From Gimesia fumaroli (lineage in GTDB: Bacteria > Planctomycetota > Planctomycetia > Planctomycetales > Planctomycetaceae): a stretch of DNA of 64,000 bases. Positions 1 through 64,000 of the stretch are shown piece by piece (the first letter of the stretch is position 1; each line of letters begins with the position of its first letter). The DNA is taken from the NCBI RefSeq assembly GCF_007754425.1, contig NZ_CP037452.1, positions 1,996,664 through 2,060,663 on the forward strand. The letters run 5' to 3'. Under the pieces are notes generated by a model that worked only from the letters and a program-made list of their open reading frames with translations, ran no database searches and had not been told where the DNA came from. The translations under genes and the position numbers were made by a program.

Positions 1-303
1 ATGAAACTCAAGTGGGAACCGGAGGGCAATTTGGCCTGGTGCCGACTGGAACGGGGTAATGCGGCTCTGATGTTACAGTTAGCCTGTCCCGATGAAGATG
101 GAACCGCAGCTGAGCGCTGCAAGGGCGTCGGTTTCTTTTTTCTGTGTGATGACGCGCAGGCGGTTTACGAAGAATTGTCATCTCGCGGGCTTACTCTGGA
201 GCCTCCACAGGTGGCGTTTTACGGAATGAATCAACTATTCATGAAAGACCCGGATGGTTATCAGCTTTGCTTTCAGAACCAGGTTGAGTTGGCTGTTGAA
301 TGA
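1..303 (+). CDS. VOC-family (glyoxalase/bleomycin-resistance fold) protein, probably 5'-truncated by the window edge
   Basis: The visible 100 residues match the C-terminal part of a vicinal-oxygen-chelate domain: a strand-rich start with ERGNAALMLQ, the alternating strand/helix DDAQAVYEELSSRG, and the typical closing motif FMKDPDGYQLCFQ in which an acidic metal ligand often sits near the DPDGY turn. VOC domains are usually about 120-130 residues, and the first beta-alpha unit seems to be missing, so the ATG at position 1 is probably internal and the real start lies to the left. Substrate cannot be told. It ends 28 bp before the convergent glucosylglycerate phosphorylase gene. Confidence 0.65.
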   Translation: MKLKWEPEGNLAWCRLERGNAALMLQLACPDEDGTAAERCKGVGFFFLCDDAQAVYEELSSRGLTLEPPQVAFYGMNQLFMKDPDGYQLCFQNQVELAVE

Positions 304-331
304 TCTCAGACTTCGTCCAGTACTTTCGCAA

Positions 332-2092
332 TTACGTCTGCTGTAATAGATTGGTTAACCAGATCACCTGATAAGGTTTTAGGATCAGGTCGCCTCTGAG
401 ATTTGAATATAATTCGCCGCTGATTAAATCGACCCAGGAATCGGTGCCAATCAGATTAATTTCTGATAAGGGGACAATCTGTTCCTGATTGGTGACATTA
501 TTAATCGCGAAAATACTCTGCTGGCGATCCATGCTCTGACGCCAGAAGGCAAACACACTGTTGCCCAGGTGCAGGGTAAACTGAGTTGCATTCGGATGAA
601 AGGCAGGTTGCCGCCGTCTGATTTTCAACAAGTGACAGATGCCTTTGAAGACGCGTGCATGCGTTGAATCTTTGTTTGCCAGTTGTTCCTGCAGATGGGC
701 ATAGTCCCAGCGATGGCGGTTAATCGAACGGTTATGCCCCGTCTGTTCGACGGCCACCTGATCATTTCTCGTGCCCAGAAAACTATGAACGTAAACAGCG
801 GGAATTCCTTCCAGAGCAAACATGATGGCATGTGCGCAGAGGAAACGCTCAATCTGCCATTCGTCTTCGCCGTCCAGAGTCCCTCGCATGGCGTCGAATA
901 ATGAGATATTAATTTCATAAGGTCGCTTGCCACCATCGGCGAGCGAACGCATTGAAATTCGAGCACCAAACTGCTCCATCATCGAAACCATTTCGTTAAT
1001 TTCTTCATCGTCCATTAATCCTTCCGCGGGCCGCAGGCCGATCCCGTCATGCGAGGCAATGAAGTTCAGATAGGTGGTGCCATGCAATGCCGGGGGCATG
1101 CTCATCATCCAGGTTTTTAAATGCTGGCAGCTTCCGCAGAGCATTGCATTTACCAGGAGTGGGGGCAGGGAAAAATTATAGATAGCATGCGCTTCATTTG
1201 AGTTTCCAAAATAAGCCAGGTTCTCACGGTTCGGAATATTGGTCTCGGTGATGATCATGGCGTGGGGCGAGACAAATTGAATCAATGTGCGAAACAGACG
1301 CACCAGTTCATGCGTTTCCGGCAGGCTCAAACAGTTCGTGCCGACGACTTTCCAGAGAAAGGCGACCGCATCCAGACGGAAAATATGAACGCCGTGATCG
1401 AGATATAATTTGACGATTTTGACAATTTCCTGCAGTAATTGCGGATTGGCAAAATTTAAATCGACCTGATCGAAGCTGAAAGTACACCAGGCATACCGGG
1501 GGCCTTCCGGGGTATCGATCCGCTGCAATAAACTGTTGGTCCGCGGGCGAACCACCTCGGAGAGATCATCATCCGGACTGCCGCAGAAGAAATAATCTTT
1601 ACCCGGTGATTCTCCTCGTTTGAATTGTTGAAACCATTCACTCTGACTCGAACAGTGATTGATTACGAGGTCGGACATCAGGTGAAATTCGTCGGCAATC
1701 GCGTTGATATGCTCCCAGGTGCCCAGCTTTGGATTGACTTGCTGGTAGTCGATGATGGAAAATCCATCGTCGGAACTGAAGGGGAAAAAAGGGAGAATAT
1801 GGATACTGTTGATCGTCTCTTTGAGAAACGATTCTGAAAACTGCAACAATGTTTCCAGTGGCGGCTGCCCCTCCGTGAGCAGACTGTCGCCATAGGTAAT
1901 CATTACGGCATCACGTTGATCCCAGTGGTTCTGATGGGTTTCCGGCGTCTGGCAATTCCCATCCGGGGCCATGATATCAATCAAAGTCTGGGCGAATGCG
2001 CTATGGTCAATCTCCGGATAAATAACCCGCAAGTGATTTTCGACGAGGAATCGGTATTCACTGATTGCGGAATGTTCGACAGGTTCAATCAT
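332..2092 (-). CDS. GH13_18 family phosphorylase, probably glucosylglycerate phosphorylase
   Basis: A 586-residue alpha-amylase-superfamily enzyme of the sucrose phosphorylase subfamily. The catalytic triad is visible: nucleophile Asp241 in FRLDAVAF, acid/base Glu283 in IITETN, and transition-state Asp349 in ASHDGIG. GH13_18 enzymes phosphorolyse alpha-glucosides such as sucrose, glucosylglycerate or glucosylglycerol; the synthase and phosphatase genes directly upstream make glucosylglycerate the best substrate guess (inference). The open frame extends upstream to 2173, but it would overlap gpgS by 77 bp; the ATG at 2092 lies 4 bp after the gpgS stop, with GGGAG upstream, and is preferred. 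It is the last gene of the minus-strand operon. There is no signal peptide, so it is cytoplasmic. Sucrose phosphorylase is the main alternative. Confidence 0.85.
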
Positions 2093-2096
2093 ATTT

Positions 2097-3317
2097 TCAG
2101 GAAAACTCCCGGTAGTCATCATCAACGGCGTAACACAAATGTCTGAATACATCCGGAATCGCGCTTTGCACACGGTTCCAGCTGGGGATGAATGGCGTCT
2201 CCATCGGGTTTTCCAGAAAATGAAGGCCGGCTTTTAAAACATTTTCCGCGAATAATTCGACGGCCTTCTCTTCGTTATGCACATCAAATTTCAAACCATT
2301 GATGATCGCATCGTTACGATAGGTTTCGATAAAGTCCAGCGCAATTCGATAGTAGGTGGCTTTGATCGAACGAAAGGTTTCGGTCGAAAAGACAACACCA
2401 TTGGTGGCCAGCTTGCGGAAAACTCCTTTGGCAATATCAATCGACATTTTTGACAATCCCGCTTGAGCGTCTTCGACGGATAAGTTCTGATGTTTATGAT
2501 CATACTTATCAGCGATATCGACCTGGCATAACCGGTTCGTTGAATAATTACGATTCACTTCAGACAGCACGCCAATTTCCAGTCCCCAGTCGCTGGGGAT
2601 TCGAATATCGTTAATTACATCGACGCGAAAAGAAAATTCACCCGCCAGTGGGTATCGATAGCTGTCCAGATATTCGAGATAATCCAGTGAACCCAGAATT
2701 TTTTTCAATGCACGCATTAAGGGCGTCACTAATAATCGAGTGACACGACCATTCATCTTGCTGTCGGCCACACGTGCGTAGTAGCCTTTACAGAATTGAT
2801 AGTTAAAGCTGGGGTTGGCGACCGGATAAACCAATCGAGCGAGCATGCTGCGATCGTAGGTCAGAATATCACAATCATGCAGCGCGACCGACGATGTGGT
2901 TCCCTGCGCCAGAATATAGCCAAGGCAGTACCAGACGTTGCAGCCTTTCCCGAGTTCCTTGGGGGCCAGATCCTGTTCCTGCAGCATTCTGTTGACTGCC
3001 TGCAGTCGCGGGCCATCATTCCAGAGAATGCGATGATTCTGAGGCAGGCGACTGAAAAACTGGATCGCATGTTTGTATTGTGTTTCATCAGCCCGATCCA
3101 GGCCGATGACAATTTCGTGCAGATACTCGACTTTCGCCAGTTCCGTCACAATTTTGTCGAGGGCGGGCCCTTCCAGTTCGCTGTAAAGGCAAGGGAGTAC
3201 CAGGCTCATCGGGCGGACTTCAGCAAATCGAACTAACTCGGCTTCCATCTCTTCCGTCGAACGTGAAGAGAGGTTGTGTAAAGTGGTAATGATACCGTTT
3301 TGGTAAAAGTCTCCCAT
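2097..3317 (-). CDS. gpgS: Glucosyl-3-phosphoglycerate synthase-like glycosyltransferase (GT81 type)
   Basis: A 406-residue GT-A-fold glycosyltransferase. Features: the N-terminal [18 protein letters not shown] segment typical of GpgS-like enzymes, a DxD metal/nucleotide-sugar motif at Asp148-Asp150 (LHDCDI), the FCKGYYARV acceptor-side segment and [13 protein letters not shown] toward the C-terminus. GpgS transfers glucose from a nucleotide sugar to 3-phosphoglycerate, giving glucosyl-3-phosphoglycerate, the precursor of the compatible solute glucosylglycerate. The start is well supported by GGAGG six bases upstream of the ATG. The phosphatase lies 58 bp upstream and the phosphorylase 4 bp downstream. 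A mannosyl transferase of the same fold is an alternative, but the GH13_18 partner favours glucose. Confidence 0.85.
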
Positions 3318-3375
3318 ACCAGACCTCCGTAATCAAAGCTTGAGCGCCAAAACCAGAATGATCGGGTCAGAAAGA

Positions 3376-4218
3376 TCAGATCAGTGTTTCATCCAGTATT
3401 TGGGTTAACGCATTGGCCCATCCTTGTGGGCCTGTTTCTTCAGTAATGATGACCGAAGATTGCTTCTCAAGATCGGGTGGTTCATGATGGGACGAGCGCA
3501 CAATGACGGCAATATCTGCTGCATTCAACATGGCAACGTCATTCTGACTATCGCCCAGTGCTACAAATGCAGGTTGTGCACCATACGAGTCAGTAAAACG
3601 CTCCCGTAACCAATGCAGACATTTTCCTTTGTCACACGCGCCAATCACATGCACAAACCGGCCACCTTTCAGCAGCCGCAGACCATGATTGGCAATCAGT
3701 GCTTCAAACTTACGCAATTGATGTGCCGAGTCCTGCCAAATTAGCGGTTCGGAGAATTCTCGGGTCATCGCCAGCTCGGAATCGGATTCCGATAATCCCG
3801 TATATGCAATGACTTCAGAGACTTCCATATCCGCAAATCCAGTGAACTGGAATTTTTCCTCTACCCGGATTTTTTGAATGAAAGAGAGTATTTCTGACCG
3901 ACGTGCCCCTAAAATATGCACCTGATCTCCTGTTTTATGAGCAGTTTGCCCCTTCTGCTCCGCAGGCAGATAAATGGCCGAGCCATTTTCGACAACATAA
4001 GGATCTGTGTTCTGGAGCGTGGTGCGAAGAGAGGCTAATTCCGCAGCCGTTTTACTGGTATTCAAAATGAGGGGGATCCCCGTTGCGCGCAGACGTTCCA
4101 TTACGGGAACCGCTGGTGCAAACGAATACGTATCGTGATCTAACAGGGTTCCGTCCAGGTCCGTCATTACAATCAGGGGAGGGACGTTATCTTTCATATC
4201 AGGAGATTTTACAGGCAT
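3376..4218 (-). CDS. gpgP: HAD-IIB phosphatase, glucosyl/mannosyl-3-phosphoglycerate phosphatase type
   Basis: A 280-residue HAD-superfamily hydrolase with motif I DLDGTL (Asp20, Asp22), motif II threonine in LILNTSK, and motif IV GDSQND (Asp223, Asp227). The type-IIB cap lies between motifs II and III. The overall arrangement is that of the mannosyl/glucosyl-3-phosphoglycerate phosphatase family (YedP-like), which removes the phosphate from the GpgS product. It is the first gene of the gpgP-gpgS-phosphorylase run, so the three genes encode synthesis followed by phosphorolytic breakdown. Two in-frame ATGs (4218 and 4197) are possible; the upstream one is used because motif I would otherwise begin only 12 residues from the start. 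Confidence 0.82.
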   Translation of the reverse strand: MPVKSPDMKDNVPPLIVMTDLDGTLLDHDTYSFAPAVPVMERLRATGIPLILNTSKTAAELASLRTTLQNTDPYVVENGSAIYLPAEQKGQTAHKTGDQVHILGARRSEILSFIQKIRVEEKFQFTGFADMEVSEVIAYTGLSESDSELAMTREFSEPLIWQDSAHQLRKFEALIANHGLRLLKGGRFVHVIGACDKGKCLHWLRERFTDSYGAQPAFVALGDSQNDVAMLNAADIAVIVRSSHHEPPDLEKQSSVIITEETGPQGWANALTQILDETLI

Positions 4219-4485
4219 CTGAAGAGAACTCAGGGTGAAAGAATAGATCCAGAAAATGAAACGCTGTGCTCATGACAGAGCGCTACAGCGATCATAACAG
4301 GATTGATGTCAGTAAACAAAGGGAGTACGAAACTCGGTCAAAACTGCTCGCTTTCTCTCTTTACGATCTAGACCAGTGTGATAGAACGCTCAGTTTTTTT
4401 TCGTGGTGCCAATTGCTAAACTGAGTTTAGAAAATATTTGAGAGGTTCTTTCTTCCCACCAGATGCAATCAGCGGATGCTTACTT
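4219..4485. promoter_or_regulatory. Divergent intergenic region between gpgP operon and LamG protein gene
   Basis: This 267-bp gap separates two divergent genes and must hold the promoters for both. A T-rich run follows AACGCTCAG near 4388-4400, but no strong -35/-10 pair or clear operator could be picked out by eye. Confidence 0.4.
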
Positions 4486-7400
4486 ATGCTCAGACGAATT
4501 CAGCAGCTTGTCCTGTTTTTTATCATTTCCAATCTTGCCTGGGAACTTCATGCTGAAAAGCCAGATACGCAGACGCTTCAAGAGCCGTGGCAGTCTCAAT
4601 ACACAGAGAAGAATGCCATTGGAAAGCATGTGCTGGGGCTATGGACCTTTGATGGAGAAACGCCAGGCGCCGATCTTTCCGGAAATCAGCAGATAGCTGC
4701 ATTTGATGGTGCCGTCATTGAATCACAGGGACGATTCGGTGCCGCCTTGCGTTCGTTTCCGGGGTTTCCCGTAGAAGATAAACGGCACTGGGCGATGATA
4801 AAGGATTCTCCCCGTCTCTCTCCGCGCGGTGCATTTACTCTGGAGATGTGGATTAAGCTTGAGGACGATTTTGATAAAGCCTCTTCTGCTTTTCTGCTCG
4901 ATAAAAAATATGTGAGCCATACCGACTACCAGTTGCTGTTTACTCGGGCAGGGCGATCCGGCACACGAACCTTGAAGGCGGTGCTGGGTTTTGGCGATGA
5001 CTCAGAGACCTGGTATTCGAATCCGTTGAAGTTGGAAAAGGAAACCTGGTATCACGTTGCATTTATTTATAACGGCGCCGGTCGCGGGCGGTTTTTTATT
5101 AATGGGATTCCTCAAGGGGAGAAAACGATTACGAGCGCCGGGTCGATTACTCCCGGATCGAGAGCACTGACAATTGGTGATCGGAACGGGAGCAATTATG
5201 GTGGCTTTCCCGGACTGATTGATCAGGTGCGGATCAGCGAAGGGGAACTTGAATTTCGTCCCGTGCGTTTTGAACGTATTTCCCAGCGATCTTGTTTCAT
5301 TCGCATGGAGCCGAAACGGACTCTCGATTTTGAGATCACGAATCTGCAGCGAACCCTGTTGCCGGAAGCGACAGTAACCTGGTCCTTGAATGGACTGGTT
5401 CAAGGAACGTCCACGTTGAAAAAACTGGAGCCTGGTCAGCCGCGAACTGTTTCGTTTCCTCTCAATACTGCATTGCGTCCTGACAAGTATGAATTGAAGG
5501 CTAAGTTGCAAGCAGGCACCGGGCAGGAATCAACTGCCGAAGCATCTTTTCCCATTCAGATTGTATCGCGACCTTTACCCGATCGGTTTCCAGTCGTGAT
5601 GTGGGGCGCTGGGTTTGAGGAAATTGATCGACTCAAACAGATTGGCTTTACGCATGCGGTTGGAGTGCGTGCCAATTATTCCAAAATCTGGCAAGCGGAA
5701 AAGCCGACGTTGGCAGACACGGAAGAGAATGTGAAAAAACTGCGTGAAGGTTTGGATCGGGGGCTTGCGAATGGGGTTTCGTTTTATGCCTCGCTTTCAC
5801 CTGGCGCCTATCTGCGCAGCCGGGAAAAATTACAACGGGTGAACCGCGACGGAACGCATCCCGCCAGTCGTGAAGATATCTGTCCGGTGGTTCCCGAGAT
5901 CAAGCAGTATTGCTATAACGTCGGGGTCTCCATGGCGCAGACCTATGGCGATTATCCTGCGTTCGATTCTGCACTGTTGCATACAGAAGTTCGCGGGCAT
6001 TCACGTCCCTGCTTTCATGATCATGATCGAGCTGCCTTCAAAAAATTTGCCGGGATTGAGATTCCGGCAGAAGCAGGACCGCCGCGAGGCGTTGATTATC
6101 GGCGTCTGAAGGACTTTCCTTCCAACCGGATTGTAAAAGACAACCATCCGCTTTACGTCTATTACAAATGGCACTGGAAAACCGGCGATGGCTGGAATGA
6201 TCTTAATAGCGATCTGGAACGAGGATTAAATTCAACGGATAAAAAAATCTGGACCTGGTACGATCCCGCCATGCGAGTTGCCAGCGTGTTTGGATCTGGC
6301 GGAAATGTCGATTATCTTTCGCACTGGACGTATTCCTATCCTGATCCGATTCGAATCAATGTTGTCCTGGATGAACTGTTTGCGATGGCGCGCGGGTCCC
6401 GAAAGCATCAGGATGTAATGAAGATGACGCAGATCATCTGGTACCGTTCGCAAACCGCACCGCAAGCGAAAAAAACGGATCAGGAATCTCCACAGCAGGC
6501 GAGCTGGGAACGAGAGCAGCCTGATGCGCCGTTTATTACGATCGCGCCCCTGCATTTACGGGAAGCGTTCTGGGCCAAGATTTCGCGTCCGATTAAGGGG
6601 ATCATGTATCATGGCTGGCAATCTTTAGTGCCCACGGAAACGACCGGCGGATATCGCTATACCAATCCTCAGACGCAGCATGAGTTGACACGCTTGATCC
6701 ATGAAGTCGTCCAGCCATTAGGACCGGCATTGAAAATGATGCCGGGTGTGAAAAATGATATCGCCTTTTATGAGAGCTTTGCTGCACAGGTCTTTGCACG
6801 CAGGGGCACTTATGGCTGGAACGGTTACTGGCTGGGGGACGCGCATCAGATGCTGCAGTGGGCAGGGCTCCAGACTGATGTCGTCTTTGATGAGACAATC
6901 CAGCAGCACGGCCTCGATCAGTACAAAGTTCTGTTCATGATGGATTGCGACGTCATTACAGAATCGATTTTAAACGAAATTGAAGCCTTTCAGAAACGTG
7001 GGGGAATCGTCGTTGCCGATGAGCGCGTCGCCCCGGCGGTGAACGCAGATCTAGTGATTGCTTCCTACAAACGAACCGGCAAAGCAGACTTGGATAAACG
7101 GGAATTGCAGAAAAAAGCACAGGAAGTGCGTCAAGCACTGGCGGGAAAATATGTGAGGTCTGTCGATTCATCGAACTCCGATGTCATTCCCTATCATCGC
7201 CAGGGAAGCCACGCAGACTATATTTTCCTGGTGAATGATCACCGTGAATTTGGTAACTATGTCGGTCAACATGGGCGCGTGATGGAGAATGGCTTACCTG
7301 CGAAGACGACGTTGTCCCTGAACCGGCCAAAAGGGTATCTGTATGATCTGGTTCGGCATCAAGCTGTCGTGTTAAAAGCGTCATCAGGGAAACAGACTGC

Positions 7401-7821
7401 CTCGATCCAACTGGCGCCTGGGGCGGGTGGCATTTATCTGGCGACGGAACAACCACTGGAACGAGTTGAAGTGACTGCCCCCGAACAGTTGAAACGTGGA
7501 GAAAGTGGCGTGATTTCAGTGAAAGTTCTGGATCCGAACAATCAACCGGTCTCAGCCGTGATTCCCGTCGATGTGTCTATTGAGGATGCAGAAGGTCGCA
7601 TTGCCGAGTTTTCCGGTTATCGGGCTCTGAAAGACGGCGTGCAGACGTTCCAGATTCAGATTGCACCCAATGACAAAGCAGGGATCTGGCGGGTGCGTGT
7701 CCGGGAGCTGGCTTCCGGCAAGGAGACTTCAGCCTACATGCGTGTGATCGATGACAACTCTGCAGTCAAATCGCATGGGCTGAATATAAAAGGCTTCAAC
7801 CCCGAACAGCCAGCCGGCTAG
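4486..7821 (+). CDS. Secreted LamG-domain protein with TIM-barrel (GH42-like) region
   Basis: A 1111-residue exported protein. The start at 4486 is chosen because it gives a proper signal peptide (MLRRIQQLVLFFIISNL, cleavage near ELHA-EK); an earlier in-frame ATG at 4438 would bury it. Residues about 50-262 form a concanavalin/LamG-like jelly roll (GLWTFDGE, FTLEMWIKL, HVAFIYNG, GLIDQVRISEGE). About 270-360 is an Ig-like segment. From about 365 (VVMWGAG) to 715 a TIM-barrel-like region carries candidate acidic and His residues (LLHTEVRGHS, WTWYDPAMR, MYHGWQSL). About 755-870 resembles the trimerisation domain of GH42 beta-galactosidases (FMMDCDVITE), followed by a beta-rich C-terminus. Likely polysaccharide handling at the cell surface; catalytic residues are not certain. 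Confidence 0.65.
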   Translation: MLRRIQQLVLFFIISNLAWELHAEKPDTQTLQEPWQSQYTEKNAIGKHVLGLWTFDGETPGADLSGNQQIAAFDGAVIESQGRFGAALRSFPGFPVEDKRHWAMIKDSPRLSPRGAFTLEMWIKLEDDFDKASSAFLLDKKYVSHTDYQLLFTRAGRSGTRTLKAVLGFGDDSETWYSNPLKLEKETWYHVAFIYNGAGRGRFFINGIPQGEKTITSAGSITPGSRALTIGDRNGSNYGGFPGLIDQVRISEGELEFRPVRFERISQRSCFIRMEPKRTLDFEITNLQRTLLPEATVTWSLNGLVQGTSTLKKLEPGQPRTVSFPLNTALRPDKYELKAKLQAGTGQESTAEASFPIQIVSRPLPDRFPVVMWGAGFEEIDRLKQIGFTHAVGVRANYSKIWQAEKPTLADTEENVKKLREGLDRGLANGVSFYASLSPGAYLRSREKLQRVNRDGTHPASREDICPVVPEIKQYCYNVGVSMAQTYGDYPAFDSALLHTEVRGHSRPCFHDHDRAAFKKFAGIEIPAEAGPPRGVDYRRLKDFPSNRIVKDNHPLYVYYKWHWKTGDGWNDLNSDLERGLNSTDKKIWTWYDPAMRVASVFGSGGNVDYLSHWTYSYPDPIRINVVLDELFAMARGSRKHQDVMKMTQIIWYRSQTAPQAKKTDQESPQQASWEREQPDAPFITIAPLHLREAFWAKISRPIKGIMYHGWQSLVPTETTGGYRYTNPQTQHELTRLIHEVVQPLGPALKMMPGVKNDIAFYESFAAQVFARRGTYGWNGYWLGDAHQMLQWAGLQTDVVFDETIQQHGLDQYKVLFMMDCDVITESILNEIEAFQKRGGIVVADERVAPAVNADLVIASYKRTGKADLDKRELQKKAQEVRQALAGKYVRSVDSSNSDVIPYHRQGSHADYIFLVNDHREFGNYVGQHGRVMENGLPAKTTLSLNRPKGYLYDLVRHQAVVLKASSGKQTASIQLAPGAGGIYLATEQPLERVEVTAPEQLKRGESGVISVKVLDPNNQPVSAVIPVDVSIEDAEGRIAEFSGYRALKDGVQTFQIQIAPNDKAGIWRVRVRELASGKETSAYMRVIDDNSAVKSHGLNIKGFNPEQPAG

Positions 7822-8262
7822 CGGGGTAAGGGGGCCGCGCCTCCTGCCAGCTATCCCATCACTGCTGCTGAAATCTTTGGTCTGAGTCCGTCTCTGAAAA
7901 ACGCAGATGGTTTATTGCTGCGCCTGGGTAACGCTTCAATACGACCTGTTTTGATAGAAACATGCCTCATCCTATGTTGTTTTATTCTTGAAATGCCAAT
8001 CTTGAATTCACGAAACATTAATTTAAAAAATTATTTGTGTGGATGAGACCGTAGTGGCAGAGTCTTTATTTTCAGGGGATTCTGTAAAAGTTATTTCTTG
8101 AATTGCTCACAGGTTCTTAACAAACCAGCTCTAAGATGAGCATCAAACTGATTGTGTTTTTGACACGTCAGGTTAGAAAGTTTTCATTTTCACTATGAGC
8201 TGCGATTGGTTTCAGCATCAGGCTATTTGGGTGCACTGAAACCAAATTGCTGTAACGAAACG
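7822..8262. other. 441-bp intergenic region with an inverted repeat near its 3' end
   Basis: No coding sequence is supported here. A possible -35 element TTGACA lies at 8160-8165, but the matching -10 (about 8183-8188) is weak. The clearest structure is the 10-bp inverted repeat at 8206-8245 described separately. Confidence 0.45.
8206..8245 (+). repeat. 10-bp perfect inverted repeat upstream of membrane protein gene
   Basis: TTGGTTTCAG (8206-8215) is the exact reverse complement of CTGAAACCAA (8236-8245), with a 20-nt loop. It ends 17 bp before the preferred ATG at 8263, so in RNA it would form a hairpin next to the ribosome binding region, or as DNA it could be an operator. Confidence 0.5.
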
Positions 8263-9297
8263 ATGTCACAAATATCTCAACCTGCATTTTTACCTCAAGC
8301 TGCTTCAGAGCGATCGGAAGCGGTTGCGGGGAGTTTTCGGCAATCGCTGCAGGCAGCGTGGCTGGTTGACCCGAAATATGACCTGCTCTTTCTGGCGAAT
8401 CTTGGCTGGCCTTTACTGGTTTTGTTTCAGTGGTGGGGCGGTCTGGAAATTCAAAGCGGCGTCAGCTTCTGGCAAATCTATTTCATCACGACGCCTCATC
8501 GTTGGATCACACCAGCGCTCCTGTTTCTGGAACGGGACCGACTGCAGGCCAATAAGATGAAATATATTTTGATCACGGTTTGCTTATTGACGATTCCCGT
8601 TGCGGTGAAGATTTCCACGGGTGCGCTGACTTGTTTGTTGACGATTGATTACATCTGGAATGCCTGGCATTTCGCCGCCCAGCACCATGGTATCTATAGT
8701 ATCTATGGCAGAAAAACCGGCGGTATCTCTGCCCGTCGAGCCCGGATTGATAAATGGCTGATGCGCACGTTTTTACTGTATGTCACATTTCGAATTGCCA
8801 GCTGGGTCTCACTGGGATCAGCAGACAGTCAGGGATGGGGCATGCTGGATACTCTGTTCGCTGCCATTCCAGCCGGCATGATTTTACGCGAATTCTGGCA
8901 AATCCGTGCAGAAACGGTGGGGCGCTGTCTGTATTTCACCAGTGTGATGACGCTTTATTTGTCAATGTTAGGGGCGATTGTCGCGAAAAATCCGATGATG
9001 TTGCTGGTCTTGACCACGGCGTCCGCTCTCTTTCATTCCATTGAATATCTGGCAATCGTCAGCTGGTCAGTGGATCGCACGCAGAAGTCAGGCAAACCAA
9101 CGACAGCACTGTTTACCCGTTTGATGCCTCGCTGGGGACTTGTATTAGCCGTCTTTATCGTCATTCTGGGAATGGGGGCCTGGCTGATGGAATCACATCT
9201 GCTGGAACTCTGGCTCACGGCGAATTTAATCATGGCGTTTCTGCACTATGCCTATGATGGCCTGATCTGGAAGTCACGGAGGCGCGTGCCCGCATGA
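8263..9297 (+). CDS. Polytopic membrane protein with histidine-rich motifs, function unknown
   Basis: A 344-residue integral membrane protein with about eight hydrophobic segments. Conserved-looking polar motifs sit in or next to them: PHRWITP, NAWHFAAQHHG, FHSIEYLA and LHYAYDG. Such spaced His residues in membranes often bind heme, iron or another metal, but I cannot assign a family. The frame is open from a TTG at 8206; the ATG at 8263 is preferred because the upstream stretch contains the inverted repeat and no good ribosome binding site. Its stop overlaps the next gene's ATG by four bases (ATGA), so the two proteins are translationally coupled and probably work together. Confidence 0.6.
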   Translation: MSQISQPAFLPQAASERSEAVAGSFRQSLQAAWLVDPKYDLLFLANLGWPLLVLFQWWGGLEIQSGVSFWQIYFITTPHRWITPALLFLERDRLQANKMKYILITVCLLTIPVAVKISTGALTCLLTIDYIWNAWHFAAQHHGIYSIYGRKTGGISARRARIDKWLMRTFLLYVTFRIASWVSLGSADSQGWGMLDTLFAAIPAGMILREFWQIRAETVGRCLYFTSVMTLYLSMLGAIVAKNPMMLLVLTTASALFHSIEYLAIVSWSVDRTQKSGKPTTALFTRLMPRWGLVLAVFIVILGMGAWLMESHLLELWLTANLIMAFLHYAYDGLIWKSRRRVPA

Positions 9298-10592
9298 CAA
9301 GCCAGAAGAGGACATCACGAAATCAGGTGCAGACAGACAGCCGGGAAAGACTGCTGGAGCATCGCATTCAGACATCGCATCGAATGCTGGCATTGTCGAC
9401 TGCGGGCATTGTGACGTGTGCCGTCGCCTGGTGGGTACAAAGTGTACGTGCTGAAGATGGATTGAGCGTGCCTTATGTTCGCGCTGATATCATTGCTGTC
9501 AGCTTTCTGTGCATGGTGCCTTGCACAATCCTGCTTGCAGAATCGATGTCTGGGGTTTTAAAACGAAATCATCGTTTGTTATTTTTGACCCTGGAGTTGA
9601 TCTGTTTTCTCGGGACCACAGGGATTATTTATCTCGCGTTAACAGGAGATCAGACGAGTGTCACTCTGGATCAGGAAGATGCCTGGGAGTCATTCGTGTT
9701 GCGCCCGGCCATTGCCTTCTGGCTCCTGGTTACTTCGCTCTTACTTGCCGGAAATCTGTTTCGGTTTCAGGAATCAGCGTCTATATCACGTCCGGGAGTG
9801 ATGGTCTGGTTGTTGGCTTGCATAACTGCACTGTTGATACCTGCATTTTATACCCAGTCGCGTGTCGATGAAATGGTAACGCAAACGGAAGAATATCTGG
9901 GAAGCGGACGATTAGGAGACGCGCGGCAACTGACACAGGAGATCTGTGTCTTGTCGCCTTGGGAGGAAATTGGCAGTACCTCTGCGGGAGATCTGGCACG
10001 GGATCTGGATCGGGACTGTTATGAAATCGAACGCAATCTGGCTTTTATGAGGAGGCGTCCCGTTCAAAGTGAAGAATTCACTTATCAACGGGCACGACTT
10101 CTATCAATTTTGGGACAGCGTACGGCAGCGGTCCGCTTGTTGGAGCCCTGGACCGGAAAATCAGAAGCCAGCCCACTAAGTTATCAGCTACTGGGAAACA
10201 TCTACCAACATCAAGAGAATTGGGGGGAAAGCGAGCGGAACTATCAACGGGCACTTAAAGCCTGGAAAAAACTACCGCGTTCAGAGCAGCAACAGGCGGG
10301 AATCGTCGCCGCCTGGAAAGGGATAGCATTTGCTGAAAGGAAAAGAGGGAACTATGCGGAAGCGGAAGCTGCGTATTTATCGGCGTTATCACTGGTTCCC
10401 ACAGCGGACCAGCATTTTCTACTCGCCCAATTTTATGAAGACACACAACAGACGACAAAAGCACGAGATCATGTTCAACAGGCGATGGCGCTCAATGCGG
10501 CTCGCTATGCCATCCCTGGAAAAAAACTGATTTCATCCTTGCAGCAACAGCACTTTGGTTGTCTGAATGTCTGGCGGAATGGACGTCTCTGA
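9294..10592 (+). CDS. Membrane-anchored TPR protein, function unknown
   Basis: A 432-residue protein. Its N-terminal half has four or five hydrophobic segments (for example ALSTAGIVTCAVAWWV, ADIIAVSFLCMVP, FWLLVTSLLLAGNLF, MVWLLACITALLIPAFY). Its C-terminal half, from about residue 250, has tetratricopeptide-like helices: LLSILGQRTAAVRLLEPW, YQLLGNIYQHQENWGESE, GIAFAERKRGNYAEAEAAY, HFLLAQFYEDTQQTTKAR. TPR arrays are protein-interaction scaffolds. It starts with an ATGA overlap on the preceding His-motif membrane protein, so a complex between the two is a reasonable inference. No enzymatic motif is visible. Confidence 0.65.
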   Translation: MTSQKRTSRNQVQTDSRERLLEHRIQTSHRMLALSTAGIVTCAVAWWVQSVRAEDGLSVPYVRADIIAVSFLCMVPCTILLAESMSGVLKRNHRLLFLTLELICFLGTTGIIYLALTGDQTSVTLDQEDAWESFVLRPAIAFWLLVTSLLLAGNLFRFQESASISRPGVMVWLLACITALLIPAFYTQSRVDEMVTQTEEYLGSGRLGDARQLTQEICVLSPWEEIGSTSAGDLARDLDRDCYEIERNLAFMRRRPVQSEEFTYQRARLLSILGQRTAAVRLLEPWTGKSEASPLSYQLLGNIYQHQENWGESERNYQRALKAWKKLPRSEQQQAGIVAAWKGIAFAERKRGNYAEAEAAYLSALSLVPTADQHFLLAQFYEDTQQTTKARDHVQQAMALNAARYAIPGKKLISSLQQQHFGCLNVWRNGRL

Positions 10593-10719
10593 AATGGATC
10601 AGTGAAGCTGTTGTCAGATCACGAAGTGTGAGCCCATTGAGAGAGGTCTGCTTCCAACCCGGATCTGGTTGGCGCAGTGAATCAGTTATTGAAATTATTT
10701 TTAATTGGAGAAGAAGTAT

Positions 10720-11832
10720 ATGCAACATTCACGAATTCAGAAACAGATGCGACAGAAATGGCGTCGCGGTTTTACATTGATCGAATTATTGGTAGTGATT
10801 GCCATCATTGCCATCTTGATTGCCCTGTTATTACCGGCCGTTCAGCAGGCACGCGAGGCCGCACGCCGGTCACAGTGTAAGAATAACTTAAAGCAGTATG
10901 GTCTGGCGTTGCACAATCACCTGGATACTTTTGGTGCATTTCCGCCGGGGTATGTTTGTTATGATGACTCTGGGAACAGATTTAAAACTGGTGGCTGGCA
11001 GCATGGCCAAGACGGTTTTGGCTTCCATTGGCTCGTCATGTTGCTGCCCTATATGGAGCAACCTGGACTGTGGGACCAGATTACAACTTGTGCAGATGAT
11101 CTCAAATCAAGATCGGATGGGAAGGCGAATCCCTGGGACCATTGTGAGTATTTGTCCCCGGCGCACATTGGCCGGAAACGTCTGCCCGCTATCACCCACT
11201 GTCCTTCTGCCCCGAGAGACAACTCCTATTATAGTGATGGCGGATATGGTCTGGAATCGTTAGCCAAGGGGAATAACTATGCTGCCAGTTGGGGATCCGG
11301 CAATATGTTATCCTGGGAAAGCCGAACAACCCGAGGGGCCTTTGGTTGTTATTTTTCGACTGCCAGTGAAATTGCAATTCCCTCCGGTGGTTCGGGCGAT
11401 TTATTCCAACAGGGTAACGGCACGACAGACAGTGATTTTGTCGATGGCATGAGTAATACCGTTGCTGTCAGTGAAATTGTGGGTACGGATGGTTTTTCCG
11501 CGGGTACGAGTGTCGATATCCGGGGTGTCTGGTTGTCACCAGCGATGGGAGCAACGATCTTTACCGCTTATAATAACCCCAATGCGCGGGTCGCTGATGT
11601 GCTGGCTGGTTGTGACACGTCCATCCCTGCAGATACGAGTCCCTACCTTACCTGTACCGAAGAGCGGTCTACAGCCGATGTATATGCAGCTGCTCGCAGT
11701 TACCATACGGGGGGAGTCAATGCCCTGATGGCCGACGGCGCAGTTCGTTTCATCAGTGAAAATGTGGACAACGCGGCGATCTGGCGGCCGTTGAACACAA
11801 TTCGAAATGGCGAAACGATCGGCGAATTTTAA
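10720..11832 (+). CDS. DUF1559 family protein with prepilin-type N-terminus
   Basis: A 370-residue member of the planctomycete DUF1559 family. After a short basic leader comes the type IV prepilin/pseudopilin signature [18 protein letters not shown], with cleavage expected between Gly and Phe and Glu at +5, then the family hallmark [14 protein letters not shown] and KNNLKQ. The C-terminus has the usual [14 protein letters not shown]. These proteins are thought to be exported and anchored via the hydrophobic helix; their function is unknown. The ATG at 10720 has GGAG upstream (10707); an in-frame TTG at 10705 is rejected. A small lipoprotein gene follows, a recurrent arrangement that is also seen at 51-53 kb in this window. 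Confidence 0.92.
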
Positions 11833-11850
11833 ACGAGTGTGAGCTTCAAA

Positions 11851-11890
11851 AGTACGCTACAGGCGATGTTGTCTGTAGCGTTACTTTTTT
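11851..11890 (+). terminator. Rho-independent terminator-like hairpin after DUF1559 gene
   Basis: CGCTACAG (11855-11862) pairs with CTGTAGCG (11873-11880), with extra pairing at the base, and is followed by TTACTTTTTT. It lies 19 bp after the DUF1559 stop and before the lipoprotein gene, so it may end or attenuate transcription between the two. Confidence 0.75.
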
Positions 11891-11918
11891 CAGAAATACT
11901 TTCGTAAGCGAGTGGAAG

Positions 11919-12311
11919 ATGAAAAACTGGATTTTATGTTTGGTTTCCTGCGTACTGGCAGGCTGTGGTGGTGGAGGTGTGCCTGAGCCAACGGTAGAAG
12001 AACATGTTTATGCGCATGTGGTGGGTCTTGGCGATGCAAGTGGCAGCGAAAAAATGTTTCAGTCTGCGTTTGTTACCGGTGCAGTTCCCCAGAATCGGAA
12101 AGATTATGGGAAGTATGTGTACGTCATCGACGGGACTGCAGAAATCGACGGCGATGAAGCCACCGTGCCCGTCAAAATTATCGCGGGAATGGTTGTGTCC
12201 CCTAAAGGGGCTCAGGGAAAAACGGCTGAGCAGACAGAAACCAAAATGACCTGGAAGCTGAAACGCGAAGGGGAAGAGTGGAAAATCAAAGAAGCACCGC
12301 TCCCCGGGTAA
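11919..12311 (+). CDS. Small secreted lipoprotein downstream of DUF1559
   Basis: A 130-residue protein with a type II signal peptide: MKNWILCLVSCVLAGC, giving a lipobox LAGC with Cys16 as the lipidated residue. The mature part starts GGGGVPEP and has two beta-rich stretches (VYVIDGTAEIDGDEATVPVKI, broken here into strands, and TKMTWKLKREGEEWKIKEAP) that resemble small DUF4878/NTF2-like lipoproteins with an alternating strand pattern. The last strand KREGEEWKI is characteristic of such cores. It follows a DUF1559 gene, across a terminator-like hairpin. Function unknown. Confidence 0.8.
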   Translation: MKNWILCLVSCVLAGCGGGGVPEPTVEEHVYAHVVGLGDASGSEKMFQSAFVTGAVPQNRKDYGKYVYVIDGTAEIDGDEATVPVKIIAGMVVSPKGAQGKTAEQTETKMTWKLKREGEEWKIKEAPLPG

Positions 12312-12337
12312 CCTGTTATTCTTGCCTATGAATTGCT

Positions 12338-13540
12338 GTGCCGTTGAACGTTGCCGATTTTCGAGGTGTATTGTTGAAGCTGGTTAACGGCAAACAGAGA
12401 CTTGCGCTGATCGTCATCATGTTTTTGATTCTGACGGCGATCACCGTTTCCTGCACTGATGACAAGCCGCGTCCCTCGCAAAGGGAAAGCCAAACTGGTA
12501 ACAGTCAGCAAGCAACCAGTCCCGTTTCTGGTCGCGATCCTGAGTCCGTCTGGAAGCAGTTTCTGACTGCGAACTTTGCCGGCGATTTAGCCTGCGCGGA
12601 ATGTCACCGCAAGGAATATGAAGCACATCAGCGCTCCGGCCATTCGCATACTTCGGTTCTGATGTCGAAAAGCAATCTGGCGGGTCGACTTGCTCAAATG
12701 AGTGCCTACGAAGATCCCCGAAGAGATCAGAGATGGCTGTTCGCAATACGTGACGATCAATTCACGGTACAGGATGAGACGCACCCAACGATGCCTGCGT
12801 TGTCGGTCAGCTGGCTGCTCGGTTCCGGCACCCATGCGCAGACGGCAATTGCCGTTGATGAACAACGACGTCAGGGGGTGGAATTGCGCTGGTCCTGGTT
12901 TGCGAATTTTAAAGGTCTGGGACTGACACCCGACCATGAGCAGTATGACGTTTATAACCGTAACAGCATCGAATGTTTTGGACGTCCGATGCAGGCTGCG
13001 GATGTGTCAGCCTGCCTGGGATGTCACATGACGGTCGGGCCGCCTCCCGGCGCGCCATTCCGGCCAGAGTTTTTTATTCCTAACGTCGGTTGTGAACGTT
13101 GTCACGGTCCCCGGCAACAGCACGTCGAACTGGCAAAGATCGGCCGTGGCGACGAAAGTAAGCCGCTCATCAACTACCAGAACGCTGAGGAGTACATTAC
13201 TGCGTGCGCCCAGTGCCATCGGGATGAAAGTAATATTTCCGCAACAGCCGAACCACATGAACTGGTCCGTTTCCAACCTTATGGCTTAAAGAAAAGCAAA
13301 TGTTATCTGAATTCCCAAGGCCAGCTTTCGTGCGCGTACTGTCACGATCCCCACGATGCGACCTCACACAACCGGAGAGAATACAACCAGCAATGCCAGT
13401 CCTGTCATCAAGTTGCAGATCATTCGACTGTCTGCCCCGTAAAGCCACAGGGAGACTGCATCGAATGCCACATGCCGGCCGTCGAATGGACCGCCGGCAT
13501 CAAGTTCCATGACCACTGGATTCGAAAACCGGCAAAATAG
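12338..13540 (+). CDS. Seven-heme c-type cytochrome (multiheme, cytochrome c554-like)
   Basis: About 400 residues with seven CxxCH heme-binding motifs: CAECH, CLGCH, CERCH, CAQCH, CAYCH, CQSCH and CIECH. A hydrophobic N-terminal segment (LIVIMFLILTAITVSC) followed by a low-complexity linker indicates export; the Cys could be a non-standard lipobox. The protein must be matured in the periplasm by a cytochrome c maturation system not seen here. Distal His ligands such as those in HQRSGHSH and the terminal KFHDHWIRKP are candidates. The start is uncertain: the frame begins at a GTG (12338), and TTG codons at 12371/12374 are alternatives; no ATG precedes the membrane segment. Role: electron transfer or reduction of a small substrate. 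Confidence 0.85.
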   Translation: MPLNVADFRGVLLKLVNGKQRLALIVIMFLILTAITVSCTDDKPRPSQRESQTGNSQQATSPVSGRDPESVWKQFLTANFAGDLACAECHRKEYEAHQRSGHSHTSVLMSKSNLAGRLAQMSAYEDPRRDQRWLFAIRDDQFTVQDETHPTMPALSVSWLLGSGTHAQTAIAVDEQRRQGVELRWSWFANFKGLGLTPDHEQYDVYNRNSIECFGRPMQAADVSACLGCHMTVGPPPGAPFRPEFFIPNVGCERCHGPRQQHVELAKIGRGDESKPLINYQNAEEYITACAQCHRDESNISATAEPHELVRFQPYGLKKSKCYLNSQGQLSCAYCHDPHDATSHNRREYNQQCQSCHQVADHSTVCPVKPQGDCIECHMPAVEWTAGIKFHDHWIRKPAK

Positions 13541-13721
13541 AGCCGACTGTAGACTAATTTTATCAATTCGCGATGAAACGAATCGGGAATTCTACATTCT
13601 TTCGTTTTTCACTGTAAGTTTGCGTCTAGTTAACAGGAGTTTGGTACTGTTCTTCTGGTCAAATCTTAGATGCTGTTATGTGTCTATGTGCTTCTTTCAG
13701 GTTTCAGAAAAGGGAGAAACG

Positions 13722-14450
13722 ATGATGGGATGGAAAAAAGGGAGACTCAAAGTGGGAATGCTGGCGCTGGCCTGCATGCTAATGGGAGCGCCAGCTTATG
13801 GAGATCCAGGAGACATCTGGGGAATGATTGCTGGAGAAGTAGACGTGTATTCTTCGGTCAGTACTGGGACTCCCGGTGCTTCTGAAACGGGAACAACTTA
13901 TGATTCCATCCTTGGTACACATGGAGTCTCTGACCAATATTGGGCAGCCTATGTCGCTTCGCTGGGAAATTCTCTGTATAGCGTTACGTGCGGCTCGAAT
14001 GTGGACGAGCAGGAAGTCATTGACTTTAGTTTGAGCGCTACTACTGTGATCGATGCATCTACGGCAGAGTATGATGCTTCGTACGAACTGTTACATGACA
14101 CCGGCGGATCGAATACGACGACAGTTCACGTAAAATATCGATATACATCGGCAGGAGATTCCCATGGTCTCTCTTATGTGAAGATAAGAAAGAATAATAA
14201 TGTCGTGCTCAGTATCCAGGCGGGGACTGATGAAGTCGTAGTCAAAGATGGAAGTGGAAACACTTTGGAAAGCTTTATTCCAAATCAGAATTACTACAAC
14301 CATAATTTTCTCTTTGAGAGAACGTATCCACTAACTTTTACTACCGGGGATACATTGCGCCTGACTGGTTATGTCCATGTACAAGCCAGCGAAGATGGAT
14401 CTGATTTATCAACTCTGGACGTCGATGTTTCCACAATCGGACCTACATAA
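13722..14450 (+). CDS. Small secreted protein, function unknown
   Basis: A 242-residue exported protein. The ATG at 13722 follows GGGAG with good spacing and gives a clear signal peptide (MMGWKKGRLKVGMLALAC, cleavage near APAYG-DP); the long upstream extension of the frame to 13509 is not used. The mature protein is rich in Ser, Thr, Asp and Tyr, strand-like throughout and almost without charged helices, suggesting a secreted beta-sandwich. One cysteine (in SVTCGSN) remains after cleavage. No family is recognised. It ends at a strong terminator. Confidence 0.7.
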   Translation: MMGWKKGRLKVGMLALACMLMGAPAYGDPGDIWGMIAGEVDVYSSVSTGTPGASETGTTYDSILGTHGVSDQYWAAYVASLGNSLYSVTCGSNVDEQEVIDFSLSATTVIDASTAEYDASYELLHDTGGSNTTTVHVKYRYTSAGDSHGLSYVKIRKNNNVVLSIQAGTDEVVVKDGSGNTLESFIPNQNYYNHNFLFERTYPLTFTTGDTLRLTGYVHVQASEDGSDLSTLDVDVSTIGPT

Positions 14451-14536
14451 GAATAGAACGTACACCTGAGCTTTCAATGTGAGTTCAGATTCTCTGTATT
14501 GCTATTGCCAAGACAGAGAAAGCAATCAACGGGAAA

Positions 14537-14570
14537 ACGGCACTGCTATTGATTCAGCAGTGTCGTTTTT
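14537..14570 (+). terminator. Rho-independent terminator
   Basis: ACGGCACTGCT (14537-14547) pairs with AGCAGTGTCGT (14556-14566) over 11 bp with one G-T pair and an 8-nt loop, followed directly by TTTT and more T. It lies between the convergent secreted protein and VWA genes; the flanking A run before the stem could make it act in both directions. Confidence 0.88.
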
Positions 14571-14586
14571 AATTTTCCAGGTCAGA

Positions 14587-16287
14587 TTAACCGATAATAT
14601 CGCGGCGTTGGGAGACGTAGTCCCAGACGACGTAGCGGTCGAGGTCGCGGCCGGCAGTGAAGAAGACGCGGCCCTGCGTTGCTTCGGCCAATCGGTGGGC
14701 AAACTGGATGTCTTCGCTGGATTGGGACCAACTGGGAATCAGGAAGATGTTAATGGTGATGCCTTCGCGCTGGCACAGATGGGCTTCGCGCATCGTGGCG
14801 GCTTCGGTTTGCGGATCGGGCGGATATAACAGATACAGCATTTCGCCTTCGAAGTGTGCGGTGGGCAAGCCGTCGGTGATCAGGATGATCTGCCGGTTGG
14901 GCGTGTCCTGCGTTGAGAGGAAGTGCCGGGAGAGCTGGAGACCATGTTGAATATTCGTAAAGTGCGGCGGCACGATCTGCTCGCTGATTTTTTCGTCGCT
15001 CATGTCCACTTTCAAGCGGACGACCGGATCAAAGATCGTGACCGGTTTCGGCATCAGCTCGACGATCTCGCCTGCGGTTCGCGGTTTTGCGAAGGAGTAC
15101 ATTTCGATGAACTGCAGATAATCACCGGGAAATTCACCGCGGATTAATGCTTCGAGCGCCAGCCCCATCTGTTTCACATTGACGTATTGTCCTTCGTAAC
15201 GCATGGAGCCGCTCATGTCCATCAACACTGTCGTGGCGCATTTGGGCGCGTTGCGTGTTTTATGAATCACCAGGTCGTCTGACTTCAGTTGGATCGGAAA
15301 TCCCGGTCCATCTCGCAGTATGGCGTTCGTGAAGGATTGCACGATATCCATGTTCGTGACCGAATCCCCGAACTCATACGGTTTGGTGCTGGGTAGTTCA
15401 ACGGCGCCTTCTCCAACGACCGGGCCACTGTGGCGTCCAGTACGCGATGCCTGCAGGTCGCTGAAGATTCGCTCAAGGATGCGGCTCTGGAACAGGCGAT
15501 ACGCTTTGGGAGTCAGGCGGAACTGGCCTTTGGAGAATTCGAGTCCCTGCTGATCAGCCATTTCGCGCATCAGATCCCGAACCTGTTTCTGCAATGCCTC
15601 CAGTGTTTCCATATCGCCTGGCTGGGTGAATTCGGACAGCGCTTCCATATCGATGATCGCGATCTGTGCGGTCTCGCGAGCTTCTTCCAATTGCTTGAGC
15701 AGTTCGTCGATCTTTTCCAGTTCCGCTTTGATCTCCAGCGCTTCGGGAATGGTCATTGAAGTACGACCGGTGAAATGATAACTGGCTGCCAGCTCGTCAA
15801 TTTCGTACTTGTCCCCCAGTCGATCAACGAGTTGAACCAGACCTTGTGAGAACGGGCTCTGATCATCGTTGACTTTGTACCAGAGTCGTTCCAGGTCGTA
15901 GATCTGCTCTTCGTGAACCGCTTGATGAAAATAGTCTTTGACCCGTTTCGGGGGCTGCATATGTTTCGCATAGTCGCGATAGCTGCGGCGGGCTTTTTTA
16001 CGGACGCTGTCGGTTTCATAGGTTTCGAGGATTTTTCGTTTGCGTTCTTCCAACATTGCGACCAGCGCATCCAGACTGGGACCGAGACCGGCGATCTGGC
16101 TGGGGTCCAGGCGAATGGCGCGGGCCAGTTCTTCCTCGGTCAGTTCCCGCATCGAGCCATAGTACATCATATGTTCGAGCGCAGGAGAGACCAGGTCAGG
16201 GGGCGGCTGCATTGGATCGGGGATGCGTTTGGGATCATACTTCTGGTATGTATGAATAATGCCGCCGGTAAGTCGTTTATCAGTCAT
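14587..16287 (-). CDS. VWA domain protein, partner of adjacent AAA ATPase
   Basis: A 566-residue cytosolic protein. The N-terminal 330 residues are helical and charged with no clear family; a helical segment (IPEALEIKAELEKIDELL) suggests coiled coil. The C-terminal 220 residues are a von Willebrand factor A domain with an intact MIDAS: DMSGS at 357-361 (Asp357, Ser359, Ser361), and a downstream LITDGLPTAH that supplies the conserved Asp. It lies 50 bp downstream of an AAA ATPase gene on the same strand. AAA-VWA pairs (MoxR/VWA, ChlI/ChlD, CoxD/CoxE types) act as metal-dependent chaperones or chelatases. Magnesium chelatase itself is unlikely because no bacteriochlorophyll genes are present. 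Confidence 0.8.
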   Translation of the reverse strand: MTDKRLTGGIIHTYQKYDPKRIPDPMQPPPDLVSPALEHMMYYGSMRELTEEELARAIRLDPSQIAGLGPSLDALVAMLEERKRKILETYETDSVRKKARRSYRDYAKHMQPPKRVKDYFHQAVHEEQIYDLERLWYKVNDDQSPFSQGLVQLVDRLGDKYEIDELAASYHFTGRTSMTIPEALEIKAELEKIDELLKQLEEARETAQIAIIDMEALSEFTQPGDMETLEALQKQVRDLMREMADQQGLEFSKGQFRLTPKAYRLFQSRILERIFSDLQASRTGRHSGPVVGEGAVELPSTKPYEFGDSVTNMDIVQSFTNAILRDGPGFPIQLKSDDLVIHKTRNAPKCATTVLMDMSGSMRYEGQYVNVKQMGLALEALIRGEFPGDYLQFIEMYSFAKPRTAGEIVELMPKPVTIFDPVVRLKVDMSDEKISEQIVPPHFTNIQHGLQLSRHFLSTQDTPNRQIILITDGLPTAHFEGEMLYLLYPPDPQTEAATMREAHLCQREGITINIFLIPSWSQSSEDIQFAHRLAEATQGRVFFTAGRDLDRYVVWDYVSQRRDIIG

Positions 16288-16337
16288 AATGGTGTCTCGA
16301 TCTCTCTGAGGAGAGTGATTTGAGAACGGAATGTCGA

Positions 16338-17744
16338 TCAGGTTTCATACGTAATGCGGCCATGATCCTGCGAGCGTGAAATTTTGCTGTTGGCATACAG
16401 GCCGGCCAGCACGAACTCGATACAGGACGCCCGAATCGCTTCATCTCCGGACGCGTTGACTTCAAAGGCTTTGTCCCAGATGGGAGGGACCCGTTTAAGT
16501 CGCTCTGCGTATTGCGATGAAGGCAGCATATCCCCGACTTCGATTTTAATTCCTTGCGCAAAGATTTCGCTGATCTCTGCCAGACCATGTTCGACGATAT
16601 ATTCCTGAAACACATCTTGAATCGCCTGGGCAATGATCGCATCGAGTACCTGCCGCTCGGACATCTGGCTGGCTCCCATCAGATCCAGTTCCAGTTTGCC
16701 TAATGAAGACGAGTAGAGGTGTCCCAGATCGCTGATGCGGGGGACGGATGGTTTTTCGCCGAGAACCGCGCCGCGACGACGGGCTGAGGCGACCATCATA
16801 CGATAGTTGGCGATGCTGAAGCGGGCACTCACGCCGGAATCGTGGTCTACATATTTGGAGGCCCGGGCGGCGACGGTGATCTGTTCGACAATTTCCCGCA
16901 TGAAATAAGGGACGACGACCGGCACATCGCCTTCCAGTTCGACGTTTGCTTCCTGTTCCATAATTTCAATGCCCAGGCTGCGTTCGCGAGGGTAATGCGT
17001 GTGAATGACTGAGCCAATCCGGTCTTTAAGCTGCGGGATCACTTTTCCGCTGCGGTTGAATGTGGACGGATTGGAAGAGAACAGAATCAGCATGTCGAGA
17101 TCGAAGCGAATAGGATAGCCGCGAATCTGGACGTCGCGTTCTTCCAAGATATTAAACAGGCCGACCTGCACGAGTTCGTCCAGTTCCGGCAGTTCATTCA
17201 TGGCAAAAATGCCGCGATGCATGCGGGGAATCAGTCCGAAGTGCAGGGCACTTTCCGCCGACATGCTTTCGCCGTGTGCGAGTTTGGCGGGATCGATTTC
17301 TCCAATGACGTCGGCGAATTTGGTTCCGGGGGCCAGGCGTTCGGCGTAGCGGTCTTCGCGGGACCACCAGCCGATCGGCACTTCTTCGTCGGGAGTGTTG
17401 GCCAGGCAGGTTCGCCCGGCGGTGGTGATGGGCTGGTAGGGATCATCGTGCACGGGGGAATCGGGAATGTTGAGATATGGAATTTCAGGATCGAGAAAGC
17501 GGACGAGCAACCGCATGATGCGGCTTTTGGCCTGGCCTTTTTCTCCCAGGAAAAGCATGTCATGTTCCGAAAGTAACGCCAGCACGATATCCGGAATGAC
17601 GGTGTCATCATAGCCGACGATGCCGGGAAAGAGTTCGTCGCTGCTTTGCAGGGCACGCATTAAGTTATCATATATTTCGCGTTTGACAGTTTTGCTTTGC
17701 CAACCGCTTTCGCGAAGTTCCGCCAGATTGGTGGGACGATTCAT
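16338..17744 (-). CDS. AAA+ ATPase, MoxR/magnesium-chelatase-I-like
   Basis: A 468-residue AAA+ protein. Walker A reads GEKGQAKS (Gly67 to Ser74). The Walker B position reads [11 protein letters not shown], with Asn183-Glu184 where most members have Asp-Glu. A sensor-1 asparagine is in ILFSSNPS, and a conserved arginine follows in QLKDRIG. The lid domain carries [18 protein letters not shown]. The first gene of a two-gene unit with the VWA protein, which it probably remodels or loads. The upstream gap of 195 bp to the histidine kinase stop holds its promoter. Confidence 0.82.
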
Positions 17745-17939
17745 AAAGTATTCTCATTCTGCTGTGATGAAGCGGGATAGTAGTTCTCAGACATGACTGT
17801 TCTGAACAGGTCAGACAAGTCGACTCGTCAGCTGAAAAGAGCGAGGCTCTCTTTATCATAGACGAAACAGGCGCGGCGGCTATAGTGCAGTTGTTCAGGA
17901 GTTCTGGATTCAGTGAAAAAGGATTCTCGCCTCCTGATT

Positions 17940-19421
17940 TCAATCGCCTTTGAGATCGCTGATGTTATCGGAATTCAGGTAGGCAATGATGTGTGCGGTG
18001 GTGCCTTGTCCCGCTTGTGATTCCAGCCAGAACTTTCCTTTAATAAGCGACAGACGAAACTCGACATTGCTGAGACCGATTCCACTGGCATCCGAAAGCT
18101 GGTGATCAAGTTGGTCTGTGTCAAAGCCAATTCCCTGATCTGAGACAGTCACTTCAATATCCTGGTTCGGCAAGTGTTTCAAACTGACATGTGCTTGATC
18201 CGTTTGTGAATGCTTGACGACATTAAACAGCAGCTCGCGGATGCATTCATATAAAACAATTTTTGTGGTTTCACTTTGCGGATTGGCGCGTCGATCGAGG
18301 TCGAGCGTTACGTCAAGCTTATAACGTTCTTTCATGTTATGAGCTAACCACTCCAGGGCGGTTGCCAGGCCTTCTTCGTGTAAGACTACCGGATTCAACT
18401 CTGCTGTTAAAGAACGTGTGATTTCGAGACCTTGATTCAGTAACTCATCAGCGCGAATCAGTGTCTGTTTGATGTCTTCATCTTTCGTATCATTTTTAGC
18501 AATATCGAGGTGAATACGGACGCCGACCAGGACTTGTTGCAGATGATCATGCAGGATATTCGCAAGATTGCGGCGTTCCTGCTGCCCGGCGACAGCGATA
18601 GCGCGGGATAATTCATTCTGTTGTTGCTCTGCCTGCTTGCGTTCGCTGATATCGGCGATAATTCCGGCAAAGATACCAAATTGAGGAATGTCGGTCACCG
18701 AAAGTTCAATCGGGAAGGTCGTTCCATCACGGCGGCAGGCTTGCAGTTCGCGTCTGGCCCCTACGATTTCTGATTCCCCGGTTTCCAGGTAATGCGCGAT
18801 GTATTCGTCGTGATGTTTTCGAGTCGGGAGAGAAGTCAATAAACTGACATTTTGATCGATGATTTCCTGGGCTTGATAGCCAAACATTTTCTCAGCAGCC
18901 GGGTTAAACGATTGGATAAGGCCTTTGCGGTTGATTGTGATCACCGCTTCAATGGCAGTATCCACAATGGCTTTGAGCTGTGCCTGTGTCTGGCGTAATT
19001 CGCTGGAGACAGTTCTGTTTTGCAGGATCCGTTTCAAGGAAGCGCGAAATAAATCGGGGTCGATCGGTTTGACAAAATAGTCGGCAATACCGTTTCGGAA
19101 AGCGATGATCATGTTTTCAATTCTGTGTTGAGATGTGACCACCAGTAACTCGGCATGGGGCGCCCGTTGTTTTAACAGGGGGAGAAGTTCATCAATTCTT
19201 CCATCAGGAAGATCGTGTTCAAGAATAATCAGGAAATAGTCAGACCAGTTATCCCGGTCCAGCATTTGGGCCTGTGTTTCCGCGATATCTATGCGATATC
19301 CGTCTTTCATCAAGACCTGGATCAACTGAGACCGTGATTCTGAATCTGGTTCTACCAGCAAAACTGGTAAGCCTTGTGGATTACGCATGCTGGACGGATT
19401 ATCTCCGGATGTTAAATTCAA
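17940..19421 (-). CDS. Histidine kinase: degenerate receiver - PAS - HisKA_3 - HATPase_c
   Basis: A 493-residue soluble sensor kinase. Residues about 18-135 form a receiver-like domain with the conserved Lys118 (FVKP), but the phosphoacceptor position is Glu68 (LIILEHDLP aligns with the usual LLDxxxP), so it is a pseudo-receiver or a constitutive phosphomimic. PAS spans about 143-260. HisKA_3 has His291 in the motif NILHDHLQQ, as in NarX/DegS kinases. HATPase_c shows an N box (ELLFNVVKHS), G1 (DQGIGFD) and G2 (SGIGLSNVEFR). The frame starts at a TTG (19421); an ATG at 19388 is an equally reasonable start. The NarL-type regulator at 22.3-23.0 kb is its likely partner. Confidence 0.85.
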   Translation of the reverse strand: MNLTSGDNPSSMRNPQGLPVLLVEPDSESRSQLIQVLMKDGYRIDIAETQAQMLDRDNWSDYFLIILEHDLPDGRIDELLPLLKQRAPHAELLVVTSQHRIENMIIAFRNGIADYFVKPIDPDLFRASLKRILQNRTVSSELRQTQAQLKAIVDTAIEAVITINRKGLIQSFNPAAEKMFGYQAQEIIDQNVSLLTSLPTRKHHDEYIAHYLETGESEIVGARRELQACRRDGTTFPIELSVTDIPQFGIFAGIIADISERKQAEQQQNELSRAIAVAGQQERRNLANILHDHLQQVLVGVRIHLDIAKNDTKDEDIKQTLIRADELLNQGLEITRSLTAELNPVVLHEEGLATALEWLAHNMKERYKLDVTLDLDRRANPQSETTKIVLYECIRELLFNVVKHSQTDQAHVSLKHLPNQDIEVTVSDQGIGFDTDQLDHQLSDASGIGLSNVEFRLSLIKGKFWLESQAGQGTTAHIIAYLNSDNISDLKGD

Positions 19422-19891
19422 GGGGTTCCCTTTGGTCTCGATTACTACTTCAAAATACCGATTCGCACTGAGTCTGTAAACAAGATCCCGTGAGTTTGCT
19501 CACCAGTTGGAATTTGTCTGGGGAATTCCCCTACTCAATTTCGGAAAGATTCCCCGTTTTCAAAAATGACAAAGTCGGTATTGTAATGCACAATGGGGTG
19601 ATTCGCTTCAGAAATGCGTTTCGCAATCAGCAATGGTACTCCCTTTGTTGTAGCGAAACAGAATGGAAATTAACAGAAAATTCACGTTCGAAGTTCGTTT
19701 TCAGGGGAATCATCATAAGAGCGGGTAGTGCGAAAGAGTCTGGTCATCAGCAGGGCTCATGTGCTCAATTGGTATGGAATGTACTATCTCGGGTCTCTCT
19801 TTGAGACACAAAAAATCTTTTGAGCATAACAGGCAGGGATGTCTCATGTTTTTCATCTTGGTTTAAGCACTCTCTCCAGGAAATGATCTCA
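19422..19891. other. 470-bp divergent region between kinase and csrA cluster
   Basis: No credible gene. It contains the 12-bp palindrome GGGGAATTCCCC at 19520-19531, with a further GATTCCCC at about 19548-19555. The region must hold promoters for the kinase (minus) and for the small-protein/csrA unit (plus), but no consensus promoter was identified. Confidence 0.4.
19520..19531. promoter_or_regulatory. 12-bp perfect palindrome in divergent regulatory region
   Basis: GGGGAATTCCCC is fully self-complementary and sits between divergently transcribed kinase and csrA-cluster genes. A related half-site (GATTCCCC) follows about 20 bp later. Candidate operator; the binding protein is unknown. Confidence 0.35.
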
Positions 19892-20239
19892 ATGAAAACG
19901 ACAGACAGCTCAACGGTATCAAAACAAAAACAGAGTCACGCTCCTTCCCGGAATCGCCTTTTTCAGGAAGCGCAGGCAGAGGCATTAGATCACACGTTAA
20001 TTGCGGATCTGGCGAATGAACAGATCCGTCAGATGGTGCGTGAGGAACTGATGCGGGTGATTCATGTGGCTAATCCCTCTGTCTTAAATGCAGATTGTCG
20101 GCAGCGTCTGCACTTGTTCGATCGAGTGACACTAGAACGCCTTGCATTTCTGGCACGTTATTGCTGTCAGAATCGGATTTCGCGGACACAGAATTCAGGG
20201 AAAGGACGTTATGCTCGTTTTAACTCGCAAAAAAAATGA
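19892..20239 (+). CDS. Small helical protein overlapping csrA, function unknown
   Basis: A 115-residue protein. The ATG at 19892 is preferred over the upstream in-frame ATG at 19820 because AGGA lies about nine bases upstream. The N-terminal 25 residues are Ser/Gln/Lys rich and probably flexible; residues 30-95 are helical (LIADLANEQIRQMVREEL, LHLFDRVTLERLAFLARYCC). The last 29 bases overlap the start of csrA in another reading frame, so translation of this gene reaches into the csrA ribosome binding site. No family recognised. A role in controlling CsrA synthesis or activity, in the manner of known CsrA antagonist proteins, is inference from position only. Confidence 0.6.
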   Translation: MKTTDSSTVSKQKQSHAPSRNRLFQEAQAEALDHTLIADLANEQIRQMVREELMRVIHVANPSVLNADCRQRLHLFDRVTLERLAFLARYCCQNRISRTQNSGKGRYARFNSQKK

Positions 20240-20426
20240 ATCGATTCGAATTGCCGACGATATCATCTTGACAGTTGTTCGAATCCGGGGCGGTAAAGTC
20301 AAGCTGGGAATCGAATGCCCGCGCAAAGTACCGATCCGACGAAGTGAGGTTCCACTCGAATCTTTGTGTGAAGCTGATCAGTGCCTGGCGGAGCAGCTTG
20401 AAGAGCAGGAGCACATTATCCTTTAA
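20211..20426 (+). CDS. csrA: Carbon storage regulator CsrA
   Basis: A 71-residue RNA-binding protein. The family pattern is clear: start MLVLTRKKNESI (Leu4, Arg6 of the first RNA-contacting strand), the central LTVVRIRGGKVKLGIECP, and VPIRRSEV, where the second Arg matches the essential Arg44. CsrA dimers bind GGA motifs in mRNA leaders and block or change translation and stability. The sequence before the ATG reads AGGGAAAGGACG, giving two possible GGA sites over the ribosome binding site, so autoregulation is likely (inference). The gene starts inside the end of the upstream ORF. The C-terminal tail (LAEQLEEQEHIIL) is longer than the enterobacterial core. Confidence 0.93.
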   Translation: MLVLTRKKNESIRIADDIILTVVRIRGGKVKLGIECPRKVPIRRSEVPLESLCEADQCLAEQLEEQEHIIL

Positions 20427-20595
20427 CGACTCTCATCGGGAGTTTCCTGAGGAAGGTAGCAGGAGATTTCGATACTGTCTTTGGGCATACTACCTGATTT
20501 TTTACCTGCCAGTGAGCCACTAAAGTATGAACGTCTTGCGAGAGTCATTTTGGATCGATTCAGGGAACCCAATTCAGTAACGGAGGAGAATGAAA

Positions 20596-21084
20596 ATGAC
20601 ACTCAAACCAGCGATTCGAGGAACTGTGACACGACCCGATCAAGGCTTACCAGGGCTCAGTTCATTCTGGGGCAGAGCGCCTTTCTGGTCACTGCGAGAT
20701 GAAATGGATAACTTGTTAAGCCCATTCTCCGGTGACGGAGGAATGGTGGCAGGATTCAATGCCATGCTGGATATGTCGGAAACGGATGACGCAATCGAAG
20801 TGAAAATGGATATTCCGGGAATTCAACCCGAAGAGATTGAAGTGGAAGTGATTGGGAATACGCTACAGATCACGGGAGAACGAAAAGAAGAGCAAGAGGA
20901 AAAAGGCAAAACCTTTCACCGAATTGAACGGACGAGCGGCAGCTTTTCCCGGTCTGTCAAATTACCTTGTGAAGTGCAGAGTGAACACATTGAAGCGGAA
21001 TGCGCGGAGGGTGTGTTGACCGTAAAACTTCCCAAGTCTGATTTCAGAAAACCGCATAAAGTCACTGTCAAAACGAAATCCTGA
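20596..21084 (+). CDS. Hsp20/alpha-crystallin small heat-shock protein
   Basis: A 162-residue chaperone. The alpha-crystallin domain covers about residues 55-150: ETDDAIEVKMDIPGI, EIEVEVIGNTLQITGERK, the loop with RSVKLPCEV, and the strand AECAEGVLTVKLPK, whose GVLTVKLPK is the family's hallmark (A-x-x-x-G-V-L). The N-terminal arm is Trp/Phe rich (SSFWGRAPFWSL), as expected for oligomerisation. It prevents aggregation of unfolding proteins without ATP. Two ATGs (20590 and 20596) are preceded by GGAGG; the second has the better 9-nt spacing. It is followed at 90 bp by a BON protein. Confidence 0.92.
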   Translation: MTLKPAIRGTVTRPDQGLPGLSSFWGRAPFWSLRDEMDNLLSPFSGDGGMVAGFNAMLDMSETDDAIEVKMDIPGIQPEEIEVEVIGNTLQITGERKEEQEEKGKTFHRIERTSGSFSRSVKLPCEVQSEHIEAECAEGVLTVKLPKSDFRKPHKVTVKTKS

Positions 21085-21174
21085 GATGACAATCGAAGCT
21101 GACGCGCTTTGGAAAGCGTATTTTTTGAAATCCATCGGATAGAGATCATTGTAATACAAAAAACTAAGGAGAGC

Positions 21175-21444
21175 ATGGTGAAACTACAAGGAGAGATGCG
21201 ACGCAGATTGCTTCCCAATCCAGACAATCAGCTCATGGCACGAGTCAAACGCGCTTTGAGGGCCTCCGGCTATGCTCCTTTGGCTCAAGTGCGCGTGATG
21301 GTCGATCGGGGGCAGGTCTTTCTGGCAGGCGATGTTCCCACCTATTTTATGAAGCAGGTGGCTCAGACTCGGGCTTTGTCAGTCGATGGAGTCAAAGCAT
21401 TGAGTAATGATCTGGTGGTTGAAAGAGAGTTTCCTCAGTATTAA
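21175..21444 (+). CDS. BON-domain protein
   Basis: An 89-residue protein almost entirely covered by one BON domain: LMARVKRALRASGYAPLAQVRV, then VMVDRGQVFLAGDVPTYFMK and an AQTRALSVDGVKALSNDLVV end in which the strand-helix-strand pattern ends at a V-x-x-V strand. BON domains bind phospholipid or other hydrophobic surfaces and occur in osmotic-stress proteins such as OsmY. No signal peptide is visible, so it is probably cytoplasmic. The start at 21175 has AAGGAG five bases upstream. It follows hsp20 and probably belongs to a stress unit. Confidence 0.78.
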   Translation: MVKLQGEMRRRLLPNPDNQLMARVKRALRASGYAPLAQVRVMVDRGQVFLAGDVPTYFMKQVAQTRALSVDGVKALSNDLVVEREFPQY

Positions 21445-21548
21445 TGCGGCAAAGACCTGTTTTTTGGCACCATGCATTGCCTGAGAGAGATTTCATCGAA
21501 TGGAATTTGCGATGCTTATGATCTGCATTGCATTGACCTTGTCAACAT

Positions 21549-21600
21549 GCTGGCACACAGCAGGTCTCGTCTTCACCCGTGACCCGTGTTGTGTGCCAGC
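21549..21600. repeat. 11-bp inverted repeat between BON and rhodanese genes
   Basis: GCTGGCACACA (21549-21559) and TGTGTGCCAGC (21590-21600) are perfect reverse complements with a 30-nt spacer, between convergent genes. It lacks a T run on the plus side but is followed by AAAAGG; a terminator for one or both genes is the simplest reading. Confidence 0.5.
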
Positions 21601-21668
21601 AAAAGGCAAGCTGATTTTCTGCTGCTACGGCGTATTGTGATCTCAATACACGACTTTGAGCAGGTTGC

Positions 21669-22046
21669 TCAGAGAAAGAGAAACCCCTGTTGCTTCACAT
21701 CGGGTGCTGTCTTCGGCGTACCATGTTCGACGGGAAGTTGTGCGGCGTTCCAGTCGATTTTGCCAGGCTCGTAATCATAAATATTCCGGTAACCCAGTTC
21801 CTGCAGACGCTGTACTGCCTGTTTGGAAAGTTTGCATTCGAAATTCAGACTATAAACGACGATAGTCTGGTTCTTATCGGTGAAGATCTGCAGGAACTGT
21901 TCATCAAAATGAGGGGCGAGTGGAATATTAATGGCCCCACGTAAGTGGAACTTTTGATAAGATGCTTCGGGTAACACCTCGACCAGTTTCAAACCAGGAC
22001 ATGATACGATGAGCCCTTGTAAGTCATTTCTGCTGATGGTTACCAT
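21669..22046 (-). CDS. Rhodanese-like domain protein lacking the usual active-site cysteine position
   Basis: A 125-residue single rhodanese domain: ISRNDLQGLIV, LVEVLPEASYQKFHLRGAINIP (substrate-side helix and the HLxGAINIP signature), then the catalytic strand IVVYSLNFECKLS and the ending LGYRNIYDYEPGKIDWNAA. In active members the first residue after VVY is Cys; here it is Ser, while a Cys occurs five residues later, as in the YCxSxxCPAS subgroup with its first Cys lost. It may be a sulfur-binding or regulatory version. The ATG at 22046 is used; the longer frame begins with a TTG. Confidence 0.8.
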   Translation of the reverse strand: MVTISRNDLQGLIVSCPGLKLVEVLPEASYQKFHLRGAINIPLAPHFDEQFLQIFTDKNQTIVVYSLNFECKLSKQAVQRLQELGYRNIYDYEPGKIDWNAAQLPVEHGTPKTAPDVKQQGFLFL

Positions 22047-22296
22047 GGCCTCGACCCTGTGGTACAAAATTGCTGAGCGTCTTTGCTCTCATTTATTTTG
22101 TACTTCTAAAATCACCGGAAGTGTGCTTACCTGATTCTCATTATTATATTAAGTTCAAATATCAAGAATATCAGGCTGAAAGAGCGACATCACGAGGGTG
22201 AAATTCTGATGACTCTATCGGGAAATGCCCCAGAAGAAGTGTGAAGGTAAGTGGGAGACGGTGGCGTTTTGTATGAGTGGAACAGGGCCGCTGAGA

Positions 22297-22962
22297 TTAT
22301 TGTTTTTCCAGCACCCATTGGATTGCATTACGGGTTAATTCCGTTGCATTTTCCAGGTCCAGCTTGTGTTTGATATTTTCCCGATACGTTTCTACGGTTT
22401 TGGGGCTCAGATTCAGCTTTTCAGCAATCTTACGCGTTGTTTCTCCCTGACCGATTTGTTCAAAGACTTCCAGTTCACGATCCGAAAGACTTTCGATGGG
22501 AGATTCATCGGAGTAATTGTCCGAACCAATCGAACGGCAGATCATGCGTTCTGTAATTTCGGAACTGAGAAAGACTTTCCCCTGGAGTACTCGGTAAATG
22601 GCTTCAATCAGTTGCTCTGGTGCCTGTTGTTTATTCACGAAGCCTAATGCACCTGCCCGAATACACCGTTCTGCAAATAAAGTTTCATCGTGCATGGAAA
22701 CTGTCAGCATTTTGATCTGTTTAAATTGGGATTTGATGTCTTTAATCAATTCCAGACCACTACCATCTTTTAAAGACAGATCAACGATAATCAGGTCGGG
22801 CGGATCATTCATCACCTGCTTAATCGCATCGACTTTGCTATCTGCCTCCGCGCAAACCTGAAGGCCCTGTTCCCGTTCGATCAGACGAGAATACCCCTCC
22901 CGTACAATCGGGTGGTCATCCACAATCATAATGCACGTTTGTTGCTGATTTGAATTTCTCAT
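22297..22962 (-). CDS. NarL/FixJ-type response regulator
   Basis: A 221-residue regulator. The receiver domain has IMIVDDH (acidic pocket), phosphoacceptor Asp61 in LIIVDLSLKDG (the usual Pro after it is Lys), and Lys in FVNK. The C-terminal LuxR-type helix-turn-helix covers about 155-215: LSDRELEVFEQIGQG, KIAEKLNLSPKTVETYRENI. It should dimerise on phosphorylation and activate or repress transcription. The ATG at 22962 is used (GGGAG 11 bases upstream); the frame extends further to 23004. The HisKA_3 kinase at 17.9-19.4 kb belongs to the family that normally phosphorylates NarL-type regulators, so the two are a likely pair although separated by five genes. Confidence 0.9.
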   Translation of the reverse strand: MRNSNQQQTCIMIVDDHPIVREGYSRLIEREQGLQVCAEADSKVDAIKQVMNDPPDLIIVDLSLKDGSGLELIKDIKSQFKQIKMLTVSMHDETLFAERCIRAGALGFVNKQQAPEQLIEAIYRVLQGKVFLSSEITERMICRSIGSDNYSDESPIESLSDRELEVFEQIGQGETTRKIAEKLNLSPKTVETYRENIKHKLDLENATELTRNAIQWVLEKQ

Positions 22963-23070
22963 AAATTGGTGCTCCCACCCCTTTAACTCACAATTTGATT
23001 TCAAAACTGCCGTAAAGAGCCTGCCTCGAAAATTCAGAGAACGTTTTTACTTCCAAGCTCTCTCAGTATC

Positions 23071-23094
23071 ATTATACAACTAGACAAATTTGTC
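23071..23094 (-). promoter_or_regulatory. Promoter with overlapping 12-bp palindrome, upstream of response regulator gene
   Basis: On the minus strand a perfect -10 TATAAT lies at 23076-23071. Immediately upstream, covering the -35 to -10 spacer, is the perfect palindrome GACAAATTTGTC (23083-23094). The -35 hexamer is poor, which is common at activator-dependent promoters. The gene's ATG is about 110 bp downstream. The palindrome is a candidate site for the regulator itself or another dimeric factor. Confidence 0.5.
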
Positions 23095-23314
23095 CGAAAG
23101 GGCATGTTCGCTTCCAGGTTGGGGAATTCAAATATGGGGTTGATTTTACAGAGGGATCAATATTTCCAGTGGGCGAGCCTCTTTACCCGAATCCCGTGGT
23201 TACTTTAAGATAGAAAGACATCTTACGCTCTGACCCTGGGAGTCAATACTCCTGTCTTTGTCAATCAGCGATCAAGTTCCTGGCATTTTTAGTTCTTCAG
23301 AGAGACAGACACTG

Positions 23315-24514
23315 ATGAGTCTATATCAAAGTTTCGGTGTGGATCCGATCATTAACGCTTGTGGCAGTGTGACTCGGCTGGGCGGAGCACCGATGTCACC
23401 CGAAGTGCTCAAGGCGTTCCAGGAAGCCGCCTCTGAGTGGGTTCCCTTAGAGCAGCTTCAGGCGGCCGCTTCGAAAAAAATCGCCGCGCATACTGGGGCG
23501 GAAGCAGGGCTGGTCACTTCCGGAGCGGCGGGCGCGTTGACGTTAGGGACGGCTGCGATTCTGGCGGGACATAACATGCGACGGATCGAACAGCTGCCGC
23601 ACTGCGATGAATTCCCCCATGAATTTATTATCGCGCGAGAACAACGTAGCGGTTATGACCATGCCGTCCGCGCTGCGGGGGCCAGACTGGTTGAGGTCGG
23701 CTTCAATGAAATTGTTTCCAATGCAGGCGTGCGTCGGACAGAAAGCTGGGAGTACGCGGCGGCGATTACTGAGAACACTGCGGGTATCGTGTATGTGCAT
23801 GCCGCTGATTCACAGCCGGCATTACCCGAAGTTGTAGAAGTCGCACGACAGCATCAGTTGCCGGTTCTGGTTGATGCGGCGGGGGAATTGCCTCCCCGCG
23901 ACAATCTCAAGGCGATTCTTGCTACCGGCGCTGATCTGGTTGTCTTCAGCGGGGGCAAAGCGATTCGAGGACCACAGTCCACCGGTTTGCTATGCGGTAA
24001 ACGCGAGTTGATTTCTTCAGCCGCGCTGCAGATGCTCGACATGGATGATCATTTTGAACTCTGGCAGCCTCCCGCTGATTTAATCGATACGTCTCTTTTT
24101 CAAGGCTTACCCCGACATGGAATCGGCCGGGCACTCAAGGTCTCCAAGGAAGAGATCATTGCGCTCCTGACCGCATTGGAACTGTTCGCCTCGGGAGCGT
24201 ATGACGAGCAGAATCAAGAATTCCAGTCCTGGCTGGAAATGATTGGTGAAGAACTGGAACTGGCGCAGGTCCATGCAACCTGTTATCTGGCTACGCCCGT
24301 TAGTAATGAACGCTGGCCTCTTCTGGATATTCATATCGATGAAGAGGCAGTGGGAACCGCGTTTAAAGTCTGTCAAAGGCTGCGTCAGGGGACGCCTCCC
24401 ATCTATGTCGGCCATGCCGGGTTGCACGAAGGCATGCTGACGATCAATCCATTATGCCTCACAGCACAGGACGCTCGTACTTTAGCCGTACGTTTGTGTG
24501 AAGAACTAAAGTAG
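23315..24514 (+). CDS. SelA-like PLP-dependent enzyme (DgaE/selenocysteine-synthase fold)
   Basis: A 399-residue fold-type I PLP enzyme. N-terminal VDPIINACGSVTRLGGAPMS and TGAEAGLVTSGAAGALTL match the SelA/D-glucosaminate-6-phosphate ammonia-lyase family; the lysine of FSGGKAIRGPQSTG is the expected PLP Schiff-base residue, and LVDAAGELPP supplies the ring-stacking/Asp segment. True SelA is about 460 residues with an N-terminal tRNA-binding domain that is absent here, and no selB, selC or selD is seen, so amino-sugar or amino-acid lyase activity is more likely. The ATG at 23315 is chosen over a TTG at 23258. Confidence 0.8.
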   Translation: MSLYQSFGVDPIINACGSVTRLGGAPMSPEVLKAFQEAASEWVPLEQLQAAASKKIAAHTGAEAGLVTSGAAGALTLGTAAILAGHNMRRIEQLPHCDEFPHEFIIAREQRSGYDHAVRAAGARLVEVGFNEIVSNAGVRRTESWEYAAAITENTAGIVYVHAADSQPALPEVVEVARQHQLPVLVDAAGELPPRDNLKAILATGADLVVFSGGKAIRGPQSTGLLCGKRELISSAALQMLDMDDHFELWQPPADLIDTSLFQGLPRHGIGRALKVSKEEIIALLTALELFASGAYDEQNQEFQSWLEMIGEELELAQVHATCYLATPVSNERWPLLDIHIDEEAVGTAFKVCQRLRQGTPPIYVGHAGLHEGMLTINPLCLTAQDARTLAVRLCEELK

Positions 24515-24627
24515 TCGATAACCAGTTGCGACGTGTCCAATGGTTTGCCGTTCTCTCTTAGACTGTGCATCACGGTGTCTGAAGCCTCTTTCTTTTCATC
24601 TGTTTGTCCGAGTGGTAGAATTAGAGT

Positions 24628-26247
24628 ATGAATAAGCCAAAAACAACCCGAGCTCTGGATGAACTTCAATTTGAAAATCAATTTACACGCGCGCTACCTG
24701 TTGATCAGGAGACGAAAAACTTTCGTCGTCAGGTGAACGGAGCCTGCTTTTCACGTGTGATGCCAACGGAAGTGGCCCGCCCGCAGCTGGTGGCTTATTC
24801 CAAAGAAGTCGCAGACCTTTTGGATCTGGAGAGTAACGCTTCAGAGTCGGACGCATTTGCTGCCGTCTTTGCCGGGAATCAGTTGCTGGAGGGCATGGAG
24901 CCGTTTGCCATGTGTTATGGCGGTCACCAGTTTGGGAACTGGGCCGGGCAACTCGGTGATGGCCGGGCGATCAATCTGGGCGAGGTACGCAACAGCCGGG
25001 GGGAACACTGGGCACTGCAGCTGAAGGGGGCCGGTCCCACCCCGTATTCGCGGACGGCAGACGGCTTAGCTGTGTTGCGTTCGTCCGTTCGGGAATTTCT
25101 CTGCAGTGAGGCTATGTATCATCTGGGAGTGCCGACGACGCGGGCCTTGAGTCTGGTTTTGACCGGCGAACAGGTCGAACGCGATATGTTTTACGATGGT
25201 CACCCCAAACTCGAACCGGGAGCCGTGGTCTGTCGTGTGGCCCCTTCATTTCTGCGTTTTGGAAATTACCAGATTTTCTCATCCCGGGGCGACATTGAGA
25301 CATTACGCACACTCGTTGATTTCACCATTCGGACTGAGTTTCCGCATCTGGGCGAACCAAGTCGTGATGTTTATTTAAACTGGTTTGCGGAAGTCTGTCG
25401 TCGCACGGCTGACATGATTGTGCACTGGATGCGAGTTGGTTTCGTACACGGGGTAATGAATACCGATAACATGTCGGTGCTCGGTTTGACGATTGACTAC
25501 GGTCCCTACGGCTGGCTGGAAGACTATGATCCGAACTGGACTCCCAATACAACTGATGCGATGGGAAGGCGGTACCGGTTTGGGAATCAACCACAGATTG
25601 CGCTCTGGAATCTCGTGCAGTTTGCGAATGCCCTGTATCCGCTGATTGAAGACGCCGAGCCGTTACAGCAGTCGCTGGATGTTTATGTGGATCATTATGA
25701 GCAGGGCTGGCAAAACATGATGGCAGAGAAGCTGGGCTTGAATTCGTTACAGCCCGAGACCGATGTAAAGCTGATCGAAGAACTTCAGGAAGTCCTGCAA
25801 CTGGTCGAAACCGATATGACGATTTTCTTTCGAAAGCTGGCGTTGCTGGAAGTCGACGGGGAGCCCGCGGCTGACATCGACGAAGCCGCGTTGCTTGCAC
25901 CATTGATGGATGCCTGTTACGAGCCGGAAAAAGTGGTAGGAGACGTTCGCACCAGGATTTGTGACTGGCTGCAGTGTTACCACAACCGGCTCCGTGAGGA
26001 ATCGTCGTCAGATGCCGTTCGCCGGGAAAAGATGAATCGTGTGAACCCCAAATACGTCTTGCGGAATTATCTGGCGCAGTTGGCCATCGATAAAGCAGAA
26101 GAGGGAGACTTTTCTCTTGTGAATGACCTGCTCGAATTGTTGCGGCGTCCTTATGACGAGCAGCCCGATCAGGAACAGTATGCGGGAAAACGACCGGATT
26201 GGGCCCGCAGCAGAGCCGGCTGTTCCATGCTTTCCTGCAGTTCGTGA
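24628..26247 (+). CDS. selO: SelO family protein adenylyltransferase (YdiU/UPF0061), Cys-terminal form
   Basis: A 539-residue pseudokinase-fold enzyme. Motifs: CYGGHQFGNWAGQLGDGRA (nucleotide-binding loop), QLKGAGPTPYSR, RSSVREFLCSEAM, FVHGVMNTDNMSVLGLTIDYGPYGWLEDYDP (catalytic/metal loop, here in parts: HGVMNTDNMS and DYGPYGWLEDY). SelO transfers AMP to Ser/Thr/Tyr of target proteins and is linked to redox stress. The protein ends in SCSS, so Cys occupies the third-last position where eukaryotic SelO has selenocysteine; the gene then stops at an ordinary TGA. No Sec machinery is needed. It follows the SelA-like enzyme after 113 bp. Confidence 0.93.
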   Translation: MNKPKTTRALDELQFENQFTRALPVDQETKNFRRQVNGACFSRVMPTEVARPQLVAYSKEVADLLDLESNASESDAFAAVFAGNQLLEGMEPFAMCYGGHQFGNWAGQLGDGRAINLGEVRNSRGEHWALQLKGAGPTPYSRTADGLAVLRSSVREFLCSEAMYHLGVPTTRALSLVLTGEQVERDMFYDGHPKLEPGAVVCRVAPSFLRFGNYQIFSSRGDIETLRTLVDFTIRTEFPHLGEPSRDVYLNWFAEVCRRTADMIVHWMRVGFVHGVMNTDNMSVLGLTIDYGPYGWLEDYDPNWTPNTTDAMGRRYRFGNQPQIALWNLVQFANALYPLIEDAEPLQQSLDVYVDHYEQGWQNMMAEKLGLNSLQPETDVKLIEELQEVLQLVETDMTIFFRKLALLEVDGEPAADIDEAALLAPLMDACYEPEKVVGDVRTRICDWLQCYHNRLREESSSDAVRREKMNRVNPKYVLRNYLAQLAIDKAEEGDFSLVNDLLELLRRPYDEQPDQEQYAGKRPDWARSRAGCSMLSCSS

Positions 26248-26353
26248 TTCAGTAGAATATATTTCTACCACGAAATACACGAAAGCTCATGAAAAAACTG
26301 TGTGAAAGTCCCTTGTATCATGTCAGGGTTCATACCGTATCTTGCTCCCGGGT

Positions 26354-26611
26354 GGCACCGTTGGCTTGCCCAACGGTGAAGGTACAATTCCAGAAAAAGA
26401 TGACCAACGTGCGGTAGGGGCGGCTCTATGTGGCCGCCCGCAGTGTCGGGGTGGTTTTTGTTTTACCGTGCGAATGATTTTACCGGATCCATTGGTACGG
26501 CAATTCAGAGTCGAATCTCTCCATGCGGGTCGCCACATGGGGCGACCCCTGCGTTTCGATAACTATGTAGCTGTGAGTTACTTTGCACGGCCGGGCAAGC
26601 CGGGCCGTGGC
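26354..26611. repeat. Nested palindromic element (two pairs of related hairpins in inverted order)
   Basis: Four perfect hairpins occur in 260 bp of non-coding DNA. H1: CACCGTTGG/CCAACGGTG at 26356-26378. H2: GGGCGGC/GCCGCCC at 26418-26439. H3: GGGTCGCC/GGCGACCC at 26527-26548. H4: CACGGCC/GGCCGTG at 26586-26609. Read on the opposite strand, H4 resembles H1 (both have GGCTTGCCC in the loop region) and H3 resembles H2 (shared pattern GGG-CG-C-ATGTGGC-G-CCCGCA), with nearly equal spacing, so the whole is one imperfect inverted repeat. It lies between selO (plus) and msrB (minus). It looks like a REP- or MITE-type mobile repeat; it may also terminate both genes. Confidence 0.7.
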
Positions 26612-26621
26612 ACACGGTGAG

Positions 26622-27038
26622 TTACCCGTTGTCCGTGATCACGTCGGGCATGGTTTCGCCGGTGGGAATGAACTTCATTGAAATCGAATTGACACAGTGC
26701 CGTGTGTTTTTTTCGGTCATGCGCTCGCCGAGGAAAACATGACCCAGGTGACCGCCGCAGTTATGACAGACAATTTCAGTGCGAAAACCGTCTGCATCGG
26801 GAATGCGATCGACGGCACCTGGCAGTTCATCGTCAAAGCTGGGCCAGCCGCAATGGCTTTCGAACTTGTCTTTACTGCGATACAGGGGGGCGTTGCAGCG
26901 GCGGCAAATAAATGTACCGGCTGCTTTCAGGTTCGTGTATTCGCCGAAAAAAGGCTGCTCGGTTCCTTTATGCAGGATCACACGGGCTTCTTCGGGAGTG
27001 AGTTCATTATAGTTTGTTTCGGACGATTCCGATTCCAT
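26622..27038 (-). CDS. msrB: Peptide-methionine (R)-S-oxide reductase MsrB
   Basis: A 138-residue MsrB. It reduces the R epimer of methionine sulfoxide in proteins. Zinc-binding CxxC pairs are present ([11 protein letters not shown] and [14 protein letters not shown]), and the catalytic Cys is in [11 protein letters not shown], matching the family's R-Y-C-x-N-S/A. The start ([14 protein letters not shown]) covers the usual first strand region. The frame extends to a TTG at 27074, but the ATG at 27038 avoids overlap with the upstream methyltransferase gene, which ends 33 bp before it. The two genes are probably cotranscribed. Cytoplasmic; no signal peptide. Confidence 0.95.
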
Positions 27039-27070
27039 CAGCGAGTTCCAATAATAGGGAATGTGGTCGA

Positions 27071-28156
27071 TCAAAGTCGGGTGAGTAACGCGGCAATTGA
27101 GATAAAATGAAACTCGTATCGCTCGGGATGGTCGACGAGCAGTCGTTCCATGCGTTGATAAATTTTCTCGATCGTATTTTCCTGTGGCAAGTCTTCCGGG
27201 AGGGCGGCTGCAAGAACCGGTTCCGTAAAGGCTCGCTGAAAACTGATATAGCTATGAGCCCAGGTTTCCCGATCACCGGTCTCGTCAAACGCCGTATTGA
27301 ACGGCACGGGAACATCGCGTGATTCCGCGTGTTCGATGCGATAGGCGGCTGCCAGTTCCGGTTCGTTCTGGATGGGCGCCGTCAGTTCTTCGATATCGCG
27401 ATAATAAGCGGGAAAGAGAAAGTCTTCATAAAAACTGCGGGGCAGCATATCTGCTTCGACGAAATCCAACAATGCATCACTGAGAACATCCATCAGCCCG
27501 TGGCCCGTTGATTGCGTTTCGTTCTTCCCAAAGATCTGGACCAGCAGCTTACCGCCGGGAACCAGTTCCTCGGCCCGTGCTGCGTAAAAGTGGCTTAGAT
27601 CCTGATAGGCCTGTTTCTGGAATGGAATTAGTTCGCTGGCGGTAACTTCGACTCCTTCACGCGGTGCACCGGGATTGGGTTGCATGGCCAGGACAAAGCC
27701 TGGCAGCTGTGCCTCTGGTCTGGTTTCGAAGAACCCGATGGCGTTAAATGTCGTCGCCAGATGCAGGCTGCAGGGAGGCACGAGTCGTCCAAACGCGGAC
27801 CCACCGATGGCGGCAGTATAGACGTCGGTTGCTGAAAGAGCGGGAGTCGATTCAGGAAACAGATTCGAAAACATCTGATTAAAATCGTTGGTGGGTAGAT
27901 CATCAAACAGCGCCCAGACAGGTAAATCTGACTGGCGGCGTACGATCTCAATCAGGTGATTCATCGTGTAGATCGCGTTGGCTCCCTCGGAAGAGCCGAT
28001 ATCGAGAAAGTTCCACGAATACTGATGTATGGCTGGATCGGGCAGGGCGGCGATCGCTTCTTCGAGCCAGGGGAGAAACGCATCGGAAGCAGAACGCTGC
28101 TCTTTTGAGTTGGCATCGTAATAACCGCCCCCCTTCATCCCGGTCGTTGTGGGCAT
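27071..28156 (-). CDS. SABATH-type SAM-dependent carboxyl methyltransferase
   Basis: A 361-residue methyltransferase with the landmark motifs of the SABATH family, known best from plants: [15 protein letters not shown] at the N-terminus (substrate/SAM lid), [15 protein letters not shown] (SAM-binding motif I), [16 protein letters not shown] (the plant LNDLPGNDFN block), and [18 protein letters not shown], ending at FFETR. These enzymes methylate carboxyl groups of small acids such as salicylate, jasmonate, or indole acetate. Aromatic residues after SLHL set substrate choice, but the substrate cannot be read here. The ATG at 28156 has AGGA nine bases upstream. It is followed by msrB. Confidence 0.85.
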
Positions 28157-28549
28157 AATTGTTGATCCTGTTTCTGAATTGAGCCACGCGGCTGTCACGG
28201 TGTTTTAAAGGATATGTGTATGAAGCTTCAATTTTTAATCCGCTGCATTTGTTGATTAAAGTGTATCGCATGCCAGGCTTTGATTCCATAAATGCAATGA
28301 CCTTGTTCCGCGAATCTTGGTGAAGAGAGACGCTCAAATGGGGGCAGGTCGAGGATTTCACTCTGCACAGCTATTTTGTTTCCCATTTTCACCAAATTGA
28401 GTCTGTTCGATTCATAAACTCTGATCAGTTAAGACTTTCTCAATGGCTCACGGTTGTGGCTTGTGCATAACGAATCCATGAACAGTGTCTGCAAGAAACC
28501 CCTCAAACTGAAAGTTTTTTTGACCAGTTGAATCGGAGATGGTAAATTA
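28157..28549. other. Intergenic region upstream of methyltransferase and small ORFs
   Basis: About 390 bp between divergent units. No gene longer than 40 codons with a ribosome binding site is supported. A poly-T stretch (AAAGTTTTTTTGACC) lies near 28511-28525. Promoters for both directions are expected, but none is distinct. Confidence 0.4.
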
Positions 28550-28693
28550 GTGACAGCAATTCAAAGCGTTCTGATTTCATTTCCGATTGATCGCGACAAT
28601 TTCAAACAGGGGTGGTCTCGTTTAATCAGTCGAGTCACAAAGGGGCGACTTACGGATGTTGTCTCTTTGCGTATTGAAGGAGGCTCTGTATGA
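28550..28693 (+). CDS. Possible 47-codon leader ORF coupled to the next gene
   Basis: A GTG at 28550 preceded by GGAG at about 10 bases opens a 47-codon frame that ends in TGA at 28691-28693, overlapping the ATG of the next gene by four bases (ATGA). The predicted peptide (start VTAIQSVLISFPIDRD) is mixed in composition, not hydrophobic. The tight overlap suggests a translated and coupled short protein or leader. It is below the usual size cut-off, and coding bias cannot be judged at this length. Confidence 0.35.
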   Translation: MTAIQSVLISFPIDRDNFKQGWSRLISRVTKGRLTDVVSLRIEGGSV

Positions 28694-29151
28694 CCAGAAA
28701 AAACTCAGGCATTGTGAATGGCGCCTTGGAAGAAATTTCCGCACTGGAATATATTCTGTTAGGCGACCTGCTGGATTTACTGGAAGAATCTGATGGCGAT
28801 GCGGGCGCCTGGAAATGGATTTCCCAGGTACTGGATACGCTTTTGAAAATGATGCCACGTGAATTCGAATTGCAGGACGAAGGGGGCTACCTGGAAGAAG
28901 TCCTTGAAGAACAACCGAACTGGCAGGGGCATGTTCGAAATCTGTATCAGGAACGCTGTGACTTATTGAAGAAGCTGAATGAGTTACAGGTTCGCATGCA
29001 GGATTCTCAGCCATTACATCAGATGCGCCGCATTGCCGGCGAGCTCAGACACGAACTCCGCGACTGGATCACCAGCTATATCGCCCACCAGCGCCACGAG
29101 CGTCGTATTATCCAAGACGCCTTCAACAGCGACATTGGTGCTGCCGACTGA
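28690..29151 (+). CDS. Small helical acidic protein, function unknown
   Basis: A 153-residue cytoplasmic protein with a strong ribosome binding site (AGGAGG seven bases upstream). It is nearly all helix: EEISALEYILLGDLLDLLEES, KWISQVLDTLLKMM, NLYQERCDLLKKLNELQ, and a C-terminal helix LRDWITSYIAHQRHERRIIQ ending DAFNSDIGAAD. The four-helix layout with His residues in HQRHERR recalls hemerythrin-like folds, but the full set of metal ligands is not visible, so no function is claimed. The short ORF upstream is coupled by ATGA. Confidence 0.65.
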   Translation: MTRKNSGIVNGALEEISALEYILLGDLLDLLEESDGDAGAWKWISQVLDTLLKMMPREFELQDEGGYLEEVLEEQPNWQGHVRNLYQERCDLLKKLNELQVRMQDSQPLHQMRRIAGELRHELRDWITSYIAHQRHERRIIQDAFNSDIGAAD

Positions 29152-29633
29152 TTCATTTCGAATGGACGCCTATTCTCTGTCTACTGATTCATGACGCTTA
29201 TGCAGTGAACTGTTTTCCTCTCTGACGTTGCGCGCCGTTCCGGTACGATTCTGTTTGTGAGACAGTCGAGTTTGTTTCTCAAGTTGTCTCACTCTTAATG
29301 AGAATCATCGATAAGGGCAGGGCCGCGTCAAGAGGGGAATCAAAAAATGAGAAAACAAGCGACATGTGAAACGCGTCGATGCCAAGTCAATGAGTGGCGA
29401 ACATGGGCCGATGTGTGGGGCAATGCGGGACGAAGCGTGTCGAAAATTAGGGAAAGCATGAGCAGGTTATTTGAAAATCGCTCTGAAACGAGAGGGTTTT
29501 GTAGTGCTGGATTTTTCACTGGTTCCCGTTTTGCACCTGAACCAGTAGTGTTCTCGCGCGCGACGCATAATTCCGCAAATCATGGCAAACGGTGCGTTGC
29601 TGTCAAGTCTATTTTCTTCAGGTTGTGGACGAG
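29152..29633. other. 482-bp intergenic region with two inverted repeats
   Basis: Perfect 8-bp inverted repeats occur at GTGAGACA 29257-29264 / TGTCTCAC 29285-29292 and ACTGGTTC 29518-29525 / GAACCAGT 29539-29546. The second lies about 90 bp beyond the macrodomain stop (minus strand) and may be its terminator. A frame opening at 29347 runs antisense into the macrodomain gene and is not called. Confidence 0.4.
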
Positions 29634-30113
29634 TTACTTTTCAAAGTCGTACACAAATACATTGATCTTTGCAGCGCAGAGAGTTTGTTGGATCAGCGGT
29701 TCTATTTTGTCCCATTTGCCGCCGGCCAGACCGCAGCCGATGCGCGGCATGTGGACAGAGGCCGAGAGTTCTTCGGCTTTCTCGGCGACGGAGGTCAGAC
29801 ATTGTTCGATGGCCGGATAGCGGACTGGCGGGCCTTTGCTGCCGGTTTTCATGCCGCGCTGACCTAGCATATTGGCGACCCAGATGTACCGGTCGACTTG
29901 CACGAACTGAACTTCACCCAGACCGAAGTTGTTTTTGGCCCGGCTGCGATGCCACTGGCGATATTCTGTTTCCGGTTCGGGCCAGCGGTTGCTGATTGCC
30001 AGTACGAAGCCTTCGCCCCAGCCACCCAGGTCATTACAGATATGGGCAATGATCTTGTTTCCTTTGGCTTGCGGCTGGGTAGCATCGCCTTTCAGATAGG
30101 TGATCTCGGTCAT
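29634..30113 (-). CDS. Macrodomain protein (TARG1/Poa1p-like ADP-ribose hydrolase type)
   Basis: A 159-residue single macrodomain. Start: EITYLKGDATQPQ (adenine-contact Asp in GDAT), then IIAHICNDLGGWGEGFVLAIS, split here as HICND and GGWGEGFV, which is the distal-ribose loop, VANMLGQ, and the phosphate loop MPRIGCGLAGGKW. Such proteins bind or remove ADP-ribose from proteins, nucleic acids, or O-acetyl-ADP-ribose. The ATG overlaps the stop of the upstream solute-binding lipoprotein (ATGA). It is the last gene of the minus-strand run that begins with a Y-family polymerase. A role in repairing ADP-ribosylated DNA or protein is inference. Confidence 0.88.
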   Translation of the reverse strand: MTEITYLKGDATQPQAKGNKIIAHICNDLGGWGEGFVLAISNRWPEPETEYRQWHRSRAKNNFGLGEVQFVQVDRYIWVANMLGQRGMKTGSKGPPVRYPAIEQCLTSVAEKAEELSASVHMPRIGCGLAGGKWDKIEPLIQQTLCAAKINVFVYDFEK

Positions 30114-30970
30114 GGTTTGGGCTTAGAATCACAGATGGTGCTGGGCAGGTCAATCTTGTATTTCTTGAGCAGTTTGGCGTATTCGCCGCTCTCGCAGAGT
30201 TTCTTCAGGCCGGCGTTGAAGGCATCGCGGACGTCGGGTTCTTCAAAGTTGGCTTTGAAATACGTGGCTTCGGGGAAGAGGGCGTGGTATTCGACTTCAT
30301 CCAGTTGATGTCCTGTTGACTGGCTGATGGCATTGAAGATACTACGGTCAATCACGATCACGGCGTCCTTGGCCTCCCAGAACTGTCTGACCTGATCGCT
30401 CTGATCGGCGACTTCCACATAGTTCTTGCGTTGTGGGGAATCGGGAGAGAACAGTTTTTTGAATTCGGGGCCGAGTTCGAGGTAGGCGTCTTGCCAGGTG
30501 AGGACTTTGTGATCGGCCAAGTCAGCGACGGTTTCGATTTTCAGACCGGCTGATTTTTTGGTGATCGCGGAGTTCACGAAATCGATGAAGTTGTCGGAGT
30601 AGAAAATGCCTTCGACGTCTTTAAATTTCTGAACGCCGAGCGCCATGTCGGCCTGATTTTCGGCGACCGCGGACTGCAGTTTTTCATAAGGCATTTGAAC
30701 GAAATTGAGCTGATAGCTGGGGAGGGCCTGGGTGGCGATATCGACTTCGATACCGGTTTTCGCATTTTTCATGACATAGGGAGCAATATCAACGCTGATC
30801 GCGACCGTCAACTGCGGCCTGTCGGCACCTTCAATCGGTTCGGGGATGATATCGACTTCGGGGTTCGCGTCAGGAGGGGGAGGCGTCGGTGTTTTCTCTT
30901 GTCCACACGCGGTGAACAGCAGACTCAGTAGCATCAGGCATATGGCAGCGTCGACACGAAATCCGTTCAT
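30110..30970 (-). CDS. Solute-binding lipoprotein, family 3 (periplasmic amino-acid-binding fold)
   Basis: A 286-residue exported protein. A type II signal peptide ends in LLFTACGQE, with the Cys as lipid anchor, followed by a Pro-rich linker. The rest has the bacterial extracellular solute-binding (SBP_bac_3) plan: LTVAISVDIAPYV, GIEVDIATQAL, YEKLQSAVAENQADMALG and FNAGLKKLCESGEYAKLLKKY. No permease or ATPase gene is nearby, so it is an orphan receptor. The start has AGGAGA eight bases upstream. Its stop overlaps the cytosolic macrodomain gene by four bases, an odd coupling of a periplasmic with a cytosolic protein. Ligand unknown. Confidence 0.85.
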   Translation of the reverse strand: MNGFRVDAAICLMLLSLLFTACGQEKTPTPPPPDANPEVDIIPEPIEGADRPQLTVAISVDIAPYVMKNAKTGIEVDIATQALPSYQLNFVQMPYEKLQSAVAENQADMALGVQKFKDVEGIFYSDNFIDFVNSAITKKSAGLKIETVADLADHKVLTWQDAYLELGPEFKKLFSPDSPQRKNYVEVADQSDQVRQFWEAKDAVIVIDRSIFNAISQSTGHQLDEVEYHALFPEATYFKANFEEPDVRDAFNAGLKKLCESGEYAKLLKKYKIDLPSTICDSKPKP

Positions 30971-31050
30971 CGTCTTTTCTCCTGAGTAATGGGAATTTGC
31001 TGGAGTATATCGCGTGAGGGGCGTCTACTCAATAGCTTCGTTTTCGTTGG

Positions 31051-31521
31051 TCAAATCTGTTCGCCCAGAAAGACCGGTTCGCGGTGATAGCCGGTCATGA
31101 CCTGGTAGTAGTGGGACGCGGGTTGCAGGATCAGATAGACATAGGGTTGTTCGTGCTGGTCGTGGATGATGGTGCCTTGGATGCCTTCTCTGATCTGAAA
31201 CCAGACACCCCGTTCCAGGCCGAAGTTCGCCAGAATTTCAACTGGTTCCGGGGCATACATGGACCAGGCGCCGGACTGAAGCGTCGAAACTTCACACCAC
31301 CAGGCGAGGGGGGCGTTGCAGTTTCGCTGCCGATTGCCCCAGGGAAGGATTTGCAATTCGCCTTGATAAAAGACGGGGAGTAACGGGCGCCGATGCCGTT
31401 GCAGAAACAGGATTTCTTTTTCCGCTGTTTCGGAACGCTGAATGATGCGTTCTTCCAGTTGGTATTTTCGAATCAGTCTGGTGGGGATGTCCCGCCAGGC
31501 AAGGGTAATTCCGGTACACAT
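31051..31521 (-). CDS. SRAP-like (HMCES/YedK-related) protein coupled to Y-family polymerase
   Basis: A 156-residue protein beginning Met-Cys (MCTGITLAW). The ATG overlaps the polymerase stop (TGATG), so Cys2 becomes N-terminal after Met removal. In SRAP proteins this Cys2 forms a covalent link to abasic sites in single-stranded DNA. Other segments that fit a diverged SRAP fold: RPLLPVFYQGELQILPWGN (compare the PV...WG region), LERGVWFQIREG, and the ending YHREPVFL, resembling HxRMPV. The usual catalytic Glu of the GFYEW motif is not evident, and the protein is shorter than the normal 200-220. Together with translational coupling to a translesion polymerase this points to abasic-site handling; the family call is inference. 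Confidence 0.55.
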   Translation of the reverse strand: MCTGITLAWRDIPTRLIRKYQLEERIIQRSETAEKEILFLQRHRRPLLPVFYQGELQILPWGNRQRNCNAPLAWWCEVSTLQSGAWSMYAPEPVEILANFGLERGVWFQIREGIQGTIIHDQHEQPYVYLILQPASHYYQVMTGYHREPVFLGEQI

Positions 31522-32738
31522 CAGAAGCACATTTTTCCTGAAATATCACAGATGTCATAGTTATGTGTCGCATCATGATAGATCTCATGCAGCGGCAGTG
31601 TCTCGGCACTGCGGATCGCAAACCGGCCCAGTTTTTGATTGATGTCGCGTTTGAGTTGATCGAGGGGGCTTTGTGGCTCTTCAAAAAAGAGTGATTTTTG
31701 AATCTTATCCCGCCAGGTCAAGTTTTCGGCAATGATGTGCATGTGACTGACGGGGTGGCTCGTCGGTGCCGCGGCAAGCATCGGCATGACGGCATCGTAG
31801 ATGGTACGAAACGAAGCAGAGGGGACTGCCAGGGGAGTTCGGCCGAGCCAGAGTGCCGTTTTGTTGGCATCGATCTGCAGACTGATATGACCGGCATAGA
31901 CACGGTGATGATCAAGGGCTTCGATCAGGCGTTCGATATTTCGAACGGCCCAGGCGCGAATGCGATCCGGGTCCATGGTCTTCCCACCACAGGATCCGCC
32001 ACGGGCAATGGCCTTGTGGGGCGGTCGGGAGGTTTGAATCGGATTGATCGCATCGCCCCGGAGTTCCCACCAGAGGGCTTCGCCTTTAATCGTGAGCAGA
32101 TTACGAATCATCAACCGATCTGCCTGGCGGTAATCCCAGCAGGTGCGAATATTTCTGTCGTGCAGTTTTTTGGCGCTGCGGCTGCCGATGCCGCACAGTT
32201 CGCCGACTGGCTGTGAGCGGAGAAACGATTCACAGTCCTTTTCAATCACACGCACGCCGAACGGTTTGGAGGCATCGCTGCCGAGCTTGGCCAGGGTGCG
32301 TGCGGGGGCGATGCCGATCGAAACGGGGACGCCGATCTGATCCTGAACCAGCGTCTGTAGTGCGCGGGTAGCTGCTTCCAGGGGGAGTTGAAAATGCCGC
32401 GAAAGCTCGGAAGCATCAAAAAACATTTCATCAATGCTGTAGTACTCGACCAGCGGGCTGACGGTTTTGAGCAGGTCCAGCAATTTTCGGGAGATGACTT
32501 CGTACCAGCGAAAATCCCGCTTCACAAAGACGGCGTGCGGGCAGAGTTTTTTGGCTTCCCAGATCGGGTGTCCGGTTTTGACGCCGTAGGATTTGAGCTC
32601 GTAGCTCTTGGCAATGACGCACGCTCCCTGGTTTCCCAGGACGCCACAAGGGACTCCGCGCAGACTGTGAGATCTGATTCTTTCACAGCTTACGTAGAAA
32701 CAATCCGCGTCAATATGTCCAATTAAACTAGTGCCCAT
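31521..32738 (-). CDS. Y-family translesion DNA polymerase (DinB/UmuC type)
   Basis: A 405-residue polymerase. Catalytic carboxylates are present: Asp10 in HIDADCFYVSCER and Asp103-Glu104 in YYSIDEMFF. Finger/thumb segments: VSIGIAPARTLAKLGS and LCGIGSRSAKKLHDRNIRT (helix-hairpin-helix). Near residue 347 the segment QKSLFF fits a beta-clamp-binding motif. It inserts bases opposite damaged template. It heads a minus-strand run with the SRAP-like gene (overlapping stop and start), and then a solute-binding lipoprotein and macrodomain. No clear ribosome binding site precedes the ATG at 32738; a palindrome lies 28 bp upstream. LexA or another damage regulator could control it. Confidence 0.92.
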   Translation of the reverse strand: MGTSLIGHIDADCFYVSCERIRSHSLRGVPCGVLGNQGACVIAKSYELKSYGVKTGHPIWEAKKLCPHAVFVKRDFRWYEVISRKLLDLLKTVSPLVEYYSIDEMFFDASELSRHFQLPLEAATRALQTLVQDQIGVPVSIGIAPARTLAKLGSDASKPFGVRVIEKDCESFLRSQPVGELCGIGSRSAKKLHDRNIRTCWDYRQADRLMIRNLLTIKGEALWWELRGDAINPIQTSRPPHKAIARGGSCGGKTMDPDRIRAWAVRNIERLIEALDHHRVYAGHISLQIDANKTALWLGRTPLAVPSASFRTIYDAVMPMLAAAPTSHPVSHMHIIAENLTWRDKIQKSLFFEEPQSPLDQLKRDINQKLGRFAIRSAETLPLHEIYHDATHNYDICDISGKMCF

Positions 32739-32758
32739 GCGGGGATGGTAGCAGAAGC

Positions 32759-32784
32759 ATTATGGAATACTACTGAACAGTATT
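32759..32784 (-). promoter_or_regulatory. Palindrome at the polymerase promoter, candidate damage-response operator
   Basis: TACTG and CAGTA are separated by two bases (TACTGAACAGTA on the plus strand), inside a wider AATACT...AGTATT inverted repeat at 32766-32784. On the minus strand a possible -10 CATAAT (32764-32759) follows it. The half-sites match the outer parts of the enterobacterial LexA box, but with a 2-bp instead of 10-bp spacer. It is placed where a repressor would block RNA polymerase. Confidence 0.4.
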
Positions 32785-32886
32785 GAGGTTTTCGTTGCGA
32801 TTCTGTTAGGGAAACCAGGGGTAATGTCAGGTTTCGTATTGGCGAGTTTTACTGTATCGGGCGGCGTCAAAATGAACTGTTTGAAG

Positions 32887-33999
32887 TCATGAAGCGGACT
32901 GAGAATTGGCCTGGGGGATGGAAAAGAAAAACGTGGAGCCTTTACCGGGCATGGATTCGACCCAGATCTGTCCCTGATGGGCTTCGATAATCCGTTTCAC
33001 GATTGAGAGTCCTAATCCGGTTCCTTCATAATCGCTGGCATTGACCGCGCGCGTGAGCGGTTCGAAAATGCGTTGCCGTTCTTTTTTGGGAATGCCGATT
33101 CCATTGTCCTGAACCATTGCCACCACAAACCGACCTTCAATTTTTGTATTGATGGAAATCACAGGGGCAACGTCTTTCACATATTTACAGGCATTACCAA
33201 GGAGATTCTGAAAGACCGTAGTCATCAGGGCTACATCGGCATAAACATCGTCCAAGTGTCCTATATTAATGGTTGCATTCTGGTTGCGCATTGGTTCTTC
33301 CAAAAATTCACACGCGATTTTAATCGAACTTCGTAGCGAAATATGATCCCGCTGTAAACTTTTCTGCCCCAGCAGAGAAAAGCGGAGCATATCATCAATC
33401 AATTTTTTGAGACGATTGGCAATCAGCGGCAGGCTGCGGAGCATTTCCAACACCGGATTCTCCAGGCAGGTTCCCGCTTCTTCAAGCACAATCTGACTGA
33501 TCGTTTTTATATTTCCCAAAGGGGCTTTCAGATCGTGTGATGCAGCCCGGGCAAAGGCCTGCAGATTTTCATTATGCAGAGTCAGAGACGTTAATTGTTT
33601 TTTGCGCTCGACGGCATGTCGAATCGTACGGTAGAGAATTGGTCCGGTCAGTTCTGCTTTAATCAGATAGTCCTGTGCCCCTGTTTGAATGATTTTGCTA
33701 CTGAGAGCATCATCATCTTTTGTGGCCAGAGTAATAACGGGAGTTACAGGAGATTCTGCCAGGATCTGTGATAATGACTCAATCGCGTGAGTCTCTGATG
33801 AATCCAAAGTGAGCACCAGGACCGAGAATGTTCGTGCTTTGAGAGAGTTGAGCGCATCGGTAACAGATTTCACATGTGTGATGACAGAATTTTTGATCTT
33901 GTTGACTGTATTCAACAGGTCAATGATTAAAGTGGCATGAGTTGGATTCTCTTCAATTAATAAGATGTCAAATTTTTCGCGCAGCTTTTCATTATTCAT
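32887..33999 (-). CDS. Histidine kinase with degenerate N-terminal receiver
   Basis: A 370-residue soluble protein: a receiver-like domain (about 10-130), HisKA with His155 (ASHDLKAPLG) and HATPase_c (N box NLLGNACKYV, G1 DNGIGIP, G2 GTGLGLSIVKR). In the receiver, the acidic pair Glu16-Glu17 and Lys114 are in place, but the phosphoacceptor position is Thr64 (VLVLTLDSS), so normal phosphorylation is not expected unless Asp66 substitutes. The layout receiver-HisKA is like light- or output-coupled cyanobacterial/planctomycete kinases, where the receiver acts as a protein-interaction input. No transmembrane segment. It lies 148 bp upstream of the polymerase operon on the same strand, its stop facing the polymerase promoter. 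Confidence 0.85.
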   Translation of the reverse strand: MNNEKLREKFDILLIEENPTHATLIIDLLNTVNKIKNSVITHVKSVTDALNSLKARTFSVLVLTLDSSETHAIESLSQILAESPVTPVITLATKDDDALSSKIIQTGAQDYLIKAELTGPILYRTIRHAVERKKQLTSLTLHNENLQAFARAASHDLKAPLGNIKTISQIVLEEAGTCLENPVLEMLRSLPLIANRLKKLIDDMLRFSLLGQKSLQRDHISLRSSIKIACEFLEEPMRNQNATINIGHLDDVYADVALMTTVFQNLLGNACKYVKDVAPVISINTKIEGRFVVAMVQDNGIGIPKKERQRIFEPLTRAVNASDYEGTGLGLSIVKRIIEAHQGQIWVESMPGKGSTFFFSIPQANSQSAS

Positions 34000-34530
34000 A
34001 AAGGGAGCCTGAACCTGATTAATGGTGCCATAGCAGAACGATTAAAAAAAAGTGACATAAATAGCAGAAATGATATGCAGCAATTTAAGTGAATGAGACA
34101 GGAACCGAAAGTGTTGCTATGACTAGGGTAAACACAAGTTTGATTTTATGTTCAACGGTACTGTTGCAGATGGGGAAAATGCACACCTTCACTGTGTGTT
34201 GTCGCTTTTTTTCGATTTTTAATGTGCGAATGTCTGTCGTCGAATTGGAAAGGTAAGCCGGAGTCAAGGGCTCGTTTGGAAGTGATGCGTAGCTAATAGT
34301 CATTATGGACGGTCAGTCAAGAGTGGTCATAATGAATATGCTATGGAGTGTACTCTCTTGCATGGTTGTTGCTGAAAACTGTAGCCTTAGGAAAGATAGA
34401 CTTGAAATGGGGGGCTACAGATTAAGGCGTATGAAGTGCGTCTGGAAAAAAGATCCAGGTGAGGCGATACAAAGAAGTGCAGGAAACTGGTGTTTAGTTT
34501 ACTTGGTAGAGAACAAGCGGAGCATTTCGT
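34000..34530. other. 531-bp intergenic region
   Basis: No gene supported. Two perfect 8-bp inverted repeats occur: TCATTATG 34300-34307 / CATAATGA 34328-34335 and CTGTAGCC 34379-34386 / GGCTACAG 34413-34420. The second is about 110 bp past the stop of the minus-strand glutamate synthase-like gene. An open frame at 34305-34775 is antisense to that gene and not called. Confidence 0.4.
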
Positions 34531-36123
34531 TTAAGCATAGTGCGTTTCAAACGTTTCAGCCGATGCCAGGTCCCAGACTTTTTTATAGACCGGAGAAGGG
34601 GAGTCTCCAAGAAGTTCGCCCGGCTCCAGGAAATCAAAGGCTTCATGATAGGATGCCATTTTGGTGCGTCCGGTTCTCAGGAAGATATGCCAGGGGCGTA
34701 ACTGCTCCGGGTGATCCAGACCAGCAGCGGCTACCACTTCGGAGAGTGCCTCCATGGTATTCTTGTGAAAGTTGAAGGTCCGCGTACTTTTGTCTTCCAC
34801 ATTCAATGCGCGTTGTCGCCCCGGGTCTTGAGTGGCGACGCCAACCGGGCAGGTATTGGTATGACATTTCTGAGCCTGAATACAGCCGACAGCCATCATG
34901 AAACCACGGGCAGAATTGCACCAGTCCGCGCCGATAGCCAGGCTGCGGGCTAGTGTGAAGGCGGAACTGATTTTACCCGAAGCGGCGACTTTGATTTTGT
35001 CTCTCAGGTCACAGCCGACCAGCGCGTTATGCACAAACATCAGCCCCCCTTTTAACGGCATTCCCATGTTGTCTGAGAACTCAAGAGGCGCTGCCCCCGT
35101 ACCGCCTTCACCGCCATCGACGGTGATGAAGTCAGGCAGGATGCCGGTTTGCAGCATTGCTTTACAGACACTGAGAAATTCACTCGGATGTCCTATACAG
35201 AGTTTAAAACCAACCGGTTTGCCGCCCGATAGTTCGCGTAGTTGTGCGATGTAATTACATAATTCGATCGGCGTGTTGAAAGAGGTATGGCCGGGAGGAG
35301 AAATGCAGTCCTGCCCCATAAGGATTTTTCTGGTAGAAGCGATTTCCGCAGTGATTTTCGCAGCCGGCAAAACACCGCCGTGTCCTGGCTTGGCACCTTG
35401 TGAGATTTTAATCTCGATCATTTTTACCGCTTCATGCGCGGCTTGTTCTTTAAACAGGTCAGGGTTAAATGTGCCATCATTATTGCGGCAGCCAAAGTAA
35501 CCCGTGCCGATTTGCCAGACCAGATCACCACCATTTTTCAGATGGTAAGGGCTCACGCCTCCTTCACCTGTGCAATGGTAAAAATTGCCTCGCTTGGCGC
35601 CCGCATTCAAAGCGAGAAGTGCATTCGGGCTGAGTGCTCCGAAACTCATCGCCGAGATGTTCAGAATCGAGCAGGAGTAGGGCTGCTTGCATTCGGGACC
35701 TCCGACTGTGGTGCGGAACAGTTCTTCCGACTTGGGATGGGGCGCCATGGAATGATTGAGCCATTCGTACTCTTCGCCATAGATATCAAGTTCCGTTCCA
35801 AATGGTTTCAATCCATCAATGTTTTTGGCACGCTCATAAATCAAAGATCGTTCATCATTATTGAAAGGGCGACCGTCGATATTACTTTCGACAAAGTACT
35901 GATGGATCTCGGGGCGAATTTCTTCAAACAAAAAACGCAGATGCGCAATAATCGGATAATTACGTGTAATACTGTGTTTCGTTTGTACCATGTCCCAGAT
36001 GCCCAATAATGATAACGGGATCAGAGCCAGTAGTGGCCAGAAAAAATGAGGGTCTACCGCGATTCCCAGGATGAAACTCAGGAAGGTCAGGATGACGGTC
36101 AGAATGAAAGCCAGATATCTCAT
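34531..36123 (-). CDS. FMN-binding glutamate synthase-like membrane protein (GltB central domain)
   Basis: A 530-residue protein. The N-terminus has two transmembrane helices (MRYLAFILTVILTFLSF and FFWPLLALIPLSLLGIW). The rest is the FMN-binding glutamate synthase central domain: NISAMSFGALSPNALLALN, IKISQGAKPGHGGVLP, TVDGGEGGTGAAP, and a 3Fe-4S cluster motif CIQAQKCHTNTCPVGVATQ. The N-terminal glutaminase domain and the FAD/NADPH subunit are missing, so it is not a complete GOGAT; many bacteria carry such stand-alone membrane-linked forms of unknown reaction. The ATG at 36123 is used (a TTG at 36144 is the longer alternative). It ends the respiratory operon after a 65-bp gap, which hints at an electron-transfer role. 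Confidence 0.85.
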   Translation of the reverse strand: MRYLAFILTVILTFLSFILGIAVDPHFFWPLLALIPLSLLGIWDMVQTKHSITRNYPIIAHLRFLFEEIRPEIHQYFVESNIDGRPFNNDERSLIYERAKNIDGLKPFGTELDIYGEEYEWLNHSMAPHPKSEELFRTTVGGPECKQPYSCSILNISAMSFGALSPNALLALNAGAKRGNFYHCTGEGGVSPYHLKNGGDLVWQIGTGYFGCRNNDGTFNPDLFKEQAAHEAVKMIEIKISQGAKPGHGGVLPAAKITAEIASTRKILMGQDCISPPGHTSFNTPIELCNYIAQLRELSGGKPVGFKLCIGHPSEFLSVCKAMLQTGILPDFITVDGGEGGTGAAPLEFSDNMGMPLKGGLMFVHNALVGCDLRDKIKVAASGKISSAFTLARSLAIGADWCNSARGFMMAVGCIQAQKCHTNTCPVGVATQDPGRQRALNVEDKSTRTFNFHKNTMEALSEVVAAAGLDHPEQLRPWHIFLRTGRTKMASYHEAFDFLEPGELLGDSPSPVYKKVWDLASAETFETHYA

Positions 36124-36188
36124 TGAATTCACCAGTCGGGGCAATGAAAAGTGGGTTAACAGAATTGAGAAGCACCAAATCAGATCGT

Positions 36189-37625
36189 TCAGGGAGTTGT
36201 ACTCTTGGGATTCTCCGGTTCTTTTTCAACTCCCCGGGTTAACAGGAAATCGACGACGAGTTGTAACTCACTGTCTGAAATCGAACTGGCAAACGCTGGC
36301 ATATTGTGACCACCGTTATTAATTCGGATGATGAGATCATCGCGTGTCAGCAGTTTGCCGATTTCGGTCAATTCGGGGCCGCGATGACCTCCATAGCCGC
36401 CGATATCATGGCAGTACAGACACCCTTTGATATGCATAAGTTTGGCGCCTTCGGCCAGTGGACCATGATCGGTACCCACAACGGACGCCGGTAGTTCTTT
36501 GACGCCAAAATCTGGTGACCAGGGCTTTTTGTATCCATAAATGGTGAGTACAAGAAATGCCACGAATCCGAAGATCACAGTACCGCCGGCCCAGGGACGT
36601 TTGGAAGGGGCGCGGTGTCCCTTGTTCGAAATCAATGGCAGGAAAAATAAAACGATGAATCCGATCGTCGGTACTCCCAGAATCACCCAGGTTTCGAGTT
36701 GAGGCGGCAATAATGAGAGCACGGCAAAGTACCAGAGGAAATACCAGTCTGGCAGCGGGTTAGCGTTGATGCTACTGGGATTGGGAGGCGGATCGAGGGC
36801 CGGAGGTCCCAGAAAAATCGAGCAGCCGAGAATGACGCCGACAATGAGCGTGGAAAAAATCATATCTCGCCACATGGCGTCAGGCCAGAAAGGGACTCCG
36901 GTTTTATGAATTCGTTTCTCGTAGGCTTCTTTGTAAGTTTCCGGATCGACGGGGTCGTTGACATCAGGCATTTCTGAAATGCCGTGACGCATGATCAACA
37001 GCATATGCAGGCCGATCCCGGCAAAGATCAGCGCCGGCATGATGAAGACGTGCATCGCAAAGAAGCGGGTGATGGTCGAACCGCCGACGGTCTCGCCGCC
37101 GAGAATAAAATGTGCCAGTGTGGGACCAATGATAGGAGTTCTACCCGCCATTTCTGCAGCGACGGTGACCGACCAGACACCGTTGGCATCCCAGCGCAAG
37201 AGTTGTCCGGTAAACGCCATTCCCAGTACAACAAACAGTAGAACCACGCCGCTCATCCAGTTCATTTCACGCGGGTATTTATAAGTCGCGTGCATGTAGA
37301 CCTGTACCATATGGATCACGGCCATCATGACCATTGCCGAGGCGCCGTAGTAATGCATGCCCCGCAGGATACTACCCAGGGGAGCAGTATCTGTGATGTA
37401 TTTTAAACTTTGATACGTCTCCTCGCCGCCAGGCACATAAGACATTGCCAGACAGACTCCGGTGAAGACCTGCACGATGAAAGCACAGAGTGTCGCACTT
37501 CCGAAGATATACCACCAGCGTGCATTATCAGGCACCAGATGCACCATCAGCGGAACAATGTAATCGGAAAAACCAATTCGATTGTCGATCCAGTTCCAGG
37601 TTCGAGTCACAAAGTTATTACTCAT
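36189..37625 (-). CDS. Cytochrome b (b6 type) fused to a C-terminal cytochrome c
   Basis: A 478-residue core of a quinol oxidising complex. Heme b ligands are two His pairs: HYYGASAMVMMAVIH (13 residues apart) and HVFIMPALIFAGIGLH (14 apart); the 13/14 spacing is that of cytochrome b6. The quinol-site motif reads PDWY, common in menaquinol-using complexes, instead of PEWY. About 100 C-terminal residues add a monoheme c domain (GCLYCHD, axial Met in HNMPAFAS). So b, and a c-type electron acceptor, are one chain. Next to the Rieske gene (35 bp upstream). Acts in the cytoplasmic membrane, passing electrons to the oxidase encoded upstream in the same operon. Confidence 0.93.
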   Translation of the reverse strand: MSNNFVTRTWNWIDNRIGFSDYIVPLMVHLVPDNARWWYIFGSATLCAFIVQVFTGVCLAMSYVPGGEETYQSLKYITDTAPLGSILRGMHYYGASAMVMMAVIHMVQVYMHATYKYPREMNWMSGVVLLFVVLGMAFTGQLLRWDANGVWSVTVAAEMAGRTPIIGPTLAHFILGGETVGGSTITRFFAMHVFIMPALIFAGIGLHMLLIMRHGISEMPDVNDPVDPETYKEAYEKRIHKTGVPFWPDAMWRDMIFSTLIVGVILGCSIFLGPPALDPPPNPSSINANPLPDWYFLWYFAVLSLLPPQLETWVILGVPTIGFIVLFFLPLISNKGHRAPSKRPWAGGTVIFGFVAFLVLTIYGYKKPWSPDFGVKELPASVVGTDHGPLAEGAKLMHIKGCLYCHDIGGYGGHRGPELTEIGKLLTRDDLIIRINNGGHNMPAFASSISDSELQLVVDFLLTRGVEKEPENPKSTTP

Positions 37626-37659
37626 TCAGCCGGATACTCGCTTTTCATCAAAGGTGGTT

Positions 37660-38196
37660 TCAGGTCAACGTCGTTAACGTCAGCGGAGTCGGTTCTGTTT
37701 CAATTTCGACCAGCCCCTCGCGAATGCGCACATTCAGTTTGTAGAGAGGTTCTGGTGGTGGTCCTGCGGCGACGGTTCCATCTTCGTAGTACACACCACC
37801 ATGACAGGGGCACATGAACAATTTGGGATCGTCGACCCATCTGACGGGACAACCCAGATGGCGGCAGTTAATCGAAAAGGCGATAAATTCAGTTTCGCTG
37901 GCGCGGCGGATCCAGGCACCTGCTTTGGCGGTGACACCGGCCCAGATCACAGGCGAAGGATCTTCATATTGTACCAGGACAAAACCGCCGACCTTGAAGT
38001 CGTCCAGCTTGCCGACGGTTCTCCATTTGTGTTTTGGTTTTCTGAAAATTGGTGCAAGTACATATCCGATGCCGGGCAGGGCGATCATGAAGCCGATAAT
38101 CGCGCCTAGGATGACAGAGACGCGGGTCAGAAAGGTTCTGCGCTTGAGCTGGCAGCAGGGCTGATCTGTGGGTGTGGGGGGCTGTTGGTCGCTCAC
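37660..38196 (-). CDS. Rieske iron-sulfur protein
   Basis: A 178-residue subunit of the bc complex. The twin-arginine-like start (KRRTFLTRVSVILGA) and hydrophobic helix GFMIALPGIGYVLAPIF anchor it in the membrane after folding. The 2Fe-2S ligands are visible: CRHLGC and CPCHGG, with the two Cys and two His. The loop KLFMCPCHGGVYYEDG and the Pro loop GPPPEPLYKL are typical. It takes electrons from quinol at the cytochrome b site and passes them to heme c. The start overlaps the two-helix peptide gene by four bases (ATGA), so synthesis is coupled to the upstream oxidase genes. Confidence 0.94.
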   Translation of the reverse strand: MSDQQPPTPTDQPCCQLKRRTFLTRVSVILGAIIGFMIALPGIGYVLAPIFRKPKHKWRTVGKLDDFKVGGFVLVQYEDPSPVIWAGVTAKAGAWIRRASETEFIAFSINCRHLGCPVRWVDDPKLFMCPCHGGVYYEDGTVAAGPPPEPLYKLNVRIREGLVEIETEPTPLTLTTLT

Positions 38197-38408
38197 TTTG
38201 TTTCACTCCATGAACTATGGATCTCATGCATCCAGGACCAGATGGCACCCACAATGACCGCGATGCCGATGACGGACATGCTCCAATGCGTCAGAATTCC
38301 CCAGCTCATGAATGTAATACCCATGGCGAGCGCGGCGGGAGCATAGGTGGGGCGCAACTCCGGTTCTTCTGTTTGCTCTATTTGAGACTCTGTTGATTCC
38401 GTACTCAT
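38193..38408 (-). CDS. Small two-helix membrane peptide, oxidase subunit IV-like
   Basis: A 71-residue protein with an acidic, cytoplasmic N-terminus and two transmembrane helices (YAPAALAMGITFMSWGIL, and SVIGIAVIVGAIWSWM, closely spaced). Size, position and topology match small cytochrome c oxidase subunit IV-like or bc-complex accessory peptides. Overlaps both neighbours by 4 bp (ATGA at each end), so it is part of the translated chain ctaG - peptide - Rieske. No catalytic residues are expected. Confidence 0.75.
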   Translation of the reverse strand: MSTESTESQIEQTEEPELRPTYAPAALAMGITFMSWGILTHWSMSVIGIAVIVGAIWSWMHEIHSSWSETK

Positions 38409-39244
38409 TGACGCGCCTCCCGTAAAGAGCCAGTTGTTCCAGCGGTATTTGGTGAAGCGACCTGTTCCATATCAGCATACCAGCGTTTGAGAATCACCAT
38501 GATCGCACTGACATAGAGCGAGCAGGGGGGAACCCACATTAGCAGTCCCCCCAGTCGTTGATCTGTGCCAGGAGTCATTCCCTGATCGTAGAGCATATTC
38601 AGGATGCCAATCCGATCAACGGGATTCGCAAATGCGGGACAAACTGAAATGACAGTAAATGTGATGTAGATGCCGAGCAGAGTGCATCCCAGACAAGCCG
38701 AGAACAGATAGATCACTGCTTGAGATGAAGGCAGATGGAACCGTTTCACAGGCGAAAAGATGGGCCACCAGAATGCCAGTCCTGCCAGTAGAAACGTCGC
38801 ATCTCGAAAGATACCGAGCGCATAATTTTCAGTTGAAGCATTACAGAATGAAGGGACGTGCCAGAACCACATGACACCCAGGCCACTGAGCCATCCCAGA
38901 AACGGGACCGCCATCACATGACCTAAGCGGTTCATGAAGGGGCTGCGAAACAGTTTTTCCATTGCTGTTTCAGACAGGCTTAACAGGAGAAACAGAGGCA
39001 CGATTAGCAGTAAGATCAAATGCTGGATGACGTGTGCGCTAAACAGGTAGCCGTCAGCCAGGACGCCAATCGGAGAGACATACGCCATCGCCAGAGCAAA
39101 CATGGCGAATACAAATGCCGCGATGCGTTTTCCCGAGTTTCCCTGATGAAACAGGAAATAGAGCCCGACCAGGGGCAGAACCAGTAACCAGACTGGTGAA
39201 TTCCATTTCCATAATTCGCTTGTCAGATCGAAATACGAACTCAT
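38405..39244 (-). CDS. ctaG: CtaG (caa3-type oxidase assembly/CuB insertion membrane protein)
   Basis: A 279-residue membrane protein with about seven helices. It has the Caa3_CtaG features: HVIQHLILLLIVPLFLL (the HxxxH-like metal site), WFWHVPSFCNAS (the WHxP motif), and the PxDxxGGLLMWVP-like segment GTDQRLGGLLMWVPP. CtaG family proteins help deliver copper to the binuclear centre of aa3/caa3 oxidases. The start at 39244 overlaps the oxidase gene's stop by four bases (ATGA); the longer frame from 39307 is rejected. It sits within the oxidase operon. Confidence 0.88.
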   Translation of the reverse strand: MSSYFDLTSELWKWNSPVWLLVLPLVGLYFLFHQGNSGKRIAAFVFAMFALAMAYVSPIGVLADGYLFSAHVIQHLILLLIVPLFLLLSLSETAMEKLFRSPFMNRLGHVMAVPFLGWLSGLGVMWFWHVPSFCNASTENYALGIFRDATFLLAGLAFWWPIFSPVKRFHLPSSQAVIYLFSACLGCTLLGIYITFTVISVCPAFANPVDRIGILNMLYDQGMTPGTDQRLGGLLMWVPPCSLYVSAIMVILKRWYADMEQVASPNTAGTTGSLREARQ

Positions 39245-41469
39245 TGTAGAAGTCCCAGATAAATAATTCCAAATACGGCCAGCCAGACCACATCTACAAA
39301 ATGCCAATAAACGCCGACAGCACCAAAGACGTGTGTCTTACCTGGATTCAAACTCCCTTTGATGCCCATGATCAGCATGACACATAACGCGATCACACCT
39401 GCCGTCACGTGAATACCATGGAATCCGGTGACGGTGAAAAAGGTGGCCGAAAACAAGTCGGTATTGATAGTGATATCATTCATCAGCAGGCCCGTGTATT
39501 CCCAGGCTTGACCGGCCAGGAATGTGATTCCGAGCAGGATTGTCAAACTGAGTGAAAACACAAATGCAGACTTCTTACCCGCCTTGAGAAAACGTTCGGC
39601 AATCCAGAATGTCACACTGCTGGAGATCAGGAACAGGCTGAAGATTCCGGTCCGATTGACATCCAGTACGGAAGACGTCACAACTTCTTTCGAACGTGTG
39701 TTGAACACGACATACGCGATCAACAACAGGAGAAAGAACACGGCTTCCGAAGCGATGAAAGACCAGGCAGCCAGTTTCGGTAGATTCGGACGACGTCCTT
39801 TATCTTGCGGCGTCTTTTCCGTTTTCCAGTCTGCGTGCTCCGGGTGGTTCATATCCCAGACGGGGCGACGGCTTTTGATCTCTGGGAGGGACGTGAAGTT
39901 TTCCGGTGGTGGTGGTGACGTGGTGGCCCATTCTAGCGTGAAGGCATCCCAGGGATTATCGCCGGCGATTTTTCCGCGGAGTAAGCTGGCTCCGATATTC
40001 CAGAGAAAGACCAGTGTGCCAATCGCCATGAAAACTGCACCCAGCGAGGCGATTCCATTTAAGAGTGCCCAGCCGGGGTTGTCGGCATAGGTGTAGACTC
40101 GCCGCGGCATGCCCATCATACCCAGGAAGTGCTGCACCATGAATGTCATATTAAAGCCCAGCGCCCACAACCAGAACTGCATGATTCCCAGTCGTTCATT
40201 CAGCATGCGGCCAGTCATCTTCGGGAACCAGTAATAAGTGGCTGAGAACAACGCAAACACAAGCCCGCCAATCAACACATAATGAAAGTGAGCGACGACG
40301 AAGTAGGTGTCCGTCAATTGCCAGTCGATGGGAACAGCGGCAAACATAATGCCCGTTAAGCCACCAATAACGAACTGCAGCAGAAACGCGACGGCAAAGT
40401 GCATCGCGGTGTTGAATTGAATTTCCCCGCCCCAGAGTGTGGCCGTCCAGTTGAAGACCTTGATGCCGGTCGGAATGGCAATCAGCAGAGAACCGACGGC
40501 GAAAAAGATGTCGGCATACATTCCCAGGCCCACAGCAAACATATGATGTGCCCAGACGCCGTATCCCAGGAGGACGATGGCGACTGATGAGGCAGCCACA
40601 AACGTGTAGCCGTAAATTGGTTTTCGGGAAAAGACGGGGATGACTTCGGAGATCATTCCAAAGCCGGGTAAGATCAGGATGTAAACTTCGGGGTGTCCGA
40701 AGATCCAGAAGTAGTGTTGCCAGAGTACGGCGGAGCCGCCGCGAGTCGGATCAAAAAATGCGGAGCCGAGCCAGCGGTCGATTAACAACATCGCCAGTGC
40801 CGAGTTGAGGGCCGGCAAGGCGAGGATGATCAGGATTGCCTGCATCAGCATCATCCAGACGAACAGCGGGACCCGCTGTAAACTCATTCCAGGTGCCCGC
40901 ATGCTGACGATCGTGGCGAAAATATTTATCGCCCCGGAGACAGAGCCGATACCCATGATTAACAGGCCGATGATCCAGTAGTCCACGCCTTGCAGTGAGC
41001 TGTAGGCTTTGGTCGAGAGTGGGACATAACTGAACCAGCCCGCGTTGGGCGCCGATCCGGTTAAAAAACTAAAGTGCAGCAGGAGTCCGCCAAAAAACAG
41101 CATCCAGAACCCGAATGCATTCAAGCGGGGAAACGCCACATCGCGGGCGCCGACCATCAGGGGAACGAAATAATTGGCAAAACCGGTCAGCACGGGCATA
41201 CCCACCAGGAAGACCATGGTGGTGCCATGCATGGTAAACAGCTGATTGAACATTTCCGGTGAGAGAAACGTATTATTCGGGAACGCCAGTTGAACCCGCA
41301 TCAACAGCGCTTCGAAGCCGCCGACTGCGAGATAAAACACGGCGGTCAGGATATACATGATGCCGATACGCTTATGATCGAGCGTGCTGACCCAATCCAG
41401 CATCGGGGTCGGAGTGACCCGGGGCTCGAGTGAAGTCAGTTCAGATTGATCGATGGATCCTGTCGTCAC
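39241..41469 (-). CDS. ctaD: Fused cytochrome c oxidase subunits I and III (aa3 type)
   Basis: A 742-residue fusion. Residues about 20-540 are subunit I: heme a/CuB ligands in FGHPEVYILILPGFG (His-Tyr crosslinked pair), VWAHHMFAVG (two CuB His) and VVAHFHYVLIGG (heme ligands). A charged linker (about 545-580, HPEHADWKTEKTPQDKG) joins subunit III: AAWSFIASEAVFFLLL, FTVTGFHGIHVTAG (conserved Glu/His of subunit III) and YWHFVDVVWLAVFG. This is a heme-copper oxidase of type A that pumps protons. I+III fusions are known from caa3 enzymes. The start overlaps ctaC by four bases (ATGA). Confidence 0.95.
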   Translation of the reverse strand: MTTGSIDQSELTSLEPRVTPTPMLDWVSTLDHKRIGIMYILTAVFYLAVGGFEALLMRVQLAFPNNTFLSPEMFNQLFTMHGTTMVFLVGMPVLTGFANYFVPLMVGARDVAFPRLNAFGFWMLFFGGLLLHFSFLTGSAPNAGWFSYVPLSTKAYSSLQGVDYWIIGLLIMGIGSVSGAINIFATIVSMRAPGMSLQRVPLFVWMMLMQAILIILALPALNSALAMLLIDRWLGSAFFDPTRGGSAVLWQHYFWIFGHPEVYILILPGFGMISEVIPVFSRKPIYGYTFVAASSVAIVLLGYGVWAHHMFAVGLGMYADIFFAVGSLLIAIPTGIKVFNWTATLWGGEIQFNTAMHFAVAFLLQFVIGGLTGIMFAAVPIDWQLTDTYFVVAHFHYVLIGGLVFALFSATYYWFPKMTGRMLNERLGIMQFWLWALGFNMTFMVQHFLGMMGMPRRVYTYADNPGWALLNGIASLGAVFMAIGTLVFLWNIGASLLRGKIAGDNPWDAFTLEWATTSPPPPENFTSLPEIKSRRPVWDMNHPEHADWKTEKTPQDKGRRPNLPKLAAWSFIASEAVFFLLLLIAYVVFNTRSKEVVTSSVLDVNRTGIFSLFLISSSVTFWIAERFLKAGKKSAFVFSLSLTILLGITFLAGQAWEYTGLLMNDITINTDLFSATFFTVTGFHGIHVTAGVIALCVMLIMGIKGSLNPGKTHVFGAVGVYWHFVDVVWLAVFGIIYLGLLQ

Positions 41470-42431
41470 TTGAGTGTCTCCAGGTAGGCTACGAGTTGTT
41501 TGATATGCTCATCACTCAGCTTGAAGTTGGGCATTTTACATCCTGGTTTGAGTGCTTGCGGATCTTTCAGCCACAATGCCAGGTTTTCCGGTGAATTATC
41601 GATGACCCCCGCGCCAATTTCTTTGCGGCGGGCAAAGTGAGTCAAATCCGGGCCAATGGTCGCTTTGGCAGGAGTACCATGAACCGTATGGCACTGTGGA
41701 CAGGTTGCGTTGAAAAAGAACTGTTTGCCGGCGGAGGCCAGGGGGGAGAGCAGTTTGGGCTGCTTTGTTGCGAGTTGTTCACTGGCCACCCACTTATCAA
41801 ACTCGGCATCCGAGACCGCATACACTTTAAAGTTCATCCAGGCATGTTGTGCGCCGCAGTATTCGGAACAGCGTCCCTGGTAAGAACCGGGCTCGCTGGC
41901 CTGGAGCCAGATGTAGTTTTCTCGTCCGGGAATCGCATCAATCTTTCGGCCCAGTTGCGGGACCCAGAAGCAGTGGATCACGTCGGCAGAGGAAATCTGC
42001 ACGCGCCACTTTTTATTTTTGTCAGCGGGGATGTAGATCTCATTGGCAGAGATGACCCCTGATTTGGGATATTTGACTTCCCACCACCATTGATGGCCAG
42101 TCACAATCAGATCAACGTCTGTCTTCTCTGCCTGTTCCTCGGGACTGACTTTGGGAAACGCATTGAGTGTGATGACCAGGTGGGCGCTGATCGCTACCAG
42201 CCAGATGACGATGACCACAGGACCGACCATCCAGTAGATTTCGGCTTTTTCACTACCAAAGTCCTGATCGGGTAATGTCTCTTTACGCCGTCCTCGCGAA
42301 ATCGCGACCAGGATTAAACCGGCCACGATGGCAAAGATAATGGCACTGATAAGTAAAACCTGAAGAAAGAGATTGTTAATGGCCTCTGCCTGCGGAGACG
42401 CGGGGTCAAGAACAGGAATCACAGAGTTCAT
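41466..42431 (-). CDS. ctaC: Cytochrome c oxidase subunit II with C-terminal cytochrome c (caa3 type)
   Basis: A 321-residue subunit. Two transmembrane helices (NNLFLQVLLISAIIFAIVAG and VGPVVIVIWLVAISAHLV) are followed by a periplasmic CuA domain: HQWWWEVKYP, VIHCFWVPQLGRK, and the binuclear copper site CSEYCGAQHAWM. The last 90 residues are a monoheme cytochrome c (CPQCH; axial Met in GCKMPNF). This is the entry point for electrons; with cytochrome c fused, no separate c carrier may be needed. It is the first gene of the operon. The ATG at 42431 is chosen; the frame extends to 42458 without an ATG. Confidence 0.95.
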   Translation of the reverse strand: MNSVIPVLDPASPQAEAINNLFLQVLLISAIIFAIVAGLILVAISRGRRKETLPDQDFGSEKAEIYWMVGPVVIVIWLVAISAHLVITLNAFPKVSPEEQAEKTDVDLIVTGHQWWWEVKYPKSGVISANEIYIPADKNKKWRVQISSADVIHCFWVPQLGRKIDAIPGRENYIWLQASEPGSYQGRCSEYCGAQHAWMNFKVYAVSDAEFDKWVASEQLATKQPKLLSPLASAGKQFFFNATCPQCHTVHGTPAKATIGPDLTHFARRKEIGAGVIDNSPENLALWLKDPQALKPGCKMPNFKLSDEHIKQLVAYLETLK

Positions 42432-42736
42432 AATCAATGCCTGGAATCTGATATTCAAAGAGGTTTACTTCGCACTGAGAGAGCAGCTAAGTCTGATTGG
42501 ATACGTAGTATAGTGCAATAGTCTGATTAGTGAATGTGAATTGATCAATTTCTATTAAGAAAAAAATGGGCAGGAATACAAAACTATCAAACAGACAGAA
42601 CCCAGATAAACTATTTTACCTAAGTAGAGATGGAAAGGGGCGCTGTCTTCATTTCCATCGTAACGCGGCGCGCACAGACTTTAATTTAACAGGAAGTTCA
42701 TCGACTGGTTTTCTGATCGCTGGTTCTGAATGCTGC
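42432..42736. other. 305-bp gap holding the respiratory operon promoter
   Basis: On the minus strand a possible -10 TATACT lies near 42508-42513, about 80 bp upstream of ctaC, but its -35 is poor. Nothing else definite is seen. A short open frame at 42566-42796 is not supported as a gene. Confidence 0.4.
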
Positions 42737-43864
42737 TTACTGGAAAGCAGACGCAATCATATTCGACAATTGTACCAGGCGCCAGGGGGCTTTTGAGCGA
42801 ATGGCGGTTGTCAGGATGATTGCAAAGCCATCACGGCGTCGATCCATCCAGACCATGGTGCCAGTCGCTCCTGTATGGCCGAAGACACTCCGGTCGAGCA
42901 GATTCCCCCAGCTTCCAGACTGACCGGGATGATTCAATCGCCACCCCAGCCCCCACGGCTGTGATCGTCGGATCGGTTCGGGCAGGTCAGGATAATCGTT
43001 GAGCCGATTCGTGGTCGCCATTTCCATCATTGATTGAGAAAGCAGACGCTCGTCTTGCACTTTTCCATAATTCAGCATGCACTGGCAGATCACAGCCATA
43101 TCTTCCGGTGCGCTGAACATGCCACCCCAGGGAACTCCCAGATCCTGCCAGTATTTGCTGTTCCAGCCGAAATTCGAACCGATCTGGTATTCCGGCGTTT
43201 CGACACGCACCAGTCGTTCGCGCGGAAAATCGCCACGTCCCAGCCAGGTACTTTGCAGACCGAGCGGCTTGATGATTTCGTCGCGGACATGTTGGGCGAT
43301 TGTTTTTCTGGTAAGACGCTGGACGATCTCCGCAACGATTAGTGTGCCCATGCTCTGATAGCTGAGTCCGGTTCCCGCCGGTTGGAACAGCGGCACGGTG
43401 TCATAGATGGCGCCGTGGATAAACTTGTCGAGCGGTGCCAATGATTGTCGAAGTTCGACATTATTATCCAGCATGTCGGGCATCCCTGAAGTATGTGTAA
43501 ACAGGTGATGCACGAGTATCGACTCTTTATGGTGTGCTGCGAAATCGGGAATATAATGCGTCACCGGCAGACTGAGTACCAACTCGCCTCGTTCGACCAG
43601 TTTCAAGGCGCTCATGTAGACAATCGGTTTCGTAATGGATGCCAGCAGAAACATGCCGTCTCGTCGCACGGGTTCTGCATTTTTTTCGGGTCCCTGTTTA
43701 CCGAAGAATTGGGGCTCTACAATTTTTCCATGGCGGCCGACAACAATTGCTGCTCCGGGCATGGTTCCCGCATCCGTCCATTCTGTCAGTAATTTTCCTG
43801 CCTGTTGCAGTCGTTCTCCATCGAGGTCAATTTCCTGTGGTTTAACAAGGGGCAGCGAAGTCAT
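42737..43864 (-). CDS. Serine hydrolase, beta-lactamase/esterase (class C) fold
   Basis: A 375-residue cytosolic protein of the beta-lactamase-like serine hydrolase family. SxxK motif: Ser76-Ile-Thr-Lys79 in FLLASITKP. Second motif: LSYQSMG (Tyr as general base). Third motif: FGHTGATG in place of KTG. Other conserved parts: LFTHTSGMPD and WGGMFSAPEDMA. Such proteins are esterases, D-aminopeptidases or peptidoglycan-related hydrolases more often than true beta-lactamases. The ATG at 43864 has AAGGA eight bases upstream and removes an improbable N-terminal extension; no signal peptide. Its substrate is unknown. Confidence 0.88.
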   Translation of the reverse strand: MTSLPLVKPQEIDLDGERLQQAGKLLTEWTDAGTMPGAAIVVGRHGKIVEPQFFGKQGPEKNAEPVRRDGMFLLASITKPIVYMSALKLVERGELVLSLPVTHYIPDFAAHHKESILVHHLFTHTSGMPDMLDNNVELRQSLAPLDKFIHGAIYDTVPLFQPAGTGLSYQSMGTLIVAEIVQRLTRKTIAQHVRDEIIKPLGLQSTWLGRGDFPRERLVRVETPEYQIGSNFGWNSKYWQDLGVPWGGMFSAPEDMAVICQCMLNYGKVQDERLLSQSMMEMATTNRLNDYPDLPEPIRRSQPWGLGWRLNHPGQSGSWGNLLDRSVFGHTGATGTMVWMDRRRDGFAIILTTAIRSKAPWRLVQLSNMIASAFQ

Positions 43865-44001
43865 CGTAAAGTTCCTTCGAAAAGACGGTCTGTGTTGACT
43901 CTGGCGAACCCATTCACCATGATCGATATGATGGCGTTCGTCAAGCAATCGGGCAGAGGTACATAGAGCCGATGAGATTTCAACGAGACAAGGTCGAATT
44001 C

Positions 44002-45075
44002 ATGCGGAAACAATCCATTGCCATTTGGGCGTTCTTTTTTCTGGTGCTGGTGATCACTGACTTAGATGCTGCGGAACTGCCTGATCAGAATGGAACGGTA
44101 TCGATTTCAACTCAGGAATGGCCGTTTCATCCCGGACCGCGTTCGGTGAAGGTTTACATATATTATCCAGGTAACAAACTGGAAAATGTGAACGCGGAGA
44201 CGGGTTTGATGCTCAATCTACATAACTGGGGTGGCACCAATACTTCGGGCGCCGGCAATCCGGCGGTGCTCACGAAAGAACTGAATGTGATTGCGATTTC
44301 GGTCGATTACCTGCAGAGCGGTTCCTGGAAAGCACAGACCGAGATGGGGGCTCCCTATGATTTTGGTTATCTGCAGGCGATTGATGCGCTGCGGGCGCTG
44401 TCGTTTGTATTTCACGGGTTGCAGGAGAAAAAGATCCCGTTCAATTCAAAACGCATCTATTCCACCGGTGGTTCGGGGGGTGGGAACGTTACGCTGATGT
44501 GCAATAAATTTGCGCCGCATACCTTTACGTGCGTGATTGATATCTGCGGCATGCCACGTCTTTCCGATGATATTGCGTTTCATTTACCCGGCGGTAGCAG
44601 CCTGAATGCCCGTTATAGTCGGGACAAAAATTCGAAGAATTATCTGGCACCGGGCGCACAGGAGATTCGATTTATCGGGAATCCTGAGCATTTGAAATTA
44701 ATGAAAGACCGGGGGCACGCGTCAAAGATCATCGTCATTCATGGTACGGGAGATACCACTTGTCCTTATGCCGATGCAAAAACGATGGTTCAGAATATGA
44801 AAGCCGCACAACTGGATGTCGAAGCGAAATTTGTTACGCCCGCGGACATTGATAATGTCGTCTTTAAAAACATTGGTCACTCGCTCGGCGATCGGACAAA
44901 GATGATGATTAAATACGGCGGAGAATATGCAATTCCCAGACGCGAAAAATTTCGTCTGCGTACGTCTCCCACCGATTTTGAATTGAAGCAGGACGTGATT
45001 TATCCGACTTCCGATGGGCGTTATGTGATCTCGTATGCAGACGGCGTGCCAACGGTCCGTTTTGAATCCAAGTGA
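44002..45075 (+). CDS. Secreted alpha/beta hydrolase (DUF2920-like)
   Basis: A 357-residue exported protein. The start at 44002 with AAGG upstream gives a clean signal peptide (MRKQSIAIWAFFFLVLVITDL, cleavage near DAAE); an earlier ATG (43972) is rejected. Alpha/beta-hydrolase catalytic features: nucleophile Ser in YSTGGSGGGN, Asp in GTGDTTCPY and His in KNIGHSLGD. The early WGGTNTSGAGN segment probably forms the oxyanion region. Overall pattern resembles the DUF2920/PHB depolymerase-like esterases. Its target could be a polyester or polysaccharide ester outside the cell. It is divergent from the neighbouring serine hydrolase, 137 bp apart. Confidence 0.8.
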   Translation: MRKQSIAIWAFFFLVLVITDLDAAELPDQNGTVSISTQEWPFHPGPRSVKVYIYYPGNKLENVNAETGLMLNLHNWGGTNTSGAGNPAVLTKELNVIAISVDYLQSGSWKAQTEMGAPYDFGYLQAIDALRALSFVFHGLQEKKIPFNSKRIYSTGGSGGGNVTLMCNKFAPHTFTCVIDICGMPRLSDDIAFHLPGGSSLNARYSRDKNSKNYLAPGAQEIRFIGNPEHLKLMKDRGHASKIIVIHGTGDTTCPYADAKTMVQNMKAAQLDVEAKFVTPADIDNVVFKNIGHSLGDRTKMMIKYGGEYAIPRREKFRLRTSPTDFELKQDVIYPTSDGRYVISYADGVPTVRFESK

Positions 45076-45098
45076 TGTTGACTACCTGCGGCGTGAAA

Positions 45099-46994
45099 TC
45101 AAATCGTTGAACCCGGTGTGAAGTCAATCAATGCTTTGGGAGGGATCGCGACTCTTAACGCATTCAGCACAGCCAGTACATCAATGACTTCCTGAGTCAG
45201 CGCCCCGGCGACCGGGGGTAAATATCCCGCGGCAGCGAGTAGCATCCCCAGCATGCTCAAGCCCATGCCACCGATCGCACTTTGCAGAGCGATACGTCGC
45301 ATGCGACGACTGATGTGCAGAAATTCGTCAATTTTTTGCAGCGAGCTATCCATGACGATCACGTCGGCTGCTTCCGTCGTGACATCGCTGTTTTGGCCGA
45401 AAGCAACCCCCACGGTCGCGGCGATGAGAGCGGGTGCGTCGTTGATTCCATCGCCGACAAAGATTGTATTGGTCTGCGCCGTTTCTTCGTTGACAATTTC
45501 CAGTTTTTGTTCGGGACTCTGGCTGAAGAAGACATTTTCGATGCCGACTTGATCGGCGAGGTACCTTACTTCCGATTCCCGATCACCGGAGACCAGCATC
45601 GTGCGCTGGATCTGGTGTTGTGGTGAGAGATGGTTGATAAAAGAGAGGCCATCCGTGCGGGGGGTATCCCGAAAACGATACGTGCCCGCATATAAATCGT
45701 CAATCAGAATCAAACATTCCAGGCCACCCGCCTGTTCGGGGAGTTGGCTTTCGACTTCCGGCTGCTGTTTGAGAAGTTTCTTGCGACTGGTAATCTGAAT
45801 GGAATGTCCATTAACGGTTCCCTGAAGCCCTTGTCCCGGCGGTTCGCTGATTTCAGTCGCTTCGTGCGTGATGGTTTTTTCTGCCTGCACTGTATTAAGA
45901 ATAGCTTGTGCCAGTGGGTGTTTGGAAAATCGCTCAATACTGCCGACGAGCGAGAGGACTTCGTCCTGCTTAAATCCTTCAGCGTAGATCTGTTCGGTGA
46001 GATGCGGCTCTCCATAGGTCAGCGTGCCTGTTTTATCAAAAATGATGGTACGACAGGTGTCCGCGGTTTCCAGTGCAGTTGGATCGCGTACAATAATCGC
46101 TCTGCGGGCAGCCAGAGAGATCGAGCCGATGATGGCGACCGGGATTGCAATTAAGAGCGGGCAGGGGGTCGCGACTACCATCACAGCCAGAAAACGGACG
46201 GGATCTCCTGAGATGATCCAGGCGATGAGTCCAATTAAAACAGCAAGCGGCGTGTACCAGGCGCCTAGTTTGTCTGCCATCCGTCGCATACGAGGGCGAT
46301 GTTGTTCCGACGTCTGCATGACCTCCATGATTTTGGCGTAGCGCGAATCAACGGCCAGTTTCTCAGCGCGGATCGTTAATGCGGATTCGCCGTTAATCGC
46401 TCCTGAAAGAACCTGAGATCCGGGGGTCTTGGACATCATATAGGGTTCACCGGTCAGATATGATTCATCCATCACGCCATGACCTTCCAGCACGATTCCA
46501 TCAATGGGACAGATTTCGTGGGGGAAGATGACCAGCGTGTCGTCGATGGCAATCTGATCTAAGGCAACATCGTCGATGCGAGAATCGATCTTGCGATGGG
46601 CGATTGAAGGCATACGTTTACTCAACGCCTGTAGCACAGAGGACGCGCTGCGGACGGCGTAGGCTTCCAGGGCTTCGCCTCCGGAAAGCATCAGCACAAC
46701 CAGCGATCCGGCGAGATACTCATCGAGTAAAATCGAGACGACGATGGAAATGCCGGCCAGTAGATCCGAGCCAAATTCCCGGTGAAACATTTTAACCAGC
46801 AGCCCCCAGACCAGCGGCGTCCCCCCCAAGGCTAAGACAGCCCAGAGCGGGAAATTCTGCACCGTTTCTGATGTCACTAATGCAAAACGCAAGATCAGAT
46901 GCGCAGCAATCATGATGATCGTGAACACGGCGATCAACGTTTCAAGAGATTTCCAGACAGGTGAACCCGGTTTCGACGGATTGGAGTTCGACAC
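45099..46994 (-). CDS. Heavy-metal P1B-type ATPase (TPC motif)
   Basis: A 631-residue pump. P-type ATPase motifs: TGEP in DESYLTGEP, phosphorylation DKTGT in [14 protein letters not shown] motif SKHPLAQAI and [10 protein letters not shown]. The membrane metal motif is [10 protein letters not shown], not the CPC of copper pumps or CPx of zinc pumps, so the ion cannot be named. No N-terminal metal-binding HMA domain. The start is a GTG at 46994 (AAGGA six bases upstream) since the frame's other starts are TTG/GTG without a ribosome site and no ATG precedes the first helix. The ZIP-like gene is 205 bp upstream on the same strand, so metal homeostasis is a shared theme. Confidence 0.9.
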
Positions 46995-47199
46995 GCTGAT
47001 TCCTTTTGTGTTTGAAGCCGAGACTGTTTGATTGGAGCGTGTTACCGGAATCACTCGGCGAATGTGACACAGCAACGGATTTGATTTACGTTTGATTGAT
47101 GTTGGTGAGACGAGTTTATTATAGCGGTTTCATGGTCCAAGGGGAGCACTAATTGTCTCTATCGGCAGAGGGGATTTTAGATTGTTGGACAAACGATAA

Positions 47200-47916
47200 T
47201 TATGCGACCACCATCTGTGCAATTAATCCAAAGACAAACCCGAGTACTGCTCCTAATGCAGGGGCCCAGCGATGTTCCAGTTTGGCCTGCGGTGCAATAT
47301 CCTGAAATGTGAGATATAGAATCCCTCCTGATGCGAAGAGCATGATGAAACCGATCATGAACGGGATCAGCGACAGTACATAATATCCGGTGAGTCCCGC
47401 CAGGGGCCCCAGGAAAACCAAGAGGCAGAAACCGGGCAGGATCAAATGTGTGTTCATCGTTGCAGACCCTTTTAATTCTCGGTAGGCATTAAACCCTTCC
47501 GGGAGGTTCTGCAGTCCAATTAAAATCGCAAGCAACAAACCAACCGATTCTCCCCCGTTAGAGAAAGAAGCGCCCAGAGCCATGGATTCCGGAACAAAGT
47601 CCAGCAGCATGGCGATGAGCTGTGAAGCAGAGTTGCGATGTGTTGCCAGAATCCGGTCAATTGCCATGAAGCAGACGCCGCCACAGAGAATGGAAGCAGA
47701 GGCGGTGAGTGGATTTAATTCTTCAATCCCCACCGGAACCAGTACCAGGGCAACAGCAGCCAGTAGTACTCCACCACCAAAGGCAATGATCGAGTGCCGA
47801 AATTCCTGTTCGAGCCAGCGTGGACGAATCCGTTCAATGTTCGCGAGAAACCCACCAATGGGAATCGTAATTCCTGCGAGAGTCGTCAGCACTATGACTT
47901 CCAGAACACCGGTCAA
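47200..47916 (-). CDS. ZIP-family divalent metal transporter
   Basis: A 238-residue membrane protein with eight helices. Helices IV and V carry LLDFVPESMALGASF and IGLQNLPEGFNAY, the paired PES/PEG motifs of the ZIP subgroup with LDxxPES in TM4 and xNLPEG in TM5. The His found in zinc-transporting ZIPs before NxPEG is Gln here, so metal choice may differ. It should move divalent metal into the cytoplasm or act as an accessory to the neighbouring P-type ATPase. Short loop between helices III and IV without a His-rich stretch. Confidence 0.82.
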   Translation of the reverse strand: MTGVLEVIVLTTLAGITIPIGGFLANIERIRPRWLEQEFRHSIIAFGGGVLLAAVALVLVPVGIEELNPLTASASILCGGVCFMAIDRILATHRNSASQLIAMLLDFVPESMALGASFSNGGESVGLLLAILIGLQNLPEGFNAYRELKGSATMNTHLILPGFCLLVFLGPLAGLTGYYVLSLIPFMIGFIMLFASGGILYLTFQDIAPQAKLEHRWAPALGAVLGFVFGLIAQMVVA

Positions 47917-48040
47917 TGTTGTTTCCTAAAACAAAATTCAAGACTAGAGGTTTAGCAGAACGTTGGAATCGTGTAATACGTCAGAGGATAACAGTATTTC
48001 TGAAAACGCACAGCAGAGAAACGACCTGATTTGTGATCAG

Positions 48041-48074
48041 AAATAAAAATAGCCCGGTCGTGAAACCGGGCTAT
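48041..48074 (-). terminator. Rho-independent terminator of the diheme peroxidase gene
   Basis: ATAGCCCGGT (48049-48058) and ACCGGGCTAT (48065-48074) form a perfect 10-bp stem with a 6-nt loop. On the minus strand it is followed by TTTTATTT (48048-48041). It lies 27 bp past the stop of the minus-strand gene. Confidence 0.93.
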
Positions 48075-48101
48075 GAAAGTCATAATTAAAAACGGGACAG
48101 A

Positions 48102-49367
48102 CTATTGCGGCAGCCGTCCGGTTTCTACTTTCGGGAAGGGCCCCGAGCAGGCTTTCATGAATGCCACCAGGTCTTTTTTATCCTGGTCGGAAAGATTCAG
48201 TTTTTTCACTTTCTCACTCAGGTAAGGGTTTGGCGTCCCCCCTTTGTTGTAGTGTTCGACGACTTCTTCCAGGGTTTGCTGAGAGCCGTCGTGCATGTAA
48301 GGGGCACTGAATTCCACATTGCGGATCGTGGGGGTCTTGAATGCACCTTTATCTTTTTCCTGCTTGGTGACTTCAAAACGACCGAGATCCGGTTTTTTCG
48401 CATCCATACCGACGCCGAGGTTATGGTACTTTTCATCTGTCAGATTCGGACCTAAGTGGCAGGCGGCGCAGTTGACTTTTTCACTGAAGAATAAATCCAT
48501 ACCACGCAGCGCACTTTTCGACATCGGATGTTTTTTAGTTTGTGCCAGAATCGGCTGATAAATGTCCGCCAGATCTTCGAGGTCTTCTTTGTCCATTTTC
48601 AGGAACGGTTTTAATTTCTCCTGATAGTCAAACGGCGAAGGTCCCGTGACAAGCGTGCGCTCGAATGCAGCAATCGCTTTACCGATGTTGTCGATATTGA
48701 TGCCATCCTTGAAAATTTTCTTGAACTGCATCTGATAGCCGGGAATTCCTTTGATCGTTTTAACCGCAGTTTCGTGCGTATTGGCCATTTCAATGGGGTT
48801 CTCGATTGGCCCGACAGCTTGTTCTTCCAGAGTAGCGGCGCGGCCGTCCCAGAATTGAGGGCCGCTTAAAATACGGTTATAGCTGATGGGAGAGTTGCGG
48901 CCCCCTTCCTGATCTCGTACACCGATGCCAAACTGTGTATGTCGTCCGTAACCTTCATCAGGATGGTGGCAACTGGCACAACTGATGGTATTGTCGGATG
49001 AGAGTCGCGTATCGAAATAAAGCTGGCGTCCCAGTTCGACTTTGGCGCGGGTGAGGGGATTCTCTTTGAGACCTACCATCTGGGCGGCACCGGCACTCAA
49101 GCCGAGCGGGAGAGTGACTTCCAGGATCTCATGATTTTCCGGCTTGCTGAGCCATTCTTTGATTTCTTTTTTGGTAAGGGGGCCTTTACCAGGAATACCG
49201 GAAGTTAGCTCAGGGGTACCCAATAGTACTTTGTTCGATTTTTGGGCGGAAGCATTCTTCTCGGCGGCGTGAGAAATCGTCTGAGTCTGGACGGTCGCGA
49301 ACACCATTCCACATGTGATGCTGAGCTTCAGAAGCAGGGAGCTACGGCCATGTTTCAATACATTCAT
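48102..49367 (-). CDS. Diheme cytochrome c peroxidase (CcpA/MauG family)
   Basis: A 421-residue exported enzyme. Signal peptide MNVLKHGRSSLLLKLSITC, with cleavage near SHAAE. Two heme c motifs: CASCHHPDEG (N-terminal) and CAACHLGPN (C-terminal). Between them the segments FDTRLSSDNTIS, QFGIGVRDQEGGRNSP, QFWDGRAATLEEQA and EMANTHETA match the bacterial cytochrome c peroxidase layout, and FKTPTIRNVEFSAPYMHDGS is the typical end, shown here in parts: TPTIRNVE and PYMHDGS. It reduces hydrogen peroxide or oxidises a protein cofactor in the periplasm. AAGGAAA nine bases upstream of the ATG at 49367 supports this start. The stop is followed by a strong terminator. Confidence 0.93.
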   Translation of the reverse strand: MNVLKHGRSSLLLKLSITCGMVFATVQTQTISHAAEKNASAQKSNKVLLGTPELTSGIPGKGPLTKKEIKEWLSKPENHEILEVTLPLGLSAGAAQMVGLKENPLTRAKVELGRQLYFDTRLSSDNTISCASCHHPDEGYGRHTQFGIGVRDQEGGRNSPISYNRILSGPQFWDGRAATLEEQAVGPIENPIEMANTHETAVKTIKGIPGYQMQFKKIFKDGINIDNIGKAIAAFERTLVTGPSPFDYQEKLKPFLKMDKEDLEDLADIYQPILAQTKKHPMSKSALRGMDLFFSEKVNCAACHLGPNLTDEKYHNLGVGMDAKKPDLGRFEVTKQEKDKGAFKTPTIRNVEFSAPYMHDGSQQTLEEVVEHYNKGGTPNPYLSEKVKKLNLSDQDKKDLVAFMKACSGPFPKVETGRLPQ

Positions 49368-49623
49368 ACTGCTGTTTCCTTTTCGGGAGGTTCCCGAACT
49401 TTGTCTTTTAGTGATAATACAAAATTTTGATTTAACAGGCGTTCTGAGCATTCAGAACAAGGTGTGATTCAACAGGGGTCCGGCATACATGAACCGTTGA
49501 ACAATTTTAAGGAAGGACTGATACATCAAATTGTAAACATGCGATGGAGGCTTTTCAATTTCGAAATGTCATGATCGTGAAGCATAAATGGAAAACGAAT
49601 GTGCACTTGGCTGACGTAGTCGT

Positions 49624-50862
49624 TCAACTGACTTCAGCAGGACTGGTTTGCAGTAGCACCATTTCGTGGTATTTGCCACCCGCTGCCATCAATGCGTCAT
49701 GAGTTCCCGTCTCTGTGATACGACCTGCTTCGAACACGACAATCCGGTTGGCGTGGGTAATCGTACTTAATCGGTGTGCGATAACAAAACAGGTGCGCCC
49801 CTGCATTAAAGTCGTCAGGCTGTCTTGAATTAGTCGTTCACTTTCCGTATCTAGATTACTCGTAGCTTCATCAAGAATTAATATGCGTGGATCTGCCAGA
49901 ATGGCCCGGGCAATGGCCAGCCGTTGCCGTTGTCCGCCACTCAATTTCACACCCCGCTCACCAATGATCGTTTGGTAGCCGTCGGGGAGAACTTTGATAA
50001 ATTCATCGGCATTGGCAATTTCCGCCGCGTGTTGAATTTCTGCGAGCGACGCATGCCGATTTCCATAGCCGATATTATCAGCCACACTGCCATCGAATAG
50101 AAAGACATCCTGTTCGACCACGCCGATGTGATTGCGATAGCTTTCGACATCCAGCTCGCGTAAATCACGACCATCCAGCAAAACGCGGCCCGATGTGGGA
50201 TCATAAAAACGTGCGACAAGATTGCAGAAGGTGGTTTTACCCGCACCGCTGGGGCCGACGAGGGCAATGGTTTCGCCCGGTTCGACATCTAGTGAGACTT
50301 CCTCTAAAGCAAACTGTTCAGAACCCGGGTACTGGAAGCCGACATTTTCGAACGTAATTCGCCCCGTGATTTCTGATTTGCTGATATTTTTTGCGGTAGA
50401 CAATTCCATCTCACGTGGTTCATCCAAGAGATCCAGCACACGGTCAAAACCTGACAGGCTGTTCTGAAACTGGGCGGCACTTTGTGCGAGGACCGCCAAA
50501 GGGCCCAACAACATTAACAGATATGCCAGAAACATCACCAGTTCACCCAGCGTCAGCTCTCCCTGCAGAACTTGCCAGCCGCCATATAAAAGCAGACAGG
50601 CAGAAGCGATGGGGATCAACGTTTCCCAGGCGATTTCAATGAGCCGTGACCACCACCAGGCATATAGCTCCTGACGCCCCATCAGATGATTGCCTCGTAA
50701 GACGCGACTGGTTTCAGAACGCTGTCTGCCGAAGGCCCGCACAACGCGCATGCCGCCGAACGATTCGGTTGCCAGTGCATCAACGGCGACGCGCTGTGCG
50801 CGAATTTTACGGTGTTGCGGCCGAATACGGCTGATCCAGGTGCGATGTGTCAGGTAAACCAT
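49624..50862 (-). CDS. ABC exporter, C-terminal part only (half of TMD plus nucleotide-binding domain); likely pseudogene
   Basis: A 412-residue open frame that covers the last third of an ABC transmembrane domain (YLTHRTWISRIRPQHRK, ESFGGMRVVRAFGRQ, TLGELVMFLAYLLMLLGP) and a complete ATPase: Walker A GPSGAGKTT, Q-loop VVEQDVFLF, signature LSGGQRQR, Walker B ILILDEATSN, and H-loop IAHRLST. Full-length members have about 580-600 residues, so roughly 180 residues with the first three membrane helices are absent. The frame has a stop (TGA) about 20 codons upstream of the ATG, and the preceding sequence continues in another frame with a typical exporter N-terminus. The NBD itself is intact. It could still give a protein, but probably not a working exporter. 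Confidence 0.75.
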   Translation of the reverse strand: MVYLTHRTWISRIRPQHRKIRAQRVAVDALATESFGGMRVVRAFGRQRSETSRVLRGNHLMGRQELYAWWWSRLIEIAWETLIPIASACLLLYGGWQVLQGELTLGELVMFLAYLLMLLGPLAVLAQSAAQFQNSLSGFDRVLDLLDEPREMELSTAKNISKSEITGRITFENVGFQYPGSEQFALEEVSLDVEPGETIALVGPSGAGKTTFCNLVARFYDPTSGRVLLDGRDLRELDVESYRNHIGVVEQDVFLFDGSVADNIGYGNRHASLAEIQHAAEIANADEFIKVLPDGYQTIIGERGVKLSGGQRQRLAIARAILADPRILILDEATSNLDTESERLIQDSLTTLMQGRTCFVIAHRLSTITHANRIVVFEAGRITETGTHDALMAAGGKYHEMVLLQTSPAEVS

Positions 50863-50984
50863 CGGTCCCAGGAAGAACGCTCCCGCTGTGTCAATTTTTT
50901 GCCTGGTTCAGGGCCGTGCTTTTCATGAAACTCGGCTTTGTATTGTTCAAATTGCTGGCGACTGGAGATCGGATTCGTACTCAT
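50850..50984 (-). pseudogene. N-terminal remnant of the same ABC exporter, out of frame
   Basis: An ATG at 50984 opens a short frame reading MSTNPISSRQQFEQYK and so on, ending GPEPGKKLTQRERSS and a stop at 50850. It overlaps the downstream ABC frame by 13 bp. The Arg/Lys/Glu-rich start of 35 residues is what is expected before the first helix of such exporters. The junction falls at a run of six A bases (GCAAAAAATTG on the minus strand). The simplest reading is that an internal deletion of roughly 450-550 bp removed helices 1-3 and shifted the frame. Confidence 0.5.
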
Positions 50985-51333
50985 TGGTGATCTTTGGTTA
51001 TTAACGATATTTTGAATGGGATACCGTTTCTGGAGAGGCACTGATTGGGATAAAGCAGGAGCCTGACTGCGAAGGAAAGTCGGACTTCCGCAGTAGCAAG
51101 CTACTGTGATCAGTATATCCGTAAGGGCGGGCAAATGCGACTCGAGGAGCGTCACGCACCGATTCAGACTGAATTTCAGGTGGTGATCCGTGTTGTGCAG
51201 GAAGTCGACAGTTAGGCATTGAAGCGAGAAGCGAGGCAGGCAGAGGGGAGCAAAATTCAAGCAGGACTCGAGAAACTGTGTTCCTGCAACACCAGTTGTT
51301 TTTTCTGGTGTTGCAGGTATTGGTGAATCACTC
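50985..51333. other. Intergenic region upstream of ABC remnant, with a palindrome
   Basis: It contains the 16-bp palindrome CAGTAGCAAGCTACTG (51091-51106) at 107 bp upstream of the ATG at 50984, and the 13-bp hairpin at 51283-51317 near its other end. No gene is supported. Confidence 0.4.
51283..51317 (-). terminator. Hairpin terminator candidate with a 13-bp perfect stem
   Basis: CCTGCAACACCAG (51283-51295) pairs perfectly with CTGGTGTTGCAGG (51305-51317) around a 9-nt T-rich loop. It begins 17 bp beyond the stop of the lipoprotein gene (minus strand). There is no long T run after the stem on the minus strand, so termination would depend on the long stem, or the element has another role. 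Confidence 0.65.
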
Positions 51334-51825
51334 TTATTTCGATTCTTTCGGTTTATCGTCAGTTAATGGGAAGTCGATTTTATTTTCCTCGTCTGCTTTC
51401 ACTGTTACCTGCAGTCCGGATTTTTCTAAATCGCCGTACCATTCCGGGATGACAGAGACTGGTGCTTCATTCGCACTGACCGTGTCTTCGGGCAATCCCG
51501 ATCCTCCGGAACTGGTGAGTGCGGTGATCATTACTTTGTAATCACCGGGAATCACCCCATCGGTTTCTTCAAATGTTCCCATTTCATACACTCCATCACG
51601 GTTGACTTTTCCCTGAGCCGGGGGACCTCCGCCGATGGGTATAAATACAAGCGAACCGATACTTAATGGTTTTCCGTTGTAGCTGACATTTCCGGTTACC
51701 GTCGCACGTGCCGGTCGGCCATCTCCACAGCCAGACATTGTTAACGGTAGGATGCAAAGTAAGAGCAGTAGCATGTTTGTCTGTTTGAACAACCTGAGAC
51801 AGGCAGGTGGTAGGTTATAGATCAT
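51334..51825 (-). CDS. Lipoprotein with carboxypeptidase regulatory-like beta domain, downstream of DUF1559
   Basis: A 163-residue exported protein with a Lys-poor signal peptide (FKQTNMLLLLLCILPLTMSGC) and a lipobox MSGC at the Cys before GDGRPARA. The mature part is a transthyretin-like beta-sandwich: ATVTGNVSYNGKPLSIGSLVFI, KVNRDGVYEMG, and PGDYKVMITALT, in pieces typical of the family linked to planctomycete DUF1559 genes. C-terminal tail is charged (DEENKIDFPLTDDKPKESK). The ATG at 51825 is used (GGGAC upstream); a second in-frame ATG at 51774 also yields a shorter signal peptide. The DUF1559 gene ends 145 bp upstream on the same strand. Confidence 0.82.
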   Translation of the reverse strand: MIYNLPPACLRLFKQTNMLLLLLCILPLTMSGCGDGRPARATVTGNVSYNGKPLSIGSLVFIPIGGGPPAQGKVNRDGVYEMGTFEETDGVIPGDYKVMITALTSSGGSGLPEDTVSANEAPVSVIPEWYGDLEKSGLQVTVKADEENKIDFPLTDDKPKESK

Positions 51826-51969
51826 CAGAGTCCCTTTACTGTGTGGAAGAATGAGAAGCGAAGCGGGGGCTGCTACATTCATCAAACGATGTCTGCAGTA
51901 AAGAGAGCTGAGTCCTTTAAGACTCAAACTCTCTTTTTCTGCGCCCTTGGATTGAATGAAACAGAAGCT

Positions 51970-52929
51970 TTAGTTCCATTCGCCCAGTACTTCTCCACCG
52001 GCACGCGTTCCCAGCGATTTGAAAAGCCCCAGATCGATATTCTCACTAATGAAGTGGACCGAACCATCGGCCATCATGAAGTGAGCTCCCCCAACATGAA
52101 AACTGGTGAAAGGAGTATGGTTGGTACCAAAATCTCCTCGATAGTTGATCGGGAACTGAATGTTTTTACTATCTAGCGTGAGCCGCCGTGTGTTGGTATA
52201 CCAGTACATGCCCCAGGTCCAGGGCTGGATACCACCCCATCCCGCTTTCATAGAGGCAGACCAGCCATGCGAAGAAGATGATTCGCCCAACAGAATGGTA
52301 TTCGTGGATCCATCGACGATGTCGCGAAATCTTGTCTTACTATGGGGGTACATGATTCCAGTATTGGCCCATCGATAATTATTGCTGTCTGAAGGATTGG
52401 TGACGTCTTCAATACGACCATTAACTCCCCGGTAATGCAGCGCACCGTGACCGACAATCCAAGGCAATGTGGAATTCACGATGTCCGGAGAGCGGTTACC
52501 CAAAGCAGAGGAAGGACAGGCAAGAACTGGAATGGGGCCCCAAATTTCACTTGTCCCGTTATGGGGCGCCGTGTCAATTCGCCAGGGAGCGAGGCGAGAG
52601 ATCGGATTAGGGTCAAAACCTTCCATGGCATTGATGCGGGAGGCTTCATCAATATAAGGGAAGATCTTTGGAGCCCAGCCCATATGATATCCGCCGCCGG
52701 AATAATCGGGCGTTGGATGGCTTCCGTTGGGAAATGATGAAAACGTGTCGTGGTAGTTGTGGAACGCGAGTCCCAGTTGTTTTAGATTGTTCTTACACTG
52801 AGAACGCCGGGCTGCTTCCCGGGCTTGCTGGACGGCCGGTAAAAGCAGGGCAATCAACACAGCAATGATCGCGATAACAACTAACAACTCAATCAGGGTA
52901 AAAGCTTTTCGTCTGAAATATCTGCTCAT
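51970..52929 (-). CDS. DUF1559 family protein with prepilin-type N-terminus
   Basis: A 319-residue paralogue of the protein at 10.7-11.8 kb. It starts [21 protein letters not shown], so the prepilin cleavage site here follows Ala rather than Gly, then [14 protein letters not shown] and KNNLKQLGLAFHNYHDT. C-terminal HFMMADGSVHFISENID matches the family H-MADGSVxF ending. A secreted or surface pseudopilin-like protein of unknown function; the conserved His/Asp of the ending hint at ligand binding. It is followed by its lipoprotein. Divergent from the DUF1549 gene over an AT-rich 397-bp region. Confidence 0.92.
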   Translation of the reverse strand: MSRYFRRKAFTLIELLVVIAIIAVLIALLLPAVQQAREAARRSQCKNNLKQLGLAFHNYHDTFSSFPNGSHPTPDYSGGGYHMGWAPKIFPYIDEASRINAMEGFDPNPISRLAPWRIDTAPHNGTSEIWGPIPVLACPSSALGNRSPDIVNSTLPWIVGHGALHYRGVNGRIEDVTNPSDSNNYRWANTGIMYPHSKTRFRDIVDGSTNTILLGESSSSHGWSASMKAGWGGIQPWTWGMYWYTNTRRLTLDSKNIQFPINYRGDFGTNHTPFTSFHVGGAHFMMADGSVHFISENIDLGLFKSLGTRAGGEVLGEWN

Positions 52930-53326
52930 GATCTCATTTCCTTAAATAAAACGAATATTTGGAAATATGGAATTAGTGAGCGTCTTAAAATAAGTTTTAG
53001 ACTGAAGGCTTATTAAGTTAAGATGATTAATAAATAGTAATTGTGTAAATCTGTATGTCAATGTTTTTTATACAAAATGACATGGTTTCTATGCTGAATG
53101 ATACGAAAACCATGTCTGTTTGTTTAAAAAAAGACTTAATTTCCAAGTAATCTTTATTTAAGAATAAAAACCCTCAATTTCAAAATTTTAAACATTCGAG
53201 TTGTGAATGAGTGGATTCGTTTTACTGGTATGTCTGGACCTGAGGTATTGTCGAAAGTACCATGAATTTAGATAGGATAATGTATTTTCCTTCCGTTTTG
53301 ATTCCTGCCCCGAATGAAGGCCTGTT
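52930..53326. promoter_or_regulatory. AT-rich divergent regulatory region with a 10-bp inverted repeat
   Basis: GACATGGTTT (53079-53088) and AAACCATGTC (53107-53116) are perfect reverse complements with an 18-nt spacer, in DNA markedly richer in A and T than the surrounding genes. It lies 150 bp upstream of DUF1559 and 211 bp upstream of the DUF1549 gene. Candidate operator for one or both. Confidence 0.45.
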
Positions 53327-56300
53327 TTGAATTTCACGCCTGATTATTGCAAGCTGATCGTCATAAATATTGCGGTATTATTGCCGGGGAGCGTCTGCGC
53401 GGCGGGTGAGGTGAACTTCAGTCGCGAGATCCTGCCGATTCTTTCAGATCGCTGCTTTCACTGCCACGGCCCTGATCCCGATCATCGAGAAGCCGACCTG
53501 CGGCTTGATCTACGTGAAGCGGCCACTGCCGATCGGGATGGAACTGTGCCCCTTGTTCCAGGAAAACCGTCAGCAAGTGAGTTACTGACCCGGATTACCA
53601 CCGGCGATGACGATTTATTAATGCCGCCCCCCGATTCGCACCGTAAGCCACTGACAAAGAAGCAGACAGAACTGATCCGACAATGGATTGCTGAAGGTGC
53701 GAAGTGGGGCAGGCACTGGTCCTTTGAGCCACCGGCGAAAGCAGAATTCAATCCACAAGAACAACAACAGAATCCGATTGATGTACTTGTTCAACACAAG
53801 CTGGCGGAAGCAGGTTTATCACTTTCATCGGTCACCACAAAGCAGACACTGATCCGGCGCGTCTCATTTGATCTGACTGGTCTGCCGCCGACGCCCGAGG
53901 AAGTTGACGCGTTTGTGAACGATTCGTCTCCCGATGCGTATGCAAAAGTCGTTGATCGATTATTAAAGTCCAAGCACTATGGCGAGCGAATGGCGATGTG
54001 GTGGCTGGATCTCGCCCGTTATTCTGACACGGACGGATTTCAACAGGATTCCACACGTACGAACTGGCCTTGGCGGGACTGGGTCGTTCAGTCGTTCAAT
54101 GAGAACAAACCCTTCGATCAGTTTACCATCGAACAATTCGCAGGCGACTTGTTGCCGAATGCGACGCCGGCACAAAAACTGGCGACCTGCTTTCATCGTA
54201 ATCACATGACCAATGGAGAAGGGGGCCGCGATCCGGAAGAATCGCGTATTGATTATGTGATCGACCGGGTCAACACCACGGGAACCGTCTGGCTGGGATT
54301 GACGCTTGGCTGCTGCCAGTGTCATTCGCATAAATTCGATCCGATTTCACAGGCCGACTATTACAGTCTGTTCGCGTTCTTCAATAGTATTGATGAAGAT
54401 GGCAAAGCGGGCCGCGGTGCGAAGCCGTATCTCAAATATAAATCGCCACTGGTGCAACGTGCCATCGAGGAAGCACAACAGGTGGTCGACGAACGGCGGC
54501 CTTTAGAAGCACAGGCCCGCAAACAGGCCGAGCAGGAATTTGAACCATGGTTGGCCGAGCAACTGCAGGCGGTTCAAAAAGGATTCAACGCCTGGCATCA
54601 GCCGCAGATCAGGTCTCTGAATTCCGTAGAAGGAACCATTCTGAAACAGGAAGCCGACGGCATCATACAAAGCAGTGGACCGAAGCCGCGACAGGATGAT
54701 TATCGTCTGACGGTAGCCACGAAGTTACCGCGAGTAACTGGTATCCGGCTGGAAGTCTTTCCACATGCTTCGCATACGGAGGGCAAGTTGAGCCGGGGCG
54801 CAAATGGGGAATTTATTCTAACCGACGTGAAACTTCAGGTACGCCGTCAGGGGAGTTCCCAGTTGCGAGACATTGAATTCGCGACCGCAGTCGCGGATGT
54901 CGAGAAAACAGCCAAAGGCCGTAACTACGGAAAAATTAAGGACACACTCGACGACGATCCCCGTAACGGCTGGACCACTGAAACACACGATCCGAAGCAA
55001 AAACATACCGCTGTTTTCGCGTTAGCGGAACCTCTGGTTCTGGACGATCAGGAAGAGTTGATCTTCGTGATGTTACATCGTTCGACCGAAGGGAACGCGA
55101 ACATAGGACGATTTCGCGTGATGCTGACGGACCAGCCGGGACAAGCGGTGCGGTCACTCGACCCGATGCCTCTGGAAGCACTCGCAAAAACCAAAGTGAG
55201 TGAGACATCCCAAGTTGATCCGAAGCTGAGAAAACGACTGCTGGATCAGTTTCTCGTCGATCACAGTGCTTATCAGAAACGCAAAGCAGAACTGGATCGT
55301 GCGAACTCACAACTGGCTCAAGTCAAAAAGGCGGCCGGGGAATTATCCGTGATGGTTTTATCCGAGCGAAAAGAGCCCCGCAAAACGTTTGTCTTGGAAC
55401 GGGGAGTCTGGGATAAGCATGGTACCGAAGTCTCCCGTTCGGTTCCTGAAGCGATTTTCCCATTACCGAAAGAAAAAACAAAAGATCGTCTCGATCTGGC
55501 ACGATGGCTGGTTTCCGAAAAGAACCCGCTCACAGCGCGCGTGGTCGTCAATCATTTGTGGCAGATGTGTTTTGGTGAAGGGCTGGTCCGCACGCCGGGC
55601 GACTTTGGTCTGCAGGGAGAACGCCCCACGCACCCGGACGTCATCGACTGGCTGGCCGTCGAACTCATGGAGCATGACTGGGACCTGCAGCACATTCAAC
55701 GTTTAATTGTGACCAGTCAAACGTATCAACAGCACAGCGAGGTCTCAAAAGCATTGTTGGCCCGCGATCCGGAAAACCGCTTACTGGCCCGCGGCCCGCG
55801 ATTTCGTTTACCCAGTTGGATGATTCACGATGCAGCACTGCAGGCGAGTGGTTTACTCAATCCGGCTCTGGGAGGTCCTCCGGTGATGCCGTATCAGCCG
55901 GCGGGAGTCTGGGCCGAAATGTTTATGGGCCGTTTTCGTTATGAACCGAGCCAGGGGGCGGCCCAGTATCGACGGAGCCTGTATGCATTCTGGCGACGTT
56001 CGAGTGCGCCGACATTTTTGTTTGACAGTGCACAACGACGCGTGTGTGAAGTCAAACCGCGACGCACGAATACGCCTTTACAGGCGCTGACACTGCTCAA
56101 TGATTTGACGATTCTGGAAGCCTCCCGCGAACTGGCACGCACGGCGATTCAACAGAAAACAGCCGTACCAGATCGAATGGATCTGCTGGCACGTCGAATT
56201 TTATCCCGTTCGTTAAGTAAGCGGGAAGGCGCGGTACTGGAGCGGGAGCTACAGATGGCACATGCCCATTATCGAAAACAGCCCGAGGACGCGTTCAACC

Positions 56301-56416
56301 TGCTTGATGTCGGACAACCACCGAATAAAAATAAAGTCCCACCGGACGAACTTGCCGCCTATATGATCATCGCCAGCATGGTCTTCAATCTAGATGAGGC
56401 AATCACCCATGAATGA
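53327..56416 (+). CDS. PSCyt1-DUF1549-DUF1553 secreted c-type cytochrome protein
   Basis: A 1029-residue planctomycete protein. Starts at a TTG (53327) with AAGG seven bases upstream, giving a signal peptide ending VCAAG. PSCyt1: ILSDRCFHCHGPDP (CxxCH heme), with Met ligand near LLMPPPDS. DUF1549 (about 145-360): LIRRVSFDLTGLPPTPEE and a second CxxCH-like CCQCHSHKFDP. Middle 480-640 is a carbohydrate-binding-like beta region. DUF1553 (about 720-980): DLARWLVSEKNPLTARV, GLQGERPTHPDVIDWLA. Likely a periplasmic redox enzyme that handles polysaccharide degradation products; true role is unknown. Stop overlaps the start of the DUF1501 gene. Confidence 0.92.
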   Translation: MNFTPDYCKLIVINIAVLLPGSVCAAGEVNFSREILPILSDRCFHCHGPDPDHREADLRLDLREAATADRDGTVPLVPGKPSASELLTRITTGDDDLLMPPPDSHRKPLTKKQTELIRQWIAEGAKWGRHWSFEPPAKAEFNPQEQQQNPIDVLVQHKLAEAGLSLSSVTTKQTLIRRVSFDLTGLPPTPEEVDAFVNDSSPDAYAKVVDRLLKSKHYGERMAMWWLDLARYSDTDGFQQDSTRTNWPWRDWVVQSFNENKPFDQFTIEQFAGDLLPNATPAQKLATCFHRNHMTNGEGGRDPEESRIDYVIDRVNTTGTVWLGLTLGCCQCHSHKFDPISQADYYSLFAFFNSIDEDGKAGRGAKPYLKYKSPLVQRAIEEAQQVVDERRPLEAQARKQAEQEFEPWLAEQLQAVQKGFNAWHQPQIRSLNSVEGTILKQEADGIIQSSGPKPRQDDYRLTVATKLPRVTGIRLEVFPHASHTEGKLSRGANGEFILTDVKLQVRRQGSSQLRDIEFATAVADVEKTAKGRNYGKIKDTLDDDPRNGWTTETHDPKQKHTAVFALAEPLVLDDQEELIFVMLHRSTEGNANIGRFRVMLTDQPGQAVRSLDPMPLEALAKTKVSETSQVDPKLRKRLLDQFLVDHSAYQKRKAELDRANSQLAQVKKAAGELSVMVLSERKEPRKTFVLERGVWDKHGTEVSRSVPEAIFPLPKEKTKDRLDLARWLVSEKNPLTARVVVNHLWQMCFGEGLVRTPGDFGLQGERPTHPDVIDWLAVELMEHDWDLQHIQRLIVTSQTYQQHSEVSKALLARDPENRLLARGPRFRLPSWMIHDAALQASGLLNPALGGPPVMPYQPAGVWAEMFMGRFRYEPSQGAAQYRRSLYAFWRRSSAPTFLFDSAQRRVCEVKPRRTNTPLQALTLLNDLTILEASRELARTAIQQKTAVPDRMDLLARRILSRSLSKREGAVLERELQMAHAHYRKQPEDAFNLLDVGQPPNKNKVPPDELAAYMIIASMVFNLDEAITHE

Positions 56417-57866
56417 GCAAATCCAACAACGTGCATTCGAAATATCCCGCCGTTATTTTCTGGGACGCGGTGCCGGCGTGGGCTTAGGTGCGATGGCGCT
56501 GGGCCTGTTGGAAAGCACGCTTCGTGCCGAGTCAGAGAAACCGAAGGCGATCGGTCTTCCGGATTTACCTCACAAACCGCCTCGCGCCAAGAACGTCATT
56601 TTTCTCACGCAGTCGGGTGGTCCTTCGCAGATTGAACTCTTCGATGATAAACCGGGTTTAATGAAGTGGGCCGGCAAGGAACTGCCGGATAGTGTGCGTG
56701 GCGGACAACGATTGACCACGATGACCGCCAATCAGAAGCAGTTGATCATGCCGTCGCGAACCAAATTCAAACGCTATGGCGAGAGCGGTGCGACACTTGG
56801 GGAATGGTTACCTTATCATGGGGAAGTGGCTGATGAACTCTGCTTTATTAAATCGATGGTCACCGATCAAATCAATCATGCCCCGGCGATGACCAAATAT
56901 CTGACGGGCCATCAACTGCCGGGGCGACCGTCGATTGGTGCCTGGTCGAGTTACGGACTGGGCAGCGAGAACCGTAATCTACCTGATTATCTGGTGTTGA
57001 TTTCCAAAATGAAGCGACCCAGCGATCAGCCGCTTTATGATCATTACTGGGGGAGCGGTTTTTTGCCCTCGCGTTATCAGGGTGTGAAGTTGCGAAACGC
57101 GAAAGAGCCCGTGTTATATCTGCGCGACCCGGACGGACTGCCCCGTAATGTGAGACGGGGCATGCTGAATGGCATCGCCGAACTGAATCAGATGCGTCTC
57201 GAAAAAACAGGTGACCCGGAAATCGAAACACGCATTCGACAATATGAGATGTCCTGGCGGATGCAATCCAGTATTCCCGAGTTGAATGATCTGAGCGATG
57301 AGCCGGAATCCACGTTCGAACTGTATGGCCCCGATTCACGGCGGCCCGGCAGTTATGCAGCCAACTGTGTTTTGGCGCGACGCTTGATTGAACGCGGTGT
57401 GCGGTTCGTGCAGTTATTTCATCCCGACTGGGATCATCACAGCCGTCTGGGTTCGTGGTGTGTCGCCCGTTGTCGCGATACCGATCAAGCGAGTGCCGCG
57501 CTGGTGAAAGATCTCAAACAACGGGGCTTACTGGACGAGACGCTGGTGATCTGGGGCGGCGAGTTTGGTCGCGGCGTCGCCGGTCAAGGAAAGTGGGACA
57601 GTCCCGAAGGGGGCCGCGATCATCATCCACGCTGCTTCACCACCTGGTTGGCAGGGGGCGGCGTCAAGTCGGGCATGACGTATGGTGCCACCGATGAGTT
57701 CAGTTATAACGTGGCCGAAAATCCGGTGAATGTCCGCGATCTGCATGCAACGGTACTGCATCTATTGGGCATCGACCATGAGCGTTTTACATTTCGACAT
57801 CAGGGACTTGACTTCAAACTGACGGGAGTCGAACCGTCGAACATCATCAAGGAAATATTAGCATGA
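56409..57866 (+). CDS. DUF1501 (sulfatase-like fold) protein with twin-arginine signal
   Basis: A 485-residue exported protein. Tat-like signal peptide: SRRYFLGRGAGVGLGAMALG. The DUF1501 domain belongs to the alkaline-phosphatase/sulfatase superfamily; conserved parts are VIFLTQSGGPSQIELFDDKP, KYLTGHQLPGRPSIGAW, FHPDWDHH, VIWGGEFGRG and GRDHHPRCF, giving Asp/His residues suited for metal binding, though the sulfatase Cys/Ser-x-Pro-x-Arg motif is missing. The ATG at 56409 overlaps the stop of the DUF1549/1553 gene by 8 bp, a very common pairing in planctomycetes; the two proteins presumably act together. The alpha/beta hydrolase gene follows with an ATGA overlap. Confidence 0.9.
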   Translation: MNEQIQQRAFEISRRYFLGRGAGVGLGAMALGLLESTLRAESEKPKAIGLPDLPHKPPRAKNVIFLTQSGGPSQIELFDDKPGLMKWAGKELPDSVRGGQRLTTMTANQKQLIMPSRTKFKRYGESGATLGEWLPYHGEVADELCFIKSMVTDQINHAPAMTKYLTGHQLPGRPSIGAWSSYGLGSENRNLPDYLVLISKMKRPSDQPLYDHYWGSGFLPSRYQGVKLRNAKEPVLYLRDPDGLPRNVRRGMLNGIAELNQMRLEKTGDPEIETRIRQYEMSWRMQSSIPELNDLSDEPESTFELYGPDSRRPGSYAANCVLARRLIERGVRFVQLFHPDWDHHSRLGSWCVARCRDTDQASAALVKDLKQRGLLDETLVIWGGEFGRGVAGQGKWDSPEGGRDHHPRCFTTWLAGGGVKSGMTYGATDEFSYNVAENPVNVRDLHATVLHLLGIDHERFTFRHQGLDFKLTGVEPSNIIKEILA

Positions 57867-58795
57867 GACGGTTCACTGTCATGGCGTTTTTGATTATAGG
57901 GATGTGTGCGAGCCTGTTTTCCAGTGTCGATGCACGCGAGCCGGATGCGGTGATCGATATTTGGTCGGGTGCAGCACCCGGGGAAACAACACGTCATACA
58001 GGCACGAAACTGGCCCGACGTGCCAATGAAAATCCACCGGCGACACGCGTGAAAGACATCACACGTCCGCAGTTGCAGGTCTTTCAACCGCCTGCTGACA
58101 AACGAAATGGTGCCGCGGTTTTGATTTTTCCCGGCGGCGGATACAACTATGTTGTGACAGATAAAGAAGGATCGGAAGCCGCCGAATGGTTGAATGAGTT
58201 GGGGATTACCGCGTTTGTCGTGCATTATCGTACGAAACAGAAATCTCCTTCGACGCAGAAGAATGCTCAGTTATCTCCTGCATCGGAACGACCTCTGCAG
58301 GATGGCCAGCGTGCGTTGAGTCTGGTTCGCCAGCGGGCTTCTGAGTGGGGCGTCAAACCGGATCGAATTGGCGTGATTGGGTTTTCCGCAGGAGGGCAGG
58401 CGGCTGCCTTGGTCACCACCCGATTTGATGAACGGTCTTACAAGCCGACTGATGCGACGGACAAAGTCTCCTGTCGTCCCGATTTCAGTCTGCTGGTTTA
58501 TCCCTGGCGATTGGTTGACGACAAAACGGGTGACTTGAATGAAGTCTTCACGGTTTCAAAGTCGACGCCGCCCACGTTTCTGGTGCATGCTCACAATGAT
58601 GGTGCCACGCCTCTCAGCAGTATTTTGTTTTATACGGCACTCAAGAAAAATGGCGTCGGCAGCGAGTTGCACATCTATGAAACGGGCGGACACGGCTACG
58701 GCATGCGCCCCGTTGAAAATTCCGACGTCGATACCTGGACCGACCGCGCAGAAGACTGGCTCCGTCAGCGGTCGTTGACTTCTGCTAAGAAATGA
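57863..58795 (+). CDS. Secreted alpha/beta hydrolase (xylan esterase-like)
   Basis: A 310-residue exported enzyme with signal peptide MRRFTVMAFLIIGMCASLFSS, cleavage near VDAR. Motifs: oxyanion segment FPGGGYNYV (HGGG-like), nucleophile elbow IGFSAGGQAA (Ser in GFSAGG), acid Asp in VHAHNDGATP and His in ETGGHGYGMRP. It resembles bacterial acetylxylan esterases/BD-FAE-like proteins. It is the third gene of the DUF1549/1553 - DUF1501 operon, coupled by ATGA, and may deacetylate the polysaccharide that the first two process (inference). Its TGA abuts the convergent gene's stop codon with no gap (TGATCA, 58793-58798). Confidence 0.88.
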   Translation: MRRFTVMAFLIIGMCASLFSSVDAREPDAVIDIWSGAAPGETTRHTGTKLARRANENPPATRVKDITRPQLQVFQPPADKRNGAAVLIFPGGGYNYVVTDKEGSEAAEWLNELGITAFVVHYRTKQKSPSTQKNAQLSPASERPLQDGQRALSLVRQRASEWGVKPDRIGVIGFSAGGQAAALVTTRFDERSYKPTDATDKVSCRPDFSLLVYPWRLVDDKTGDLNEVFTVSKSTPPTFLVHAHNDGATPLSSILFYTALKKNGVGSELHIYETGGHGYGMRPVENSDVDTWTDRAEDWLRQRSLTSAKK

Positions 58796-59914
58796 TCAAT
58801 CGGCGACCGGTTTGGGCAGCTCACAATGTTTGAGTGCCAACAAGGTATAGGCGGTGACCAGATTCGGGTCGCCTTCAAACCAGCGATTCGATTTCGAATT
58901 CACCCAACTGCCGTTTTCCTGCTGCAGAGAAAAGAGATGGTCGGCGAGTTCTTTGCGCCAGTCATGTTCTTCCCCCTTGATGTCTTTGACCTCGGGTCGG
59001 TTCAATGTCGCGAGGGCTTTGGAGAAGAGCTGGTAATAGTAGTACAGACCGTTGTCGCCCATGCCGGGATTGTTCTGCACGGTGTAGTTTTTCTGAATCC
59101 AGTCAATGGCTGCTTTGACGCGTGGATCTTTGGGAGTGAGTCCCGCGTAGATCATACTTTTCAGACCCGCGTACGTCATACTGCCATAAGAACGCAGTCC
59201 TTCTTCTTTGGTTTTTCCTGCGGGAGAAGCACCACCGGCTGAGACGTTGTAATAGAAGCCGCCATCGTTCACCTTTGCTGCTGCGGGCGACGTATTATAT
59301 TCGCTTTCTAGGTTTTGACAGCGTGAGACAAAGGTGAGTGCTTTCTGAATCGCGGGATCATCCGATTTCGCGCCGGCGGCTTTCAAGGCTTCCATCATGA
59401 ATACCGTATTGGACAGGTCGGGGCGGCTTTTACCAGGGCCGTAACCGACGCCGCCATATTCGAGATCGCTCGGTTTCACATCTTTCGATTCGTCGAACTG
59501 CAGTCCACGCAGAAACTGTTCCGCTTTTTTGATCTGCGGCGTGTATTTACCTGATTGGTTCGCATCTTGGAGCGCCATCAATGCGACCGCGGTTTCGTAG
59601 CCCGAGTGTTGGCTGCCGGCCGAGCAGATGCGGCCGTCTTCCTGACAGAAGGATACCAGTTTCTTTAATGCCTTTTCGACCGTAGGGTCCGTGACGGGAA
59701 CTCCCGATTCGATCAGAGCAGAGGTGACCAGTGCCGAGATGCCGGCGGCTTCATTGAAGGTCCAGGTGCCATCTTCGTTTTGGGAGTTTTTCAGAAACGT
59801 GATGGCTTTATCACGCGATGCTTTGAGCTTTGCCGGTTTCGGTCCTGCAGCAAAGACGAGTGAAGAATTCCAGCAGACGAATCCGATTAACATGAGACGC
59901 AGAAAACAGCACAT
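58796..59914 (-). CDS. Prenyltransferase/squalene-cyclase-like alpha-alpha barrel repeat protein, secreted
   Basis: A 372-residue protein. The ATG at 59914 has AAGGAG ten bases upstream and opens a signal peptide (MCCFLRLMLIGFVCWNSSLVF, cleavage near AAGP). The mature part has repeated QW-like segments: AITFLKNSQNEDGTWTFNE, AEQFLRGLQFDES, GLKSMIYAGLTP, VKAAIDWIQKNYTVQNNPG, HLFSLQQENGSWVNS. This is the terpene cyclase/prenyltransferase toroid repeat. No DxDD or DCTAE cyclase catalytic motif is visible, and export makes a cyclase role unlikely. Similar secreted toroid proteins are common in planctomycetes with unknown ligands. Confidence 0.82.
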   Translation of the reverse strand: MCCFLRLMLIGFVCWNSSLVFAAGPKPAKLKASRDKAITFLKNSQNEDGTWTFNEAAGISALVTSALIESGVPVTDPTVEKALKKLVSFCQEDGRICSAGSQHSGYETAVALMALQDANQSGKYTPQIKKAEQFLRGLQFDESKDVKPSDLEYGGVGYGPGKSRPDLSNTVFMMEALKAAGAKSDDPAIQKALTFVSRCQNLESEYNTSPAAAKVNDGGFYYNVSAGGASPAGKTKEEGLRSYGSMTYAGLKSMIYAGLTPKDPRVKAAIDWIQKNYTVQNNPGMGDNGLYYYYQLFSKALATLNRPEVKDIKGEEHDWRKELADHLFSLQQENGSWVNSKSNRWFEGDPNLVTAYTLLALKHCELPKPVAD

Positions 59915-60110
59915 CGATGGACGCTCCTTTAATTGAGGGGATTGTTCTCGACTCAGAAGCCGCAAAACATGTTCCATTTTTGTTGCAGCCGCGGAACGGC
60001 GCAATTTCAAGAGGTTCTTGCAGGGAACGTCTGTCGTTTTCGAAACTGTGGTTGAAAAAAGTGCCAGCAGTGTCGAAAAAAGCGTCACATCCAGGAGGGC
60101 TTAGTTGTCC

Positions 60111-61481
60111 CTATGCTTTGAGGATTTCTTTGACGACGTGACCGTGGACGTCGGTCAGGCGGAAGTCGCGGCCGGCGTGGCGGTAGGTCAGTTTCTCATG
60201 ATCCAGCCCCATGATATGTAAGATCGTGGCATGGAAATCATGCACGTGAACCATGTCTTTCACGACATAATTTCCAATGTCGTCGGTTGCGCCGTGAATC
60301 ACACCGCCGCGCACATTGCCGCCGGCGAGCCAGCAGGAAAAAGCATTCGGATGATGCGTGCGCGATTTGGTTCCTTTGCCGTCCTGTGCCCAGGGAGAAC
60401 GGCCGAATTCTGTGCAGAACACGAGCAGCGTGTCTTCCAGGAGGCCCCGCTGTTTCAGATCCGTGATCAGTGCAGCGATCGGCTGGTCGACACGGCGAGC
60501 ATATTTTTCATGCGAGGCGATATCGCGGTGGGCGGCATCCCAATTATCCCGGCAGGCGCCGACGGCGTCGATGACTTCAATAAAGCGAACACCCCGTTCG
60601 ACCAGGCGGCGGGCCATCACACACTGGGCGGCGTAACTCGATTGATCTCCCTGTTCCACTCCGTATGCGGTCAATGTTTCCTTTGTTTCTTTGGAAAGAT
60701 CAAGGGCTTCGGGTGCCTGCTGTTGCAGACCTGTGGCGGCGGTAAAGGACGCGACGCGTCCGGCGAGTTGGCCATCCTGCTGGCGTTGCTGTAGATGGCG
60801 TTGATTCATTTTTGACAAGAGAGAGAGTTCCAGTTGCTGTCGCGCTTGTGATGTTGGGGACTTCAGAAATGGAATCGGATCATTGCCGGGCACAACCTGC
60901 ACACCACCGTTCACGGCGGGTAAGAAATTGGCATCCCACAGTTGCGGCCCGTTGTAGGGGCGATGTTCGGAAATAACAATGTGTGAGGGCAGGTTCTCAT
61001 TAAATGATTTTAAACCGTAACTCATCCAGGCGCCGATGCCTGGCATGGCGGTGGTGGTACTGCCGGTGTGCAGTTGCAGCGTGGCTTCGCCATGATCGCG
61101 GTGATCACAGCTCATCGAGCGAATCAAGGCGACTTCGTGCATCTGCTGGCGAATGTGGGGGAACAGATCACTGACTTCCGTCCCGCATTCCCGGTTCGGG
61201 CGAAATTTCCATAATGGGGCTTTCAGAAATCGTTTGATTTTCGGCTGCCCGGAGACCGCCGCTTTGTCTTCCTGGCCGATCGATTGATCGTGTCGTTTCG
61301 TTAATGCGGGTTTGGGGTCGAAGGTGTCAACGTGCGAATATCCGCCTGACATATAAAGCATGATCACATGCCTGGCCTGGGGTCGATGATGAGGCACGCT
61401 ATCGCTCGCGGGCAACACGGAAGGAAGCAAAAGCCCCGCCTGCAGCAGGCTTCTGCGATGAATGTGTTTGGAATTATGCAT
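60111..61481 (-). CDS. DUF1501 protein with twin-arginine-like signal
   Basis: A 456-residue paralogue of the protein at 56.4-57.9 kb. Signal: HRRSLLQAGLLLPSVLPAS. Domain motifs: HVIMLYMSGGYSHVDTFDPKP, GPQLWDANFLPAVNGG, VFCTEFGRSPWAQDGKG, HHPNAFSCWLAGG (metal-binding His/Asp) and GATDDIGNYVVKD. Start ATG at 61481; the longer frame to 61502 is possible. It follows the large DUF1549/1553 gene after 33 bp on the same strand, the same order as at 53-58 kb, so the window contains two copies of this cassette in opposite directions. Confidence 0.88.
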   Translation of the reverse strand: MHNSKHIHRRSLLQAGLLLPSVLPASDSVPHHRPQARHVIMLYMSGGYSHVDTFDPKPALTKRHDQSIGQEDKAAVSGQPKIKRFLKAPLWKFRPNRECGTEVSDLFPHIRQQMHEVALIRSMSCDHRDHGEATLQLHTGSTTTAMPGIGAWMSYGLKSFNENLPSHIVISEHRPYNGPQLWDANFLPAVNGGVQVVPGNDPIPFLKSPTSQARQQLELSLLSKMNQRHLQQRQQDGQLAGRVASFTAATGLQQQAPEALDLSKETKETLTAYGVEQGDQSSYAAQCVMARRLVERGVRFIEVIDAVGACRDNWDAAHRDIASHEKYARRVDQPIAALITDLKQRGLLEDTLLVFCTEFGRSPWAQDGKGTKSRTHHPNAFSCWLAGGNVRGGVIHGATDDIGNYVVKDMVHVHDFHATILHIMGLDHEKLTYRHAGRDFRLTDVHGHVVKEILKA

Positions 61482-61514
61482 TTTGTCGTTCCTCAGTGGC
61501 AACTGCGGTTGGCA

Positions 61515-64000
61515 TCAGTCGATGAAAAAGAATTCGTTACTCGTCAGCAGTACTTTGGCGAGCCCCGTCCACGCTGCCTGGTTTGCTGTCGCAGAATCCT
61601 GCGGTTGTTCTTTCAGAATCTGCGCGCGGTATGCGTGCAGAGTATGTAAAAATTCAACCAGTTCTTCCGGTGTGGGATTCCGTGAAAAGGCGATCTGGAA
61701 CGCGGTCTGGATCTGTTTTTCTTCGGTTTGGTCTAATTGCAATATGCGTTTTCCGAATGCGTCTGCGAGTTTGGGAAGAAAAGGCGAATTCATCAGATAG
61801 AGTGCTTGTGTGGGGAGATTGGAACTGGTACGCGTTCCCGTGGTTTCGTTCGTATCCGGTCCATTAAACAAGCCAAGAAACGGGTGCTTAAACAGGCGTT
61901 GTGTCATCAGATACACGCTCCGTTTTTGGGACGGGTAAACTTTGTGGAACGGTCCATTCAGACTGTAGCCTTTTTTATGCCAGGGGATGAAGGGATGCGG
62001 GCCGCCTGGTTCACGGTCCAGTTTACCCGAGACAAACAACATCGCATCGCGAATCGATTCCGCATCGAGTCGTCGGCGGGCATATTTCCAGAGATAAACG
62101 TTTTCCGGATCGCGCTGGCTGTTTTCCTTGATGTCATTGCTGTCCAGTCGATAGACGCGGCTGAGCATCATCTGGCGATGCAGCGCCTTAAGCGACCATT
62201 GTTGTTTGATCAATTGATTGGCCAGATAATCGAGTAGTTCGGGATGCGAAGGAGCGGCTCCCAGTACACCGAAATTATCGACGGTTTTAACCAGCCCTTG
62301 TCCGAAGTGATGATACCAGAGTCGGTTGACGATCACGCGGGCCGTTAACGGATGCTCGGCTGCGGTAATCCAGTTGGCAAGTTCTTCGCGCCCGGATCGT
62401 TTCTGATCTAAATCCGGTTTGGTTTTGGAGATCACGCTGATGAACTGGCGCGGCACAACATCGCCGGGAGTTTCCGGATTGCCACGGCGATGCAGTTTCG
62501 CATGGTGCGGTTTCCCGTCGATGACGGCATACAACATCTCTGCCGGGGGCTGTTTGACGAGTCTGGCTTTTTCTTTTTTCAACCAGGGTAAGCCGTGTTC
62601 CATCAGTTCGCGGAATTTTCCTTTGTGAGAGGCCAGCAGTTTTTGCCGCCGTGCTTCGAGTTTTTCGGTCGGTTGCCCGTTTTTCTTTGCCTGTTTGATT
62701 TTGGCAGCGACCTGTTTGTATTCTTCGAGCGTTGGTTTGAGCCAGGGGCGGAAGTGGTTTCGAATCTGATGTTGATACTGGCTGAGTAGATCCCAGTATT
62801 CGTCGATTTTCTGTTGTGAATCCGGATCATTTTCCGCGGCGACGAGTTGTGTGGGCGAGGGTTCGTTGGACGCGCCCATGGTCGGGTAGAGCGTGCTTTC
62901 AAAGATGCCGTACAAACCGTAATAATCGGTGGCGAGCATCGGATCGAATTTATGATCGTGACAGCGGGCACATTTGAGTGTGACGCCCATGATGCCGCGA
63001 CCGATGGTGTCGATCGTATCGTCAATGGTCAGGTGCTGGTCTTCATATCGCGTATTGCCAAACCGGCGGGAGAGGGCGATAAAACCGGTCGCGATTTTGA
63101 GCTGCCGGGCACGTTCTGGATCGTCTTCCTGTTTCGCCAGAATATCGCCGGCCAACTGGGCCTGCAGAAACTGATCATAGGGGAGGTCATCGTTGAATGC
63201 ATCAATCACCCAGTTGCGGTAGAGATAAGCATCGGGAATCGGAAAGTCTCCGACATCTCCTTGAGTGTCGGCATAGCGTGCGACGTCCAGCCAGTGACGG
63301 CCCCAGCGTTCGCCATACGCGGGTGATGCCAACAGGCGATCGACGACTTTGGAAAAAGCTTTTCGATCATTGTCAGGGTCATTCAGAAAATGACTTACTT
63401 CTTCAGGAGTTGGGGGCAGGCCGGTCAGGTCGAAGGTGGCCCGACGGATCAGCGTCCGCCGGGACGCCAGGGGGGCGGGCGTGAGTTGTTCTTTTTCCAG
63501 TCGCTCGAAGATAAAGCGATCGATGGGCGAAGCGGCCCACTCTTGATTGTTGACTTTTGGCGGCGCAACCGACTGACGCGGCAGGAAACACCAGTGCGAT
63601 GTGGTCAGTGGCTCGGTTTTCTTCGCCTGAGATGTGGTCAGTGGTTTGACTTTTTCTTCAGGCCAGGGGGCGCCCCATTCGATCCATTGTTTGAAATGCT
63701 GAATGGTTTTTGCACTCAGTTTATCATCCTCATCAGGAGGCATCTTGAGTGCTTTGTGAGTGCGTTGGATGGATTGATACAAGAGACTTTCTTGAGGTTT
63801 ACCGGGGATGATGGCTGGCCCGAATTCGCCCCCTTTGATGAACGCCGATCGGGAATTGACGGCGAGACTGCTTTCCGCGTCGGCATCGCCTGTATGACAG
63901 TCGGCACATTGTTCGATCAATACGGGTCGAATATGTAACTCAAAAAATTCGATCTGACTGGCAGGGGGTTTCGCTGGTTCGGCTGCAGAGAGCGCGCTCG
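61515..64000 (-). CDS. PSCyt1-DUF1549-DUF1553 protein, 5' end beyond the window
   Basis: About 827 residues are visible; the frame continues through the right edge (start ...SALSAAEPAKPPASQ), so the signal peptide lies outside. A TTG at 63920 is not the start. PSCyt1: LIEQCADCHTGDAD (CxxCH) with later KMPPDED Met. DUF1549: TLIRRATFDLTGLPPTPEEV, RWGRHWLDVARYADTQG, and the second heme-like CARCHDHKFDP. DUF1553: LANWITAAEHPLTARVIVN, GVLGAAPSHPELLDYLA, and MLSRVYRLDS. Unlike the 53-kb paralogue, the beta-rich insert between DUF1549 and DUF1553 is replaced by a charged helical region (IKQAKKNGQPTEKLEARRQK). Secreted redox protein of unknown reaction. Confidence 0.9.
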   Translation of the reverse strand, partial: SALSAAEPAKPPASQIEFFELHIRPVLIEQCADCHTGDADAESSLAVNSRSAFIKGGEFGPAIIPGKPQESLLYQSIQRTHKALKMPPDEDDKLSAKTIQHFKQWIEWGAPWPEEKVKPLTTSQAKKTEPLTTSHWCFLPRQSVAPPKVNNQEWAASPIDRFIFERLEKEQLTPAPLASRRTLIRRATFDLTGLPPTPEEVSHFLNDPDNDRKAFSKVVDRLLASPAYGERWGRHWLDVARYADTQGDVGDFPIPDAYLYRNWVIDAFNDDLPYDQFLQAQLAGDILAKQEDDPERARQLKIATGFIALSRRFGNTRYEDQHLTIDDTIDTIGRGIMGVTLKCARCHDHKFDPMLATDYYGLYGIFESTLYPTMGASNEPSPTQLVAAENDPDSQQKIDEYWDLLSQYQHQIRNHFRPWLKPTLEEYKQVAAKIKQAKKNGQPTEKLEARRQKLLASHKGKFRELMEHGLPWLKKEKARLVKQPPAEMLYAVIDGKPHHAKLHRRGNPETPGDVVPRQFISVISKTKPDLDQKRSGREELANWITAAEHPLTARVIVNRLWYHHFGQGLVKTVDNFGVLGAAPSHPELLDYLANQLIKQQWSLKALHRQMMLSRVYRLDSNDIKENSQRDPENVYLWKYARRRLDAESIRDAMLFVSGKLDREPGGPHPFIPWHKKGYSLNGPFHKVYPSQKRSVYLMTQRLFKHPFLGLFNGPDTNETTGTRTSSNLPTQALYLMNSPFLPKLADAFGKRILQLDQTEEKQIQTAFQIAFSRNPTPEELVEFLHTLHAYRAQILKEQPQDSATANQAAWTGLAKVLLTSNEFFFID

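Follow-up and report, generated by a model that had tools for sequence, protein, structure and literature searches.

Do four closely spaced genes on the minus strand of a Gimesia chromosome encode a single response to damaged DNA, or do they belong to separate systems that happen to adjoin? The locus lies within a stretch of 64,000 nucleotides (G000:C1:1996664-2060663; the whole of it is called the window here) from a planctomycete whose 7.7 Mb genome is complete. The layout given in the original prediction was borne out in its order, in its overlaps (TGATG in the first pair, ATGA in the second) and in the 80-bp gap between the pairs. The features discussed below are:

31521-32738, minus strand: Y-family polymerase, UmuC-like (405 aa; Pfam IMS and IMS_C)
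31051-31521, minus strand: SRAP-like protein (156 aa; starts MCTG, with its ATG within TGATG at 31521-31519)
30110-30970, minus strand: orphan solute-binding lipoprotein, SBP family 3 (286 aa; SBP_bac_3 match, lipobox LFTAC)
29634-30113, minus strand: macrodomain of the SCO6735 type, ALC1-like class (159 aa; PDB 5e3b match)
31004-31032, minus strand: promoter-like site TTGAGT-N17-TATACT from a promoter scan, in the 80-bp gap and assigned to the lipoprotein gene
32773-32787, minus strand: conserved element ACTGTTCAGTAGTAT, ~35-50 bases 5' of the polymerase ATG

Pairwise dN/dS values of 0.05-0.15 between Gimesia species indicate purifying selection on all four genes, so each is considered real. 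Nearby in the window are a gene for a conserved 153-aa protein (28690-29151, plus strand), convergent with the macrodomain gene and with a sub-threshold hemerythrin match (E 0.009), and a gene for a SABATH-type carboxyl methyltransferase (PF03492, 8.5e-37; 27071-28198, minus strand), a family known best from plants. The latter overlaps, in an ATGA-like manner, a methionine-R-sulfoxide reductase gene (26622-27074, minus strand), and this pair is kept in Gimesia.

Two gene pairs at one locus

The original prediction treated the four genes as one set, and comparison across Gimesia speaks against this on several counts. The spacer between the two pairs varies from 80 to ~1060 bp; it holds a whole gene in G005 and G013, and a small reading frame in G014, whose proteins are 97% identical. 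G005, G013, G011 and G004 share a related gene (L126, L127, L125 and L131) that lies either in the spacer or downstream of the polymerase pair. Immediately 5' of the lipoprotein gene, 70 bases retain the arrangement TTGA-N17-TATACT-N-AGGAG, with AGGAG as the ribosome site, in 12 of 12 Gimesia while sequence farther upstream diverges, and this arrangement stays with the lipoprotein gene where other genes separate the pairs. It therefore looks like an independent promoter of the lipoprotein and macrodomain genes, as predicted from its conservation. A scan found no terminator between the two pairs, so transcriptional read-through across all four genes is possible.

The other conserved element, the 15-base ACTGTTCAGTAGTAT, is found upstream of the polymerase gene in most Gimesia and is possibly an operator or a promoter part of that gene. 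It has one exact match in the genome, no excess over a reversed control, and was not seen upstream of the genome's eight LexA-like genes or, in the Gimesia comparison, upstream of the lipoprotein gene. The lack of excess and of placement before LexA-like genes gave no support to its being an SOS box, though damage control is possible, and these searches likewise gave no sequence support for shared damage induction of the four genes. The eight proteins with a LexA DNA-binding domain (L242-L249) include several that are too short to contain a peptidase domain.

The phylogenetic distribution of the second pair also separates it from the first. The lipoprotein and macrodomain genes are adjacent, and downstream of the polymerase pair, in 11 of 17 Gimesia genomes, an arrangement that at this place is confined to the genus. 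Neither gene is present beside the intact polymerase and SRAP-like genes in G002, G003 and G004, or at any polymerase/SRAP-like locus outside Gimesia; G016 is too incomplete for their presence to be judged. In other genera, homologues of the lipoprotein and the macrodomain sit apart from each other, in other locations.

The locus is thus read as two adjacent, independently expressed gene pairs and not as one system, with a probability of about 0.86. That the four genes lie on one strand and are all kept in most Gimesia points toward linkage. The idea of four-gene unity has nevertheless run into genes that are located elsewhere in relatives, a separate promoter for the second pair and, as judged from sequence, no shared damage element.

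The lipoprotein and macrodomain genes

The product of the third gene matches SBP_bac_3 in Pfam (1.7e-9). The macrodomain barely exceeds the Pfam Macro cut-off (22.2 vs 22 bits), and its best match among solved structures is SCO6735 from Streptomyces coelicolor (PDB 5e3b), to which it aligns over its whole length (157 residues, E 4e-72). That enzyme releases ADP-ribose from thymidine and also acts on glutamate-linked protein ADP-ribose (PMC9411070). The residues tested or highlighted in that protein (Gln85, Asn27, Val/Ile25, Lys89 and Gly128; PMC9411070) are all retained in the Gimesia macrodomain with the same numbering (I25, N27, Q85, K89 and G128), consistent with the predicted role in removing ADP-ribose from protein or nucleic acid. 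The two differ in that the Gimesia protein, known here by its sequence, is encoded next to a lipoprotein gene, a different neighbour. A DarTG toxin-antitoxin system was ruled out, since a search of all 17 Gimesia genomes for the DarT toxin (PF14487) found none; PADLOC reported a weak DarG match only.

Among 99 genomes searched, relatives of the lipoprotein were found in 12 of the 17 Gimesia and in only three others. Most of the lipoprotein-bearing Gimesia also have the macrodomain, as do seven other genomes (59-74% identity) in which it is solitary and in unrelated surroundings. Individual losses also occur within the genus, in each case next to an intact polymerase pair: the macrodomain gene carries a disrupting stop and a frameshift in G001, one of the 11 genomes above, and is missing from G006, where the lipoprotein is present, and in G011 the lipoprotein gene has an internal deletion while the start of the macrodomain is retained (G006 and G011 are draft assemblies). 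Apparent lipoprotein pseudogenes in G006 and G010 were dismissed, as their stops are normal ones a few residues early.

These patterns raise the possibility that the lipoprotein and macrodomain genes are chance neighbours, carried as mobile or accessory cargo and unrelated in function even to each other. For each gene there is one genome in which it alone is lost, and their homologues live apart outside Gimesia, but the ATGA overlap is kept and both genes are under purifying selection in most of the genus, so that this explanation falls somewhat short of even odds. In G087, a member of another family, a different Y-family polymerase gene precedes a lipoprotein homologue by ~330 bp (L250, 2759-5121). 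This arrangement could hint at a polymerase-lipoprotein link; it was judged to be chance, as its sister genome, G064, carries the lipoprotein but not this polymerase.

The polymerase and its SRAP-like partner

The polymerase (IMS match 4.2e-40) has a complete active site, and its catalytic residues D10, D103 and E104 are shared by all 53 homologues compared. The same invariance is seen at N367, G371, R372, F373, C397, D398, K402, C404 and F405, which lie toward the C-terminus of the 405-residue protein. This region contains a clamp-type motif, Q347-x-x-L-F351 (QKSLF), a RecA-NT-like stretch at residues ~359-378 that includes the first four of these positions, and a tail, YDICDISGKMCF, with the invariant pattern YDICD..GK.CF. 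The resemblance between the polymerase stretch LDQLKRDINQKLGRFAIRSA and the start of RecA from the same genome, LTNALGQIEQAFGKGAIMKL, was judged by eye. Pfam DUF4113 was unmatched in a search with the polymerase, and a second Y-family gene elsewhere in the genome has only 28% identity to the one in the window.

The neighbouring 156-aa protein had no matches in Pfam, NCBIfam or PHROGs, and PF02586 was unmatched even at E values up to 1. As hhalign placed it against canonical SRAP over the C-terminal 23 columns only, folds were compared instead. An AF2 model built from 22 relatives (pLDDT 92.5, pTM 0.87) gave nine best Foldseek matches that were all SRAP-type chains (E 0.009-0.07), and VIA-align returned Z scores of 8.7-10.4 for every SRAP chain listed vs 2.0 for the next match. 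On the strength of these two comparisons, the assignment of a SRAP fold to the modelled protein is solid despite minimal sequence similarity. Beta-lactamase inhibitor repeats, the sole PDB-sequence profile matches of the family alignment, were set aside as a repeat artefact.

Scanning one genome per species across 84,980 species identified 67 SRAP-like loci, which are planctomycete records except for a few that are vaguely or doubtfully named. Of the 63 loci with a full-length SRAP-like gene, 54 have a polymerase of the same clade no more than 1 kb upstream and in the same orientation (a hand count); of the rest, four are head to head, one is at 2.7 kb and four are without the polymerase, two of these near contig ends. 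In the collections searched, the pair was confined to Planctomycetia, and a separate draw of 294 genomes from the phylum yielded only same-family genomes. A canonical SRAP gene adjoins the SRAP-like locus at five loci, and at L238 (G083) the polymerase, SRAP-like and canonical SRAP genes are consecutive. In the Gimesia genome itself, two distant SRAP-like paralogues that start with MCDA have no adjoining polymerase (L163, G000:C1:1942268; L165, G000:C1:5294706).

The proposal that the polymerase and SRAP-like genes form one damage-bypass unit is upheld by this conservation across Planctomycetia, and by the literature. A UmuC-like PolY with a SRAP-like subunit and RecA is one of 11 mutasome types described in a 2026 NAR paper from the Timinskas and Venclovas group, with the UmuC-like/SRAP-like association supported by AlphaFold complexes (PMC12926913). 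The pair in the window is likely a member of this type, as judged from its UmuC-like polymerase, the RecA-NT-like stretch, the small SRAP-related protein encoded next to it and the conserved pairing; the taxa, size and active-site state of the published SRAP-like group are not given in its text. Canonical DUF159/SRAP proteins have also been joined with DinB, UmuC-UmuD or ImuB-DnaE2 in SOS operons (Aravind 2013, PMC3765255). Those operons likewise have a SRAP-type gene beside a mutagenic polymerase, whereas the Gimesia version is reduced and divergent.

When set against YedK and HMCES (PF02586), the window protein shares the predicted fold over residues 2-156, Cys2 and the WG and RMP-type motifs. 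It differs from those 210-250-aa proteins in being 156 aa long, Pfam-negative and tied to one polymerase clade, in the replacement of His160, and in the uncertain placement of Asn75 and Glu105. In YedK, Cys2 and Glu105 are essential to cross-linking, and the loss of His160 carries a cost of at least tenfold, with the loss of Glu105 costing more (PMC9436759). Cys2 is found in the window protein (MCTG), and 49 of the 64 members of the family keep it; a quarter of the family has Ser, Leu, Phe, Ala or another residue in its place. The equivalent of His160 is column 145, as placed by hhalign and all three MAFFT modes, and is Ser in 32 members, His in 10, Asn in 7 and Tyr in 6; the window protein has Tyr145, so the catalytic His is absent. 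Position 103 is Glu or Asp in 58 of 64 members, and E103 of the window protein is a candidate for Glu105 through a shared IPA motif. The sequence alignments disagree on this placement, as three put the equivalent elsewhere, at a variable position. An earlier reading that Glu105 had been lost (GVWF vs GFYEW) was not upheld, because IPA-x4-E provides an alternative. The canonical SRAP active site thus appears, from the alignments, to be only partly kept in the window protein, with Cys2 present, the glutamate perhaps so and the histidine absent.

Abasic-site chemistry by this protein is possible. A stronger proposal is that it is catalytically active in cross-linking abasic sites and, in association with the polymerase, shields those encountered during bypass. 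The SRAP fold, the retention of Cys2 in Gimesia and most relatives, the possible Glu105 equivalent and the finding that all members with His145 also have Cys2 and E/D103 are in keeping with such a role. However, the window protein and half of the family have Tyr and Ser, respectively, at a position whose loss is costly in YedK, a quarter of the family lacks Cys2, the glutamate is placed elsewhere by three alignments, and a canonical SRAP protein is already encoded elsewhere in the same genome, all of which make the cross-linker proposal doubtful.

A predicted mutasome and a separate gene pair

The notion of one four-gene damage-response operon, combining abasic-site bypass, removal of ADP-ribose from DNA and sensing or import by the lipoprotein, draws on the common strand, the tight spacing in the window, the presence of all four genes in a majority of Gimesia and the UV-induced SCO6735 prototype behind a RecA-NDp damage promoter in Streptomyces (PMC9411070), but is very improbable in view of the conserved promoter of the second pair, the variable spacer with its foreign genes, the pattern of presence and loss, the scattering of the second pair outside the genus and the lack of ACTGTTCAGTAGTAT before the lipoprotein and LexA-like genes.

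With the locus read as two independent pairs, the polymerase and a dedicated small SRAP-fold subunit would be translated in coupling through TGATG. The polymerase would most likely contact RecA via its RecA-NT-like stretch and use QKSLF to bind the sliding clamp. The SRAP-like protein, as an accessory subunit in the manner of UmuD', would most likely dock both on single-stranded DNA and on the polymerase, whose invariant C-terminal tail is a possible docking site. Cys2 may also trap abasic sites covalently, an activity that would not be required family-wide. The lipoprotein and macrodomain would be expressed from their own promoter in a Gimesia-specific arrangement, with the macrodomain removing ADP-ribose from DNA thymidine or proteins and the lipoprotein binding a small solute. 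More broadly, it is tentatively proposed that a planctomycete-wide mutasome arose through the recruitment of a SRAP protein, reduced and diverging fast, as a dedicated subunit of the polymerase, and that some lineages have kept abasic-site capture while others have lost it. If this is true, a comparison of natural variants could separate cross-linking chemistry from polymerase accessory function.

The analysis removes a proposed four-gene system and puts two testable units in its place. Natural variants of the polymerase/SRAP-like pair that have or lack the catalytic Cys2 and His can serve as probes of the part played by SRAP proteins alongside translesion polymerases. In addition, the macrodomain would extend the SCO6735-type DNA ADP-ribosylhydrolases to Planctomycetes.
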